From Parvibaculum sp. (GTDB taxonomy: Bacteria; Pseudomonadota; Alphaproteobacteria; Parvibaculales; Parvibaculaceae), in contig JAHBYL010000013.1 of NCBI GenBank assembly GCA_019635955.1, positions 1 to 64,000 on the forward strand: 64,000 nucleotides of DNA, given 5' to 3'. The number at the start of each line of letters is the position of its first letter. The first letter of the stretch is position 1. Below are positions 1 to 64,000 of this stretch, piece by piece. The notes under the pieces are model-generated. The model saw only the letters and a list, made by a program, of their open reading frames with translations, was not told the origin of the DNA and did no database searches. A program made the translations under genes and the position numbers.

Positions 1-1
1 A

Positions 2-1348
2 GAAATCGCGCGCCAAATGCGCCTGCGCGACCTCGCGGGCCTCATCGTGATCGACTTCATCGACATGGATGAGAACCGCAACAATCGTGCGGTGGAGCGC
101 AAGCTCAAGGAATGTCTGAAGTATGACCGCGCCCGCATCCAGGTGGGCCGGATCAGTCATTTCGGCCTGCTCGAAATGTCGCGTCAGCGGATGCGTTCGG
201 GCGTGCTGGAGGGATCGACCGTCATCTGCCCGCATTGCTCGGGCACGGGTCTCGTCCGTTCAGTCGAATCGATGGCGCTTCACGTGTTGCGTAGCGTCGA
301 GGCGGAAGCAGTCAAGGGCCGCGCTGCCGCCTTTACGATCAAGGTTCCGGCGGAAACGGCGATCTACATTCTCAATCAGAAGCGAGCGAACCTGCTCGAC
401 GTTGAGGAGCGTTATGGCGTTTCCGTCTATGTCGAGGCCGATGCGACGCTTGCAGGCTCCGACCACAAGATCGAGCCGGCCGAGGCGCGGGCACTGACAC
501 GGACACGTCCGGCGCAGGGCGCGATCAATGCCGAAAGCGGCTATGCCGAGGAGGAAGAGCCCGAGGTCGCGGAAGTCGAGGATGAGCACGACGAGGAAGA
601 AGAATCCGAAACCTCGGCACGCAGCACCTCCGACGAGAAGTCAGACGACCGTGGCGACGGCCAGCGCCGCCGCAAGCGCCGCCGCCGCCGTGGCGGCAAG
701 CGCAATGGCGAGGCGGAAGCCCGTGGCGAGAATGAGCCGCGCGATCAGGCCGAAGGCGACGAGGAAGACGGCGAGCATCATGAAGATGACGCCGATGCCG
801 CGGAAGACAACGCCTCGACGCAGGCGCGCGATGGCGAGGAGCAGCTCGACGCAGACGGTCAGCCGCGCAAACGCCGCCGCCGTGGCCGCCGGGGTGGCCG
901 CCGCAATCGCCGCCGCCAGGACGAGGATGCGAACGGCAATCCGATCGAAGGCGCCATTGCCGATGCGGATGACGATACCATTCTGAGCGACGAGGCGGAG
1001 GAAGAGTTTGAATCCGCCGACCCGGTCGCAACGGGCGAAACACCGGTGCTGCTGTCCTATTCGCGAAATGGCGATGGCAGCGAGGACGATGACGAAGAAA
1101 CCTGGGATGCGGAAGCCGCCCAGGAAGGCGCCTATACCGAGAGCGCGCAAGACGCCGCAGAAGCGATGGGCGACGAGGAAAGCGAAAGCGCAGATCTTCC
1201 CGAGACCTCGGACGAAGAGGATGAGGAAGAGGAAGCCGTCGCCGAAATGGCAGAAGCGGAAGCCGATATGCCAATGGCGGAAGAGGCAAAGGCAAGCGCC
1301 GATGAGCCGAAATCTCCCTCGAAGCGCGGCTGGTGGCAGCGCCGCTGA
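2..1348 (+). CDS. rne: Ribonuclease E, C-terminal part (5' end outside window)
   Basis: This is the 3' part of the endoribonuclease that processes rRNA and tRNA and initiates mRNA decay; 448 residues are visible and the frame is open to the left edge. The first residues carry the end of the catalytic DNase I-like subdomain (GLIVIDFIDM, then DRARIQVGRISHFGLLEMSR). The Zn-link CPHCSGTG follows, with its cysteine codons near 227 and 236, and then the small domain. From about nt 540 the protein becomes a long acidic, disordered tail containing two arginine-rich blocks (KRRRRRGGKR at about nt 675-705 and KRRRRGRRGGRRNRRR at about 870-915). Such blocks are RNA-binding in alphaproteobacterial RNase E. 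A terminator follows 25 bp after the stop. Confidence 0.95.
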   Translation, partial: EIARQMRLRDLAGLIVIDFIDMDENRNNRAVERKLKECLKYDRARIQVGRISHFGLLEMSRQRMRSGVLEGSTVICPHCSGTGLVRSVESMALHVLRSVEAEAVKGRAAAFTIKVPAETAIYILNQKRANLLDVEERYGVSVYVEADATLAGSDHKIEPAEARALTRTRPAQGAINAESGYAEEEEPEVAEVEDEHDEEEESETSARSTSDEKSDDRGDGQRRRKRRRRRGGKRNGEAEARGENEPRDQAEGDEEDGEHHEDDADAAEDNASTQARDGEEQLDADGQPRKRRRRGRRGGRRNRRRQDEDANGNPIEGAIADADDDTILSDEAEEEFESADPVATGETPVLLSYSRNGDGSEDDDEETWDAEAAQEGAYTESAQDAAEAMGDEESESADLPETSDEEDEEEEAVAEMAEAEADMPMAEEAKASADEPKSPSKRGWWQRR

Positions 1349-1368
1349 TCGCCTGCTTCCGAAGCAGC

Positions 1369-1401
1369 AAAAAAGGCCCGGCGTTCCCGCCGGGCCTTTT
1401 T
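1369..1401. terminator. Rho-independent terminator, probably bidirectional
   Basis: A perfect 11-bp stem (AAGGCCCGGCG / CGCCGGGCCTT, 1373-1383 and 1388-1398) with a TTCC loop is flanked by an A-run on the left and a T-run on the right. It lies between the convergent ends of rne and the GGT-like gene and so can stop transcription from both sides. Confidence 0.9.
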
Positions 1402-1417
1402 CATTCGACCTTCCGGC

Positions 1418-2890
1418 TCATTGGGCAGCGGAAAAGCCGGTTACGCCCATGCCGAAGCCCTGGGGATTGTTCCCAACGATGCAGCTTGCAGAGCCGGCGC
1501 CCAGCGGGCATCCCAGCGCGTTCACCGGCGATGCGAGGTCGGCAATGCCGGCATTGAGCGCCGCCTGTGCTGCCTCCGCCGAGGTGAAATTCCGGGCGAC
1601 ATGCTGCGCGGCCGCAGCCCCTTTGGGTGCCCCGGCACCGGCTACGGATAGACGTGCAATCTCACCATTTTGCCCGGTCATGAGGACGGGCGCGAGATAG
1701 GCCGAGGCAAGGCCTGCCGCACCGGCCGGGTTTGCGGCGAGCGCCACGCCGGTATCACCAGCAATTTTCGCCGCACCGAAAAGCCCGTTCATGGTGACGG
1801 CGCAGGCAACGGCGCCGCCGTTCCGGTCCATCGCGGCGAAACTCGTCGAGCCGTAATTCGCGCCCGGCTGCGGCGCGGCGCCGAGGCGCGCGGCCGTATT
1901 CTCTGCCAGTACCGCAAGCTCCACCGCGCTCGCCGAAGCGCCATCGCGCCAGAGTTCGGCGGCGAAGGTGCCTGCCGCGAGATCGGCTGAAGGAAACCAG
2001 ACCTTCATCCCGCCATGATCGGCATTCTGTGCCGTGCCCATGGACGGGCGGTAGTCCAGGAGATCGCTTTCGCTCACCGCGCCGCCTGCATCGCGCACGG
2101 CATCGGCAAATCGCCGCGCAACCGGGCCTGAGTAGAAGCCCGCCGCGCCGCGGGCGCGAATTTGCCCGAGGGTCGATGCGAGTTGCAGCTGCGTGAGCAG
2201 GTCGCGCTCATTTGCAACACGCCCCTCAGGAGCAAAGACGCCGGCAAGCGAGGGCGAGCCTTCGATGATCTTCGAGGCTATGGCGAGTTGAGCCGCGCTT
2301 GCCCGCGAGACGGAACTGCCCGTGGCCGCCAGCCGCTCCGCTGGGGCGACGACCGATGTCCAGGCCGCCTTGCCATAGCGGGAGTGGATATAGGCGAAAC
2401 CGCGCACATTGCCGGGCACGGCGACAGCGCCGCCGCCACGCGGGCTCGATGCGAGGAAGGAGACCGTCTCGACGGTCTTGCCGCTGCCATCGTGAACGAG
2501 GCAGATGCCGCCGCCGCCAAGACCGGCCGCCGCCGGATAGGTGACCGAGAGAGCAAAATAGATCGCCGTCGCCGCATCGGCGGCATTGCCGCCCTGCTCC
2601 AGCACCTGCCGGGCGATGAGGGCCGCGCCGGGCTCGTCCGCCACCGCCGCCCCCGAAAAGCCGGGAGCGAGGCGGCTGTCCCTGCCCGTCCGGCCGGTCA
2701 TCCGGGCCTGGCGCTCGGGCTGGGTTTCGATGCCGTGGCTCACCGCGGTGCCGCGAACGGGCTCGCGCGGGCCTTCTTCGGCGCAGGCGGCAAGGCCGAG
2801 AGAGGCTGCCAGCGCCAGCGGCGCCAGCCGCAAGCCACGCACCGCTTCAAAGTTTAACCACAATCCGGCGTTCTTATGATTTGCAGGCAT
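1418..2890 (-). CDS. Gamma-glutamyltransferase-like lipoprotein (probably not canonical GGT)
   Basis: A 490-residue member of the gamma-glutamyltranspeptidase (Ntn-hydrolase) superfamily. The N-terminus has a hydrophobic segment ending in a lipobox, LAAC with Cys36, so the protein is probably lipid-anchored. The family core is recognisable: GGNAADAATA (about 100-109), AAGLGGGGICLV and AVPGNVRGF. The region expected to hold the autocleavage and nucleophile Thr (TTH in E. coli GGT) reads GSTSFAAMD (about 347-355), so the first Thr aligns with Ser348. The REtAP, SSMSPT and GSPGG motifs are not preserved. Fold membership is clear, but substrate and activity are uncertain. It may start at the GTG of Val17, just before the signal segment. 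It is divergent from the M48 gene. Confidence 0.8.
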   Translation of the reverse strand: MPANHKNAGLWLNFEAVRGLRLAPLALAASLGLAACAEEGPREPVRGTAVSHGIETQPERQARMTGRTGRDSRLAPGFSGAAVADEPGAALIARQVLEQGGNAADAATAIYFALSVTYPAAAGLGGGGICLVHDGSGKTVETVSFLASSPRGGGAVAVPGNVRGFAYIHSRYGKAAWTSVVAPAERLAATGSSVSRASAAQLAIASKIIEGSPSLAGVFAPEGRVANERDLLTQLQLASTLGQIRARGAAGFYSGPVARRFADAVRDAGGAVSESDLLDYRPSMGTAQNADHGGMKVWFPSADLAAGTFAAELWRDGASASAVELAVLAENTAARLGAAPQPGANYGSTSFAAMDRNGGAVACAVTMNGLFGAAKIAGDTGVALAANPAGAAGLASAYLAPVLMTGQNGEIARLSVAGAGAPKGAAAAQHVARNFTSAEAAQAALNAGIADLASPVNALGCPLGAGSASCIVGNNPQGFGMGVTGFSAAQ

Positions 2891-3107
2891 GATGTCCTTC
2901 GATCGTCATTTGGCGGTGCATAAACGCCGGATTTGGCCGGTTTGGCCGTTTCAGTCGCGGGACCGGCAAAAATCGGTGCGATTGACGCTGGTGTGTCCCA
3001 CCCCTACCGTTTAGTCGCGATCAAGCCGCAGCGTCAACAAAGCGGCAGGTGACGAAGGCAGGAACGCAGGAGCGGGGCATCGGGCCCCGAACACGGGTTC
3101 AGTACGA

Positions 3108-4478
3108 ATGGTATTTTCGAGTTCGATCAAGGTCTTCCGGGCGGGCGTTCAGGGCGTTGCCTTCGCCGTCGCGCTCACTATGTGCGCGCTGCTTCCCGCG
3201 CCGGCCGAAGCGCAAGGCATCCGAATCGTCAGCGACGCCGAAACGGAAGCGATGCTGCGCGAATATTCCGACCCGCTCTTGCGCGCGGCGGGCATCGACC
3301 CGGCGGCCGTCAAAATCCATCTGGTCAACGACCGCAACCTCAACGCCTTTGTTGCGGGCGGCCAGCAGATGTTCTTCCACACGGGGCTTATCACCACGGT
3401 GAACTCGCCTGGCGAGCTGATGGGCGTCATCGCGCACGAAATCGGCCACATGTCCGGCGGCCATCTCGTGAAACGGCGCGAGGAATTCGAGAACATGTCG
3501 ATGCCGGTCATGGCGTCGATGATCCTCGGCGTCGGCGCCATTGCCGCCGGTGCTGGCGATGCCGGCATGGCCATCATCATGGGCAGCCAGCATCTGGCGA
3601 CGCGGAGCCTTCTCGCCTTCACGCGCGAGCAGGAGGCGAGCGCCGACCAGGCGGGCGCCACCTTCCTTCAGCGCGCCGGTCTCTCCGGCAAGGGCATGCT
3701 CGATCTTTTCGCCACGATGCGCGACCAGGAGCTTCTGTCCGCCAGCCGGCAGGACCCTTATGCGCGCTCGCATCCCATGTCCGGCGCGCGCTATTCCGCG
3801 CTCGAGGCGCGGGTGAAGGAGTCGCCCTATTTCGACAAGCCCGATCCGCCCGAGCGCATCCATGCCTTCAAGATGGTGCAGGCGAAGATCTACGGCTTTC
3901 TCGACGATCCGAATGTCGTCTTCCGCCGCTACCCCGCGTCGGATACGAGCCCTTACGCGCATTATGCGCGCTCCGTCGCCTTTCACCGGACGGGACAGCT
4001 TGACCGTGCATTGACCGAGCTTGCGCCGCTGCTCAAGCAGGAGCCGAAGAACCCCTATGTCTGGGAAGTTCAGGGCCAGATCTATTTCGAGAGCGGACAG
4101 GTGGAAGACGCCATTACTTCCTATAGCGAGGCCGTGCGCCTTAAGCCGCAGGACAACCAGCTGCATCTCGGGCTTGGCCGGGCGCTGGCTGCGCGCGGCG
4201 ACGATCCGTCGACGCACAAGGCGATCGGCCATCTCAATACCGCGGCCAGCGGCGGCAACCAGCCCTATGCCTATTACCAGCTCTCCATTGCCTATGGTCA
4301 GCTGAACAATATCGGCATGGCCGAGCTGTCCACGGCTCAGTATTACGACTCGCTTGGCCGCGTTCAGCAGGCAAAAGCCCATGCGGACCGCGCCATGCGC
4401 CAGCTCACCAAGGGCAGTCCCGAATGGTTGCGCGCGCAGGACATTGCGATGCAGCCGAACCCGGAACGGCGCGGCTGA
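3108..4478 (+). CDS. Periplasmic M48 family metalloprotease with TPR repeats (BepA-like)
   Basis: A 456-residue zinc protease probably involved in outer-membrane protein quality control. It has a signal peptide (residues 1 to about 35, ending APAEAQ) and the zinc-binding HEIGH at residues 110-114. The third ligand lies in TREQEASADQAG about 60 residues later, as in M48 peptidases. The C-terminal 170 residues form TPR-like helices (NPYVWEVQGQIYFESGQ and following), the architecture of BepA/YfgC. The next gene is a periplasmic DsbA-type protein only 32 bp downstream, suggesting co-transcription and a shared role in envelope protein folding or turnover. Confidence 0.9.
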   Translation: MVFSSSIKVFRAGVQGVAFAVALTMCALLPAPAEAQGIRIVSDAETEAMLREYSDPLLRAAGIDPAAVKIHLVNDRNLNAFVAGGQQMFFHTGLITTVNSPGELMGVIAHEIGHMSGGHLVKRREEFENMSMPVMASMILGVGAIAAGAGDAGMAIIMGSQHLATRSLLAFTREQEASADQAGATFLQRAGLSGKGMLDLFATMRDQELLSASRQDPYARSHPMSGARYSALEARVKESPYFDKPDPPERIHAFKMVQAKIYGFLDDPNVVFRRYPASDTSPYAHYARSVAFHRTGQLDRALTELAPLLKQEPKNPYVWEVQGQIYFESGQVEDAITSYSEAVRLKPQDNQLHLGLGRALAARGDDPSTHKAIGHLNTAASGGNQPYAYYQLSIAYGQLNNIGMAELSTAQYYDSLGRVQQAKAHADRAMRQLTKGSPEWLRAQDIAMQPNPERRG

Positions 4479-4510
4479 CGCACCCTATTCCCCTTATAAA
4501 GACGAGACAG

Positions 4511-5251
4511 ATGACCGCTTACCTTCGCACGGCCCTTTTCGCCCTTCTCATGTTCATGCCGCTTGCCGCTCATGCGCAGCAGGCACAATTCGACGACAAG
4601 GCGAAGGCCGAGATCGAGCGCATCATCCATGACTATCTGGTCGAGAACCCGGAAGTTCTGGTCAAGGCTTTCGAGGAGCTGGAGCGGCGCCATGACGATG
4701 CGAAGCTTGCGCAGACGCGGGCCGCCCTCGCCGAACATGCGGCTGCGCTCTATTCCGATCCCGGCGACTATGTGGCGGGGAACCCGGACGGGGACGTCAC
4801 CATCGTCGAGTTCTTCGACTACCGCTGTGGCTATTGCAAGCGGAGCTTCGAGCCGCTGATGGACTTCGTGAAGAAGGACGGCAATGTGCGCCTCGTGCTG
4901 AAGGAATTTCCGATCCTCGGGCCCGCCTCGCTCGAAGCCTCAAAGGCCGCGATGGCCGCAAAACGCCAGGGCCGCTACATGGAAATGCACGCCGCGCTTT
5001 ATGCGCATCGCGGCGACCTCGACAGCGCGGCAATCGACGCCGTCGCGAAGAAGGCCGGGCTCGATGTGAAGAAGATGCGCAAGGACATGGAAGACCCGGC
5101 CTTTGCCGATCAGGTGAGCCGCACCTATGCACTCGCCGAAGCGCTCGGCATCGAAGGCACGCCGGCCTTCGTCGCGGGCGGCTCCGTCTTCCCCGGCATG
5201 GCGGATGAAGACCGCCTCGAACAGATGGTCGCCAACGCGCGCGGCGGCTGA
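4511..5251 (+). CDS. DsbA family periplasmic thiol oxidoreductase/isomerase
   Basis: A 246-residue exported thioredoxin-fold protein. The signal peptide (1-22, ending AAHAQ) is followed by a helical N-terminal segment of about 60 residues of the kind seen in ScsC-like proteins, where it can mediate oligomerisation. The redox motif CGYC is at residues 106-109 in FFDYRCGYCK, and a cis-Pro loop GTPAF lies near the C-terminus. The ATG at 4511 was chosen because it begins the signal peptide and has a purine-rich stretch (AAAGACGAGAC) upstream; the open frame extends further but overlaps the protease gene. It is likely co-expressed with the M48 protease. Whether it acts as oxidase or isomerase cannot be told from sequence. 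Confidence 0.9.
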   Translation: MTAYLRTALFALLMFMPLAAHAQQAQFDDKAKAEIERIIHDYLVENPEVLVKAFEELERRHDDAKLAQTRAALAEHAAALYSDPGDYVAGNPDGDVTIVEFFDYRCGYCKRSFEPLMDFVKKDGNVRLVLKEFPILGPASLEASKAAMAAKRQGRYMEMHAALYAHRGDLDSAAIDAVAKKAGLDVKKMRKDMEDPAFADQVSRTYALAEALGIEGTPAFVAGGSVFPGMADEDRLEQMVANARGG

Positions 5252-5371
5252 GCCGGTCATTTACTTACTACCCGCCCAAGGCAATACGCCTGTCGAATGC
5301 GGCGCCCATCCGCGGTAGCCGCAGTTTCCTCAATCTCGAACAAGAAGGCCCTCATCAAGGGCACGGTTGTC

Positions 5372-6358
5372 ATGCATACACGTATCGATGAATTTGCCGC
5401 TCATTGCGCGCGCTACCGCAAGCCGGACCTTTCCAGCGCCGGCTGGCAAATCGCCACCACCGCCCTTCCTTTCATCGCGCTTTCGGTGGCGATGTATTTC
5501 AGCCTCTCCGCCGGCTATTGGCTGACGCTGCTGCTGGCGGTGCCACTGGCGGGGTTTGCGCTCCGCTTCTTCGTCATTCAGCACGATTGCGGGCACGGCT
5601 CTTTCTTCCCCTCGAAGCGGGCAAACGACATCACAGGGCGCATCATCAGTGTTCTGACCATTACGCCCTATGCCTATTGGCGGCGGCTCCATGCGCTGCA
5701 TCATGCCTCTTCGGGCAATCTGGACCGGCGCGGCTTCGGCGACATCAATACGCTGACGACCGATGAATACCGGGCGCTGACACCCGCCCGCCGCCTCGCC
5801 TATCGCGTGTACCGGCACCCCGTCTTTCTGCTGGCGGTCGGCGGGCCGGTTCACTTCCTGCTGCTGCAGCGCCTGCCGCTCACCTTGCGCCAGCCGGTCC
5901 GGGAAATGTGGAGCAGCGTGATGCTTCACAATCTGGCCATGCTCGCCGTCTATGGTACGCTACTGGCGTTTCTCGGCTGGCAGAACTTCATGGTGATGGT
6001 GTTGCCGGTTCTCGTTGCCGCCGCGGCGATGGGCGTCTGGCTCTTCTATGTGCAGCACCAGTTCGAGCAGACGAGCTGGGACGAGAACGGCCAGTGGGAC
6101 CGCAACAGCGGCGCGCTCAACGGCAGTTCCTATTATGTGTTGCCGCCGCTGCTCGCCTGGTTCACCGGCAATATCGGCATCCACCATATCCATCATCTGT
6201 GCAGCCATATTCCGAACTACCGCCTGCAGGAATGTCTCGACGCGATGCCGGAGCTGAAGTCGATCAACCGGCTGACGATCGCCGAAAGCCTGAAGACGGC
6301 GCGGCTTGCGCTCTGGGACCCGGCGCAGCGCAAACTCGTGGGATTTCAGGGCGTGTAG
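5372..6358 (+). CDS. Membrane fatty acid desaturase
   Basis: A 328-residue integral-membrane di-iron desaturase. The three histidine boxes are present: HDCGH (71-75), HALHH (107-111) and HHIHH followed by LCSHIPNYRL in the C-terminal third. Hydrophobic segments lie around 30-70 and 180-230. The pattern matches acyl-lipid (omega-6/DesA-like) desaturases, which introduce double bonds into membrane fatty acids with ferredoxin-type electron donors. The ATG at 5372 is preferred over the in-frame ATG at 5297 because the extra 25 residues do not look like part of the family; an AAGGG lies 10 bp upstream. It stands alone between dsbA and a pseudogene. Confidence 0.88.
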   Translation: MHTRIDEFAAHCARYRKPDLSSAGWQIATTALPFIALSVAMYFSLSAGYWLTLLLAVPLAGFALRFFVIQHDCGHGSFFPSKRANDITGRIISVLTITPYAYWRRLHALHHASSGNLDRRGFGDINTLTTDEYRALTPARRLAYRVYRHPVFLLAVGGPVHFLLLQRLPLTLRQPVREMWSSVMLHNLAMLAVYGTLLAFLGWQNFMVMVLPVLVAAAAMGVWLFYVQHQFEQTSWDENGQWDRNSGALNGSSYYVLPPLLAWFTGNIGIHHIHHLCSHIPNYRLQECLDAMPELKSINRLTIAESLKTARLALWDPAQRKLVGFQGV

Positions 6359-6442
6359 CGTACGCGTTCCCTGCCGGGCAGTTGGCGCGGGCCCGGTCTT
6401 GGCGTCATACTGCGGCAAACGCAGATATGGCGCGGGGGGAAC

Positions 6443-7440
6443 ATGAAACGCATCGACATTTTCGATTACGGCGTGCCGGAGGACGTCGCGCGTTGCGTCG
6501 AGGTGCCGGATGTGGGCGCGCCGGGGCTGGGCGAAGTTGTGTTCGATGTCATCGCCTTCCCGGTCAACCCGGCCGATATCGGTTTCTGCCGCGGCGGCTA
6601 TCGCCTGCGCCCGCCTCTGCCCGCAACGCCGGGCGCGGAATGTGTCGGCCGTGTCGTCGCGGTGGGCGACGCTGTCCGCCACACGAAGCCCGGCGATCTC
6701 GTCATCAATCTCTCGCGCGCGAGAACTGGGCGTCGCGCCGCCGCGTGAAGGCGGACGATGCGGTGCCGGTCCCGTCAGGCCTCGATCTCAAACAGGCGGC
6801 GATGCTCCGCATCAGTCCGCCGACCGCCCTCCTCCTTCTCTCCCGACATTGTGGATTTGAAGCCCGGCGACTGGGTGATCCAGAATGTCGCAATTCCGCC
6901 GTCCGGCTTGCCTCGTCATCACGCTGGCGAAGGCGCGCGGGCTTCGCGCCGTCAGTATACACGCAGCGGGAGGATGTGTTGTGGGGGTGAAATCGCTCGG
7001 CGCCGACATCTCTGCCTCACCGACGGGCCGGACCACCGCGCGCGTGAGGGAAGCGACGGGCGGCGCGGCGTCACTTCGCGCTCGATGCAGTCGCCCGGGT
7101 GATGCCACAGGCCGCATGGCGCGAGTCGATCGCGGAGGAAGGCACGGTCTGCACCTATGGCGCGATGTCGAGCGCGAATGCGAGACATCCCCATCGGCGA
7201 AATCGTCTTCCGGGGCGTCACCTTCACCGGCTTCATGCTGGGAAGATTTCTGGGGCGCCGCTCCCTGAGAAAATCCGCGCGATCTATGCGGAACTCGCGG
7301 ACGGCATTGCGAGCGGCACGATCCACGCGCCGGTCGACAGCGTCTACGCCATCGAGAACATCCGCGACGCCCTCATCCGTGCACAGACGGGCGGACGGCA
7401 CGGGAAGGTGCTAGTGAGTCCGGGTGGGGAGGTTGAGTAG
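6443..7440 (+). pseudogene. Degraded MDR-family oxidoreductase (enoyl reductase/quinone oxidoreductase-like)
   Basis: A medium-chain dehydrogenase/reductase gene broken by several frameshifts. An intact-looking start at 6443 (MKRIDIFDYGVPEDVAR, then FPVNPADIGFCRGGYR and PGAECVGRVVAVGD) runs to about 6718. The homologous sequence then jumps to another frame (ENWASRRRVKADDAV, AAMLRISPPTALLLLS), returns for DLKPGDWVIQNVA near 6855, and shifts again for LVITLAKARGLRAVSI and VKSLGADIS. The last part (IRAIYAELADGIASG through GKVLVSP) reads to a stop at 7440. At least four or five frame changes are needed, so no full-length product can be made. The order of conserved blocks resembles MECR/ETR-type reductases. 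No mobile element is visible inside it. Confidence 0.88.
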
Positions 7441-7505
7441 GCTGTCAAATCACCCGTGAGCAATTCATCCTGCCGCACAACAAGTAAGTAATTTTGACGC
7501 TCGCG

Positions 7506-9014
7506 CTATTTCTTTCGGTCAGCCAAAGCCCCGTCGACCCGCCCGCGGATTTTTTCTAACAGGTATCCCGCAATTCCCGGCACTCTGCTTTCTTTTATTT
7601 CCCGAGGAGACGCAAGCTTATCCGCAGGGTTAAACGCAAGCTGTTCGAGTACCAACGCGGCAATCTCCTGTTCGTAAACAGGCGCTTGCTGCTTGAACCC
7701 CTCAACAGAAACCGCCATTGAGTACTTGTAAGCATAGTGCTCTCTGAGACGGAAAAGTGATGAATGACGAATTGCCGCAAACGAAACAAACCAAGCTGCC
7801 GGTAGCAAGACCGCAATTCTAGCTAGTACCTGCCCAAGGTATTGCCAGCTATTGGCCGCACCGTCAGGACCGTAGTGACTTATGTTTGCAACAACGTCTT
7901 GAGAAAACCCGTCAAAAAAAGGCCCAACAACAGGCAAAAGAACAAAGGCCAGAAGCGGTAGCGCAGACACGGTCAAGAAAGCGATTCCGACATAAAACGC
8001 AAATCTTGCCCACCAAAGCTCACGGGTGAGCTTCTTAGTCATCGAAGAAAAATTTGATGCCAACCCGGACACTGTTGCCGAGGAAAGCATCTGCCTTGAC
8101 CGCTCGAGAAGGTCGTTAACTTCACTTCTTTGCGTGTGCAAGTCATTGATCAGCGAACTCAGGTTCTCCGTTCCTTCCCGGAACGCGGCCTCTCTCGCAT
8201 CTAACTGCTTTTTAAACTGATCGAATGTGGATTGGTAAGCCTCCACATCTTCCTGCAGAGATTTGGCTTCTCCATAAACAGTTTGTATGGCAGCGCGCTG
8301 CTGTGTCACTTCAGCAAGATAATCGGCAACCGTCTTCCTATCGGCTGAGCCGTCAGACTTCAGCCGCCTTATTTCCTCAAGAACGTTTTGGACTTCCTGT
8401 TCATTTTCCGAAACTTTCCCGCTAACAGCATCAACCTTGCGAGCCTCGGACTGAAGTTTTCTCAGAACTTCATTTGCCTCCTTGAGTGATTGAGACAAAC
8501 CGCTTGCGGCAGCCTGGAAGCTGTAAGAGCCCCTTGGCTTCAGAATCAGGAGGCTTGCAAAGAACCTTGTTAGAAAAGTTTCGGAAGTATCAAAAAGTGA
8601 TTGGAACAAAGAAGTTAAATCAGATGCCGAACCATTTTTTGATTCGAAATGGAAGTTGGAATAGTTAAACAGACGCAACCCACCATTACTGTCTGAAAAA
8701 TTTTTCGTATGGACAATAAGCCCCTCAGCTGCAGCAGCGGCTTTTGCTGTCGCCTGCTGAAGGTGATCGAGCGTCTGAAAGGGAACCATGTCAGCACGTG
8801 TCGCATTCTTAAATTCAGCTGCGATCCCGCTTGCCGCCTGAATGCGAGCGAGAATCTGCGCAACCGAACTGTCTCTCTCCGGAATTTTCTGTCCGATATC
8901 GAAGGACCGCCCTTCCTCGTCTTTCAACTCCCCGAGAAAACTGGCCAACTGCGCCACCTTAGATTGCAGCCCTTCAATCTCTGCAACAATGTGATCAATC
9001 TTTTTCTGTCGCAT
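7506..9014 (-). CDS. Uncharacterised coiled-coil protein with two C-terminal transmembrane helices
   Basis: A 502-residue protein that I do not recognise with confidence. Residues 1-35 and about 175-310 are heptad-rich and predicted coiled coil. Two hydrophobic helices follow (about 335-362 and 392-416), separated by a short polar loop, and then a charged C-terminal tail of about 85 residues (FRLREHYAYKYSMAVSVEGF). The SATVSGLASNF stretch just before the first helix looks like a motif of uncharacterised two-TM coiled-coil proteins, but this is recollection and not a match. Base composition is visibly more AT-rich than its neighbours, which suggests horizontal acquisition. No good Shine-Dalgarno precedes the ATG. 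It neighbours a pseudogene, a KTSC gene and palindromic repeats. Confidence 0.8.
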   Translation of the reverse strand: MRQKKIDHIVAEIEGLQSKVAQLASFLGELKDEEGRSFDIGQKIPERDSSVAQILARIQAASGIAAEFKNATRADMVPFQTLDHLQQATAKAAAAAEGLIVHTKNFSDSNGGLRLFNYSNFHFESKNGSASDLTSLFQSLFDTSETFLTRFFASLLILKPRGSYSFQAAASGLSQSLKEANEVLRKLQSEARKVDAVSGKVSENEQEVQNVLEEIRRLKSDGSADRKTVADYLAEVTQQRAAIQTVYGEAKSLQEDVEAYQSTFDQFKKQLDAREAAFREGTENLSSLINDLHTQRSEVNDLLERSRQMLSSATVSGLASNFSSMTKKLTRELWWARFAFYVGIAFLTVSALPLLAFVLLPVVGPFFDGFSQDVVANISHYGPDGAANSWQYLGQVLARIAVLLPAAWFVSFAAIRHSSLFRLREHYAYKYSMAVSVEGFKQQAPVYEQEIAALVLEQLAFNPADKLASPREIKESRVPGIAGYLLEKIRGRVDGALADRKK

Positions 9015-9080
9015 TTTGTGTCAACTCAATTTTTGGGCGTGGAAAGTGTTCGACATGCCAGAGGAAAGGCGACATCTCGG

Positions 9081-9278
9081 CTACCTTCCGTACCGATCCC
9101 TAATATGGTCATTGAAGTAGGTTCCCTTTGACGCCGCCCTACAGAGACCATCAAAAATATGTTGAGGCACTCCGTAGTAGTCATACGGCCCGCCGGATTC
9201 CGTAAACCAAATCTGGAGGACCTTTGACGAAGGATCATACTCGGCACGTCGTATCGCAGACGAAATGAAAGTCGGCAT
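9081..9278 (-). CDS. KTSC domain-containing small protein
   Basis: A 65-residue protein that consists of a single KTSC domain, the small fold also found at the C-terminus of some lysyl-tRNA synthetases. Visible family features are the IRRAEYDPSSKVLQIWF strand pair, the aromatic VPQHIFDGL block and the terminal SKGTYFNDHIRDRY. A GGAGA lies about 8 bp before the ATG. The function of free-standing KTSC proteins is not established. It reads in the same direction as the coiled-coil gene, whose start lies 66 bp downstream, so the two may be co-transcribed as one acquired unit. Confidence 0.85.
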   Translation of the reverse strand: MPTFISSAIRRAEYDPSSKVLQIWFTESGGPYDYYGVPQHIFDGLCRAASKGTYFNDHIRDRYGR

Positions 9279-9350
9279 ATGCTTTTCTCCGCACTATCGA
9301 TAGTGACGTGAAGTAATGGTGCTGTCGAGTTCCTCCGATCACAAATGAAA

Positions 9351-9382
9351 ACGTGGATGGCCGGGTCAAGCCCGGCCATGAC
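9351..9382. repeat. Palindromic repeat half-unit
   Basis: A perfect 9-bp inverted repeat (ATGGCCGGG / CCCGGCCAT at 9357-9365 and 9371-9379) with loop TCAAG is flanked by CGTGG and GAC. It matches one half of the longer repeats at 20379-20469 and 37522-37611. Confidence 0.8.
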
Positions 9383-9410
9383 AAATGGGATGAATCGGGA
9401 GAAATAGGTC

Positions 9411-9511
9411 GTCATTGCGAGGAGGCCGCAGGCCGACGAAGCAATCCAGATGCCGCATGTACTGAGCGAGCGGCCCCTGGATTGCTTCGGCCTTTCGGGC
9501 CTCGCAATGAC
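9411..9511. repeat. Long imperfect inverted repeat
   Basis: The left arm (9411-9449, starting GTCATTGCGAGG and ending GCAATCCAG) and the right arm (9477-9511, CTGGATTGCTTC through GCAATGAC) are imperfect reverse complements around a 27-bp centre. Each arm also contains its own small palindrome (GGCCGCAGGCC, GGCCTTTCGGGCC). It resembles REP-like elements in many alphaproteobacterial genomes and lies just downstream of thiG's stop. Confidence 0.8.
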
Positions 9512-9528
9512 GCGGAGATTTTTGAGGA

Positions 9529-10329
9529 CTAAATCAGCCCCGCCAGCGGCGATGACGGGTCGGCATACATCTTCTTCGGCATACGCCCTGCCAGATAGGC
9601 AAGCCGTCCCGCTTCCACGGCGAGTTTCATCGCGCGGGCCATGCGGATCGGGTCCTTTGCTTCGGCAATCGCCGTGTTCATCAGCACGCCGTCGCAGCCG
9701 AGTTCCATCGCGATGGCGGCGTCCGATGCCGTGCCGACGCCCGCATCCACCAGCACGGGCACTTTTGCCTGTTCGATGATGAGGCGGATGTTCACCGGGT
9801 TCTGGATGCCGAGGCCGGAGCCGATGGGGGCGGCGAGCGGCATGATCGCGCAGCAGCCCATGTCTTCCAGTTTCTTCGCCATGATCGGATCGTCGCTGCA
9901 ATAGACCATCACCTCGAAGCCGTCCTTCAACAGGGCTTCCGCCGCGCGCAGCGTTTCCACCATGTCGGGATAGAGCGTCTTCTGGTCGCCCAGCACTTCG
10001 AGCTTCACGAGGTTCCAGCCGCCCGCTTCCCGCGCGAGGCGGAGCGTGCGCACCGCGTCTTCCGCCGTGTAGCAGCCGGCCGTGTTCGGCAGATAGATGA
10101 TCTTTTTCGGGTCGATATAGTCGACCAGCATGGGCTCGTTCGGGTTCGTCACATTGACGCGGCGCACAGCGACGGTAACGATTTCCGCGCCGGCCGCTTC
10201 CACGGCGGCGGCGTTCTCGGCGAGGCTTTTATATTTGCCCGTGCCGACGATGAGCCGCGATTTGAGCTTCCGCCCCGCGACCTCGAATGTGTCCTCGTCC
10301 GCCTCGATGCTTTTCGCCGCTTCCGTCAC
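9529..10329 (-). CDS. thiG: Thiazole synthase
   Basis: ThiG forms the thiazole phosphate moiety of thiamine from 1-deoxyxylulose 5-phosphate, dehydroglycine/iminoglycine and ThiS thiocarboxylate. The 266-residue protein shows the (beta/alpha)8 family blocks: [32 protein letters not shown] with the Schiff-base lysine, [15 protein letters not shown] and [12 protein letters not shown]. The GTG at 10329 was chosen because AGAGGAG sits 7 bp upstream and it gives normal family length; an ATG 39 bp upstream would overlap thiS. thiS lies immediately upstream. No other thiamine genes are in the window. Confidence 0.95.
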
Positions 10330-10351
10330 TGCATACTCCTCTGGGGCCGCC

Positions 10352-10552
10352 TCAGCCGCCGCCGACAAAATTCACGATCTCGATGCGGTCGCCGTCGCGG
10401 AGCGCGACCTCGCCATAGGCCGAGCGCGGCACGATTTCGAGGTTCCGCTCCACCGCGATCTTCTGCGGGGCAAGGCCGAAGCTCTCGACAAGGCCGAGCA
10501 CCGTCATGGGGCCTGCCACTTCGCGCGCCTCGCCGTTCACCGTCAGTTTCAT
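10352..10552 (-). CDS. thiS: Sulfur carrier protein ThiS
   Basis: A 66-residue ubiquitin-fold sulfur carrier for thiamine thiazole synthesis. It begins [12 protein letters not shown] and ends with a glycine tail (NFVGGG), the C-terminal glycine being the site of adenylation and thiocarboxylation. It lies 22 bp upstream of thiG on the same strand, the usual arrangement. No TPP riboswitch is recognisable upstream. Confidence 0.93.
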
Positions 10553-10951
10553 GCCTTGCCCATGCCTTTCCGTTGGCGCGGATAATGGCGGCGGGGGGAG
10601 GCAGTTTCAAGGCGCGCGGGATCCCGGTTTCTCTCCTCTTCCGTCATTGCCGGGCTTGACCCGGCAATCCAGAGCGGCAAGCCAAGGCGCAATCGGCCCC
10701 TGGACCCCCGGGTCAAGCCCGGGGGTGACATTGTTGTAGAGTGGAGGCCCCCTCCCTGCCCTTGCGGCAGGACCAACCCATTGTGGCGGCAAGGCTTTTC
10801 CTGCCCCCCGGCATTGCGTATAAAGAAGTCCACGATTCGGGGGCGAAACGTCGGCCGGGGCACCTTATTTTCGCCCTTTTGCGGCCCGATAGGTTCCCCT
10901 CCATAACCCAAGCGCCGGCCTCCGGCACCTGCCCAGAAAGCCCTCGACCCG
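10553..10951. other. Intergenic region between divergent thiS and aroQ
   Basis: About 400 bp with no supported gene. It holds a two-hairpin palindromic repeat (10643-10729) and presumably the promoters of thiSG and of the aroQ-accBC unit. I could not pick out convincing -35/-10 pairs or a riboswitch. Confidence 0.6.
10643..10729. repeat. Two-hairpin palindromic repeat element
   Basis: The first hairpin is ATTGCCGGG / CCCGGCAAT (10646-10654, 10660-10668) and the second is ACCCCCGGG / CCCGGGGGT (10704-10712, 10718-10726). The whole runs from GTCAT to GTGAC as an outer inverted repeat, with CCAG and CTGG inside. It has the same architecture as the elements at 20379 and 37522 but a different central sequence. 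Confidence 0.85.
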
Positions 10952-11467
10952 ATGGCCAGACCCAGCTCCAAAGCAGTTGCTTCCAAGGCAAAGGCGAAGC
11001 CGTCTGCGAAGGCCCCCGCGAAGGCAAAGGCCGTTGCGAAGCCGGTCTATGTGCTGAACGGGCCGAACCTCAATCTGCTGGGAAGCCGCGAACCGCATAT
11101 CTACGGCTCGACGACACTTGCCGCGATCGAGAAGCAGGTTGCCGCGCGGGCGAAGTCGCTCGGCCTTGCCGTCATTTGCCACCAGTCGAACCATGAGGGC
11201 GAACTCATCGACTGGATTCAGGAAGCGCGGACAATGGGCTCGGGCGTCGTCATCAATGCGGGCGCTTATTCGCACACCTCCATCGCCATTCACGATGCGC
11301 TCGCCACGCTCGATATTCCGGTGGTCGAGGTTCACATCTCGAATGTCTACAAGCGCGAAGCCTTCCGGCACCATTCCATGATCTCGCCCGTCGCCACGGG
11401 CGTCATTTGCGGCCTTGGCGTCGTCGGCTACGACCTCGCGCTTGAGGCGATCAAATCCAAACTTTGA
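10952..11467 (+). CDS. aroQ: Type II 3-dehydroquinate dehydratase
   Basis: AroQ converts 3-dehydroquinate to 3-dehydroshikimate in aromatic amino-acid biosynthesis. The conserved core starts at about residue 31: LNGPNLNLLGSREP and HIYGS (catalytic Tyr), HQSNHEGELIDWI, INAGAYSHTSIAIHDAL and VEVHISNVYKREAFRHHS. The first 30 residues are a Lys/Ala-rich, low-complexity extension not usual in the family; a shorter start is possible, but no in-frame ATG lies nearer the core. Upstream of accB and accC on the same strand, the common alphaproteobacterial order. Confidence 0.95.
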   Translation: MARPSSKAVASKAKAKPSAKAPAKAKAVAKPVYVLNGPNLNLLGSREPHIYGSTTLAAIEKQVAARAKSLGLAVICHQSNHEGELIDWIQEARTMGSGVVINAGAYSHTSIAIHDALATLDIPVVEVHISNVYKREAFRHHSMISPVATGVICGLGVVGYDLALEAIKSKL

Positions 11468-11482
11468 GAGGGGCGAAAAGCC

Positions 11483-12001
11483 TTGGCATCGAAAACCCCG
11501 TCAGCGACCACGAAGTCCGCGAGTAAACAGGAAAGCAAGAAGAGCGAGATGAGCAAATCAGGCGTCGACCAGGAACTGATCCGGCAGCTCGCCGCCCTCC
11601 TCACGGAGACGGATCTGAGCGAAATCGAAATCGAGACGGAGAGCCTGCGGCTGCGCGTCGCGCGCCAGATGGGCCCGACGGTCGCGCATGTCGCGGCGCC
11701 GGCGCCGGTGGCGCATGTTGCCGCCGCCCCGGCGATGGCGGCGCCCGCAGAAACCGGCGGCACTCATCCCGGTGCCGTTCCCTCCCCGATGGTCGGCACG
11801 GCCTATCTTGCGCCCGAACCCGGCGCACCTGTATTCGTGCAGCCCGGCTCCAACGTCACCGAAGGTCAGACGATCCTCATCATCGAGGCGATGAAGACCA
11901 TGAACCACATTCCGGCACCGCGCTCCGGCAAGCTCACGCGCGTTCTCGTCGATGACGGTCAGCCGGTCGAATTCGGCGAACCGCTTTTCGTGATCGAGTA
12001 A
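11483..12001 (+). CDS. accB: Biotin carboxyl carrier protein of acetyl-CoA carboxylase
   Basis: AccB carries biotin in the acetyl-CoA carboxylase complex, the first step of fatty-acid synthesis. A helical N-terminal segment (DQELIRQLAALLTE) is followed by an Ala/Pro-rich linker and a C-terminal biotinyl domain with EAMKTMN; the biotinylated Lys is residue 138. The TTG start at 11483 has GAGAGG upstream; an ATG at 11549 would give a protein 22 residues shorter and is a real alternative. It lies 15 bp after aroQ and 16 bp before accC, indicating one operon. Confidence 0.93.
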   Translation: MASKTPSATTKSASKQESKKSEMSKSGVDQELIRQLAALLTETDLSEIEIETESLRLRVARQMGPTVAHVAAPAPVAHVAAAPAMAAPAETGGTHPGAVPSPMVGTAYLAPEPGAPVFVQPGSNVTEGQTILIIEAMKTMNHIPAPRSGKLTRVLVDDGQPVEFGEPLFVIE

Positions 12002-12017
12002 GGGTAGGCGCCAGCGC

Positions 12018-13361
12018 ATGTTCGAGAAGGTTCTCATTGCAAATCGCGGCGAGATTGCGCTGCGCGTCCACCGCGCCTGCCGCGAAATGGGCATCAAGAC
12101 GGTCGCCGTGCATTCGACGGCGGATGCCGATGCGATGCATGTGCGCCTCGCCAATGAAAGCGTCTGCATCGGCCCCGCGCCTGCAAGCGAGAGCTATCTC
12201 AACATTCCGGCGATCATTTCCGCCTGCGAAATCACGGGCGCGGATGCCGTGCATCCCGGCTATGGCTTCCTTTCGGAGAATGCCAAGTTCGCCGACATTC
12301 TGAAGGCGCATGGCATCACTTTCATCGGCCCGAGCGGCGACCATATCCGCGTCATGGGCGACAAGATCCAGGCGAAGATCACGGCGCGGGAACTCGGCAT
12401 CCCCTGCGTGCCCGGTTCCGACGGCGCCATCACCAGCGACGAGCAGGCCTACAAGGTTGCCGAGGAGACGGGCTATCCCGTTCTCGTCAAGGCGGCGGCA
12501 GGCGGCGGCGGCCGCGGCATGAAGGTCGCCCGTTCGCGCGAGGAGCTGTCGTCGGCGCTTTCCACGGCGCGCGCCGAAGCGAAGGCCGCATTCGGCGACG
12601 ACTCGCTCTACATGGAAAAATATCTCGGCCAGCCGCGCCATATCGAAGTGCAGGTGATCGCCGATGCGCATGGCAATGTCGCGCATCTTGGCGAGCGCGA
12701 CTGCTCGCTGCAGCGCCGCCACCAGAAGGTGCTGGAAGAGTGCCCCTCGCCCGCCCTCAATGCGCAGCAGCGCGCGGAGATCGGCGGCATCGTCTCACGC
12801 GCCATCAAGAAGCTCGGCTATCTCGGCGTCGGCACGGTCGAATTTCTTTACGAGAATGGCGAGTTCTTCTTCATCGAGATGAACACGCGCCTCCAGGTCG
12901 AACATCCGATCACCGAAGCGGTGACGGGCATCGACCTTGTGCGCGAGCAGATCCGCATCGCCGCGGGCCTCGAAATGAGCTTCCGGCAGGAAGATGTGCA
13001 GTTCAACGGCCATGCCGTGGAATGCCGCGTCAATGCGGAAGACCCGCGCACCTTCGCGCCCTCGCCCGGCACCATCAAGGATTTCCACACGCCGGGCGGC
13101 CTTGGCGTGCGCGTCGACAGTGCGGTCTATTCCGGCTATCGCATCCCGCCCTATTACGACAGCCTGATAGGCAAGCTCGTGGTGCATGGGCGCAATCGCA
13201 ATGAGTGCCTGATGCGGCTCCGCCGCACGCTGCACGAGTTCGTCATCGACGGCATCAAGACCACCATTCCGCTGTTTCAGGACCTGGTGAACGAGCCGGA
13301 TTTCATGAATGGCGAGTATCACATTCACTGGCTCGAGGACTTCCTGAAGAAGAACTCCTGA
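12018..13361 (+). CDS. accC: Acetyl-CoA carboxylase, biotin carboxylase subunit
   Basis: AccC carboxylates the biotin on AccB using ATP and bicarbonate. The 447-residue length is typical. Visible motifs are the N-terminal [14 protein letters not shown], the ATP-grasp glycine loop [12 protein letters not shown], the catalytic region [15 protein letters not shown], and [14 protein letters not shown] with metal- and substrate-binding residues. It is in an operon with accB. Confidence 0.97.
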
Positions 13362-13392
13362 CCGGCGCCGCACATCTGGCGAAGGAGCGGGC

Positions 13393-14043
13393 GTGAGCGA
13401 TATCGATGCCGAGATGCTGCTCCGGGCCTATGCCTATGGCGTGTTTCCGATGGCGGAGGCGCGCGACGATCCAGAGCTTTACTGGATCGATCCCGAGCGG
13501 CGCGGCATTCTCCCTCTCGACCGCTTCCATGTGCCAAAGCGCCTTGCGCGCACCATCCGCCAGCACCCCTTCGACATCCGCATCGACACGGCCTTTCGCG
13601 AGGTGATGCTCGGCTGCGCCGATGCTGCGCCCGGCCGCGACGGAACATGGATCAATGAACGCATCCTCGCCCTCTACTGCGAGCTGAATGCGCGCGGCCG
13701 CGCCCATTCCGTCGAATGCTGGCGCGAAGGCAAACTCGCCGGCGGGCTGTATGGCGTGTCGCTCGGCGCGGCCTTTTTCGGCGAGAGCATGTTTTCGCGC
13801 GAGACGGATGCGAGCAAGGTCGCGCTGGTCTATCTCGCCGCTCGGCTCATTCGCGGCGGCTACCGGTTGCTCGACACGCAATTCGTGACGTCGCATCTCG
13901 CCCAGTTCGGTGCGGTGGAGATTTCACGGGATGAATATCGCAGCCGCCTCGCCCGCGCGACGGGGGAGCGCGCAGATTTTCACGCGATGCCGCAGGATGC
14001 GCCGCCCGGCTACATTTTGCAGTCGGTCACCCAGATGTCGTAG
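13393..14043 (+). CDS. aat: Leucyl/phenylalanyl-tRNA--protein transferase
   Basis: Aat attaches Leu or Phe to N-terminal Lys/Arg of proteins, creating N-degrons for ClpS/ClpAP. The 216-residue protein carries the family blocks [59 protein letters not shown] and [15 protein letters not shown]. It starts with GTG at 13393 after AAGGAGCGGGC. Its 3' end overlaps the convergent DUF2155 gene by 34 bp. Confidence 0.95.
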
Positions 14044-14405
14044 ACCGGATGCTCCAGTGCGTTGAGGCCGGGGCTTTCCGCAAACATCCACCCCTTGAAA
14101 ACCAGCGGTGCTTCGCCGGCTCCTGCCTCGCCATTGTCCTCGCGGTCGAGCTGCCGGATTTCGGCATAGGCAGCCGTCCGTGGCGGCTCTTCGGGCGGCC
14201 TCTTGTCGCAAGCGCGCACCAGCACCTCAAGCGAACCGAAGCGCACCGGCACATCGACCTTCGCCTCGAAGCTTTCGACGCGGGCGGTGATCTTGTCGAG
14301 GCCGCTGAACACGGCGACGGGAAATTTCTCCGCCGCGGCGGGCACCGTCATGGCGGCAATGAGGGCGAAGACGGCGCCGGGCAAAGAGAGATGACGGTAA
14401 CGCAT
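14010..14405 (-). CDS. DUF2155 domain-containing secreted protein
   Basis: A 131-residue exported protein with a signal peptide (1-25, ending VPAAAEK) and the DUF2155 domain: [60 protein letters not shown]. Its function is unknown. AGGAG is placed 5 bp before the ATG. It sits between NDUFA12/mlaD and aat, a conserved alphaproteobacterial arrangement that hints at an envelope role. Confidence 0.9.
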
Positions 14406-14433
14406 CGAAACTCCTGAAAGCCCCCGGCCCGCG

Positions 14434-14886
14434 CTAGTTGCTGCTGTCCGTTGCCGAGAAGACGGCCTGACCGATCAGGCTCATCAGATCGACCGAGCCT
14501 TGCGTGAACATGATCTCGCCGCCGGTGGTCAGCATGTCTTCGCTGCCGCCCGGTGTGACCGAGATATAGCTGCCGCCGAGCAGGCCCTCACTCGTGATCT
14601 TGGCGCTGCTGTCGTCCGGCAGTTTCACATTGCTCGCAATGTCGAGCGTGACGATCGCCTGATAGGTCTCGGGGTCGAGCGACTGGCGGACCACCGTTCC
14701 GATCTTGATGCCCGACATGCGCACATCGGCGCCATTCGCCAAACCGTCCACGGCGCTGAAGGCCGCTTTCACCTGATAGCCGGATGCACTCCTCATGCCC
14801 GACGACGAATAGCCGTAGAAGAGGAAGACGGCCGCCACAGCGACAACCAGCGTACCGATCAGCGTTTCGACGAGATTGCTTTGCAT
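14434..14886 (-). CDS. mlaD: MlaD-type MCE domain protein (phospholipid transport)
   Basis: A 150-residue protein with an N-terminal membrane anchor (about 8-26) and a single MCE domain (about 35-112: YQVKAAFSAVDGLANGADVRMSGIKIGTV, GLLGGSYISVTPG, quoted in pieces). MlaD hexamers form the periplasmic part of the MlaFEDB complex, which moves phospholipids between the membranes. The other mla genes are not in the window. GGGGAG precedes the ATG by 4 bp. It is followed 28 bp later by the DUF2155 gene. Confidence 0.9.
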   Translation of the reverse strand: MQSNLVETLIGTLVVAVAAVFLFYGYSSSGMRSASGYQVKAAFSAVDGLANGADVRMSGIKIGTVVRQSLDPETYQAIVTLDIASNVKLPDDSSAKITSEGLLGGSYISVTPGGSEDMLTTGGEIMFTQGSVDLMSLIGQAVFSATDSSN

Positions 14887-14928
14887 GGGGCTCCCCGGTA
14901 TTCGCTCCTTGCCGGAGCAGACGTGAAA

Positions 14929-15336
14929 TTACTCGGGCCGCCAGGCCTGATAGTCGCCCGTCGCCTGCGGGCGATGACCGCCCTTGTGCAGGCTGCCCTC
15001 CGGTCGCCATGCGTGAGGCGTGCCGGTTAGGTTCGGGCGGTGCGGCTGCTGCCAGTCGCGCGGTGTGTAGTTTTCCTCGGTCGGCGGCGTGTCCACCGTG
15101 TGGTGGAGCCAGCCATGCCAGTCGGCGGGAACGCGCGAGGCTTCTGCGAGCCCGTTATAGATCACCCAGCGGCGCACATAGCCACCAATCGACCGGCCGT
15201 TCTTGTCTTCGTAGTAGCGATTGCCCTCGCCGTCCTCGCCCACCAGCCGGCCGTTGCGCCAGGTGTGGAGGCGCGTGCCCAGCGTCTGGCTGTCCCACCA
15301 GATGAAGATTTCAGAAAACAGACCCATGGAAGGCAT
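14929..15336 (-). CDS. NADH:ubiquinone oxidoreductase subunit NDUFA12 family
   Basis: A 135-residue accessory subunit of respiratory complex I, homologous to mitochondrial NDUFA12 and characteristic of Alphaproteobacteria. Motifs are IWWDSQTLGTRLHTWR, GNRYYEDK, RRWVIYNG, ASRVPADWHGWLHH and the C-terminal YTPRDWQQPHRPNLTGT. A second ATG three codons in (15327) may be the true start. It lies upstream of mlaD on the same strand. Confidence 0.93.
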   Translation of the reverse strand: MPSMGLFSEIFIWWDSQTLGTRLHTWRNGRLVGEDGEGNRYYEDKNGRSIGGYVRRWVIYNGLAEASRVPADWHGWLHHTVDTPPTEENYTPRDWQQPHRPNLTGTPHAWRPEGSLHKGGHRPQATGDYQAWRPE

Positions 15337-15471
15337 ATCCCGTTGGAAGCGGCGGCAAGGGCCGGACGGCTTCTATTCTAGACGCGATTCCGGCCGGAGG
15401 GGGCCGAAAAACGGGCAGAATATGACATTCGGGGAAGGCCGGGTCCAGCCTTGGCGTCCTGCCCGGAAGGC

Positions 15472-15996
15472 TTATTCGAGCGACCAGGTGGTCTGACCGA
15501 CGGCCTTGGCGCGCTTCAGACCTTCGCGCTCCTTGAGCAGCATGGGCTGGCGGTAGATATCGCCCGCCCGCTCGAACTCGCGATTGTCATTCAGCACCCA
15601 TTCGATCCGGTGCAGCAAGCTTGCCGGCGTCACGGGCTTGACCAGCAGATGCGTGGCGCCGATCTCGAAGGCTTCCTTGATGAGCGAATGCGAGGCATGG
15701 CCGGTCAGCACGATGATCGGCGTGAAGCAGACCGGCTCATTCCCGATCGAGCGGACGCTGGTGATGAAGTCGCGGCCATTCATCGGCTGCATCTCCCAGT
15801 CGGAGATGACGAGATCGACATCATGGAGCTGAAGTTCCATAAGACCGTCTGTGCCGTCGCGGGCCTGGCGCACGGTGGAAATGCCGAAAGTGTTGAGCAT
15901 GGTGCGCAAAAGCAGGCGCATGCCGCCATTATCCTCGACCATGAGGATTTTCAGCGACTTCAAGTCCTTGCCGTAAGCCGTGCTTAGTTCACCCAC
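15472..15996 (-). CDS. CheY-like response regulator
   Basis: A 174-residue single receiver domain (about 15-135) with the acidic pair Glu21/Asp22, phospho-acceptor Asp66 in VISDWEM, Thr98 (VLTGH) and Lys120 (LLVKPV). The C-terminal 40 residues carry no recognisable output domain, so it probably acts through protein contacts, as CheY or DivK do. No cognate kinase is adjacent; the nearest one is the hybrid kinase 6 kb away. It is divergent from nrdJ. Confidence 0.88.
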   Translation of the reverse strand: MGELSTAYGKDLKSLKILMVEDNGGMRLLLRTMLNTFGISTVRQARDGTDGLMELQLHDVDLVISDWEMQPMNGRDFITSVRSIGNEPVCFTPIIVLTGHASHSLIKEAFEIGATHLLVKPVTPASLLHRIEWVLNDNREFERAGDIYRQPMLLKEREGLKRAKAVGQTTWSLE

Positions 15997-16380
15997 CTTG
16001 CGGTCTCCACCTCTTCTGGGCTTCGCTCCCGTTTAATATCAGACAAGGCGTTTCCGCATTGTTAACCCGTCGATTCGGGTGGCCAGACCACCCGATCTCG
16101 TGGCTCGAATGCCTGCAACATCTACATCTTGTGACTTTGGCTTGACGCCCCCCCGGCATCATCCCTAGGATTTCATTTCCCTCAGGGGAGAGGCACGAGC
16201 AACAGGCGGGTATCACTCAAGGTCACAAAGCTCCGGCGGCGAAGGCTCTTTGGAATCAAACACTTAGGTGGGAGTTCCAGATGCGCCCGGCGCGACGGGA
16301 TTTTGCGCCCCGAAAGCCCCCGGAAACAGCTCCCTCCTCGCCTGCAGGGCAGATCAAAGTGCGGAAAACCGGGGGCCAGA
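15997..16380. other. Intergenic region between divergent response regulator and nrdJ
   Basis: About 380 bp without a supported gene. It contains a perfect hairpin CGGGTGG-CCAGA-CCACCCG (16076-16094) and the candidate promoter listed separately. No cobalamin riboswitch or NrdR-box pair was recognised. Confidence 0.6.
16142..16171 (+). promoter_or_regulatory. Candidate sigma-70-type promoter for nrdJ
   Basis: TTGACG (16142-16147) and TAGGAT (16166-16171) are separated by 18 bp. The site is about 210 bp upstream of the chosen nrdJ start, implying a long leader. It is a sequence resemblance only. Confidence 0.35.
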
Positions 16381-19300
16381 ATGCGTATCCAGCGTTGCTT
16401 CACCGTCGAGGGCCAGTCGCCTTACGAGGGGATCGAGTTCAGGACCACGGCGAGCGAAATCCGTAACCCGGACGGCTCGGTCGTCTTCCATCTGCAGGAT
16501 ATTCACGTTCCCGCCGAATGGAGCCAGGTCGCCTGCGACGTGCTGGCCCAGAAATATTTCCGCAAGGCGGGCGTCGCCGCCGTTCTGAAGGCGGTGCCTG
16601 AAGAAGGCGTGCCGGAATTCATCTGGCGCCGTGTGCCCGATACGGATGCGCTCGAGGCGCTGCGCCCGGAAGACCGCTTCGGCCCGGAGCGCGATGCGCG
16701 GCAGGTTTTCGACCGGCTGGCCGGCACCTGGACCTATTGGGGCTGGAAGGGCGGCTATTTCGATACGGAAGCCGACGCCCGCGCCTTCTATGACGAGCAT
16801 CGCTTCATGCTGGCGGCGCAGATCGCGGCGCCCAACTCCCCGCAATGGTTCAACACCGGCCTCCACTGGGCCTATGGCATCGACGGCCCGGCGCAGGGCC
16901 ACTGGCGCACCGACCCCGCCACCGGCATCACCGCGCCGACGGACACGGCTTACGAATATCCGCAGCCCCATGCCTGCTTCATCCAGAGCGTGAACGACGA
17001 TCTCGTCAACGAGAACGGCATCATGGACCTCTGGGTGCGCGAGGCGCGGCTCTTCAAGTATGGCTCGGGCACGGGTTCGAACTTCTCCAATCTGCGCGGC
17101 GAGAATGAATCGCTTTCCGGCGGCGGCAAGTCGTCGGGCCTGATGAGCTTCCTCAAGATCGGCGACCGCGCGGCGGGCGCGATCAAGTCCGGCGGCACGA
17201 CGCGACGCGCGGCGAAAATGGTGATCGTCGATATCGACCATCCGGACATCGAGGATTTCATCGGCTGGAAGGTGAAGGAGGAGCAGAAGGTTGCAGCCCT
17301 CGTCACCGGCTCCAAGGTAAACCGCAAGCACCTCGCGGCCATCATGCGCGCCTGCGTGAATTGCGAGGCGGATGGCGATGCCTGTTTCGATGCGAAGAAG
17401 AACCCGGCGCTGAAGCGCGAAATCTCGGCCGCGCGCAAGGCGCATGTGCCGGAAAACTATGTCCAGCGCGTGATCCAGTTCGCGAAGCAGGGCTATGCGG
17501 ACATCGAATTCGACGTTTACGACACGGACTGGGATTCGGAAGCCTATCTCACCGTCTCCGGCCAGAACTCGAACAACACGGTGCGCGTGCCGGATGAATT
17601 CCTGCGCGCCGTCGAGCAGGACGAGGACTGGTCGCTGACGAGCCGCCTCAATGGCGAGGTGACGAAGCGCCTGCCCGCGCGCGAGCTATGGGAGAAGATC
17701 GGCGTGGCCGCATGGGCGAGCGCCGATCCCGGCATCCAGTACCACACCACCATCAATGACTGGCACACCTGCCCGGCCTCCGGCCCGATCCGCGCCAGCA
17801 ATCCGTGCTCGGAATATATGTTTCTCGACGACACGGCCTGCAACCTCGCCTCGATCAACCTGATCCAGTTCCGCGAGGCTGATGGCCGCTTCGACGTGGA
17901 AGCCTTCGAGCACGCCGTGAAGCTTCTCACCATCGTGCTTGAAGTCTCGGTTCTGATGGCGCAGTTCCCGAGCCGCGAGATCGCGGAGCGGAGCTTCCGC
18001 TACCGCACGCTCGGCCTCGGCTTTGCCAATATCGGCGGGCTGCTCATGTCAGGCGGCCTCGGCTACGACTCGCGCGAGGCGCGCGCGCTTACCGCCGCGA
18101 TCAGCGCCATCATGACCGGCGTTTCCTACGCGACCTCCGCGCAGATGGCGAAGGAGCTTGGCCCCTTCCCCGGCTATGCCGGCAACCGCGACCACATGCT
18201 CCGTGTGATGCGCAACCATGCCCGCGCGGCGCATGGCCTCAATGGCGGCTATGAAGGCCTCTCGGTTTATCCCGTGCCGCTCGATGCGGCGTCCTGCCCG
18301 CAATCTGACCTCGTGGATCACGCCCGCGCCTCATGGGACCTCGCGGTCGCGATGGGCGAGCGCTATGGCTATCGCAATGCGCAGGCGACCGTGATCGCGC
18401 CGACAGGCACGATCGGCCTCGTGATGGATTGCGACACGACCGGCATCGAGCCCGATTTCGCGCTGGTGAAGTTCAAGAAGCTCGCGGGCGGCGGCTATTT
18501 CAAGATCATCAACCGCGCTGTGCCGCAGGCGCTGCGCACGCTCGGCTATTCGGATGCGGAAATCGAAGCCATCGTGAACTACGCCGTGGGCCACGGCACG
18601 CTGGAGACGGCGCCCGGCGTCAATCACGAGCGCCTTGCCGCGCTCGGCTTCACGCTGGAAAAGATCGAGGTGATCGAGAAGGCGCTCGCCACCGCCTATG
18701 ACATCCGCTTCGTTTTCAACAAGTGGCAGCTTGGCGAAGAATTCTGCGCAGAGACACTCGGCCTCGATGCCGATGCGATGGACGATCTCGATTTCGACAT
18801 GCTCTCCGCGCTCGGCTTCTCCAAATCCGAAATCGAGGCGGCGAACCTTCATGTCTGCGGCGCCATGACGCTTGAAGGCGCGCCGGGGCTGAAAGACGAG
18901 CATCTGCCGGTCTTCGACTGCGCGAACCCTTGCGGCCGCACCGGCACGCGCTATCTCTCGGTCGAGAGCCATATCCGCATGATGGCGGCGGCGCAGCCTT
19001 TCATCTCGGGCGCGATTTCCAAGACGATCAACATGCCGAATGCGGCAAGCGTCGAGGAATGCAAGGAGAGCTACATGCTTTCCTGGAAGCTCGGCCTGAA
19101 GGCCAATGCGCTTTACCGCGATGGCTCGAAGCTCTCGCAGCCGCTCAATGCGCAGCTTCTCGACGACGATGTGGAAGACGAGGACGAGGAAAGCGCGGTC
19201 GAGACGCTCATCGCGCAGCCACAGGCCGAGCGTGCCCGCATCGTTGCCGAGCGCAGCGTGATGGAACTTGCCGAGCGCGTTGTCGCTTCGGAAAAGACCC

Positions 19301-20109
19301 GCGACCGCCTGCCCGACCGCCGCAAGGGTTATACGCAGAAGGCGCTGGTCGGCGGCCACAAGGTCTATCTGCGCACCGGCGAATATGATGATGGCAAGAT
19401 CGGCGAAATCTTCATCGACATGCACAAGGAAGGCGCTGCCTTCCGCTCGCTGATGAACAATTTTGCCATCGCCGTTTCGCTCGGCCTGCAATATGGCGTG
19501 CCGCTCGAAGAATATGTCGAGGCCTTCACCTTCACGCGCTTCGAGCCTGCGGGTCTCGTGCAGGGCAATGACCGGATCAAGAACGCAACCTCGATCCTCG
19601 ACTATGTGTTCCGCGAGCTTGCCGTGTCCTATCTCGGCCGCTCCGATCTCGGCCATGTCGATCCGAAGGAACTCGCCTTCGACGCGATGGGCGATGGCGC
19701 GGATGAAGGCAAGGCGCCCGCCATGCCCGCGGCATCCGTCGTGAGCCCCGGCTATACGCGCATGCCGCAGATGGGGAACCTCTATCTCGTTCGTGGCGGC
19801 GCTGCGGCCACGGCCCGCGCCGAAGTGGCCGAGACAGTCGCCGCCCCCGCCGTCCGCGAACAGACGATCAAGGCCGAAGTCATGGCTGCCGGCGCGCTGA
19901 TGCGCACCGGCTCGGGCGAGAGCTTCGCCGCCGCTGCCGCCGGCTCCGTCAGTGTCGCCTCATCCGGCGGCACCATGTCCCGCGTCGCCGAAGCCCGCAT
20001 GAAGGGCTATGAAGGCGAAGCCTGCGGCGAATGCGGGAATTTCACGATGGTGAGGAACGGGACGTGTTTGAAGTGCGATACGTGCGGGGGAACCAGCGGG
20101 TGTAGCTGA
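16381..20109 (+). CDS. nrdJ: Adenosylcobalamin-dependent (class II) ribonucleoside-diphosphate reductase
   Basis: This enzyme reduces ribonucleotides to deoxyribonucleotides using a B12-generated thiyl radical, independent of oxygen. The 1242-residue protein starts at [15 protein letters not shown], the family's usual N-terminus; the frame is open upstream from a TTG at 16303, but that extension is not family-like. Core motifs are [27 protein letters not shown] (radical-site region), [16 protein letters not shown] and [10 protein letters not shown]. The C-terminus is Cys-rich ([15 protein letters not shown] then [11 protein letters not shown]), serving as redox and zinc tail. It is the only ribonucleotide reductase in the window. 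Confidence 0.95.
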
Positions 20110-20119
20110 GGGGGTAGTT

Positions 20120-20344
20120 TTGATCGAACAAGCCATCTTAGCTTTAGGGATATTATTCTCGCTGTTGGCGGCGGTATTCTGGTTCTGGGCATCCGTACTT
20201 GGGATTCCCGACAACATTGATACTTTTATTGGTGCGCTTAGGAGGGCCAGCCGCATGAATGCGTTTGGAGCCTTGTTTGCTGCACTCGCAGCCTTGTGTG
20301 CAACAGCTTCGCTTTGTTTCAACCTTCTGAAAAATCTGGCCTGA
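20120..20344 (+). CDS. Small two-TM membrane protein, hypothetical
   Basis: A 74-residue open frame starting at TTG 10 bp after nrdJ, with a G-rich GAGGGGG before it. It encodes two hydrophobic helices (about 5-28 and 48-70) joined by a basic loop (GALRRASRM). I recognise no family. The hydrophobic pattern and tight spacing support a real gene, but the rare start and absence of homology knowledge keep confidence moderate. Base composition is lower in GC than nrdJ. Confidence 0.55.
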   Translation: MIEQAILALGILFSLLAAVFWFWASVLGIPDNIDTFIGALRRASRMNAFGALFAALAALCATASLCFNLLKNLA

Positions 20345-20378
20345 CACTATTTGGTCTCTTACCTCTTTCCCTAGACAC

Positions 20379-20469
20379 GTCATGGCCCGGCTTGTCCGGG
20401 CCATCCACGTCTTCACTTTCTTGCTGAGTCAGCCAAGACGTGGATGACCCGCATAAAGCGGGTCATGAC
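20379..20469. repeat. Dispersed palindromic repeat element, copy A (about 90 bp)
   Basis: Two terminal hairpins, ATGGCCCGG / CCGGGCCAT (20382-20390, 20396-20404) and ATGACCCG / CGGGTCAT (20443-20450, 20459-20466), enclose an inverted CCACGTCTT / AAGACGTGG pair. It is nearly the reverse complement of the element at 37522-37611, including the central GGCTGAC/GTCAGCC. Confidence 0.9.
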
Positions 20470-20921
20470 GATTGGGATTTGGGAAATAGAACAATAGGCG
20501 GCAAAGCGTCATATTCCGCCCCAATCATCCCCGCCAAAAAAACTTATCCCCTCCCCTTGTAGCGCCCCCATATTAAACGCACTCGCTCCATGGAAGGCGC
20601 GTCCGGACTGGCCGAAGGCGTGGAGAGGGGTTGCGGTCCTGCGAAAGGCGATACCAGATCGTCGTTTCCGGGAGGCAAGGGACGAGCCGGGTATTACGGC
20701 CCGGGGCTGCCACCGCCGATAAAAGCGGCTGGCGGTCTTGAAAGACACTCTCCCTCCGAAAAACCGCGATGCGCGGGGCGGAATGCGAACCGCCCGTTAC
20801 ATGTGCCACATGTCACATGAAACATGTACGGCTTGCGTTCACTGCCCCGCGCACTTCCGCTTTGTGTGCTTCGTTTGATGCACCTCTGGAGGCTCATGCC
20901 TTGCGGAGCAGCGCCCCCATG
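20470..20921. other. Unexplained intergenic region with stacked hairpins and ACATGT cluster
   Basis: About 450 bp between a repeat and the stop of the ATP-grasp gene. No open frame here looks like a real protein. It contains hairpins at 20687-20704, 20709-20733 and 20735-20746, and three perfect ACATGT palindromes plus one ACATGA within 20799-20827. It could hold a small RNA or operator, but I recognise no known class. Confidence 0.45.
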
Positions 20922-21872
20922 TCACGATGCTTCCGCGCGTGTCCGTTCGGCGAGCACGCGCGCGGCTATGCCCCAGGCGTCCATCTGTTCGATGCGTTGT
21001 TCGCGGGAGATTTCCTTGCGGCCTTCTTCCGCAAGTTTCGAGGAGAAGTGCCATGTATTGCCGCCGGGATTTGCCTCCAGCACATAGAGATGCCCCGTGC
21101 CCGCCTCGCGAATAATGTCGAGGCCGAGCAGCGGAATGCGCGGCAAAGCGCGGGCGGCACGGCGGGCGAAGGCGAGCACCTCGTCCGCATGCTCGACCAG
21201 CATGCAGCTGAAATGCGGATCGACATTGGAAGCGAAGGGCCCGCGCAGCAGCACCTCTTCCGGCGCGTCGAGCGGCGGGCGCTTTTCATGTGCGCGATAG
21301 AGCATGGCCAGCAGCGGCTCGCCGAACAGCGTCAGCACGCGCAGGCTCTCCGGCGTCTCGCCCGTATCGATGAATTGCTGCACCAGCAGCGCCGACCTGC
21401 CCTTATGCTCCGGCGGGAAAAGGACGGGTGCCAGCGCTGCCACGCGCTGCGCCGGCAGCACGAAGACGGCATCGCCTTTTGATGTCGCGCCGGGCGCCGC
21501 CGTTTTCAGCACCACATGTTCGCCCCAGCGCGCCGGGTCGAGTTCGCGGCCCAGCGCATAGCGCGCTGTCATGGGAATGCGCAGGCCCGCCGCCGCGAAC
21601 CGCTCCATCTGGATGAATTTCGGCACCGGCAATCCCTGATAGAAGGTGCCGCGCTTCGGCCGGAAGCGGCGTGTCGCCATCATGGATACGGTGAGTACGG
21701 GATGCTGCCAGAGCGTTTCCGGCAATTCGTCCTCGCAGCTTGCGGTCCCGACGATGGTGACGCGGATTTCGGGCGCGATGAAAGCCATCCGCGCCGCGAT
21801 TTCCTCGAAGTCGCGGGCGTCCTGTCCCCTAGGGTGGTTCACGAGAATGAGGTGTCGGGAATGATCGGGCAT
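20922..21872 (-). CDS. ATP-grasp protein (glutathione synthetase/RimK-like fold), function unknown
   Basis: A 316-residue protein with the C-terminal pattern of ATP-grasp ligases: a lysine-containing strand HVVLKTAAPGATSKGD, then FIDTGETPESLRVLTLFGEP, and the metal-binding LGLDIIRE and VLEANPGGNTWHFSS. The substrate is unknown; a peptide- or amino-acid-ligating role is possible from the fold. The frame is open to an ATG at 21947, but the 25 extra residues look non-family, so MPDHSRHLILVNHPR at 21872 is preferred. It lies downstream of the hybrid kinase on the same strand. Confidence 0.75.
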   Translation of the reverse strand: MPDHSRHLILVNHPRGQDARDFEEIAARMAFIAPEIRVTIVGTASCEDELPETLWQHPVLTVSMMATRRFRPKRGTFYQGLPVPKFIQMERFAAAGLRIPMTARYALGRELDPARWGEHVVLKTAAPGATSKGDAVFVLPAQRVAALAPVLFPPEHKGRSALLVQQFIDTGETPESLRVLTLFGEPLLAMLYRAHEKRPPLDAPEEVLLRGPFASNVDPHFSCMLVEHADEVLAFARRAARALPRIPLLGLDIIREAGTGHLYVLEANPGGNTWHFSSKLAEEGRKEISREQRIEQMDAWGIAARVLAERTRAEAS

Positions 21873-21961
21873 GGCACAGGCAAACGGAATGTCTCCGTTC
21901 AACCCTATGCAACCCTGGCTCACCGCGCCTACCGCAACCTTATCCATTGCGGCCGGAATAT

Positions 21962-23899
<1,938 letters not shown>

Positions 23900-24128
23900 G
23901 GTTACTTTCCGCAGTTTCGGTCAAATTGTTATCGACGCGGCCTTAACCACAGGTTTCGATTTCGGATGCCCTGGATGATTGTCAGAATTCCCTTTGTATT
24001 CAATTAGTTACAATACCCCGCGCGACAGCGGTATGCGGCGAACATGTCGCATTCCGGTCAAATTCGCGCACTAGATATGCTTTGCGGGTGGCACCCCCTG
24101 GATTGACCGCCAATCGAAAGGCAAAAAG

Positions 24129-24653
24129 ATGAAAAGAACCGGCATCTTTCTCGCGGCAGTTGCAATGAGCGCGCTTGCCGCCGCTCCGGCCTTCGCAGCC
24201 AATGTGCTCGAAACGCTGAAGGCCGATCCGCAGTTCTCGACGCTTGTGAAGATGATCGAGGCGAACGATCTGAAGTTCCGCTATTCGGAAAACAACATCA
24301 CCGTCTTCGCGCCGACCGACGAGGCGCTCGCCCGCCAGCCCGGCGGCGTCGACGACATGCTTTCCGGCGCCAACCCCAGCGTGAAGGAAAATGCCCGCGC
24401 TTTGCTGCTCTACCAGATCGTCAGCGGCCGCCACACGCCGGAAAGCCTTTCCGGCAAGGTGACGGAGGCGACCACGCTGCAGCGCGGCAAGGTACATATC
24501 GACGGCACGACGAGCCCGATCCGCTATGGCAGCGTGGATTTCGGCGCCAATGTCGCGGGCGGCGCCATCAGCGCATCGAATGGCAATATCATTCCCGTCG
24601 ATGCCCTGCCGATCCCGGTCTTCGAGGAAACGACGCCGCCTCCCGGCCAGTAA
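24129..24653 (+). CDS. Secreted fasciclin (FAS1) domain protein
   Basis: A 174-residue exported protein. The signal peptide (1-23, ending APAFAAN) is followed by one FAS1 domain: NVLETLKADPQFSTLVKMIE, NNITVFAPTDEAL (the conserved H1 box), LLLYQIVSGRHT (H2) and a terminal strand ISASNGNIIPVDALPIP. FAS1 domains mediate adhesion at cell surfaces; bacterial single-domain forms are of unclear role. It stands alone between divergent and convergent genes; an AAAGGCAAAA precedes the ATG. Confidence 0.92.
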   Translation: MKRTGIFLAAVAMSALAAAPAFAANVLETLKADPQFSTLVKMIEANDLKFRYSENNITVFAPTDEALARQPGGVDDMLSGANPSVKENARALLLYQIVSGRHTPESLSGKVTEATTLQRGKVHIDGTTSPIRYGSVDFGANVAGGAISASNGNIIPVDALPIPVFEETTPPPGQ

Positions 24654-24665
24654 GAGCCGCCGCGC

Positions 24666-25109
24666 TCAGACCTTGAACTGGTCCGAGAGCGCCTCCTTGA
24701 TTTCGCGCGGGGTGAACCGGGTGTAGTCCTTGTTCACCTCGCCGATCAGGCGGTCCAGCGCCTCGCCGGAAAGCTCGCCGCGCAGGTCGCCAAGCATGAC
24801 AGGCGGCGCAACAAGCACGAGTTTGTCGAAAGCCCGCTCGCGCGCCTTGTCGAGCAGAATGGCTGCAATCTTTTTTGCGAAGTCGCGCTTGCCCTGGCGG
24901 TGCGGGTCCGTCGGCGGTTCGTAGGCGGAGCGGCGGGTACCGGTGCTCTCGAAATTGCGTCCCTGCTTGTCGCTCACCTGTTCGCGGGTCGGCGGGTTCT
25001 CGATCTTGATATCGGGAATTGCGGATACGGGATCGGCATTGCGCTTTTCGCTTGCGAGAAAGCGGCAGTTTTCACCGTCTGCAACAACGATCCAGATAAG
25101 GTCCGGCAT
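24666..25109 (-). CDS. Host attachment family protein (baeRF-like)
   Basis: A 147-residue protein of the family annotated as protein required for attachment to host cells, related to the archaeo-eukaryotic release-factor-like (baeRF) fold. Visible blocks are IWIVVADGENCRFLAS, an acidic/basic linker (GRNFESTG, DPHRQGKRDFAKKIA), and LVLVAPPVMLGDLRGEL. The ATG at 25109 was chosen because AGGAGG lies 8 bp upstream, while the ATG at 25115 would leave only 2 bp. Its real function is not established. It is convergent with the fasciclin gene. Confidence 0.85.
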   Translation of the reverse strand: MPDLIWIVVADGENCRFLASEKRNADPVSAIPDIKIENPPTREQVSDKQGRNFESTGTRRSAYEPPTDPHRQGKRDFAKKIAAILLDKARERAFDKLVLVAPPVMLGDLRGELSGEALDRLIGEVNKDYTRFTPREIKEALSDQFKV

Positions 25110-25202
25110 GGGCATGTCCTCCTGAGTTTTAATTTCAGGTAGTGTGGACAAGCCTGAAGGCAAGCGGCGGGAAACGCAACCTGGCGCTTCGCCGCAGCTT
25201 TG

Positions 25203-27026
25203 TCAGCCTTCCTTTTTCTTCTCGAGCGGCAGCGCCAGACGAATGTGAAGTTCCTTGAGCTGCTTCGGCTCGACTTCAGACGGCGCCTGCATCAGCAGGT
25301 CCTGCGCCTGCTGGTTCATCGGGAACATCGTCACCTCACGGAGGTTTTCGACGCCTGCAAGCAGCATCACCATGCGGTCGACGCCCGGCGCGAGACCGCC
25401 ATGCGGCGGTGCGCCGAACTTGAAGGCGTTGAGCATGCCGCCGAACTTCGTCTCGACCACCGACTTGTCATAGCCCGCAATCTCGAAAGCCTTGTACATG
25501 ACATCCGGCTTGTGATTACGGATGGCGCCGGAAGAAAGCTCCACGCCATTGCAGACGATGTCGTACTGGAAGGCGGTGATGCCGAGGATCTCGTCCGCAT
25601 CGTCCTTGCCGAGCGTGAGGAACTTGTCGAGCGGATAGTTCGGCATGGAGAAGGGGTTGTGCGAGAAGTCGATCTTCTTCTCGTCCTCGTTCCACTCATA
25701 CATCGGGAAGTCGACGATCCAGCAGAACTTGAAGACGCCCTCTTCCACGAGACCGAGTTCGGTACCGACGCGCGTGCGCGCCTGGCCGGCGAAGCTCGCA
25801 AACTTGCCCGGCTGGCCGGCGACGAAGAAGACGGCATCGCCCGCCTTGAGCCCCAGCTGAGTGCGGATCGCTTCCGTGCGTTCCGGCCCGATATTCTTCG
25901 CGACGGGGCCGGCGCCTTCGAGCGCGCCCGCTTCCTCGCGGAAGAAGATGTAGCCAAGGCCCGGCTGGCCCTCTCCTTGAGCCCATGAATTCATGCGGTC
26001 GCAGAAGGCGCGGTTGCCGCCGCCGGGTGCCGGGATCGCCCAGACCTCGACCTTCGAGTCCTTCTCGATCATGCCGGCAAAGACCTTGAAGCCCGAGCCA
26101 CGGAAATGATCGGTGACGTTCTGCATCTCGATCGGGTTGCGCAGGTCCGGCTTGTCGGAGCCGTATTTGCGCATCGCTTCCGCATAGGGGATGCGGATAA
26201 AGGGATAAGGCGAAACCTTCCGGTCGCCTGCAAACTCCACGAAGAGGCCGTGCAGCACAGGTTCGATTGCCGAGAAGACATCGTCCTGATTGACGAAGCT
26301 CATTTCCACGTCGAGCTGATAGAACTCGCCGGGCGAACGGTCGGCGCGCGCGTCTTCGTCGCGGAAGCAGGGCGCGATCTGGAAATAGCGGTCGAAGCCA
26401 GCCACCATGATGAGCTGCTTGAACTGCTGCGGCGCCTGCGGCAGGGCGTAGAACTTGCCCGGGTGTATGCGGGAGGGCACAAGGAAGTCGCGCGCGCCTT
26501 CGGGGCTCGACGCGGTCAGGATCGGCGTCTGGAATTCGTTGAAGCCTGCGTCCGTCATGCGGCGCCGGATCGACGCTATGATCTTCGAACGGAGCAGAAT
26601 GTTCTTGTGCAGCGTCTCGCGGCGCAGGTCGAGGAACCGGTAGGTCAGGCGGATGTCTTCCGGATAGTCGGGCTCGCCGAAGACCGGCAGCGGCAGGTCC
26701 TGCGCTTCGGAGAGCACTTCCATGCCCGACACGGCGATCTCGATATCCCCGGTGGGAAGGTTCGGGTTTACCGTCTCCGCCGAGCGCGCGACGACCTTGC
26801 CCTCGATCGAGACGACATATTCCGAGCGGACCTTTTCGGCGAGGCCGAAAGCCTCTGCCCGGTCCGGGTCGAAAACCAGCTGGGTAAGCCCGTAATTGTC
26901 CCGCAGATCGATGAAAAGGAGGCCGCCATGGTCGCGCTTCCTGTGGACCCAGCCGGAGAGGCGGACGGTTTCGCCCACATGCGACTTGCGAAGCTCGCCA
27001 CAGGTGTGGCTGCGGAAACTGCTCAT
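25203..27026 (-). CDS. aspS: Aspartyl-tRNA synthetase
   Basis: A 607-residue class II synthetase of the bacterial type. The N-terminal anticodon-binding OB fold ([21 protein letters not shown]) is followed by the class II core with motif 2 ([14 protein letters not shown]), the bacterial GAD insertion, and motif 3 ([13 protein letters not shown]). Alphaproteobacteria lacking AsnRS often use it non-discriminatingly for Asp and Asn; this window cannot show which applies. Two ATGs at 27032 and 27026 are close; [12 protein letters not shown] was taken as the start. It is divergent from rnd. Confidence 0.96.
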
Positions 27027-27198
27027 TGTCATAAGGCCTTGAAATTCAAGAACGAATCGGCGGAAGCTAACGAACCATATACCCCCGGCGACCGGCAAAA
27101 GCGCACGGATCGGCGGCCCTTGTCAAGGGTGCCCCGGCCAGCCTGCTCTCTTGTCTCGACCCGCGACAGGGTGGGCGAGATCGGCTATAGAGCGGCGC

Positions 27199-28356
27199 AT
27201 GGAAATTATCACGACCAATGAGGCCCTGAGGGCCGCCTGTGACCGGCTCTCGGGATCCGGCTATGTCACAGTCGACACGGAATTCATGCGGGATTCGACC
27301 TTCTGGCCGGTGCTCTGCCTTATCCAGCTCGCCGGGCCGACGGACGAGTTCATCATCGACCCGCTCGCTCCGGAAATCGACCTCTCTCCCTTCTACAAGC
27401 TGATGAAGAACCGGAAGGTCGTGAAGGTGTTTCACGCCGCCCGGCAGGATATCGAAATCTTCTTCCATGAAGGCGACGCGATCCCCGATCCGCTGTTCGA
27501 CACACAGGTCGCGGCCATGGTCTGCGGGTTCGGCGACTCGATCGGCTATGAAACGCTTGTGCGCAAGCTCGCGGGCGGCAATGTCGACAAGTCTTCCCGC
27601 TTCACAGACTGGTCGCGGCGGCCGCTCTCCGAAAAGCAGCTTCAATACGCGCTGGCCGACGTCACCTATCTCCGGACTGTCTATGAGGTGCTGGCAAAAC
27701 GCCTGACGCAGACGAAGCGCGTCCACTGGGTGGCAGAGGAAATGGCGGTGCTCCAGGACCCGGAGACCTATGCCATGCGGCCGGAAAATGCCTGGAAGCG
27801 GCTCAAGGGACGTTTCAGGGGCACGCGCGGGCTCGCGGTGCTGATCGAGATCGCGGCATGGCGCGAGCGGCAGGCTCAGGAACGCGACATGCCCCGCTCC
27901 CGCATCATGAAGGACGATGCGCTTCACGAGATCGCGACGCAGCTTCCCAAGAGCCTTTCGGACCTCGATGCGCTCCGCGCCGTGCCCAAGGGCTTCTCGA
28001 ACAGCCGCTCGGCCGCAAGCCTGATGGAAGCGATCGAACGCGGCCTTGCCATAAAGGAAGAGGACATTCCGGTCGTGGACGGGCCGGAGCCGCTGCCCGC
28101 CGGCATCGGCCCGCTGGTCGAACTCCTGAAAGTGCTGCTCAAGCAGAAATGCGAAGAGCATGACGTGGCGCAGAAGCTCGTCGCCAACGTCGCCGATCTC
28201 GAACTCATTGCCGCGCATCAGGAAGCGGATGTGCCTGCCCTCAAGGGCTGGCGGCGCGAGATATTCGGCGAGGATGCGCTCAGGCTCAAGCGCGGCGAAC
28301 TCGCGATCGGCGCCAAGGGCAAGAAGATCGTGCTGATCGAGACAGGCCGGAACTAA
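27199..28356 (+). CDS. rnd: Ribonuclease D
   Basis: A 3'-5' exoribonuclease for tRNA 3'-end maturation. The 385-residue protein has the DEDD catalytic residues in [13 protein letters not shown] (Exo I), [11 protein letters not shown] (Exo II) and the later YALADVTYL (Exo III), followed by an HRDC domain around residues 205-285 ([21 protein letters not shown] in part). The start at ATG 27199 begins [10 protein letters not shown]; an upstream extension is open but not family-like. Confidence 0.95.
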
Positions 28357-28359
28357 GCC

Positions 28360-29856
28360 CTACTTCCCGACCTGCACGTCGCTCTTCCGTCCCAGCGCGC
28401 GCGCGAGCGCCGAGAGCCGCTTCGACACGATCTCGCCAAGCAACGCCTCGTATTTCTTTGGCACGACGAGGGTGACGGTGTTCTTCGTCACCTCGAAGCG
28501 CGTTTTCGGCAGCATGCCCATGGTCGCGCCCGACAGCGTGAAGGCGAGCCGAAGCGCGAGGCCGAGCACCAGCGCGCGCTCATGCTCCCGCTCGGTGATG
28601 AAGCCGGTGAGATTGCCGAGCAGTTCCGGCTCCCCCCTGCCCTCGTGGCGATGATAGCCGACGCGCGCAAGGAACAGCCTTCCCGGGTGATCCACGCCCG
28701 AAAAGGGCGCCAGCAGGATCTGTGTCATCGCGTGGTGCGCGCGGTAATCCGGATGCACATACCACCCGATGTCGGCAAGGATGCAGGCGGCGTGGCGCAG
28801 GCGCGCTTCCTCCGGCGTTTCGCCGAAAACGCCTTCCGCGAAAAGCGGTGCCGTCCATTTGAAGAACTCATCACCATGCTGCGGAAAACGCGCGAGGCGC
28901 CCGGCGAGATCGGTGCAACCCGCGATCAACGGATCCTTGGCCTGTTCCTTCTTGTCGAGCCGGTCGAAAAGAATGCCTTCGCGCAGGCCGTAGGCGGAAA
29001 TCACAACTTCCTTTGCCTTCAGGGCGCCGATCAGCTTGTCGAGCACCAGCGCGCCGAAGGGCAGCGCCTCGACACGGCGCTCCGAAACATCCGGTATCTG
29101 CGCCAGGGATTTAGGGCCGAGTCTTTCGATCACGCGCGAGATTTCCGACGCGTCGCGGGCGGGAATGACATAATGGTGCAGGACATGGATCGGATAGTTG
29201 CGTTGCGACATGTGGATGCGCGCCAGATTTCGCCAGACGCCGCCGACCGCATAAAGCCGCTTGCCCTGATGTTCCTTGAATAGCTTCTGCTCGCTCAGGG
29301 CGCGGTCGACCACGGCTTCGGCCTCGGCGAGGCTGCCATGCGCGAGGTCGATCAGCCGCAGCGGCCCGAGCGGCAGCGTGGCGCCCGGGCCGGACTTGCC
29401 GTTCGCAACGGGCACAAGTTCAAGGCTGCCGCCCCCAAGATCGCCGACAAGCCCGTCGGCATCCGGGATGCCGGAGAGGACGCCCTGCGCGGCGAGCCGC
29501 GCTTCGTCCATGCCGGAGAGAAGATCGATCGCGAAGCCGCAAATCTTCTCTGCCTGAGCGAGAAAGGCCGGACCGTCCTCGGCATCGCGAACGGCGGCGG
29601 TGGCCGCCACGATAAGTGTCTTCACACCGATCTGGTCCTTGAGGGCCATGAAGCGGCGCAGCGCATCGAGCGCGCGGACAATGCCTTTCGGGTCGAGACG
29701 GCCGGTGGAGGCGAGCGAGCGGCCGAGTCCCGCCATCACTTTTTCATTGAAGACGAGAACGGGGTTCCGCTCCGCCGCTGCATAGACGACAAGACGCACG
29801 GAATTCGATCCGACATCGACGATGCCGACGCGTCCGCCGGATTTGCCGCGGGTCAC
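28360..29856 (-). CDS. ppx: Exopolyphosphatase / Ppx-GppA phosphatase
   Basis: Hydrolyses terminal phosphates of polyphosphate and possibly pppGpp. The 498-residue protein has the actin-like ATPase blocks VGIVDVGSNSVRLVVY and GLVGDLGGGSLELV and an HD-like C-terminal region (LRHAACILADIGWYVHPDYR). It starts with GTG at 29856, preceded by GGAGG at 7 bp. It lies 30 bp downstream of ppk on the same strand, so synthesis and degradation of polyphosphate are probably co-transcribed. Its stop is 3 bp from the end of the convergent rnd gene. Confidence 0.93.
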   Translation of the reverse strand: MTRGKSGGRVGIVDVGSNSVRLVVYAAAERNPVLVFNEKVMAGLGRSLASTGRLDPKGIVRALDALRRFMALKDQIGVKTLIVAATAAVRDAEDGPAFLAQAEKICGFAIDLLSGMDEARLAAQGVLSGIPDADGLVGDLGGGSLELVPVANGKSGPGATLPLGPLRLIDLAHGSLAEAEAVVDRALSEQKLFKEHQGKRLYAVGGVWRNLARIHMSQRNYPIHVLHHYVIPARDASEISRVIERLGPKSLAQIPDVSERRVEALPFGALVLDKLIGALKAKEVVISAYGLREGILFDRLDKKEQAKDPLIAGCTDLAGRLARFPQHGDEFFKWTAPLFAEGVFGETPEEARLRHAACILADIGWYVHPDYRAHHAMTQILLAPFSGVDHPGRLFLARVGYHRHEGRGEPELLGNLTGFITEREHERALVLGLALRLAFTLSGATMGMLPKTRFEVTKNTVTLVVPKKYEALLGEIVSKRLSALARALGRKSDVQVGK

Positions 29857-29886
29857 GACTGGGCCTCCGCCAGCGGGCAGCCGGAC

Positions 29887-32091
29887 TTATCCCGTCTTGA
29901 TGTCGAATTTGGGCGGGATGTTTTTCTTGAGAGAGGTGCCACGCCCGGAAAGGCTCGCATTGTTCATGAAATAGGTATGGGCGTTGAAAGGCTCTTCGCC
30001 CTCGCGCACGGTGATTCGCCGATAGACGCCGTCGGCCTGCAATTCGTAACTCTGCTGGTTGTCCTTGAGATTGGCAACCATGATCTGATCGAGCACCTGG
30101 TCGTGCACCGTCGGGTTCAGAATCGGGACCAGAACCTCGACCCGGCGGTCGAGATTGCGCGGCATCCAGTCGGCCGAGGCGATATAGACCTTCGCCTTGT
30201 CGTTCGGCAGGCCGTGCCCATTGCCGAAGCAGACGATGCGGGAGTGCTCCAGGAAGCGGCCGATAATGCTCTTCACACGGATGTTTTCCGAGAGGCCCGG
30301 AATGCCCGGCCGCAGGCAGCAGATACCGCGAATGACGAGGTGAATCTGCACGCCGGCCTGGCTTGCCTTATAAAGCTTGTCGATGATCGTTGCATCGACC
30401 AGCGAGTTCATTTTCGCCCAGATTGCCGCAGGGCGCCCCGCCTTCGCATGGGCGATTTCGGCGTCGATATCGTCCACCAGCCGCTTGCGCAGATTGACGG
30501 GCGAGACCGCCAGCAGTTCCAGCGATTTCGGTTCGGCATAGCCGGTGATGTAGTTGAAGACCTGCGAGGCATCGTGGGCAAGCCGCGGGTCGCAGGTAAA
30601 CATGGAGCAATCGGTATAGATTTTCGCCGTGACCGGGTGATAGTTGCCGGTGCCGAAATGGACATAGGATCGCAATTGTCCGCTCTCGCGCCGCACCACC
30701 AGCGATATCTTTGCGTGCGTCTTTAGCTCGATGAAGCCGAAAACGACCTGCACGCCGGCGCGTTCCAGGTTTCGTGCCCAGACGATGTTCGCCGCTTCGT
30801 CGAAGCGCGCCTTGAGCTCCACCAGCGCCGTGACGGACTTGCCTGCTTCGGCCGCCTCGATCAGCGCCTGCACGATGGGGCTGTCCTTCGAGGTGCGGTA
30901 GAGCGTCTGCTTGATCGCGACGACATCGGGGTCCGCCGCTGCCTGGCGGATGAACTGCACCACGACGTCGAACGACTCGTAGGGGTGATGGACTATGATG
31001 TCCTTGGAGCGGATGGCAGCGAAACAATCGCCGCCATGGTCGCGGATGCGCTCCGGGAAGCGCGCATTGTAAGGCGTGAACTTCAGGTCGGGACGGTCGT
31101 CCACGATGAGCTGGCTCGTCTGGGCAAGGCCGAGCAGGCCTTCGACGGAGACGAGCTCGCGTTCGCTGACGCCGAGTTCATGCACCACGAACTGGCGAAG
31201 CGAATCCGGCGTGCGCGCCTCGATCTTCAGCCGGATCACACTGCCGCGACGGCGGCGCTTCAGGGCGCTTTCGAAATAGCGCACCAGATCTTCGGCTTCT
31301 TCCTCGATTTCGATATCGCTGTCGCGAAGCAGGCGGAAAGCGCCTTGCCCGATCACCTTGTAGCCGGGGAAGAGCCTGTCGAGGAACAGACCGATCATAT
31401 TTTCAAGGCTGACGAAACGGATATCGCCATTACCGTCCCGAGTGGGCAAGCGGATGAAGCGCTCGACCTGTGTCGGGACCGGCAGCAACGCATCCATCAG
31501 CTTCCCATCTGCGATGCGGCGAAGCTGCAGAGCCAGCGCGAAGCCGAGGTTGGGGATGAAGGGGAACGGATGCGCGGGATCGATCGCGAGCGGCGTGAGA
31601 ACCGGGAAGACCTGTTCGAGGAAGCGCGTTTCGAGCCAGGAGAACTCGTCCTTCGTTACTTCCTCAGGCTCGATTACCGCGATGCCGTTTTCACGCATCT
31701 CCTTGCGCAGCGCGACCCATTGGCGCTGCTGCTCGCGCATCAGGTCGTTCGCCATGCTGTTGACGAGGTCGAGCTGCTGGGCGGGCGTGCAACCATCCTG
31801 GCTCAGCGTCGTCACGCCGGCGCTCACCTGCCCGCGCAGGCCTGCCACGCGGACCATGAAGAATTCGTCGAGGTTCGAGGCCGAGATCGAGAGGAAGCGC
31901 AGCCGCTCAAGCAGCGGATGGTTCGTGTTCTGCGCCTCTTCCAGCACCCGCAGGTTGAAGGCGAGCCAGGAGGCCTCGCGATTGATGAAGCGCTCCGCGC
32001 TCTCCATGCCGAGGGCCGGCAACCGCTCGACGGCAGGAGCCGGTTCGGGGACGACAGCCTCAATGGCGGGACTCTGCGGAGCGCTGGTCAT
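29887..32091 (-). CDS. ppk: Polyphosphate kinase 1
   Basis: Synthesises polyphosphate from ATP. The 734-residue length is typical. N-terminal domain [19 protein letters not shown] and [15 protein letters not shown]; catalytic region with [12 protein letters not shown], the autophosphorylated-His segment [11 protein letters not shown], then [16 protein letters not shown], and the late [15 protein letters not shown]. It is first in a ppk-ppx unit, and upstream lies a three-repeat Pho-box-like site, so phosphate-starvation control by PhoB is likely. Confidence 0.97.
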
Positions 32092-32141
32092 GAGATCACT
32101 TCTGCAAAAACGGGAATAAGTCTCTGCTATCGCTCAAGTTT

Positions 32142-32170
32142 ATGACAAACACATGACCAAGTCATGACCA
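32142..32170 (-). promoter_or_regulatory. Pho-box-like tandem repeat upstream of ppk
   Basis: On the minus strand three 7-bp units TGGTCAT, TGGTCAT and TTGTCAT occur with exact 11-bp period (ATGAC on the plus strand at 32142, 32153 and 32164). The known PhoB site is a direct repeat of CTGTCAT-like 7-mers with 4-bp spacers. It ends 50 bp before the ppk ATG. The divergent membrane-protein gene starts 72 bp away on the other side and might share it. Confidence 0.75.
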
Positions 32171-32241
32171 ACCGGCAAAAGCGGAGGTGACCGGGTGTCT
32201 CATTCGGGTCAAAATCGGGCCAGACAAGGCGGGAGGGCGCC

Positions 32242-32709
32242 ATGGCGGGCATATCCCTGGGGCGGGTGGTTTTAGCGGGACTGGTGCTCCTGCATGCTGG
32301 ACTGCTCGTCTGGGCCCTGATGGGGCTCACGGAATGGCTGTTCGGCGCGGTGCCTTGGCCCGAAGTCACCAATCCGCTCTTTCCCCAGCCGGTGCTGCTT
32401 GGCCACTGGCTGTCGGTGATCGCGGCTTCTTTGGCCTTCCTGACCGGGCTTGCGCTTCGCTGGCCGGGTACGCCGCTTGCGGTGGCGCTCGGCTATGGGG
32501 CCATGGCCGTTGTCTGCCTTATCGAGACGACTCGATATCTCGTGCATGACGCCCGCTGGCTCGCCATGGCGGCGGAGTATGCGGCCTATCTCGCGGTCGG
32601 TTCCTGGCTGTTTCTCTCGACAACCGCGCGGCAGGTCTTCAGGCGCTCCGGAGCTAGAGCGGCATTTCGCCCTGACGGCCGAGGAGCTCCGCGGCGAGCG
32701 GCACCGTGA
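32242..32709 (+). CDS. Hypothetical four-TM membrane protein
   Basis: A 155-residue protein with four hydrophobic segments (about 7-29, 50-70, 77-95 and 107-127), a short basic tail and no recognised domain. A GGAGGGCGCC lies just before the ATG. The last 56 bp overlap the 3' end of the convergent hdaA gene, so the extreme C-terminus (low-complexity Arg/Ala/Pro) is dictated by antisense coding. It is divergent from ppk and may share its control region. Function unknown. Confidence 0.7.
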   Translation: MAGISLGRVVLAGLVLLHAGLLVWALMGLTEWLFGAVPWPEVTNPLFPQPVLLGHWLSVIAASLAFLTGLALRWPGTPLAVALGYGAMAVVCLIETTRYLVHDARWLAMAAEYAAYLAVGSWLFLSTTARQVFRRSGARAAFRPDGRGAPRRAAP

Positions 32710-33334
32710 TCGCGCGCTTGCCGGAGAGCGAGGCACGGTCGAGTTCTTCCACGATGGCGCGAGCGGCAGCGACCGAGCGCTCGATCCGGCTTGCGAGATA
32801 GGCGATGACGGCCGGCGTCACCCGAAGCTGACGGTCGTCGAACAGCTTGACGAGAATGCCTGCCAGCAACGCGTCGTCAGGCGGCCCAAGCTCCACTTGC
32901 GGCACTGATTTGAGACGCGAGGTGAGGTCCGGCAGGGTAAGCGGCAGGCGCGCCAGCGGCTCGCGCGAGGTGATGAGGAGATGCGCCGCTTCCGCGCGCA
33001 CCAGATTAACGAGATGGAAGAGCGCGCGCTCGGCCTGCGGCGGGAGCGCGGCAAGGTTTTCGAGAATGATCGCGTGTTGCGCCACGAGGCCGGGAATATC
33101 AACATCCGCGAGTGCGGCCGGGGCGAGCGAGACGGCACCACTCGCCATTCGCCAGACCTCGGCGAGATGCGTCTTGCCGCTGCCCGAGGGACCGGACAAG
33201 GCGACGATCCTGTCCGGCCAGCCCGGCCAGGCGTCGATCAGCGCGACGGCCGCCTCGTTCGAGGGCGCGACGAGAAAATCCTCGCGGCCCGAAGCCGGAC
33301 GATGGCCGAGTTCGAAAACGAGTTGCCTTGCCAT
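32654..33334 (-). CDS. hdaA: Replication regulator HdaA (DnaA-related AAA+ protein)
   Basis: A 226-residue DnaA/Hda-family ATPase without the DnaA DNA-binding domain. It begins RQLVFELGHRPASGREDFLV and has a Walker A GPSGSGKTHLAE, a DnaA-type sensor region (HLLITSREPLARLPLTLPDL) and a lid domain (LVKLFDDRQLRVTPAVIAYLA). HdaA acts with the beta clamp in regulatory inactivation of DnaA. It starts 3 bp after the stop of the PerM-like gene, consistent with an operon. Confidence 0.92.
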   Translation of the reverse strand: MARQLVFELGHRPASGREDFLVAPSNEAAVALIDAWPGWPDRIVALSGPSGSGKTHLAEVWRMASGAVSLAPAALADVDIPGLVAQHAIILENLAALPPQAERALFHLVNLVRAEAAHLLITSREPLARLPLTLPDLTSRLKSVPQVELGPPDDALLAGILVKLFDDRQLRVTPAVIAYLASRIERSVAAARAIVEELDRASLSGKRAITVPLAAELLGRQGEMPL

Positions 33335-33337
33335 GGC

Positions 33338-34435
33338 TCAGCTATCGGTGTCGCGCGGCGGAATGGTATGGCCGGGCGAAGAACCGAGATAGAGACGGCT
33401 TGCCCGGTACTGGGCGATGCCAAAGCGCGCGATCACGCCCAGCGCGGCCGCGACCGGCAGGGCTAGAAGCGCGCCGACAAAGCCGAAAAGGGCGGCGAAA
33501 GCAAAGATCGCGAACATGACCCAGACGGGATGCAGCTTCACCCTGTCGCCAACCAGTTTCGGCGAGAGGAAATTGCCCTCGATGAACTGGCCGATGGCGA
33601 AGACACCGACGACCAGGCCGACCGAAATATAGTCGGGTGCGAACTGGAAAAGCGCCAGCGCAACGCCCACGACAAATCCGATGATCGTGCCGAGATAGGG
33701 AATGAAGCTGATGATGCCGGCCATGATGCCGACGATGAGCCCGAAGCGGAGGCCCACAAGCGTGAGCCCCACCGCATAGATCACGCCAAGCACCACACAG
33801 ACGATGACCTGCCCACGAATGAAGCCTGCCAGCACCTCGTTGATCTCGCGCGCGAGGCGGCGGATCGTCTCCTGATGATCGCGCGGCAGCAGCCCGTCGA
33901 TCTTTTCGACCATGCGGTCCCAGTCGAGCAGCAAATAGAAGGCGACGACCGGCGTCACCACGACGAGCGAGATGAGCGCGACGATCTGCAGGCCCTGCGT
34001 GCCAAGGGAGGAGATGAACTTCACCAGCCAGTCGAGCGAGCCGCCGAGATTCGCCGAAATGGCCTGTTCGACATCGGCACCCTGCACGCCGAGCAGGCGG
34101 CCGAGGCGTCCGTCGCCTACGGTGACGAGCCATTCCTGTCCCCGCAGCAGCAGACGGGGCATGATCTCCACCAGCGCGATGAGCTGGTTGTAGAGAACCG
34201 GCACCAGCACGATCAGCAGAACGATGGCGACGATCAGGAAGAAAACCGTGATAAGCGCCGTCGCGGCGAGGCGTGAAAGCCCGTATTTTTCAAGCCTGTC
34301 GGCCAGCGGGTCGAGAAAATAGGCGATGGCCATGCCGGCGACGAAGGGCAGAAGAATGCCCTTCAGCAGCCAGAGCAGGATCGCGAAGATCGCAATCACC
34401 AACGCCCAGATGATGGCCTGCCGCTGGATGGTCAT
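33338..34435 (-). CDS. AI-2E family transporter (PerM-like)
   Basis: A 365-residue polytopic membrane protein of the AI-2E/PerM family. Two N-terminal hydrophobic helices (about 10-45), a third (about 60-85), a long amphipathic periplasmic segment (about 90-150) and several C-terminal helices with the family's GLRFGLIVGIMAGIISFIPYLGT region (quoted in part, about 230-250). Substrates are unknown for most members. It is flanked by the DUF2066 gene and hdaA on the same strand, a conserved order. Confidence 0.92.
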   Translation of the reverse strand: MTIQRQAIIWALVIAIFAILLWLLKGILLPFVAGMAIAYFLDPLADRLEKYGLSRLAATALITVFFLIVAIVLLIVLVPVLYNQLIALVEIMPRLLLRGQEWLVTVGDGRLGRLLGVQGADVEQAISANLGGSLDWLVKFISSLGTQGLQIVALISLVVVTPVVAFYLLLDWDRMVEKIDGLLPRDHQETIRRLAREINEVLAGFIRGQVIVCVVLGVIYAVGLTLVGLRFGLIVGIMAGIISFIPYLGTIIGFVVGVALALFQFAPDYISVGLVVGVFAIGQFIEGNFLSPKLVGDRVKLHPVWVMFAIFAFAALFGFVGALLALPVAAALGVIARFGIAQYRASRLYLGSSPGHTIPPRDTDS

Positions 34436-34456
34436 GCAGGATGTCCTGTCATGCGG

Positions 34457-35575
34457 CTATTGCCGGAGGCTGAGGCGCCAACGCGGCGCACGGACGGCCG
34501 GCGTGGTATAAGGCTCGCCGGATGCGGCGGGCGCCTCCGCCAGTTGGACATTCTGCTGCGCAAGAGAGAGCGCGAGCATTTCGGTGCTGCCCTTGTGGGA
34601 AATGCGTATCTCGGCGCCGCGCGAGGAAATGCCCGCGACTTCCATGCCCTGCACGAGCGGCGTCGAGGTGAGGCCCTTGCGGATGCCTTCCCATTCCGAC
34701 AGCGTCGCGAAATCGGCCTGCACAACCAGCGTCGAGACGCGGCCATCGCGGACAATGATCTGACGTTTCCATTGCGCGGAAAGTTCGTTCAGCATGTCGG
34801 CGGCTGCCTTGCGCATCGCCTCCTCATCCTGGCCTTCATAGGTTCTGGATATGGGATCGGAGGGGGTCAGCGCGCCACGACGCGTCAGCGTCACGCGGAT
34901 GCCGCCGCCAGAGAGGGTGGCTTCTGCGACGACCACTTCATTCGCGCCGTAGTTCGCGGCAAGGCCCTTCATGGCTTCGAGCGAGGTCTCGTCGTCGGAA
35001 AGCGCGGTGGAAGCCGGCACCGCGTTGATTTCCATGATGTCGCCGATCGGCAGGATGAGCGGCGTCATTTCATTCGCGGGTTCGAGCGCGGCCCAGGCCT
35101 CGCGCCAGAGGTTGTCGTCCTCCCAAAGAGTTGGCTGGCCATCGCGATGCAGAACAGGAAGCAGGAGTGCGGGCCGGGCCTGCGTCTCCGCAAAGGCAAT
35201 ATTCTTGCCGCGCAACAGCCGGCGGACGGCCTCCGGCTGGAAGCTCACGATCATCTCGGCGATATAGCGGGTCGAACTCGTCCGCTCATCCGCAACCTGG
35301 AAGCCGCGTACGGCGTTCTGCGCCGTCGCCTCGTCCACCTCCGGCAGGGAGGCCCAGTCTTCCGGCAAGGTGAGCTTCTTCATCATGGCGGTCAGAGCGA
35401 GGCGCTGGCCCTCGGCCTGTGCGGCGGTGCGGGCGGCGGTCGCGCTTTCGGCGGTCTTGTCCACGTGAATGCCGCGGACGGTGAAGATGTCGGCAGCGAG
35501 CGCGGGGGCGGAGAATACCGTGGCCAGCACAAGAGCGGCGCAGGAGGCGCGCAGAAGCCTGAAAGCAGAAAGCAT
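34457..35575 (-). CDS. DUF2066 domain-containing exported protein
   Basis: A 372-residue protein of unknown function. The signal peptide (1-27, ending APALAAD) fixes the start at MLSAFRLLRASC; the frame stays open almost 1 kb further upstream, but that stretch is antisense to purM and is not protein-like. DUF2066 covers roughly residues 28-300 (FTVRGIHVDKTAESATAAR, GQRLALTAMMKKLT). It is first in the unit DUF2066-PerM-hdaA and divergent from purM. Confidence 0.88.
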   Translation of the reverse strand: MLSAFRLLRASCAALVLATVFSAPALAADIFTVRGIHVDKTAESATAARTAAQAEGQRLALTAMMKKLTLPEDWASLPEVDEATAQNAVRGFQVADERTSSTRYIAEMIVSFQPEAVRRLLRGKNIAFAETQARPALLLPVLHRDGQPTLWEDDNLWREAWAALEPANEMTPLILPIGDIMEINAVPASTALSDDETSLEAMKGLAANYGANEVVVAEATLSGGGIRVTLTRRGALTPSDPISRTYEGQDEEAMRKAAADMLNELSAQWKRQIIVRDGRVSTLVVQADFATLSEWEGIRKGLTSTPLVQGMEVAGISSRGAEIRISHKGSTEMLALSLAQQNVQLAEAPAASGEPYTTPAVRAPRWRLSLRQ

Positions 35576-35770
35576 GGATAGAGCCTTGATCCGTCTCACT
35601 AATCGGCGATTCAACCTGCCGCCTTCATGCAGAGTACAACAAGCCCGGGCCGCGGCGAAGGCGGCAGGGACGGGATTTTCGTCTTTCTCTTGCGCATGGG
35701 GGCGATTTCGGGTGATTTGAGCGCTTCCTGAACCCCTGAGTCCCTTTTGAAGCGTCCCCTGAGAGACCTT

Positions 35771-36862
35771 ATGGCCCCCACTCCCCCGAAGGACCGTCCG
35801 AACCGCTATACCTATGCGGCGGCGGGCGTCGACATCGATGCCGGCAACGAGCTTGTGCGCGCGATCGGGCCGCTGGCCGCTTCCACGAAGCGGGCTGGCT
35901 CCGACGCGGCGCTGGGCGGCTTTGGCGGGCTGTTCGATCTCGCGGCCTGCGGCTTCAAGGACCCGGTGCTGGTGGCGGCGAATGACGGCGTGGGCACCAA
36001 GCTCAAGGTCGCCATCGAGGCGGATATTCACGACACGGTTGGCATCGATCTTGTGGCCATGTCGGTCAACGACCTTGTGGTGCAGGGCGCGGAACCGCTT
36101 TTCTTCCTCGACTATTATGCGACCGGCAAGCTTCACGTTGATGTGGCGCGCGACGTGGTATCGGGCATCGCCGAGGGCTGCCGGCAGGCCGGCTGCGCGC
36201 TGATCGGCGGCGAAACGGCCGAGATGCCCGGCATGTATGCCAAGGGCGACTACGACCTTGCGGGCTTTGCCGTGGGCGCCGTCGAGCGCGACCAGATCCT
36301 GCCGCGGGGCGACGTGCAGCCGGGCGATGTGCTGCTCGGCCTTTCGTCCTCCGGCTTCCATTCCAACGGCTATTCGCTGGTGCGGCGCATCGTGGAAGAC
36401 GAGCGGCTTTCCTATTCCGCGCCCTTCCCCCATGGCGACGGGGCGAGCATAGGCGAGGTGCTGCTTGCGCCGACGCGCATCTATGTGAAGGCGATGCTGC
36501 GCGCGATCCGCGAGACGGGCGCCGTGAAGGCGATGGCGCATATCACCGGCGGCGGTTTCGTGGAGAATATCCCGCGGGTGCTGCCCGAGGGCATCAATGT
36601 GGAGATCGACGGCGCGTCCTGGGCGATGCCGCCCGTCTTCCGCTGGCTGATGGCGCTGGGCGGGATCGAGGATGCGGAAATGGGCCGCACCTTCAACTGC
36701 GGTATCGGCATGGTGGTCGTCGTCGCCGAAAGCGAAGCCGACAAGGTTGCCGCCGTACTTGCCGATGCGGGCGAGACGGTGCAGCGGATCGGCCGCCTGA
36801 CGGAAGCAGCGGCGGGCGCCCCGCGCGTCAGCGTCAAGGGCGCATTGGGCAGCAAGGCGTGA
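35771..36862 (+). CDS. purM: Phosphoribosylformylglycinamidine cyclo-ligase (AIR synthetase)
   Basis: Fifth step of purine biosynthesis. The 363-residue protein has [64 protein letters not shown] and [17 protein letters not shown], the normal AIR synthetase blocks. The ATG at 35771 follows GAGAGACCTT. Its stop overlaps the purN start by 4 bp (GTGA), indicating translational coupling. Confidence 0.97.
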
Positions 36863-37506
36863 GGATCGGCGTACTCATTTCGGGCCGCGGCTCGAACCTC
36901 AAGGCGCTGATCGAGGCCTGCGCCGAGCCGGGATTTCGCGGCAAGATCGCTCTCGTCATTTCCAACCGGCCGGGCGCGGCGGGGCTTGCCATCGCGGAAG
37001 CTGCGGGCATCCCGACGCTCGTCATCGATCACAAGGAATTTGCAAGCCGCGAGACGTTCGACGCGGAGCTCGACCGCGCGCTCACCAAGGCGGGTGTCGA
37101 GCTCGTCTGCAATGCGGGCTTCATGCGTATCCTCTCAGATGGTTTCGTGGAGAAGTGGCGCGACCGGCAACTCAATATCCACCCTTCCCTGCTGCCCGCC
37201 TTCAAGGGGCTGCATGTGCATCAGCGCGCGCTCGATGCGGGCGTGAAGATCACCGGCTGCACGGTGCATTTCGTGCGGCCGGAAATGGACGAAGGGCCGA
37301 TCGTGGCGCAGGCAGCTGTGCCCGTGCTGCCCGGCGATACGGCGGAGACGCTTGCAGCGCGCATTCTGGAGGCCGAGCACAGGCTCTACCCGCTGGCGCT
37401 CCGGCTCGTCGTCAACGGTCAGGCCCGCGTCGTGGGCGAGCATGTGGTGCTGAGCGATGCCGATAGCGGAGAGGTGCAGGGGCCGTTGTTTGTGCCGGGA
37501 ATTTGA
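36859..37506 (+). CDS. purN: Phosphoribosylglycinamide formyltransferase
   Basis: Transfers a formyl group from 10-formyl-THF to GAR in purine biosynthesis. The 215-residue protein shows [31 protein letters not shown], the catalytic region [20 protein letters not shown] (Asn and His) and [12 protein letters not shown] (catalytic Asp). It starts with GTG overlapping the end of purM. A dispersed repeat begins 16 bp after the stop. Confidence 0.96.
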
Positions 37507-37521
37507 ACGTCAATAATTTTC

Positions 37522-37611
37522 GTCACGGCCCGCTTTATGCGGGCCGTCCACGTCTTGGCTGACCGAGCCATGAAGAAAGACGTGGATGGCCCGGACAAGC
37601 CGGGCCATGAC
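37522..37611. repeat. Dispersed palindromic repeat element, copy B (90 bp)
   Basis: Terminal hairpins CGGCCCGC / GCGGGCCG and ATGGCCCGG / CCGGGCCAT surround CCACGTCTT and AAGACGTGG. Aligned to the reverse complement of 20379-20469 it differs at only a few positions and in a short indel in the centre. Confidence 0.9.
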
Positions 37612-37641
37612 GAAATTTTATAGATACGAGAGCCAAAAAAC

Positions 37642-37673
37642 AAAAAAAGCCCCGCCGTTTCCAGCGGGGCTTT
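37642..37673 (-). terminator. Rho-independent terminator of ndk
   Basis: A 10-bp stem AAAGCCCCGC / GCGGGGCTTT (37646-37655, 37664-37673) is followed on the minus strand by a seven-T run and more T. It lies 22 bp after the ndk stop. On the plus strand only three T follow, so it would be weak for purN. Confidence 0.9.
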
Positions 37674-37694
37674 CCGATTCAGCGGCAGATAAAA

Positions 37695-38117
37695 TCAGCC
37701 GACGATTTCTTCGTCCTTGAAGAAGTATTTGATCTCTTCGGCGGCGGTTTCCGGCGCGTCGGAGCCGTGGACGGAGTTCGCCTCGATCGACTCGGCGAAG
37801 TCCTTGCGGATCGTGCCCTCGGCGGCATTGGCCGGGTTCGTCGCGCCCATGACTTCGCGGTTCTTCGCGATGGCGTTTTCGCCTTCGAGGACCTGGACCA
37901 CGACCGGGCCCGAAATCATGAAGGAGACGAGATCGTTGAAGAAGGGACGTTCCTTGTGGACCGCATAGAAGCCTTCGGCCTGCGCCTTCGTCATGTGGAT
38001 GCGCTTGGAGGCGATGACCCGGAGGCCCGCGCTCTCAAAGCGGTCGATGATCTTGCCGGTGAGGTTCCGCCGGGTCGCATCCGGCTTGATGATCGAGAAG
38101 GTCCGTTCGAGGGCCAT
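37695..38117 (-). CDS. ndk: Nucleoside diphosphate kinase
   Basis: Equilibrates nucleoside di- and triphosphates through a phosphohistidine. The 140-residue length is typical. [18 protein letters not shown] opens the protein; the conserved NxxHGSD active-site block appears as [13 protein letters not shown] near residue 115. The frame is open further upstream, but the ATG at 38117 gives the family start. It is divergent from the ABC-F gene. Confidence 0.97.
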
Positions 38118-38214
38118 GCTCAGCTTTCCCAAAATATGCAGGTGGAAGATTTGGCGCGGGTTATAGCGGGGCTTGGTGACGCGGGCAACCGCGAGTGCTA
38201 AAAGCCCGCTCACC

Positions 38215-40122
38215 ATGCTTCATATCAACGATCTCACCTTCCGAATGGAGGGACGCCTCCTCCTCGACCGGGTCACCGCGGCAATTCCGCCGGGACAGCG
38301 GACGGGCTTTGTCGGCCGCAACGGGACGGGCAAATCCACCCTGCTCAAGCTCATCACCGGCGAATACGGGCCGGAAAGCGGAGGCATTTCCTATCCGAAG
38401 AGCTGGCGGATCGGCATGGTCCGGCAGGAGGTGCTGGCCGGGCCGACCTCGCTGATCGATACGGTGCTCGCCGCCGATACCGAGCGGGCCTCGCTGATGG
38501 CCGAGGCCGAGACGGCGACGGACCCGAACCGGATTGCCGAGATCCACACGCGGCTTGCCGATATGGGCGCCCATGCGGCCCCGGCCCGGGCGGCCACCAT
38601 TCTCTCCGGCCTAGGCTTCGACGAGGAAGCGCAGGCGCGGCCCTGTTCGGATTTCTCGGGCGGCTGGCGAATGCGCGTGGCGCTGGCGGGCGTGCTCTTT
38701 TCCGAGCCAGACCTTCTGCTGCTCGACGAACCGACAAACTATCTCGATCTCGAAGGCACGATCTGGCTCGAGGACTATCTGAGGAACTATCCCTATACCG
38801 TCCTCATCGTCAGCCATGACCGCGACCTGTTGAACAACGTCGCGCAGAACATCCTGCATCTCGAAAACCAGAAGCTCACTTTCTATACCGGCAATTACGA
38901 CCGCTTCGACCGGACGCGGCGCGAGAAACTGATGCTTCAGCTTTCGATGAAGAAGAAGCAGGACGACGCGCGCCGGCACATGGAAAGCTTCATCGAGCGC
39001 TTCAAGGCCAAGGCCTCCAAGGCGCGGCAGGCGCAGAGCCGCATGAAGGCGCTCGCCAAGATGCAGCCCATCGCCGATGTGCTGGAAGAGCGCGTGCTGC
39101 CCTTCCACTTCCCGGCGCCGGAAAAGCCCCTCGCCTCGCCCATTATCCGGCTCGAGCACGCAAGCGTCGGCTATGCGCCGGACAAACCGGTTCTCAGCAA
39201 TCTCGACCTTCGCATCGACCAGGACGACCGCATCGCGCTGCTCGGCGCGAATGGCAACGGCAAATCGACATTCGCGAAGCTCCTCTGCGACCGGCTGCGG
39301 GTGACCGCCGGACACAAATATGCGTCGAAGAAACTACGCATCGCCTATTTCGCGCAGCACCAGCTCGACGAACTCAATATGGGCGAGACGCCCTACGAGC
39401 ATTTCCGCGAGCTGATGCCCGATGCGACGATCGCGCAGGTGCGCGCGCGAGCCGGTTTCTATGGCTTCGGCTCGGACAAGGCGGATACGAAGGTCGAGAA
39501 ACTTTCCGGCGGCGAGAAGGCGCGCCTCCTCTTCGCCATCGCGACTTTCGACAAGCCGCACATGATCATCCTCGACGAACCGACGAACCATCTGGACGTC
39601 GATAGCCGCGAGGCTCTCGTCATGGCGATCAACGAATATGACGGCGCCTTCATTCTGATCAGCCATGACCGGCATCTGGTGGAGACCTGCGCGGACAGGC
39701 TGTGGCTCGTGGCGGACGGTTCGGTCGCGCCTTATGAGGGCGATCTCAACGATTACCGCAAATGGCTGCTCGATCCGGCGCGGCGCATAAAACCGCTTGT
39801 CGCGGAGGATGGCGAGGAGATCGACGTCGAAGCGCCGCGCGTGCAGGTGGACAAGCGCGAGGCGCGCCGCCTTGCAGCGCAGAAGCGCGAGCAGATCGCA
39901 CCGCTGAAGAAAAAGGCACAGGAAGCCGAAAAGGAAATCGCCCGGCTTCAACAGGTCGTCGCAACGCTGGATGCGAAGCTTGCCGAACCGCAGGTTGCCG
40001 GCGACCCTGCCGCCATGGCCGCAACCGCAAAGGAGCGCGCGGACACATTGAAAGCGCTTGCCGCGGCCGAGGACAAATGGCTCGAAGCAAGCGCCGCCTA
40101 TGAGACCGCGGCAGCGGATTAA
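38215..40122 (+). CDS. ABC-F family ATPase (Uup/YheS-like)
   Basis: A 635-residue soluble protein with two ABC cassettes and no membrane segments. Cassette 1: Walker [10 protein letters not shown], signature DFSGGWRMR, Walker [15 protein letters not shown]-site tRNA-interaction-type linker follows (about 245-300, rich in Lys/Arg: [20 protein letters not shown]). Cassette 2: [32 protein letters not shown] charged coiled-coil tail (about 540-635) resembles the Uup C-terminal domain. ABC-F proteins act on ribosomes in translation or antibiotic protection; the exact subtype is not decided here. Confidence 0.93.
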
Positions 40123-40165
40123 CGCCTGCCTGAAAAGCTCCGATAGAAGGAGCCAACCGTCTGGA

Positions 40166-40333
40166 CCACCCTCCCCTTGAGGGAGGGTCGAAATTTGAGA
40201 GCCTCAGCGAAGCAAATTTCGGGGAGGGGTTGCCGCCCGGCAAAGCGGCACCTCTTCACTTTACTCGCTTACCCCTCCCCGGAAAATTCGGCGCTCCGCT
40301 TGAATTTTCCGACCCTCCCTCAGGGGGAGGGTG
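40166..40333. repeat. Large inverted repeat (about 168 bp)
   Basis: The element opens with CCACCCTCCCC and closes with GGGGAGGGTGG. Each half holds its own palindrome (CCCTCCCCTTGAGGGAGGG; TTCGGCGCTCCGCTTGAA), and the inner GGGGAGGGGT / ACCCCTCCCC also pair. It belongs to the class of G/C-tract palindromes scattered between genes in Alphaproteobacteria and differs from the other repeats in this window. It fills the gap between the convergent ABC-F and MBL genes. Confidence 0.85.
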
Positions 40334-40369
40334 GAACTCAAACAGAGCGCGTCCTTGCCGGATGCCTTG

Positions 40370-41299
40370 CTAATCCGCCGCGAGCGAGAAACTTTCCGTC
40401 AGCTTTCCCGCCTCGACCAACTGTCCGACGATCTCGCCGTCATGCCCGGGCACGATGGCGATTTCGGGCTCGGCCTCGCTCAGCGCATGAAGAGCGGCGA
40501 GCTGGCCGAACACGGCCTTGCGGTCCTCCTTCAGGAAGAACTGCGTGACGAGGCGGGCGCGCTGGCGCTGCGTCAGGATGTTGCGGTATTGCCAGGCGAC
40601 GTCGCCGACGAAGAGATATTCGGAATAGTCCTTCAACTGGACATAGACCATCTGGCTGCCCGGCGTATGGCCCGGCGCGGCGATGAGAGCGACGCCCGGC
40701 GCGATCACCGTGAAGCCGTCATAGGTGAGCGGCTCGAAACCGTCGAGCACGCCTTCCTCGAAGCGGGCGGGCAGACTCCGCGCCGGCTGTGAGAGTTGCC
40801 TGTCCGTCAGCCGCGTTTGCGGCAGGATCGCGGCGAGATTCGGATGCACCGTGAGCCCACCGATATGATCCATATGCTCATGGGTGATGACGATGAGAGA
40901 GGCTTCCTCCATCGCCTTGTTCATCCGCGCAAAGGCCTCATCGTCAAAGGCGACGAGATTCTCTCCGCCCAATTCGGCATCGAGCGCGGTGTCGATAATG
41001 ATGCTCTTGTCGGGATAGACGAGCCTGAAGCTGTAGACAGGCATTTCGCGGCTCGCCCATCCGTCGCCCGCGACGATGGCAGTCGCCGGGAAGCTGAAGG
41101 CGGCGACACGTTCCATCTCGATGCGCTCCGGCCGGTCGCCGGGCGTTGCGCCGATGGCGCGCCTGACGTCGCGAATGTCAAAAGCATATTCCGCGTCGGA
41201 CGGCATGGAGCTTTCGACGATGAACCAGTAATAGGCCGCACCCGCAACTGCGAACAGGACGGCAAAGACGCCAAGCGTCACCTTCAGCCATTTCGGCAT
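40370..41299 (-). CDS. Membrane-anchored MBL-fold metallohydrolase
   Basis: A 309-residue protein with an N-terminal membrane helix (about 6-28) and a metallo-beta-lactamase fold. The metal motif HEHMDH is at residues 140-145 in VITHEHMDHIGGL, with later ligands in APGHTPGSQMVYV and LFVGDVAWQ. GGGGAGGGG lies just before the ATG. The substrate cannot be told; the family includes lactonases and hydrolases. Confidence 0.88.
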   Translation of the reverse strand: MPKWLKVTLGVFAVLFAVAGAAYYWFIVESSMPSDAEYAFDIRDVRRAIGATPGDRPERIEMERVAAFSFPATAIVAGDGWASREMPVYSFRLVYPDKSIIIDTALDAELGGENLVAFDDEAFARMNKAMEEASLIVITHEHMDHIGGLTVHPNLAAILPQTRLTDRQLSQPARSLPARFEEGVLDGFEPLTYDGFTVIAPGVALIAAPGHTPGSQMVYVQLKDYSEYLFVGDVAWQYRNILTQRQRARLVTQFFLKEDRKAVFGQLAALHALSEAEPEIAIVPGHDGEIVGQLVEAGKLTESFSLAAD

Positions 41300-41399
41300 T
41301 TATCCCCTCCCCCGTGAAACCGGCCCATCATGCGCCATGCACAACGGCACAATCAATCCGTCAGGGATGAATAGCGGTACGGCCGGTTTCGTATGGCCG

Positions 41400-41849
41400 T
41401 CACGCCTTCTTCTCCCATTTGCCCCGTTCGTCCTGCTGCCAATAGGTCGCGTCATGGCCCTCGGCCTTGAGCCGCTTCCAGTGCTCGCGCGCGGCGCCAA
41501 GCGCCGTCTCGTCGCGCCCGTCGAACATGAGGACGCAGCGCTCATAAGGCGTGAGATCGCCGGGCTCGGCGCCATCGACAAGGAAGAGGACGTTGGCGCC
41601 GTTCGGGTTCTCATCCTCGACCGTCAGGAAGATGGGTTCGAGCTCGGGCGGACCGTCGCTCCTTGTGCCATGCGGCAGGAAGCTGTCGTCGCTATAGGTC
41701 CAGAGGAGCGAATTGACCGCCTCCAGCCGCTCGGGCCCGCCGGCGCGCAGGATGGCGCGCCAGCCGCGCTCAAGCGACCGCTCGAGAAGCTGCGGCAGCA
41801 CCTTCTCAAGCGGTGCATTCTGCAGGTGATAGAACAGGACTTCCGTCAC
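41400..41849 (-). CDS. holC: DNA polymerase III subunit chi
   Basis: A 149-residue member of the HolC family, which links the clamp loader to SSB. Visible blocks are EVLFYHLQNAPLEKVLPQLLE, RGWRAIL, LWTYSDDSFLPHG and VLFLVDGAEP, and the helix ERCVLMFDGRDETALGAAR. It starts at GTG 41849, 9 bp after the pepA stop, the standard alphaproteobacterial pepA-holC pair. Confidence 0.93.
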   Translation of the reverse strand: MTEVLFYHLQNAPLEKVLPQLLERSLERGWRAILRAGGPERLEAVNSLLWTYSDDSFLPHGTRSDGPPELEPIFLTVEDENPNGANVLFLVDGAEPGDLTPYERCVLMFDGRDETALGAAREHWKRLKAEGHDATYWQQDERGKWEKKA

Positions 41850-41858
41850 CCCTTACCT

Positions 41859-43352
41859 TCACTTTTCGTAATGGTCGGCGACGAGCCTGTTGAGCAAGCG
41901 CACACCCCAGCCCGAGCCCCAACTCTGGTTGGTCGCGGTCTGCGGCGAGGCCATGGCGGTGCCCGCGATGTCGAGATGCGCCCAGGGGAGCTTGTTCACG
42001 AAACGCTGCAGGAACTGCGCTGCCGTGATCGAGCCGCCATCGCGGCCGCCGACATTCTTCATGTCGGCAAAACGCGAGTTGATCATCTTGTCGTAGGCGG
42101 CACCCATGGGCATGCGCCAGACCTTCTCGCCTTCGGCCTCGCCCACTTCCGCCAGTTGCTTCGACAGCTTGTCGTCGTTCGAGAAGAGGCCCGCATATTC
42201 CTTGCCGAGTGCGATCATGATCGCGCCGGTCAAGGTTGCGAGGTCGATCATGAATTTCGGCTTGAACCGGTCCTGCGTGTACCAGAGCGCATCGGCGAGC
42301 ACGAGGCGGCCTTCTGCGTCGGTGTTGATGATCTCGATGGTCTGGCCGGACATGGAGGTCACAATGTCGCCCGGGCGCTGCGCCTTGCCGTCCGGCATGT
42401 TCTCGACGAGGCCGATGACGCCGATCGCGTTCACCTTCGCCTTGCGCGCGGCAAGCGTGTGCATGAGGCCGGTGACGCAGGCCGCACCGCCCATGTCGCC
42501 CTTCATGTCTTCCATGCCGGCGCCAGGCTTCAGCGAGATGCCGCCGGTATCGAAGCAGACGCCCTTGCCCACAAAGGCGACCGGTTTTTCGCCCTGCTTG
42601 CCGCCCATCCAGCGCATGACGACGAGCTGGCTTTCATGCTGGCTGCCATAGCCGACCCCGAGCAGCGAGCCCATGCCGAGCTTCTTCATCGCCGCTTCGC
42701 CCAGCACCTCGACCTTCACGCCGAGCTTCGAGAGCGCCCTCGCACGCTTTGCAAACTCGCCGGGAAAGAGAACGTTCGGCGGCTCGTTGACAAGATCGCG
42801 GGCGAGGAACATGCCATCGGCGACCTTGGCCAGGGTTCCGTAATCCTTGCGGGCGGCCGCCACGGCACGCGACATGACGGTGAGGGATTTCAGTTCCGAC
42901 TTCTTGTCGTCATCCTTCTTCTTCGTCTTGTACTTGTCGAAGCGGTAGGAGCGGAGCTTTGCGCCGAAGGCGACGCGGGCCGCCGCTTCCGCCGCCGGCA
43001 GTTTCGGACCGGATATGCCGTCGAGCACGATCGAGAGCGAGGTTTCCTTCGCCTTTTCGATGCGTCCGACCAGCTCACCGCCAACTTTCTCGAGGCCTGC
43101 CGCCGATACGTCCGCTGTTTTGCCAAGACCGGCGAGCAGCACGCGACCTGCGCTCACGCCTTGCGGGCCGACAAGCTCGAGTACCGAACCGGCCTTGCCT
43201 GTGAAGCTCGCTGCCTTCATCGCCCGTTTGAGGGCGCCGCCCAGCTTGCCGTCGAGATCGGCCGCGACGCCGCGCAGCGACGCGCCTTCGGTGACCAGCA
43301 CCGCGAGAGCGCCGGGCTTCGCAAGCGAGATGTCGGCAAAAGCAATATTCAT
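41859..43352 (-). CDS. pepA: Leucyl aminopeptidase (M17)
   Basis: A hexameric dizinc cytosolic aminopeptidase of 497 residues. The N-terminal domain starts [16 protein letters not shown]; the catalytic C-terminal domain carries [28 protein letters not shown] and the M17 signature [21 protein letters not shown] precedes the ATG at 43352. It is followed by holC and is divergent from lptF. Confidence 0.96.
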
Positions 43353-43627
43353 TTCAGGGCCTCTCCTGTTGGTTCCCGGCACGAGGACCGGGCATTTATC
43401 CTTTGGCGGGCGCCACGGGACGAAGGCGCCGAGCCTTTCCCCGCGCGGCAAAATGGGATAACCATTGGCCGCAGCGCCTCGGGAATCCGTTGCGTATCCT
43501 AACCCAATCGGCGTCAGGGGAAAGCCGCCGATCAAGGAGGCCGCCGCAAGGCAGACCGCCTGCCGCAAAGGGAGGCAGCCGGTCCGCGATGGCACCCACC
43601 GGCCGCAGCGGCGAGGAAAGCGAGTTC

Positions 43628-44791
43628 ATGCCCACAAGCCTGTCCAGATATCTGTTTCTGCAGACACTGGGACCGTTTCTCATCGCGAGCTTCGTGCTGA
43701 CCGGCATCATCTGGCTGACCCAGGCGTTGCGGATGCTGGACGTCCTGATCACCCAGGGGCAGACACTTCTGACCTTTTTCGAGCTGACCGCACTTGCCCT
43801 GCCCAGCACGCTGATGGTGGTTCTGCCCGTCTCGCTCTTCTGCGCGGTTCTCTATGCCCTGCACAAGCTCATCGGCGACAGCGAGATCGTGGTGATGTTC
43901 TCCGCCGGGATGAGCCGGGCACGCGTCGCCATGCCGATTGCGGCCGTCGCCGTTCTGGCCTCGCTGCTCATTCTTTCATTCTCCATTTATGTGGCGCCCG
44001 CGGGTCTGCGCGAATTGCGGACACGGCTTTTCGAAATTCGCGGCGATGTCGCGACGGCGATGATCCGCGAGGGCACGTTCAGCAATCCGGCGCCGGGGCT
44101 CACTGTCTATGTGCGCGAGCGCGACAGCGACGGCACCACGCGCGGCATTCTCGTGCATGACGGGCGCAACCCGCAGGAACCTATTACCTATATGGCGGAA
44201 ACGGGCAGCCTGCTCGACAGGGGCGACGGGCTGCTCTTCGTCATGTTCAACGGCAGCATCCAGCGCATCTCGCGCCAGGGCAGCGCGACGAGCCCGGCCA
44301 CCGTTCTCTATTTCGACAAGTACACCTACGATCTTTCGCAATATATGAGCGACCGGCCGGAGCTCTCGTTTGAAAGCCGCGAGCGGTATTTTCACGAACT
44401 CCTCAATCCGGCTCCGGGCGACGAATATGCACAGCGCAACCGCATGAAGCTCCGCGCCAATGCGCATGAAAGGATCGTGGAAGGCCTTTACCCGGTGGCC
44501 TTGACGCTTATTGCGCTGGCCGCGCTTCTGCCCGCCCCTTTCAGCCGTCGCGGATATGCCTCGCGCGTGGCGATTGCCGCCGGCGTGGCGCTCGCCATCC
44601 GCGTTACCGGCCTCGCGGTTACAAATGCCGCCGAGCAGAATCTCCGCCTCATTCCATTGATGTATTTCATACCCATGGCCGTGGGCGGCGCATCCATTGC
44701 GATTATCGGCGGCGCCCGGCCGGAAGCGATGTGGCATTCCGCCAAGCGTGCGGTGCTCGGCCGCCTCGGCAAGGAAGGGGTCGCGCAATGA
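43628..44791 (+). CDS. lptF: LPS export system permease LptF
   Basis: Inner-membrane permease of the LptB2FGC transporter that extracts LPS. The 387-residue protein has three N-terminal and three C-terminal membrane helices around a periplasmic beta-jellyroll domain (about 120-270). It begins MPTSLSRYLFLQTLGPFLI and contains ALALPSTLMVVLPVSLFCAVLYAL (in part). The ATG at 43628 was chosen for the family-type N-terminus. Its stop overlaps lptG by 4 bp (ATGA). Confidence 0.94.
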   Translation: MPTSLSRYLFLQTLGPFLIASFVLTGIIWLTQALRMLDVLITQGQTLLTFFELTALALPSTLMVVLPVSLFCAVLYALHKLIGDSEIVVMFSAGMSRARVAMPIAAVAVLASLLILSFSIYVAPAGLRELRTRLFEIRGDVATAMIREGTFSNPAPGLTVYVRERDSDGTTRGILVHDGRNPQEPITYMAETGSLLDRGDGLLFVMFNGSIQRISRQGSATSPATVLYFDKYTYDLSQYMSDRPELSFESRERYFHELLNPAPGDEYAQRNRMKLRANAHERIVEGLYPVALTLIALAALLPAPFSRRGYASRVAIAAGVALAIRVTGLAVTNAAEQNLRLIPLMYFIPMAVGGASIAIIGGARPEAMWHSAKRAVLGRLGKEGVAQ

Positions 44792-45882
44792 ACCTTTCCT
44801 GGACGCTGTCGCGCTATCTCGCAAGGCAGTTCTTTGCGGTGGTGCTCATCACCTTCGGCATCTTTGTCGCGCTTATTTTCATTCTGGAGCTGGTGGAGTT
44901 GCTCCGCCGCGGCAGCGGCAAGCCGGGTGTGACATTCGACCTTCTCGCTCTGATGGCGCTCATGGAGGTCCCCCGGACGGGGGCCCGGACATTGCCCTTT
45001 GCGGTTCTTTTCGGCGGCATGGCCGCTTTTCTTCGGCTTAGCCGCAACAATGAGCTCGTCGTCGCGCGCGCCGCCGGCGTGTCGGTCTGGCAATTCATTG
45101 CGCCCGCTCTGGCCGTCGCCTTCATTGCCGGCTCGTTCGTGGTGACGGTCTACAACCCCGTCGCCGCGACGCTCACCACTCGCTACGGGCAACTCGAGAC
45201 GCGGTATCTCGAGCAGCGCACCAGTTTCGTCACCGTGTCGGCGAATGGACTGTGGTTGCGCCAAGCCGATCCGAACGGACAATCGGTCGTCCATGCCCAG
45301 CGGCTCGACGGCACGGGCTTCTCGCTCACGGGCGTGACAATCTACCTCTATGGCCTGGAGAATGATTTCATAGGCCGTATCGACGGGGCAACGGCCACGC
45401 TTCACCCCGGCTACTGGGAGCTGACAGATGTCTGGGTCACGATGATCGACGACCAGCCGAGGCGGTTCGATACCTACCGGCAGGAAACATCGCTGACCGA
45501 AAGGCAGATCGAGGAAAGTTTCGCCCGCGAGGAAACGATATCGTTCTGGGAACTGCCTCAATTCATCACCACGGCGGAAGCGGCGGGTTTTTCCGCCCGG
45601 CGGTACAACATCTATTTCCACCAGATTCTCGCCACGCCCGCCCTGCTCTGCACCATGGTCCTGGTGGCGGCGGTCTTCTCGCTGCGCGTGACCCGGATGG
45701 GAGGGGTGCTCACCATGATCATCGGGGGGATAGCGGCAGGTTTCCTCGTCTACTTCCTGGGAAACCTGTCTATTGCGCTCGGGCTTTCGGGCATCCTGCC
45801 ACCCCCCCTTGCTGCCTGGGCTCCGTCCATCGTGGTCATGCTTTTAGGTCTTGCGGTTCTCTTTCACCTCGAAGACGGTTAG
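44788..45882 (+). CDS. lptG: LPS export system permease LptG
   Basis: Partner permease of LptF in LPS transport. The 364-residue protein has the same 3+3 helix layout; MNLSWTLSRYLARQFFAVVL starts it and the C-terminal helices include FLVYFLGNLSIALGLSGILPP (in part). The start codon overlaps the lptF stop, so the two are translationally coupled. lptD follows about 100 bp later. Confidence 0.94.
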   Translation: MNLSWTLSRYLARQFFAVVLITFGIFVALIFILELVELLRRGSGKPGVTFDLLALMALMEVPRTGARTLPFAVLFGGMAAFLRLSRNNELVVARAAGVSVWQFIAPALAVAFIAGSFVVTVYNPVAATLTTRYGQLETRYLEQRTSFVTVSANGLWLRQADPNGQSVVHAQRLDGTGFSLTGVTIYLYGLENDFIGRIDGATATLHPGYWELTDVWVTMIDDQPRRFDTYRQETSLTERQIEESFAREETISFWELPQFITTAEAAGFSARRYNIYFHQILATPALLCTMVLVAAVFSLRVTRMGGVLTMIIGGIAAGFLVYFLGNLSIALGLSGILPPPLAAWAPSIVVMLLGLAVLFHLEDG

Positions 45883-45982
45883 AAATCGATCTTCCGCCTG
45901 CCGGGGCAGGCGATTCTCAGTGGTTTTAGCCGGGGGGCGGACGAAGGTGGTCCAAGGGGTCATGAGGGGTTCAAGGGGCAGA

Positions 45983-48169
45983 ATGCGGCGCATTTTACCG
46001 GCAGCCGCACTGGCGCTGATGGCGGTCCTTGCCCTTCCGGCGGCTGCCCAGAACACCCCTCCCCGGCAGGCTGCCTTTCCCGAATCCGGCGAAGTGCTGA
46101 TGCAGGCCGACGAGCTCACCTATGACCGCGAAACCAGGGTGGTGACGGCTTCCGGCAATGTGGAGCTGGCCTATGGAGAGCGGGTCCTGCTGGCCGACCG
46201 CGTGACCTATGACGAGAAGACGGGCGTCGTGAAGGCGGATGGCAATGTGTCGCTGCTCGACCCGCAAGGCGATGTCGCCTTTGCCGACCAGGTCGTGCTG
46301 CGCAATGAAATGCGCGACGGCGTGATCGACACGCTGCGCGTGCTGCTTTCCGACAATTCGCGCATGGCTGGCTCGAGCGTGGTGCGCAGCGGCGGCAACA
46401 TGACGACGCTTCACCGCGGCGTGTACAGCGCCTGCGACATCTGCGAGGAGAAGGGGCAGACAAAGCCGCTCTGGCAGATCAAGGCGTTCCGCGTCATCCA
46501 CAATCAGGAAGAAAAGCGGATCATCTACGAAGACGCCTTTATCGAATTCTTCGGCGTGCCCGTCCTCTACGTCCCCTACTTTTCGCAACCCGATCCGACC
46601 GTCAAGCGGCAGTCCGGGTTTCTCACACCGAAGATTTCGAGCTCGACGGAACTCGGACAGCAGGTCGAAATTCCGTATTACTGGGCGATCAGCCCGGACA
46701 AGGACGTGACGCTTATTCCCCGTTTCACCACAAAGGAAGGCGTCGTCTATCAGGGCGAGTACCGGCAGCGTGTCGAGAACGGGCAATTTCAGATGTTCGG
46801 CACAGGCACATGGCCGGAGACGCAGACGCCTGGAACACCCGCAGACGACAATTTCCGAGGCAGCCTTTTCGGCGATGGACGCTTCCGCATCGATGAGAAC
46901 TGGAGCTGGGGCTTCCGGACCCAGTTGACGACCGACGACACCTATCTCCGGAAATACGGTCTCTCAGACGCCACCGACCTCACAAACAACATAAACGCCA
47001 CCTATGCCAAGGGGCGGAACAGCTTTACGGCGGATGCCTATTACTTCCAGGGACTGCTCGCGACGGACAATTCCGACACGACACCGTGGGTCGCCCCGAT
47101 CCTGCAGTACAACTACTCCTATCCCGAACAGATATTCGGCGGACGGGTGGGCTTTTCCGCGAACGCCATGGTTCTCGAACGAGAGGTCGGCGCAAAATCA
47201 CGCCGCATCTCGAGCATGGTCAGCTGGGACAGGCGCGAAACCACGAAGGACGGGTTCGTGCTGCGCTATTTCGCGAGCCTGCGCGGGGACGTCTACTCCG
47301 TCGAGGATGTGCCCAATCCCGCCCTGCCCGGCACGGACTTCGAAAGTTCGACCATCACACGCGGTCTACCGACCGCTGGTGTCGAGTGGAGCTATCCGCT
47401 GCTCCGCGCCGATGGCGGCACGCGGCATGTGGTCGAACCGATCGTCCAGCTGATCTATTCGCCGAATGTCGGCAACACGGTAGAGATTCCCAACGAGGAT
47501 TCGCTCAGCTTCGAGTTCGACGACACGAACCTGTTTTCGGAGGACCGCTTCGCGGGCCTCGATCAGTGGGAGACCGGCGCGCGGGCAAATGCCGGCGTCC
47601 GCTACTCCCTGTTCATGGCTAACGGCGGACAGGCCAGCGCCCTGCTCGGCCAGAGCTTCCGCCTGGACGACAATCCGAGCCTTTCTCAGGCGACGGGATT
47701 GCGGGATGAATCGTCGGACTATGTCGGCCGGATTATGGTGTCCCCGAACAAGGACTACATGGCCGTCTATCGTTTCCGCCTCGATGATGAGCGCTACAAG
47801 ATTCGCCGGAACGAAGTGTCTCTGATGGGCCGTGAAGGCCCCGTCATGGCGGAACTCGGCTACGCGTATTTCGCCGCAGACCAGACTCTCGCCCTCCAGT
47901 CGCGCGAGGAAATCTATGCGGGAAGCGTCGTCAAACTCGACGAGTATTGGCGCGTATTCGGCCAGGTGAGGCGCGACCTGGCGAATAATCGCTCCGTCGC
48001 AAACCGCCTCGGCATCGGTTATGAGGACGAGTGCATCAATGTGTCGCTAGGCTATTCGCAGTCCTTCTACAGGGACCGCGACCTCGAGCCTGACCGGAGC
48101 ATCGTCTTCCAGATCACCTTGAAAACACTGGGTTCGGCCAGTGCCACGGGGTCTCTCGATTCGAACTGA
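45983..48169 (+). CDS. lptD: LPS assembly outer-membrane protein LptD
   Basis: Outer-membrane beta-barrel that inserts LPS into the outer leaflet with LptE. The 728-residue protein has a signal peptide (MRRILPAAALALMAVLALPA and following AAQ), an OstA/LptA-like periplasmic jellyroll (about 35-230: ADELTYDRETRVVTASGNVELAYG in part) and a large C-terminal barrel. The start at 45983 follows AAGGGG at 4 bp; ATG 45962 is an alternative seven codons longer. It stands between lptFG and surA, as in many Alphaproteobacteria. Confidence 0.94.
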   Translation: MRRILPAAALALMAVLALPAAAQNTPPRQAAFPESGEVLMQADELTYDRETRVVTASGNVELAYGERVLLADRVTYDEKTGVVKADGNVSLLDPQGDVAFADQVVLRNEMRDGVIDTLRVLLSDNSRMAGSSVVRSGGNMTTLHRGVYSACDICEEKGQTKPLWQIKAFRVIHNQEEKRIIYEDAFIEFFGVPVLYVPYFSQPDPTVKRQSGFLTPKISSSTELGQQVEIPYYWAISPDKDVTLIPRFTTKEGVVYQGEYRQRVENGQFQMFGTGTWPETQTPGTPADDNFRGSLFGDGRFRIDENWSWGFRTQLTTDDTYLRKYGLSDATDLTNNINATYAKGRNSFTADAYYFQGLLATDNSDTTPWVAPILQYNYSYPEQIFGGRVGFSANAMVLEREVGAKSRRISSMVSWDRRETTKDGFVLRYFASLRGDVYSVEDVPNPALPGTDFESSTITRGLPTAGVEWSYPLLRADGGTRHVVEPIVQLIYSPNVGNTVEIPNEDSLSFEFDDTNLFSEDRFAGLDQWETGARANAGVRYSLFMANGGQASALLGQSFRLDDNPSLSQATGLRDESSDYVGRIMVSPNKDYMAVYRFRLDDERYKIRRNEVSLMGREGPVMAELGYAYFAADQTLALQSREEIYAGSVVKLDEYWRVFGQVRRDLANNRSVANRLGIGYEDECINVSLGYSQSFYRDRDLEPDRSIVFQITLKTLGSASATGSLDSN

Positions 48170-48314
48170 TCCCCCTGTGGCAATGCACGCTAACCTACCG
48201 AAAAGAGCGGATTTTCGCTGTTCTCGCCGGTTGATTGGCCTCATGTTTCAAGTATTCTGTCGGCGCGATGGCACCGGCAAGCGGAGGGCTCTTCGCCCTG
48301 ACAAGAAAGACGCG

Positions 48315-49682
48315 ATGACCCCTAAAATCATGTTCGCAAACCTCGCCAAGTTCGCAGTTTCCGTTCCGAAGCGCGCCCGCCGGGTTTCCCGCATGGCGAA
48401 ACCCGTCGCCGTCGCGGCTGTGCTGGCGGCGCTCTCGTTCCAGACGGCGAGCGCCCAGGCACCAGCGGCCGCGCCGACGGTGACCATGACCTCCGACACG
48501 CAGGGCATTGCCGCCGTGGTCAATGATCGCGTGATCTCCTCCTACGATCTCGATCAGCGCGTGAAGCTCGTGCTGCTCAGCTCCGGCATTCCGAATACGC
48601 CCGAGAACATCTCGCGCATCCGCGGTCAGGTCCTTCGCTCGCTTGTCGACGAATATCTGAAGGCCCAGGAAGCGCAGCGGCTGAACATTCAGGTTTCGCA
48701 GGAAGAAGTGGACGAGGCGTTTCAACGGATCGCCCGCCGGTCAAACATGACGCCGGAGCAGATCACCGATTTTCTGAAGACGGGCGGCGTTTCGCGGCAG
48801 ACGCTCGAACAGCAGGTCCGTATTGACCTCGCGTGGAACAGGGTGGTGCAGCAGCAGTTCGGCCCGTTCGTGACGGTCGGCGAGAATGAGGTCAACGAGG
48901 TGATGCGCCGGCTTCAGGAAGAGTCCGGCGAACCGCGCTATCTCGTTTCGGAGATTTTCATTTCCTTCGACAATCCCGGCCATGCCGACGAAATCGCAGC
49001 CGGCACGCAGCGTCTTGTCGAACAGATCCGGCAGGGGGCGCCTTTCGAGGCCGTCGCGCGTCAGTTCAGCCAGTCGGCCTCGGCGGCCAATGGCGGCGAT
49101 ATCGGCTGGGTGCATGCGAGCCAATTGCCGGATGGCGTGGCCGAGGTGGTTACGCAGATGCAGCCCGACATGGTGTCCGACCCGATCCGCACACTGAGCG
49201 GCTTCTACATCATTGCTCTCAAAGCCATGCAGACTGGCACCGGCGCCGATCCGATGCGCGATCAGTATGAGCTCATGCAGGTCGTCCTGCCGCTTGCACC
49301 GGATGCCGACGCGCAGGCCGTCAACCGCCGGGCGCGGGAAGTCACCGAGTTCCGCGACAGCATTTCGTCCTGCGATCAGGCACAGCAGCAGATCAAGAAG
49401 TATGTGAGCGGCGTGGCCAGCCCGCGCCAGCAGGTGATCGCCGGCCAGCTTGAGCCGCGTCTGCGTCAGGCGATTGCAGGCGTGTCCGTTGGCAAGGCGA
49501 CCGAGCCGATCCGCACCGAACAGGGCGTCGAAATGATCGTCGTTTGCGGCCATCGTGCAGCGGAAGGCGAGATGCCGACCCGCGATCAGATCGACAATTC
49601 GCTTTTCGAACAGCAGCTCTCGATGATGGGCCGACGGCATCTGCGCGATCTGCGCCGTGACGCGGTCGTCGTCTATCGCTAG
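48315..49682 (+). CDS. surA: SurA-like periplasmic peptidyl-prolyl isomerase/chaperone
   Basis: Periplasmic chaperone for outer-membrane proteins. The 455-residue protein has an unusually long basic N-region before a signal peptide (residues 1-48, ending TASAQ), an N-terminal chaperone domain (about 65-200: IAAVVNDRVISSYDLDQR) and a parvulin-like PPIase domain (YLVSEIFISFDNPG through ANGGDIGWV). A second parvulin domain is not clear, so it may have one PPIase domain only. It lies between lptD and pdxA in the same operon. Confidence 0.9.
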   Translation: MTPKIMFANLAKFAVSVPKRARRVSRMAKPVAVAAVLAALSFQTASAQAPAAAPTVTMTSDTQGIAAVVNDRVISSYDLDQRVKLVLLSSGIPNTPENISRIRGQVLRSLVDEYLKAQEAQRLNIQVSQEEVDEAFQRIARRSNMTPEQITDFLKTGGVSRQTLEQQVRIDLAWNRVVQQQFGPFVTVGENEVNEVMRRLQEESGEPRYLVSEIFISFDNPGHADEIAAGTQRLVEQIRQGAPFEAVARQFSQSASAANGGDIGWVHASQLPDGVAEVVTQMQPDMVSDPIRTLSGFYIIALKAMQTGTGADPMRDQYELMQVVLPLAPDADAQAVNRRAREVTEFRDSISSCDQAQQQIKKYVSGVASPRQQVIAGQLEPRLRQAIAGVSVGKATEPIRTEQGVEMIVVCGHRAAEGEMPTRDQIDNSLFEQQLSMMGRRHLRDLRRDAVVVYR

Positions 49683-49723
49683 GAAGCGCGCCGCCGGCCG
49701 GCGCCGGAGAGGCGGTGTAGAAT

Positions 49724-50740
49724 ATGGCAACGCATGATGCCTTGCCCCTGGCGCTGACGATGGGCGAGCCTGCAGGCATAGGTCCGGAAATCACCCTGAA
49801 AGCATGGGCCGCCGCCGGGGATGCTTCCCTGCCCTGCTTTTTCGCCGTTGGCGACCCCGCCCTTTACGGCGACACAGCGCGGCGCATGGGGCTCGATGCC
49901 GCCATCCGCGAAATTGGCGGGCCGGTAGAAGCGCCAGCGCTTTTCTCCACCGCGCTTCCCGTTCTCCCGGTGCCGCTTGCGGTACGGGCGGAGCCTGGCC
50001 GGCTCGATCCTGCGAACGCGACGGCTGTCATCAGGGCGATCGACCTGGCGGCAGGTCTGGCGCTTGAGAACAAAGTGGCGGGGATCGTCACCAACCCGAT
50101 CCACAAGCGCGCGCTTTATGATGCCGGACTCCGCGTTCCAGGGCATACGGAACATCTGGCAGCGCTCTGCGGCGGCGCGACGCCGCTGATGATGCTTTCC
50201 TGCCCGGAGCTCCGTGTCGTGCCCGTGACCGTGCATCTTCCGCTTCGTGAGGCCGTGGCTTCGCTGACGGCGGAAGCGGTCGTCGAGCAGGGAGAAATCC
50301 TCGCCGCGGCTCTCACGCGCGATTTCGGTATAGCGAGTCCCCGCATCGCCGTGGCGGCGCTCAATCCGCACGCCGGAGAAGAAGGACGGCTCGGACGCGC
50401 GGAGATCGAGATTATCGGCCCTGCCGTCGAGAGATTGAAGGCAGCCTGCCCCGCCGCACAATTCACCGGTCCGCGACCGGCCGACACATTGTTCCATGCC
50501 GCCGCCCGGCAGACCTATGACGCCGTACTCTGCATGTATCACGACCAGGCGTTGATCCCGCTCAAGACCATCGATTTCGACAATGGCGTGAATACCACGC
50601 TCGGCCTGCCCATCGTCCGCACCTCACCGGACCATGGCACGGCGCTCGACATCGCCGGAAAGGGCATTGCCCATCCGGGCAGCCTCATCGCCGCTATCGG
50701 CATGGCACGCGATATCGCCCGCTCCCGGGCCGCCGCATGA
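49724..50740 (+). CDS. pdxA: 4-hydroxythreonine-4-phosphate dehydrogenase
   Basis: Oxidises 4-phosphohydroxy-L-threonine in vitamin B6 biosynthesis. The 338-residue protein has [42 protein letters not shown] and the metal-binding [13 protein letters not shown]. Its stop overlaps the rsmA start by 4 bp (ATGA). Confidence 0.96.
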
Positions 50741-51591
50741 GCGACGACGGGGCCAACCTGCCGCCGCTGCGCGAGGTGATTGCCAAGCACGGGCTTTCGG
50801 CGCAGAAATCGCTCGGGCAGAACTTTCTTCTCGACCTCAACCTGACCGGGCGGATCGCGCGGGCAGCAGGGCCTCTCGAGGGGCATGACGTACTCGAAGT
50901 CGGGCCAGGACCCGGCGGACTGACGCGTGCGCTGCTCGACAATGGGGCGCGGCGCGTGATCGCCATCGAGCGCGACCGGCGCTGCATCGCCGCGCTGGAG
51001 GAGATTTCGGCGGCCTATCCCGGCCGGCTTCAGATCGTGGAAGCGGACGCGCTGAAGACGGATATGCGCAGCCTTGTGACGGCACCTGCCCGCATCGTCG
51101 CCAACCTGCCCTACAATATCGCGACGCCGCTTCTCGTCGGCTGGCTTCAATCCGATCCTTGGCCGCCCTGGTATGAGAGCCTCACGCTCATGTTCCAGCG
51201 CGAGGTGGCGGAGCGCATCGTCGCCCTGCCCGGCAGCAAGGCCTATGGGCGGCTTGGCGTGCTGGCGCAATGGCGCACGAAGCCTCGCATTCTCTTCGAT
51301 GTGGACCGCCGCGCCTTCACGCCACCTCCATCGGTGACCTCATCCATCGTCGAACTCATTCCCCGGGAGAAGCCGCTTGCCGATGCGCCGATCGGCGCGC
51401 TCGAGCGCGTCGTCGCCGCGGCCTTCGGACAGCGCCGGAAAATGCTGCGCGCCGCGCTCAAGTCGCTCGGGCGTGGCGACCCTTCGCCGATGATCGAGGC
51501 GGCAGGGATCGATCCGACGCAGAGGGCTGAAGAATTGAGCGTCGAACAATTCTGCGCCCTTGCGCGGCACTTTTCCGCAGGGGCAGCATAG
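50737..51591 (+). CDS. rsmA: 16S rRNA (adenine1518/1519-N6)-dimethyltransferase
   Basis: KsgA/RsmA dimethylates two adenines in the helix 45 loop of 16S rRNA. The 284-residue protein has [18 protein letters not shown], the SAM motif [15 protein letters not shown], the catalytic [11 protein letters not shown] and the C-terminal [17 protein letters not shown]. In many relatives gmk follows close by; here the sugar cassette intervenes. Confidence 0.96.
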
Positions 51592-51670
51592 CCCCGAGGT
51601 TGTGGTGCGGCGCGGCCCGTGCGAAATTCGATAAAATGACACCAAAAAAATCGAGCCTGGAGGCAGTTTC

Positions 51671-52720
51671 ATGAAGTCCGAAGCCATCGTCGAATACGGT
51701 CAGCCGCTGCAGATCGTCGAGAGCGAGACGCCGAAGCCCCAAGGCTCGGAAGTGCTGCTGAAGGTGACACATTGCGGCGTGTGCCACTCGGACGTGCATA
51801 TCCATGACGGCCATTTCGACATGGGCGGCGGCAACAAGCTCGATGTGCGCGCCGGACGGAAGCTTCCTTTCACGCTCGGCCACGAGATCGAGGGTGAGGT
51901 GGTGGCCGTGGGCCCAGAGGCGACGGATGTCAGCACCGGTCAGCGCTTCGTCGCCTATCCCTGGATCGGCTGCGGCGAGTGCCCGACCTGCAAGCGCGGC
52001 GACGAGCATCTCTGCAACAAGCCGCGGAATCTCGGCATTCAGGTGGCGGGCGGTTATGCGACGCATGTCCTCGTGCCGCATCCGCGCTACCTGCTCGACT
52101 ACAAGGGCGTGCCGGAAGGGCTCGCCGCGACCTATATGTGCTCCGGCCTCACCGCCTATAGCGCGATGAAGAAGCTCGGCGATATCAGCCCCGAAGAACG
52201 GGTGATGGTGGTCGGGCTTGGCGGCGTGGGCATGATGGGCCTGCAATTCGCCAAGGCGCTTTTCCCCTCGGCGCCACTCGGCGCGGATGTGGACGAGAAC
52301 AAGCTGCAATCGGCGCGCGGCGCCGGCGCGCATGAGGTCTATAACCCGAAGGACCCGGACGCGATCAAGAAGGTGCTCGCCGATACGAATGGCGGCGTGC
52401 CGGCGGCGGTCGATTTCGTGGGCTCGGAAGCCTCGCTCAAATTCGCGACCAGCATCGTGCGCAAGGGCGGTCAGGTTGTCGTGGTCGGACTTTTCGGCGG
52501 CGGCTTCTCCATGCCCATCCCGCTTTTCCCGATGCGCGCGATTTCCATCGGCGGCTCCTATGTGGGCTCGCTCGAGGAAACGAAAGAGATGATGGAGCTT
52601 GTGAAGGCAGGCAAGATCGACCCGATTCCCGTCAGTGAACGCCCGCTCGGCCAGGGCTCCAAATCGCTCGACGATCTGCGCAAGGGCAGCGTGATGGGGC
52701 GAATTGTGCTGAAGCCGTGA
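51671..52720 (+). CDS. Zinc-dependent alcohol dehydrogenase (MDR family)
   Basis: A 349-residue medium-chain dehydrogenase. Catalytic zinc ligands are in CGVCHSDVH and LGHEIEGEV; the structural zinc site is the four-Cys CGECPTCKRGDEHLC. The Rossmann loop VGLGGVGMMGLQFAK is followed by an acidic residue (ADVDENKLQ), suggesting NAD rather than NADP. GGAGG lies 8 bp before the ATG. The alcohol substrate is unknown. It sits alone between rsmA and the glycan genes. Confidence 0.92.
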   Translation: MKSEAIVEYGQPLQIVESETPKPQGSEVLLKVTHCGVCHSDVHIHDGHFDMGGGNKLDVRAGRKLPFTLGHEIEGEVVAVGPEATDVSTGQRFVAYPWIGCGECPTCKRGDEHLCNKPRNLGIQVAGGYATHVLVPHPRYLLDYKGVPEGLAATYMCSGLTAYSAMKKLGDISPEERVMVVGLGGVGMMGLQFAKALFPSAPLGADVDENKLQSARGAGAHEVYNPKDPDAIKKVLADTNGGVPAAVDFVGSEASLKFATSIVRKGGQVVVVGLFGGGFSMPIPLFPMRAISIGGSYVGSLEETKEMMELVKAGKIDPIPVSERPLGQGSKSLDDLRKGSVMGRIVLKP

Positions 52721-52755
52721 GGGCCCGCGCATAGCGGTTCGGGGCGGGAAGCGCC

Positions 52756-53607
52756 GTGGCAATCGAAACGACAAGAGGCGAAGACCCTGCCGGATCGCAT
52801 TCCGTTGCAGTCGTTCATCTCATTCGTCGCGGCAATCCCGATCACTTTCTCCGTCGATTTCTCTCAAGCTACGCGGCTCACCCGGCGTGCCTGCTTCACG
52901 ATCCAGTTTTCCTGCTGAAGGGATTCGATGAAGTGGAAGCGACGCGTCTGCAGCGAAGAATCAGCAAGCGCGTCGGCTATCCATCCTTTATCCGGATCGA
53001 CGATCAGGGGTTCGATATCGGCGCCTACAAATACGCCGCAGAGCGCCTCGAGCATATGTTCGTCGTGTTTCTGAATTCGCACTCCGAGATTCTGTGCGAT
53101 CGGTGGCTTGCGCGATTGATCTCGGCGTTTTCCTCGCGCCCGGATGCCGGAATTGCCGGCGCCGCGGGCAACTGGGAAACGCTGGATGCGGGTATGCCCT
53201 TTCCGAACGTCCATCTCCGGTCAAACGCCTTCGCCATCCGGCGCCAGGATTTTCTGGCGCTCGATTTCGGGCCGCTCGATACAAAGCGCGCGTGCAACGA
53301 ATTCGAGGCCGGGCAGCGAAGCATGACGCATCAGATGCTCGAACGGGGCCTGCAGCCTTATGTCGTCGGAAAGGACGGATCCGTTTTCGCGAAGGAAGGC
53401 TGGCCTGAGTCAGGCACATTCAGATCCGGCCGCCAGGAAAACCTTCTGGTCGCGGACAACCGGACGCGGGACTTCGCGGAGGGGTCGACGCGTCATCGGC
53501 AGAAGGTGGCAAGGCTGAGTTGGGGCGAAAGGGCTCGGCCGGCGCCGCTCGGTATCGTTGAGAGAGCCGCCGTGGCCTTGCGCCGCCTGCTGACCGGACG
53601 GTTCTAG
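52756..53607 (+). CDS. Putative glycan-biosynthesis protein (rhamnan synthesis F/GT-A-like)
   Basis: A 283-residue protein starting at GTG. It resembles the rhamnan-synthesis/glycosyltransferase proteins with a DNxGFDxGAY-type block: here DDQGFDIGAYKYAAE at about 77-91, followed by a hydrophobic strand VVFLNSHSEI. No membrane segment or signal peptide is seen. Its placement next to methyltransferase, epimerase and glycosyltransferase genes supports a role in surface polysaccharide. The assignment is by motif and context only. Its 3' end overlaps the convergent methyltransferase gene by 4 bp. Confidence 0.65.
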   Translation: MAIETTRGEDPAGSHSVAVVHLIRRGNPDHFLRRFLSSYAAHPACLLHDPVFLLKGFDEVEATRLQRRISKRVGYPSFIRIDDQGFDIGAYKYAAERLEHMFVVFLNSHSEILCDRWLARLISAFSSRPDAGIAGAAGNWETLDAGMPFPNVHLRSNAFAIRRQDFLALDFGPLDTKRACNEFEAGQRSMTHQMLERGLQPYVVGKDGSVFAKEGWPESGTFRSGRQENLLVADNRTRDFAEGSTRHRQKVARLSWGERARPAPLGIVERAAVALRRLLTGRF

Positions 53608-54296
53608 AGTCGGCCCCATCCGAAACGACGGTTCAGGTAGCCGACTGTCGATTTGCCCTTTCCGGTGTAGCGCCACACCGAGATACCGAACCGGCTGACA
53701 AAATTCTTCAGCAATTCGAAATCCTCAGAATGCTTCAGTTCTTCAAAGACACGGTTGCAGTCTTCGACTGCATGCGTGTCGTGAAGCGTCATCACGGCGC
53801 CTGGCATCAGGAGTTCCTTCATGAGAAAGATATCCTGTTTCAAGCCCCGGTAACTGTGATCGCCGTCGACGAAGGCATAATCGATCTTGCCGGCATAAGG
53901 CAGAAGCTTTTCGCGCACATGCGGCGCGTGAGAATCATCGATGATCTCGAGGATGATGTCGGTGCGAACCTGTTTCTTGATCCTCGGCCAATGACCGTGC
54001 CGCGGATGCTGCCCGATATCGAGAATGATGGTTTTTTCCACCGGGTAATAGTCACGCACGAATTTGGTGTTTCCGCCGGCAGCGATGCCGATATCGATCG
54101 ACAGTTTCGACGGAGGAAAATTCGATGCCAGATACTCAACGAAGGATGCAAACTCGTCCGGATCCTGTTGAAGGAAGAGCCCGTCTTCCTTTACCGGATA
54201 TCCGAAAAATGCCTCATCGTCGGAGCCACAATTGCGAATGGCCTCGCACAAGCTTTCTTTGGTCGCAGTCGCGGCGGTGTTCAAGTACCCCTCCAA
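53604..54296 (-). CDS. Class I SAM-dependent methyltransferase (Methyltransf_24-type)
   Basis: A 230-residue protein with a Rossmann methyltransferase pattern: KLSIDIGIAAGGNTKF (motif I), KTIILDIGQ (acidic motif II), then KIDYAFVDGDHSYRGLKQD and VMTLHDTH. The VDGDHSYxG block is typical of sugar-related methyltransferases of family 24. It probably O-methylates a glycan or its precursor. It is the last gene of the leftward glycan unit; 58 bp separate it from the upstream epimerase gene. Confidence 0.8.
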   Translation of the reverse strand: MEGYLNTAATATKESLCEAIRNCGSDDEAFFGYPVKEDGLFLQQDPDEFASFVEYLASNFPPSKLSIDIGIAAGGNTKFVRDYYPVEKTIILDIGQHPRHGHWPRIKKQVRTDIILEIIDDSHAPHVREKLLPYAGKIDYAFVDGDHSYRGLKQDIFLMKELLMPGAVMTLHDTHAVEDCNRVFEELKHSEDFELLKNFVSRFGISVWRYTGKGKSTVGYLNRRFGWGRL

Positions 54297-54354
54297 TGAT
54301 CCGGATTTTTCGGCGACCCGAGCTTATTCCAGACCGTGTCGGGATAACAAGCGC

Positions 54355-55278
54355 CTATCCCGGCGTCCGGTCAATCTGTCCGAGACGCGACGCCCAGTAG
54401 TCGAGAGCATCGCCGAGCCCCTTGTCGATGGTTCGAAGCGGCCGAAACCCGATTTCCGAGGTCAAGCGCTCAGTATCCGCGACAATGACCGGCGGCTCGC
54501 CCGCGCGGTCTTCGAGGGCGCCCAGTTGTACAAGATTCGGTCGCCCCGCGATCTCACCGAGTTTCATGGCCAAATTCGCAACCGATATCCCTTCACCGGT
54601 CGCTATATTGACGGGGCCGGTCGCCGCCGAAAGCGCCAGGGCGGCCAGTGCCGCACCCGCATCGCGCACATCGACGAAATCGCGCACCGCAAGACCGAGC
54701 GAGACGGGGGCCTTGTGCCCCTGGACCAGTGCCCTGGCAATCGACGCAACGAGGCGGGATGGGGTCTCGCCAGCGCCATAGAGAAAAAAGAGGCGACCCC
54801 AGGCAAAGTCCATTCCCTGTTGCGCGAAGAACGCTTCCAGTATCCGTCGGCAGGCATCCTTGCTTGTATCGTACAATGTATGCGGCGCGGTCGGCGTTTC
54901 GCATTCCCGACATTTGCCCTGGTCGGGCCAGTCGTATTCGTAACACGTGCCCGTTGCGACGAACCGAGATGCACCGGCTTCGGCCGCCGCGCGCGCCAAA
55001 TGCAGGCTCGCCGCGACCCAGTCGAGATTCGCCGGGTCTGTCCAGAAACGCCCGTGTTCGACGCACCATGCGAGATGCAGAACAATCTGCGGGCGCACGT
55101 CGCCGACCAGCGCGTGCACGCGGTCGGCCTCCATGAGATCGGCCCGGTGCCAGATGCAACCGTCGACCGCGGCGCCGCCTGTGCGGGAGACCGCATGGAC
55201 CTCGGCGCCAGCGGCCAGCAGCGGCGGCAGCACGGCCCGGCCGACGAATCCCGAGGCCCCGGTTACCAGTATGCGCAT
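54355..55278 (-). CDS. NAD-dependent sugar epimerase/dehydratase/reductase (extended SDR)
   Basis: A 307-residue extended short-chain dehydrogenase. It has the N-terminal nucleotide-binding MRILVTGASGFVGRAV and a YxxxK catalytic pair (YDTSKDACR), with the preceding TGTCYEYDWP region. Start 55278 is taken at MRILVTG. In context it could be the final 4-ketoreductase of the CDP-6-deoxy sugar pathway, which would otherwise lack a reductase; this is inference. It is downstream of the GT2 gene. Confidence 0.85.
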   Translation of the reverse strand: MRILVTGASGFVGRAVLPPLLAAGAEVHAVSRTGGAAVDGCIWHRADLMEADRVHALVGDVRPQIVLHLAWCVEHGRFWTDPANLDWVAASLHLARAAAEAGASRFVATGTCYEYDWPDQGKCRECETPTAPHTLYDTSKDACRRILEAFFAQQGMDFAWGRLFFLYGAGETPSRLVASIARALVQGHKAPVSLGLAVRDFVDVRDAGAALAALALSAATGPVNIATGEGISVANLAMKLGEIAGRPNLVQLGALEDRAGEPPVIVADTERLTSEIGFRPLRTIDKGLGDALDYWASRLGQIDRTPG

Positions 55279-55333
55279 TGTCGTCTCCACCGTTGCATGG
55301 CAGGAAGGCAGGTTCGACACGCCACGCCGCCGG

Positions 55334-56194
55334 TTACGCCTGGATGATACCCAGCTTCTCACGGATATAGCGTCGAAGCATTTTGAAGAATCTGTAGACC
55401 CTCAGATTTGCAAATCGGAGTACGTACACGAAGAGAACGGGACGCTCCGACCATCCCCATCTCCGTTTTCCGAATTCGGAGAGACAGGCGCGGCGAAACA
55501 CCCGTCTCATGGTGATCATTTCCCGTGCCGGCACGCGCGAACTGTAGCGCGGCGTCGGCGACGCCAATTTGAAGAGAACGGCGCCATTGCCGGCAACCAC
55601 AGCCTCGTCGAGAACAGCTGGAAGAACAGTCAGCGGATCCCATGCCCACAGATAGGGGTATATCGCGCCCGTGTCGTCCATCGCGACGCGGAGCGCTTCC
55701 CGTTTCCAGAGACCGTAAATCCAGTTGGGGCTCGCGCCAAGCAACGTCTTCCCTATATGCATCGGGCGCCATCGGGCGCGCGACTCTTCGACCGCAAGAA
55801 TCTTTTGTACAGTGCCATCCGGCGCAACCAGCAGCGACTTCGGCGCAGCCAGGTAGGCGTTTGGATGGCCGTCCAGCAAGCGCTTCAGCACCTCAACATA
55901 GTCTTCGCTGGAGAGGTCATCATCGGCTCTCCACATGAAAAGGTCGCTGGATGCGAGATCGATCAACGCCCGAAAATTGTTTCTGGCTCCTATGTTCTCC
56001 GGTTGATGAACAAGCCGGAAACGCGAATCCCGATCTGCAAATTCCGCCGCTATCTCCCGGCTGCCGTCGGTGGAGCCGTTGTCGGACACGATGATCTCAA
56101 TGTCCGTGAAGGTCTGAACCCTCAGGCATTCCAGCGCCGCCCGCAACGTCGCGGCTCCATTGAATACGGGCACGCCTATGGAGACTGCGGCCAT
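55334..56194 (-). CDS. Family 2 glycosyltransferase
   Basis: A 286-residue GT-A fold transferase. The N-terminus MAAVSIGVPVFNGAATLRAAL and IEIIVSDNGSTDGS bind the nucleotide sugar, and MWRADDDLSSEDY supplies the DxD-type metal site. The C-terminal 90 residues are basic and may contact the membrane. ATG 56194 was chosen over 56212, which would overlap the upstream gene. It probably adds the sugar made by the adjacent genes. Confidence 0.9.
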   Translation of the reverse strand: MAAVSIGVPVFNGAATLRAALECLRVQTFTDIEIIVSDNGSTDGSREIAAEFADRDSRFRLVHQPENIGARNNFRALIDLASSDLFMWRADDDLSSEDYVEVLKRLLDGHPNAYLAAPKSLLVAPDGTVQKILAVEESRARWRPMHIGKTLLGASPNWIYGLWKREALRVAMDDTGAIYPYLWAWDPLTVLPAVLDEAVVAGNGAVLFKLASPTPRYSSRVPAREMITMRRVFRRACLSEFGKRRWGWSERPVLFVYVLRFANLRVYRFFKMLRRYIREKLGIIQA

Positions 56195-56204
56195 CGCTCC
56201 GCCC

Positions 56205-57431
56205 TCAACCAACCGCCATGTCCGGCACCGCCGTCACGAAGCGGGCGCCCCAATCGCGCCCATACGCAAGTTGCTGCATGACCTCGTCACGGATATTCCA
56301 GGGCAGGATCAAAACGATGTCCGGCCGGTCGGCCTTCAGATGCGCCTCATCGACGATCGGGATGCGGCTGCCGGGCATGAACTTGCCCTGCTTTGCCGCG
56401 GCGCGGTCGACGACATAGGGCACCAGGTCCGGGCGAATGCCTGCGAAATTCATCAGCGTGTTGCCTTTCGCCGCTGCGCCATAGGCGCCGACTTTCAGGC
56501 CCTTGCGCTTTGCGTCGATCAGGAAGGCGGTGAAGTCGTCCTTCACCTTTTCTGCGCGCGCCTGGAAGCCGGCATAGAAAGCCTCGCTCTCCACGCCCGC
56601 GCGGCGTTCGGCATCGAGAAGCGCGGTGAGGCGTGCGGTCTTTTCCCGGCTGCCCGTATCCGCGCGCTGCGCAAAGGCGCGCAGGCTTCCGCCATGGGTC
56701 GGCAGTTCCTCGACATCGAAAAGCTCAAGGCCGTTCTTCGCGAAAACGCGCGCAACCGCGCTGAGCGAGAGATAGGAGTAATGTTCGTGATAGATCGTGT
56801 CGAACTGATTTTCGGCGACGAGCTTCAGGAGATGCGGGAACTCGAAGGTGGACACACCTTCCGGTTTCAGCAGGGCGGCAAAGCTCGCGGCGAAATCGTT
56901 GATGTCCGGCACATGAGCGAGCACGTTGTTCGCCGCGGTGAGGTCTGCCTGCCGGCCTTCGGCGGCAAGGCGCCTTGCAAGCTCGACACCGAAGAAACTT
57001 TCCTCGATCGCAATGCCCTTCTCGCGTGCGGCGGCAGCGGTGCTCGCCGTCGGCTCGACGCCGTAGCAGGGCACACCGGCCTGCTTCACATATTGAAGGA
57101 GGTAGCCGTCATTCGCGGCAACCTCGACGACCATGCTCTTCGCATCCAGACCGAAGCGGGCGATCATGTCCGCCACATATTTCTGCGAATGGGCGAGCCA
57201 GCCGGCGGAGGTGGAGCTGAAATAGGCATAGTCATGCGCGAAGAGTTCCTCGCGGCCCGCGTGATCTTCCGTCTGGACGAGCCAGCAGGCGGTGCAGACG
57301 AGCACGCGCAACGGATACCAGGTCTCGGGGGCGGCAAGGCCCTCCCGCGTCAGGTAGGCGTTGGAGGGCGGCGCGGAGCCGAGATCGGCGAAGACAAGCT
57401 CAAGCGGCGTTCCGCAGTGACGGCACTTCAC
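56205..57431 (-). CDS. Sugar C-methyltransferase (NovU/TylC3-like)
   Basis: A 408-residue protein with the three-part architecture of sugar C-methyltransferases: an N-terminal zinc module (CRHCG and VCTACWLVQ), a SAM-binding domain (VVEVAANDGYLLQYVKQAG, NNVLAHVPDINDFA) and a C-terminal domain with GAYGAAAKGNTLMNFAG. Catalysis in this family uses a conserved His/Tyr region, here IYHEHYSYLSL. It transfers a methyl to C3 or C5 of a keto-6-deoxy nucleotide sugar. Its start overlaps the upstream epimerase stop by 4 bp. Confidence 0.9.
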   Translation of the reverse strand: MKCRHCGTPLELVFADLGSAPPSNAYLTREGLAAPETWYPLRVLVCTACWLVQTEDHAGREELFAHDYAYFSSTSAGWLAHSQKYVADMIARFGLDAKSMVVEVAANDGYLLQYVKQAGVPCYGVEPTASTAAAAREKGIAIEESFFGVELARRLAAEGRQADLTAANNVLAHVPDINDFAASFAALLKPEGVSTFEFPHLLKLVAENQFDTIYHEHYSYLSLSAVARVFAKNGLELFDVEELPTHGGSLRAFAQRADTGSREKTARLTALLDAERRAGVESEAFYAGFQARAEKVKDDFTAFLIDAKRKGLKVGAYGAAAKGNTLMNFAGIRPDLVPYVVDRAAAKQGKFMPGSRIPIVDEAHLKADRPDIVLILPWNIRDEVMQQLAYGRDWGARFVTAVPDMAVG

Positions 57432-57991
57432 GTCTCGTTCCTTCCCGCATTCGCGCTGAAATCGCGAAAGCCCTTGTCGCGTTCAGACCGCTCGCCGATC
57501 TCGAGCGGCCATTCGATGCCGAGAGCGGGATCGTCCGCGCGGACACCGTCTTCGGCGCCCGGCGCATAGGGCGCCGAGTGGATATAGAACATTTCCACAT
57601 CGTCCGTCATGGCCTGAAAGCCATGGGCGAAGCCCGGCGGAATGAGAAAGCTTGCGCCGTTCTCGCCCGAGAGATAGTCGCCATGCCAGCGGCCAAGCGT
57701 GGGCGAGCCAGGGCGCAGATCGACCGCCACATCGAAGACCTCGCCGCGCAGGCAGGTGACGAGCTTCGCCTCTTCATGCGGCGGGTGCTGAAAGTGCATG
57801 CCGCGTACCGTGCCACGCCGTCCGGTCAGCGTCCGGTTGATCTGGGCGACGGGCCAGGTCCAGCCCGCTTCCTCCAGTTCATCCGCGCAGAAGAGCCGTT
57901 CAAGCCAGCCGCGATGGTCTCCCATGCGCTTCCGGCTGATCCGCACGAGGCCCGACAATGGCGTTGCCGCTTTTTCGAAACGGTCGCTCAT
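57428..57991 (-). CDS. rfbC: RmlC-like keto-deoxy-sugar 3,5-epimerase
   Basis: A 187-residue cupin epimerase. RGMHFQHPPHEEAKLVTC carries the catalytic His and Lys region, and FDVAVDLRPGSPTLGRW and IPPGFAHGFQ are family blocks. Close homologues act on dTDP-4-keto-6-deoxyglucose, but the neighbouring rfbF/rfbG imply a CDP-linked substrate. It starts at MSDRFEKAAT, overlapping the end of rfbG by 4 bp. Confidence 0.9.
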   Translation of the reverse strand: MSDRFEKAATPLSGLVRISRKRMGDHRGWLERLFCADELEEAGWTWPVAQINRTLTGRRGTVRGMHFQHPPHEEAKLVTCLRGEVFDVAVDLRPGSPTLGRWHGDYLSGENGASFLIPPGFAHGFQAMTDDVEMFYIHSAPYAPGAEDGVRADDPALGIEWPLEIGERSERDKGFRDFSANAGRNET

Positions 57992-59073
57992 CTGGCGCCT
58001 GCCCGGTGCAATGCCTCGAACTCCGCGATCTGCCGCATCGTGGCGCCGCGCATATCCGCGCCTGCATTGAAATCGCGATACCACTCCGCCAGCCATTCGA
58101 CGCCGGCCTCGCCTGCCAGCCGGTCCTTCCAGCCGAGACAGGCGCGGGCCTTCCTGCTGTCAATCTCGAGCTCCATCATCTCGTGCGGGCCGGTGTCGTT
58201 TGCCGGTTTCCAGCCGCTGCCGCCCATCGCGGCCTGAACGGCTTCGGCGAGGGCTGCGACGGTCACGGGCGTGGCATCGGGCGGGGGACCGAAATTCAGG
58301 GCCCTGGGCAGGTCAGCCCGCTCGGAGAGGCCACGAACATAGGTGAAATAGCCTGTGAGGCAGTCGAGCACGTGCTGCCAGGGCCGGGCCGCCTTCGGGT
58401 TCCGCAATGTGAGGGGCTCGCCGGCGCGGAGTGCGCGCCAGATATCGGGGACCAGGCGGTCTTCCGAGAAATCTCCGCCGCCGATCACATTGCCGCCGCG
58501 CGCCGTCGCCACGCGCACGCCCCTCTCCTCGAAGAACGAGCGTGCGTAGGACGAGGTGACGATCTCAGCTGCCGCCTTGGAGGCCGAATAGGGGTCGTGC
58601 CCGCCCAGCGCATCCTCTTCGCGAAAGGAGAGGCCCTGTTCGGCATTCTCGTAGACCTTGTCGGTGGTGACGACGAGGACCGTACGCAGCGCCTCACGCC
58701 CTCTCAGCGCGTCGAGGAGATTCACCGTTCCCATGACATTGGCCGCGAAAGTCTCGACCGGTGCGGCATAGGAACGGCGGACAAGCGGCTGTGCCGCCAT
58801 ATGGATGACGATCTCTGGATCGGCATCGTCAACGGCGTTCCGAAGTGCCTCGGTATCCCGGAGATCGCCGATATGCGAATTCCGCAGCGTCCGCTCGACC
58901 GAAGCAAGCGTAAAAAGGTTCGGCTCGGCCTCGGGCGCGAGAGAAAAGCCCGCGACCTCGGCCCCCATGCGCGCGAGCCAGAGCGAGGCCCAGGAGCCCT
59001 TGAATCCCGTGTGACCGGTCAGGAGCACCTTTCTGCCCGTCCAGAACGCAACATCGAGCCCGTCGATCGCCAC
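57988..59073 (-). CDS. rfbG: CDP-glucose 4,6-dehydratase
   Basis: Converts CDP-glucose to CDP-4-keto-6-deoxyglucose. The 361-residue SDR protein has KVLLTGHTGFKGSWASLWL, the catalytic VVTTDKVYEN, YSASKAAAEI and ARGGNVIGGGDFSEDRLVPD, all diagnostic of RfbG. It starts with GTG, overlapping the rfbF stop by one base. Confidence 0.95.
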   Translation of the reverse strand: MAIDGLDVAFWTGRKVLLTGHTGFKGSWASLWLARMGAEVAGFSLAPEAEPNLFTLASVERTLRNSHIGDLRDTEALRNAVDDADPEIVIHMAAQPLVRRSYAAPVETFAANVMGTVNLLDALRGREALRTVLVVTTDKVYENAEQGLSFREEDALGGHDPYSASKAAAEIVTSSYARSFFEERGVRVATARGGNVIGGGDFSEDRLVPDIWRALRAGEPLTLRNPKAARPWQHVLDCLTGYFTYVRGLSERADLPRALNFGPPPDATPVTVAALAEAVQAAMGGSGWKPANDTGPHEMMELEIDSRKARACLGWKDRLAGEAGVEWLAEWYRDFNAGADMRGATMRQIAEFEALHRAGAR

Positions 59074-59852
59074 TAGTCCCTCCAGACTTTCCAGGGCGCT
59101 TTGCCGCCGGCCCAGAGATCTTCAAGGTGGTTCTTCTCGCGCAGCGTGTCCATCGGCTGCCAGAAGCCACCATGGGCGAAGCTCATCAACTCGCCGTCAT
59201 CTGCCAGGCCCATCAGCGGCGCCCCCTCGAAGGGCGTCGCATCGCCTTCGATACGGTCGAGAACGGAAGGCTCCAGCACGAAGAAGCCGCCATTGATCCA
59301 GGCATTGTCGCCCGGCGGCTTCTCGATGAAGCGCTGCACCTTGTCGCCGTGAAGCTCAAGCGCACCATAGCGGCCGGGCGGGACGACGCGGGTCAGCGTC
59401 GCCGCCTTGCCGTGTTTGCGGTGGAAAGAGAGCAGCGCGCCGATATCGACATCGGCGACGCCGTCGCCATAGGTCATGAAGAAGGTCTCGCCGGGTTCGA
59501 GATAGTCGCGCACGCGCTTCACCCGGCCGCCGGTCAGCGTTTCCGGTCCGGTGTCGACCAGCGTGATACGCCAGTCTTCGCTCGTGTTCTGGTGATGGAC
59601 AATCTCGCCCGAGCGCGGATGGATGGTGACGTCCGACGAGTGGAGAGCATAGTTCGCGAAATATTCCTTGATCATGTAGCCGCGATAGCCGAGGCAGATC
59701 ACAAAATCGGTAAAGCCGTAGTGGGTGTAGATTTTCATGATGTGCCAGAGGATCGGACGGCCGCCGATCTCGATCATGGGCTTCGGGCGCAACTGACTCT
59801 CTTCCGAGATGCGCGTGCCGAGACCGCCTGCCAGCAATACAACCTTGGTCAT
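59073..59852 (-). CDS. rfbF: Glucose-1-phosphate cytidylyltransferase
   Basis: Makes CDP-glucose from CTP and glucose-1-phosphate. The 259-residue protein shows VVLLAGGLGTRISEESQLRP (NTP loop), KPMIEIGGRPILWHIMKIY, CLGYRGYMIKEYFANY and MTYGDGVADVDI (metal site). It is the first enzyme of the CDP-sugar pathway and lies 15 bp after gmk on the same strand, so the cassette may be read from the fabF-mltG-yicC-gmk transcript. Confidence 0.96.
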   Translation of the reverse strand: MTKVVLLAGGLGTRISEESQLRPKPMIEIGGRPILWHIMKIYTHYGFTDFVICLGYRGYMIKEYFANYALHSSDVTIHPRSGEIVHHQNTSEDWRITLVDTGPETLTGGRVKRVRDYLEPGETFFMTYGDGVADVDIGALLSFHRKHGKAATLTRVVPPGRYGALELHGDKVQRFIEKPPGDNAWINGGFFVLEPSVLDRIEGDATPFEGAPLMGLADDGELMSFAHGGFWQPMDTLREKNHLEDLWAGGKAPWKVWRD

Positions 59853-59867
59853 AACCTCCCCCGAGGC

Positions 59868-60506
59868 CTAGAGCGCTTCGCGCAATTGCTTGACGAAGTT
59901 CGACAGGCCGGTGAGGCGGCGGCGCTTCAGCCGCTCCGCACGCAGGATCGCCTGAAGCTCGGCGAAGGCCTTGTCGACGTCTTCGTTGATGATGATGTAG
60001 TCATATTCCTGATAATGGCTGATCTCGTCCGATGCCTTCGCCATGCGGGCGGCGACGACATCGGCCGGGTCCTGCGCCCGCTTCTCGAGACGTTTTTCGA
60101 GATCCTGCGCCGAGGGCGGCAGGATGAAGACCTTTACGAGATCTTCCTGCGCCGTCTCGTCGAGCTGCTGCGTTCCCTGCCAATCGATATCGAAAAGCAC
60201 GTCATGTCCGCGCGCCAAAGCCTCTTCGACCGGCTTTCGCGGCGTGCCGTAGTAATTGCCGAAGACCTTGGCATGCTCAAGGAACTCGCCCTTGTTGCGC
60301 ATGATGCCGAAATCTTCCGTCGTCAGAAAGAAGTAGTCCTTGCCATCCACTTCGCCCGGGCGCGGCTTGCGCGTTGTGGCGGAGACGGACATGTCGATCT
60401 CGTTATCGCTGTCGAGCAAGCGGCGGGAGAGCGTCGTCTTGCCTGCGCCCGAAGGCGAGGAGAGAACCAGCATGAGGCCACGTCTGTGAATGTCGATCCC
60501 GGTCAT
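59868..60506 (-). CDS. gmk: Guanylate kinase
   Basis: Phosphorylates GMP to GDP. The 212-residue protein has LSSPSGAGKTTLSRRLL (P-loop), SVSATTRKPRPGEVDG, DYFFLT and the Arg-rich lid ILPPSAQDLEKRLEKR. It lies 7 bp after yicC, in the conserved mltG-yicC-gmk order. Confidence 0.96.
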   Translation of the reverse strand: MTGIDIHRRGLMLVLSSPSGAGKTTLSRRLLDSDNEIDMSVSATTRKPRPGEVDGKDYFFLTTEDFGIMRNKGEFLEHAKVFGNYYGTPRKPVEEALARGHDVLFDIDWQGTQQLDETAQEDLVKVFILPPSAQDLEKRLEKRAQDPADVVAARMAKASDEISHYQEYDYIIINEDVDKAFAELQAILRAERLKRRRLTGLSNFVKQLREAL

Positions 60507-60513
60507 GCGGCAC

Positions 60514-61404
60514 TCATTCCACGTTCTGTATCTGCTCGCGGAACTGGTCGATCACCGCTTTCAGCTCGAGGCCGATGCGGGTCAGACTCACATCGGCCGC
60601 CTTGGAGCAAAGCGTGTTCGCCTCGCGGTTGAATTCCTGGGTCAGGAAATCGAAGCGGCGGCCGACAGGCTCATCCGAGGCCAGCAGCTCGCGCGCCTGG
60701 GCGACATGGGCTGTAAGGCGGTCCAGCTCCTCGCGGATATCGGCCTTGGTTGCGAGAATGGCGGCCTCCTGCACAAGCCGGTCTTCCGGCAGCGCCGGCG
60801 AGGCACCGAGCAACTCAGACACCTGCGCGGCGAGCCGCGCCTTGAGCGCCTCGGGCGAGGCGGCGGGAGAGGATGCGGCAGAAGCCGTCAGCTTTTCCAC
60901 GAGATCGATCTGGCCGCTCAGGACGGTTTCGAGCTTTGCTCCCTCCTCCGCTCTTGCGCGGGCAAGGGCAGAAACGGCCTCGGTGAAAGAGGCTACCAGC
61001 GCCTCGTCGAGGGCCGCCCGCTCCTCCTCCGTCTCCTCAACATCCTCGGCATTCTCGAGCACGCCCTTGAGCGCAAGGATGCCTTCAGGCCGTGGCGGGG
61101 AGGTCTCCATGGTGCGGCGAAGCTCGGCGACGGCCTCTACAACGGTGTGCAAGGCGTCGCGGTTGATCCTGAGGGGCGATGCTTCCGCACCCCTGTCCAT
61201 CGTCAGGGTGATCTGGCAATTGCCGCGACGGAGCTGGCGAGCAAGTTCGGCGCGCAGGCGGGCGTCGAGCCTGTCGAGTCCGAATGGCAGGCGGAAGCGG
61301 GCATCGAGCCCCTTGCCGTTGACGCTCCGCAGCTCCCAGTGCCAGCGGGCGGCGCCTGAGGCCCCTTCCACGCGGGCAAATCCTGTCATGCTGTTGAGCG
61401 GCAT
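60514..61404 (-). CDS. yicC: YicC family protein (putative endoribonuclease)
   Basis: A 296-residue protein of the YicC family, which in E. coli has been linked to RNA cleavage. It begins LNSMTGFARVEGASG, the usual family start, and ends with the YicC C-terminal domain (GRRFDFLTQEFNREANTLCSK in part). Helical, soluble and without signals. It lies 63 bp after mltG. Confidence 0.93.
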   Translation of the reverse strand: MPLNSMTGFARVEGASGAARWHWELRSVNGKGLDARFRLPFGLDRLDARLRAELARQLRRGNCQITLTMDRGAEASPLRINRDALHTVVEAVAELRRTMETSPPRPEGILALKGVLENAEDVEETEEERAALDEALVASFTEAVSALARARAEEGAKLETVLSGQIDLVEKLTASAASSPAASPEALKARLAAQVSELLGASPALPEDRLVQEAAILATKADIREELDRLTAHVAQARELLASDEPVGRRFDFLTQEFNREANTLCSKAADVSLTRIGLELKAVIDQFREQIQNVE

Positions 61405-61467
61405 CGAAACTCCCCTGAATCATCCATCTGCCGCGCGACTATAGCAGCACGGGCTTGCCGTTTCGCC

Positions 61468-62556
61468 TCACGGCTGGACGGCCCGTTGCTCCCGCTCGAT
61501 CCGGCGCCATTCGCGCACCCGCGCCTGATGCTCACTCAAGGTGCGGGAAAAGGCATGGCCGCCCGTTCCGTCCGCCACGAAGTAATACTCGCCGGTTTCG
61601 GGCGGGTTAAGCACCGCCTCGATGGAGGCCCGGCCCGGATTGCAGATCGGCGTCGGGGGCAGCCCGTCCACCTGATAGGTGTTATAGGGCGTCACGCGGT
61701 CAAGTTCGCTGCGGCGGATCGGCCGGCCGAGCGAGCCTTTGCCGCCGACAATCCCGTAGATGATGGTCGGATCCGACTGGAGGCGCATGGGCGCCCGAAG
61801 CCGGTTCACGAAGACCGCAGCCACTCGCGGCCTCTCGCCGGGCACACCCGTTTCCTTTTCCACGATGGAGGCAAGGATGATCGCTTCCTCCCGGGTCTTG
61901 AAGGGGAGATTGTCCGCCCGCTTGTCCCAGAGCTCGTCCATCAGGCGGGCCGCGGCGGCCTGCATGTTTCCGACGATCTCGGCCCGCGTCATGCCGCGCG
62001 TGAAACTGTAGGTCTCGGGCAGGAGCGAGCCTTCGGGCGGCGTTGCGGGCATGTCGCCCTCAAGCACGGGATGGGCTTCAACCAGCAGCATTGCCTGTTC
62101 GCTCGTCAGCCCTTCGGGAATGGTGATGCGGTGAAGGATCGAGCGGCCTTCGCGCAGGATGCCCATGATGGCGAACATGCTCGCATGGGCGGGGATCTCG
62201 TATTCACCGGCTTTCAGCGAGCGTTCGGCCCGGTGAAGGCGGGCGCCGGCGAGAAAGACATTGGCGTTCGAAATGACGCCCGCGCTTTCAAGCCGCGCCG
62301 CGATAGCGCGCACGCCCATGCCCTGTTCGAGCATGACGATTTGCGCCTCTGCGTGCGGTCCGTCCGTCTCGAAGAGATATTTGCCATAGAGGAAGGCACC
62401 GCCCGCGGCGATCAGGATGCCGAGCGGAAGGGCGATGAAAGCGGCGAGGAAAAAACGGACAAGGCGGCTTCGGCGCCGCCCTGTCCCGGTCTGCGGATGG
62501 TCACTGCCGGCGGCGCCGTCTTGCGGCGCCTGCGGTGCGTTCTCCTCGTCCGTCAA
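61468..62556 (-). CDS. mltG: Endolytic murein transglycosylase MltG
   Basis: A membrane-anchored lytic transglycosylase that cleaves nascent glycan strands. The 362-residue protein has a cytoplasmic acidic N-terminus, one membrane helix (about 30-52), a LysM-like segment and the YceG domain with ILASIVEKETGVPGERP (catalytic Glu), LQSDPTIIYG and PYNTYQVDGLPPTPICNPG. Its start overlaps the fabF stop by 4 bp. Confidence 0.94.
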   Translation of the reverse strand: MTDEENAPQAPQDGAAGSDHPQTGTGRRRSRLVRFFLAAFIALPLGILIAAGGAFLYGKYLFETDGPHAEAQIVMLEQGMGVRAIAARLESAGVISNANVFLAGARLHRAERSLKAGEYEIPAHASMFAIMGILREGRSILHRITIPEGLTSEQAMLLVEAHPVLEGDMPATPPEGSLLPETYSFTRGMTRAEIVGNMQAAAARLMDELWDKRADNLPFKTREEAIILASIVEKETGVPGERPRVAAVFVNRLRAPMRLQSDPTIIYGIVGGKGSLGRPIRRSELDRVTPYNTYQVDGLPPTPICNPGRASIEAVLNPPETGEYYFVADGTGGHAFSRTLSEHQARVREWRRIEREQRAVQP

Positions 62557-63809
62557 CCATCAACCTTTTTCACGATCAGCGACGCGTTGGTGCCGCCGAA
62601 GCCGAAGGAATTGCTGAGGGCGAAATTGACCTCCTTGTCGCGCGCCTTGAGCGGCACGAGGTCGATCGGCGTCTCCACTTCCGGATTATCGAGATTGAGC
62701 GTCGGCGGAAGCTTGCTGTCGCGGATCGCGAGCATGCAGAAGATCGCCTCGACCGCACCGGCCGCGCCAAGCAAATGGCCGATCGAGGACTTGGTCGAGG
62801 ACATCGAGACCTTCTCGGCGGCATTGCCGAGCATGCGCGTGACGGCGCCAAGCTCGATCGTGTCGGCCATGGTCGAGGTGCCATGCGCGTTCACATAATC
62901 GAGATCGGAGGCCGAAATGCCGGCGCGCTTCAACGCGGCCTGCATGGAGCGGAAGCCGCCATTGCCGTCTTCCGGCGGGGCGGTGATGTGATAGGCGTCG
63001 CCCGAGAGGCCATAGCCGACGACCTCGGCATAGATTTTCGCGCCGCGGGCCTTCGCGTGCTCATATTCCTCGAGCACGACGACGCCTGCGCCCTCGCCCA
63101 TGACGAAACCGTCGCGATCCTTGTCATAGGGGCGCGAGGCCTTTTCGGGCGTGTCGTTCCAGTTGGTCGAAAGCGCGCGGCAGGCGGCAAAGCCCGCGAT
63201 GCCGATGCGCGAAATAGCCGACTCGGCGCCGCCTGCCACCATGACGTCGGCATCGTCGAGCGCGATCAACCGTGCCGCGTCGCCGATGGCGTGGGCGCCC
63301 GTCGAGCAGGCGGTGACCACGGAGTGGTTCGGCCCCTTCAGGCCATGCTCGATCGAGACATAGCCGGAGGCGAGATTGATGAGGCGGCCGGTGATGAAGA
63401 AGGGGCTGACGCGGCGCGGGCCCTTTTCCTGCAGAATGAGCGCGGTCTCGGCAATGCCTTCAAGGCCGCCGATGCCGGAGCCGATCAGCGTACCGGTGCG
63501 GCATTGTTCGTCTTCAGTCGAAGGATGCCAACCGGCATCGTCCAGCGCCTGCTTGGCGGCGGCCACCGCGAAGACGATGAAATCGTCGACGCGCTTCGAC
63601 TCCTTGGGGTCCATCCAGTCGTCCGGATTGAACGCACCCTCGCCTTCGCGCGGTACGGGCATGGCGATCTTGCAGGGAAGATCTGAGACGTCGAATTTTT
63701 CGATTTTCCGGGCGCCGGATTCACCGTTCAGAATCCGCTTCCAGGTGGTTTCAACGCCGCATCCGAGCGGCGAGACCATACCCATACCCGTGACGACGAC
63801 CCGTCTCAT
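62553..63809 (-). CDS. fabF: Beta-ketoacyl-ACP synthase II
   Basis: Elongates acyl-ACP with malonyl-ACP in fatty-acid synthesis. The 418-residue protein has the catalytic triad in VVTACSTGAHAIGDA (Cys), NAHGTSTMADTIE (His) and SSIGHLLGAAGAVEA (His). ATG 63809 (MRRVVVTGMG) is the normal family start; a GTG at 63827 with a slightly longer N-terminus is possible. It lies downstream of acpP. Confidence 0.96.
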   Translation of the reverse strand: MRRVVVTGMGMVSPLGCGVETTWKRILNGESGARKIEKFDVSDLPCKIAMPVPREGEGAFNPDDWMDPKESKRVDDFIVFAVAAAKQALDDAGWHPSTEDEQCRTGTLIGSGIGGLEGIAETALILQEKGPRRVSPFFITGRLINLASGYVSIEHGLKGPNHSVVTACSTGAHAIGDAARLIALDDADVMVAGGAESAISRIGIAGFAACRALSTNWNDTPEKASRPYDKDRDGFVMGEGAGVVVLEEYEHAKARGAKIYAEVVGYGLSGDAYHITAPPEDGNGGFRSMQAALKRAGISASDLDYVNAHGTSTMADTIELGAVTRMLGNAAEKVSMSSTKSSIGHLLGAAGAVEAIFCMLAIRDSKLPPTLNLDNPEVETPIDLVPLKARDKEVNFALSNSFGFGGTNASLIVKKVDG

Positions 63810-63876
63810 GCCGATGCTCACTCCCACCTCGAACCGGAAGCCCGGAAGGACTCCGGAATGGTCTCAAGAGACAGGA

Positions 63877-63902
63877 GGCCGGAGAGATTCATCCCTCCGG
63901 CC
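63877..63902 (-). terminator. Hairpin between acpP and fabF (possible attenuator)
   Basis: A perfect 8-bp stem GGCCGGAG / CTCCGGCC (63877-63884, 63895-63902) lies 21 bp after the acpP stop. No T-run follows on the minus strand, so it is more likely a partial terminator or mRNA-stabilising hairpin that leaves acpP more abundant than fabF. Confidence 0.5.
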
Positions 63903-63922
63903 CCGCTGCAAATATCAGAAGA

Positions 63923-64000
63923 TCAGGACTTGGCGTTCGCTTTGACGAACTCGATCGCGTCCTTCACCGTGAGAATCTTCTCGGCCGCATCGTCCGGGAT
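63923..64000 (-). CDS. acpP: Acyl carrier protein, C-terminal fragment (5' part outside window)
   Basis: The last 25 codons of AcpP are visible before the window edge: IPDDAAEKILTVKDAIEF followed by VKANAKS and a TGA. This is the helix III/IV end of the acyl carrier protein; the DSL phosphopantetheine site lies beyond the edge. Location upstream of fabF is the usual arrangement. Confidence 0.93.
   Translation of the reverse strand: MPDDAAEKILTVKDAIEFVKANAKS

What the first reader, a model, noticed from the sequence alone, without database searches (positions are those of the whole stretch)
32142..32170. Three-repeat Pho box upstream of ppk-ppx
Seen: on the minus strand, TGGTCAT, TGGTCAT and TTGTCAT recur at exact 11-bp spacing, ending 50 bp before the ppk start. 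Known: PhoB binds CTGTCAT-like 7-mers separated by 4 bp, and ppk belongs to the Pho regulon in several proteobacteria. Inference: this operon is PhoB-activated, and the divergent four-TM protein at 32242 may be a co-regulated, undescribed Pho-regulon member.
Basis: partly seen in the sequence, partly recalled or inferred. Interest (0 to 1): 0.6.

Follow-up and report, generated by a model that had tools for sequence, protein, structure and literature searches.

The report
PhoB-type Pho box upstream of ppk
The three 11-bp repeats before the polyphosphate kinase gene are a real, conserved binding site of the ordinary kind that lets phosphate-starved bacteria switch on polyphosphate synthesis; it is a new instance of known biology, and the neighbouring membrane-protein gene is probably not under the same control.

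Summary
The repeats are real. On the minus strand TGGTCAT, TGGTCAT and TTGTCAT (32170-32142) lie 11 bp apart, 50 bp before the ppk ATG. An exact triple is expected 0.00017 times per window. A matrix from 59 E. coli PhoB ChIP-seq sites ranks the two overlapping repeat pairs 1st and 2nd of 127,966 positions; the better one (17.0) beats 58% of true E. coli sites and equals this genome's pstS (15.4) and plcP-like (16.7) sites. All 25 same-genus genomes keep the element, although repeat 1 is degenerate in many. The genome has a PhoB above the curated cut-off beside pst-phoU-phoR. In 48 of 79 alphaproteobacterial ppk loci a genus PhoB matrix finds its best site upstream of ppk, on the ppk strand. 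The likeliest reading is PhoB-activated ppk-ppx, as in Sinorhizobium. Two cautions: the narrow pstS/plcP matrix scores the site weakly, and Caulobacter ppk1 is starvation-induced without PhoB. The second inference fails. The divergent gene at 32242 occurs in 11 of 25 genus genomes, a tetR gene separates it from ppk in six of them, and no site faces it. Ordinary: a new member of a known kind.

The parts
32164..32170 (-). repeat 1, TGGTCAT
   Evidence: degenerate (GCAAT, GAAAT, TTCAT) in many genus sequences
32153..32159 (-). repeat 2, TGGTCAT (GTCA invariant in the genus)
32142..32148 (-). repeat 3, TTGTCAT; with repeat 2 the best E. coli PhoB-matrix hit of the window
32160..32165 (-). ATGACT, conserved; could act as a -35, 17 nt before TAAACT (inferred)
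32137..32142 (-). TAAACT, likely -10, 10 nt after repeat 2; TAnnnT invariant in 20 of 20 distinct genus sequences (function inferred)
32126..32131 (-). GATAGC, alternative -10, 10 nt after repeat 3; kept only in the closer relatives
29887..32091 (-). ppk1, polyphosphate kinase, 734 aa
   Evidence: NF003919, TIGR03705 above cut-off
28360..29856 (-). ppx-type exopolyphosphatase, 498 aa, 30 bp after ppk, probable operon
32242..32709 (+). divergent 155-aa hydrophobic protein, not part of the proposed unit; 3 clear hydrophobic segments
   Evidence: no Pfam or NCBIfam family; 30 of 49 differences from the sister species fall in third codon positions

Best explanation
The element is a Pho box that drives ppk-ppx. 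Under phosphate limitation PhoR phosphorylates PhoB; PhoB~P binds head to tail on the 11-bp repeats of the minus strand and recruits sigma-70 RNA polymerase to a -10 that starts 10 nt after a repeat (TAAACT after repeat 2, or GATAGC after repeat 3), so polyphosphate kinase rises when phosphate is scarce. Shown by computation: the repeats, their conservation, the match to PhoB sites, the presence of PhoB-PhoR-Pst. Inferred: binding, activation, which -10 is used, co-transcription of ppx.
For: E. coli PhoB ChIP-seq matrix (59 sites of PMC10294691): repeats 2+3 score 17.0 (rank 1 of 127,966), repeats 1+2 14.3 (rank 2), three units 31.3 against 16.3 for the next separate place; 58% of true E. coli sites score lower; own pstS 15.4 and plcP-like 16.7. 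Conserved in 25 of 25 genus genomes. PhoB: TIGR02154 364.9 bits, cut-off 296.2; DNA-binding domain matches 1gxp; present in 16 of 17 genus genomes searched. A matrix from genus pstS/plcP-like boxes finds its locus-best site upstream of ppk in 48 of 79 alphaproteobacterial loci, p<=0.01 in 46 of 79 on the ppk strand and 4 of 79 on the other; TA starts exactly 10 nt after the second 7-mer in 21 of 49 distinct sites, next-best offset 5. S. meliloti ppk is reported among low-phosphate, phoB-dependent genes (PMC3596328, PMC10315480).
Against: The matrix from the genus's own pstS and plcP-like boxes scores the ppk site 11.3 for three units against 27-44 for training sites, and its best two-unit pair is only 3rd in the window: A-rich gaps and T/C before GTC are missing. 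Gap bases between the repeats are as conserved as the repeats, and repeat 1 is degenerate in many relatives, which a plain Pho box does not predict. With E. coli-matrix sites the +10 spacing peak is weak (5 of 26). Caulobacter ppk1 is starvation-induced but PhoB-independent (PMC11208175). No expression or binding data.
Confidence: 0.8

Rival explanations
1. Another factor, for example another OmpR/PhoB-family response regulator, binds this conserved element, and ppk responds to phosphate or stress without PhoB, as ppk1 does in Caulobacter.
For: Conservation extends through the gaps and spacer; weak score with the genus pstS/plcP matrix; Caulobacter ppk1 is PhoB-independent; the whole extended motif occurs without mismatch only at ppk.
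Against: Best of the window with an experimental PhoB matrix and as good as own pstS; ppk across many Alphaproteobacteria has canonical boxes. Published ChvI (TTGC-N3-GCAA; N-GCC-N8-GCC) and CenR (TGA-N8-TGA) motifs read differently (compared by eye only).
Confidence: 0.13
2. An inverted repeat, ATGAC-N3-GTCAT (32153-32165), is the functional unit: a dimeric repressor operator or a terminator hairpin for the upstream gene.
For: CATGAC-TTG-GTCATG pairs on the minus strand and is listed as terminator-like.
Against: The dyad is broken in several relatives without compensation (ACGAATCCGTCAT, ATCACCCAGTCAC, ATATCTTGGTCAT); no T run follows; terminator-like hits are no more than chance (2 against 3.9).
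Confidence: 0.04
3. Chance repeats over an ordinary sigma-70 promoter (ATGACT-N17-TAAACT).
For: -35-like and -10-like hexamers are among the best kept columns.
Against: Spacer columns GTCA and TTTG are equally or nearly invariant; exact triple expected 0.00017 times; PhoB-matrix rank 1.
Confidence: 0.03

Closest known systems
Pho box at ppk of Sinorhizobium meliloti and other rhizobia (Pho regulon)
   Same: PhoB-type direct repeats, 11-bp period, same strand and position upstream of ppk; S. meliloti ppk listed with phoB-dependent genes (PMC3596328, PMC10315480)
   Different: Here three GTCAT units with unusual gaps; rhizobial sites have two units such as CTGTCAC-AGTT-CCGTCGT
E. coli phoA and pstS Pho boxes
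   Same: Tandem 7+4 units; -10 ten nt after a 7-mer as in phoA (phoA spacing from own knowledge); matrix match
   Different: G rather than T before GTC in repeats 1 and 2, and gaps not A-rich
Caulobacter crescentus ppk1 promoter
   Same: ppk1 of an alphaproteobacterium, phosphate-starvation-induced there
   Different: Induced by low cytoplasmic phosphate without PhoB (PMC11208175); that promoter was not read here

Membership tests
Pho box (PhoB binding site) | at least two direct CTGTCAT-like 7-mers, 11-bp period | tested here: met
   three units, exact spacing
Pho box (PhoB binding site) | score typical of experimentally mapped PhoB sites | tested here: met
   17.0, rank 1 of 127,966, above 58% of E. 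coli ChIP-seq sites
Pho box (PhoB binding site) | fits the PhoB consensus of the same genus (pstS, plcP-like) | tested here: inconclusive
   three-unit score best in window but below all training sites; only two training genes
Pho box (PhoB binding site) | conserved upstream of the orthologous gene in close relatives | tested here: met
   25 of 25 genus genomes
Pho box (PhoB binding site) | -10 element about 10 nt after the last used 7-mer | tested here: met
   TAnnnT invariant at +10 after repeat 2; same peak at other alphaproteobacterial ppk sites (21 of 49)
Pho regulon | PhoB, PhoR and Pst present in the genome | tested here: met
   PhoR model 318.6 bits, slightly under its 334.2 cut-off
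Pho regulon | PhoB-dependent induction at low phosphate | not testable with these tools
   no expression data
Pho regulon (gene at 32242) | Pho box facing the gene and kept with it | tested here: not met

The most novel reading that the evidence does not exclude
In this genus the ppk element has evolved away from the canonical PhoB box and is read by a second regulator, or by PhoB together with one, making it the operator of the still unidentified PhoB-independent phosphate control known for Caulobacter ppk1.
Probability: 0.08. Interest if true: 0.55.

Novelty: new member of a known kind. Interest (0 to 1): 0.2.

Why it matters
It places ppk-ppx in the predicted Pho regulon of Parvibaculum-like bacteria and shows that most sampled alphaproteobacterial ppk genes carry such a site. 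That sets them against Caulobacter, where ppk1 is controlled by cytoplasmic phosphate without PhoB, and so makes the change of control over polyphosphate synthesis testable. In itself it is expected biology.

Tried and rejected
The genus-only matrix looked at first like evidence against PhoB; the independent E. coli ChIP-seq matrix suggests that its narrow training (two genes) exaggerated the gap bases. Dyad and terminator readings rejected. Regulon search with the extended ppk motif found only ppk without mismatch. The second ppk of the bin (C131) was set aside as a probable actinobacterial contaminant contig. Yuan et al. 2006 and Lubin et al. 2016 were not held. The first orientation of minus-strand loci was wrong and corrected.

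Full report
What is there. The minus strand reads ...GGTTGGTCATGACTTGGTCATGTGTTTGTCATAAACTTGAGCGATAGCAGAG... ahead of the ppk ATG at 32091. The three 7-mers are at 32170-32164, 32159-32153 and 32148-32142, in exact 11-bp steps. The window comes from a 3.26-Mb, 201-contig assembly whose nearest named relatives are Parvibaculum and Rhodobiaceae MAGs.

More than chance. An exact triple is expected 0.00017 times in the window from the count of GTCAT, and it is the only match with up to 3 mismatches. The element is conserved in the genus: 23 of 24 readable genomes in the upstream stretch first taken, the 24th with a site further upstream, and the 25th (gene split over two contigs) on its other contig. 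The flanking intergenic columns are not conserved.

Is it PhoB? Two matrices were used. The first, from boxes upstream of pstS and a plcP-like gene in the genus, gives the ppk triple the best three-unit score of the window but below every training site, and ranks the best pair only 3rd with the 18-mer scoring. The second, from 59 sites of a published E. coli PhoB ChIP-seq study (PMC10294691), ranks the two overlapping pairs 1 and 2 of 127,966 positions, with 17.0 above 58% of true sites left out one at a time, and equal to this genome's pstS and plcP-like sites. One E. coli site, at csrA (TGTAATGTGTTTGTCATT), even shares the GTGTT gap. The first matrix was trained on two genes and penalises gap bases that real PhoB sites allow.

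Independent support. The first matrix never saw ppk, yet at 79 alphaproteobacterial ppk loci it finds a site upstream of ppk that no (or under 1%) control window of the locus reaches in 48, on the ppk strand, with p<=0.01 against shuffles in 46 and only 4 on the opposite strand. After those sites TA begins at exactly 10 nt in 21 of 49, with 5 at the next-best offset; this is the phoA spacing (from my own knowledge). With sites chosen by the E. coli matrix the peak is weaker (5 of 26). In the genus TAnnnT stands at that offset after repeat 2 in all 20 distinct sequences; in closer relatives GATAGC or CATAGC stands at the same offset after repeat 3. Which -10 is used is open, and repeat 3 may partly be the -10 of a two-unit box. 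The genome carries phoR, pstS, pstC, pstA, pstB, phoU and phoB in order on one contig, with a box before pstS, and its PhoB is above the curated cut-off.

Literature. S. meliloti ppk is listed with low-phosphate, phoB-dependent genes (PMC3596328, PMC10315480). Caulobacter ppk1 is an exception: phosphate-starvation-induced but PhoB-independent (PMC11208175). The Marinicaulis, Parvularculaceae and Oceanicaulis loci (L064, L076, L088) show no good site. So regulation has changed between lineages, and PhoB control here is likely but not proven.

The divergent gene. The 155-aa product is hydrophobic with three clear segments and perhaps a fourth, has no Pfam or NCBIfam family, and is a real gene (homologues at 63-90% identity, third-position changes). 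It occurs in 11 of 25 genus genomes. In four read in full a tetR gene lies head to head with it and between it and the ppk box, and two more show the same tetR end. The box stays in 14 genus genomes without the gene. No forward Pho box exists in the intergenic region (best + strand score 5.3 with the genus matrix). Co-regulation is therefore unsupported.

Verdict. A real, conserved, PhoB-type box on ppk-ppx: a new member of a known kind. The unusual gap conservation leaves a small chance of a second regulator.

Noticed in passing
G000:C131 (L154): Contig with ispD-, carD-like, phoU, regX3-like and a second ppk (48% identical to the window's) looks actinobacterial: probable contaminant of this bin (5.4% contamination). 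Judged from gene content, not tested by phylogeny.
   Followed up: partly
G000:C135:24030-24056 (L155): Three-unit PhoB-type box GTCACATAAACGTCATCGCTTTGTCAC upstream of a metallophosphoesterase-like gene (PlcP-like by inference; no Pfam hit for the fragment), divergent from an OmpR-type two-component system next to an eptA-like gene; conserved in the genus.
   Followed up: partly
G000:C101:27225-28265 (L172): pstS is 73% identical to a distant congener but only 47% to its 99%-ppk sister G002, although the DNA up to the gene start is 94% identical: replacement of pstS alone, or a chimeric assembly.
   Followed up: partly
L093, L095, L100, L103 upstream of ppk: A tetR gene, the homologue of the 32242 gene and a luciferase-like monooxygenase-type gene (named by eye) lie together upstream of ppk in several relatives, where others have hda.
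   Followed up: partly
window 32137-32165: Gap bases between the repeats (ATGACT, ATGTTTG) are as conserved as the repeats across the genus; not explained by a plain Pho box.
   Followed up: partly
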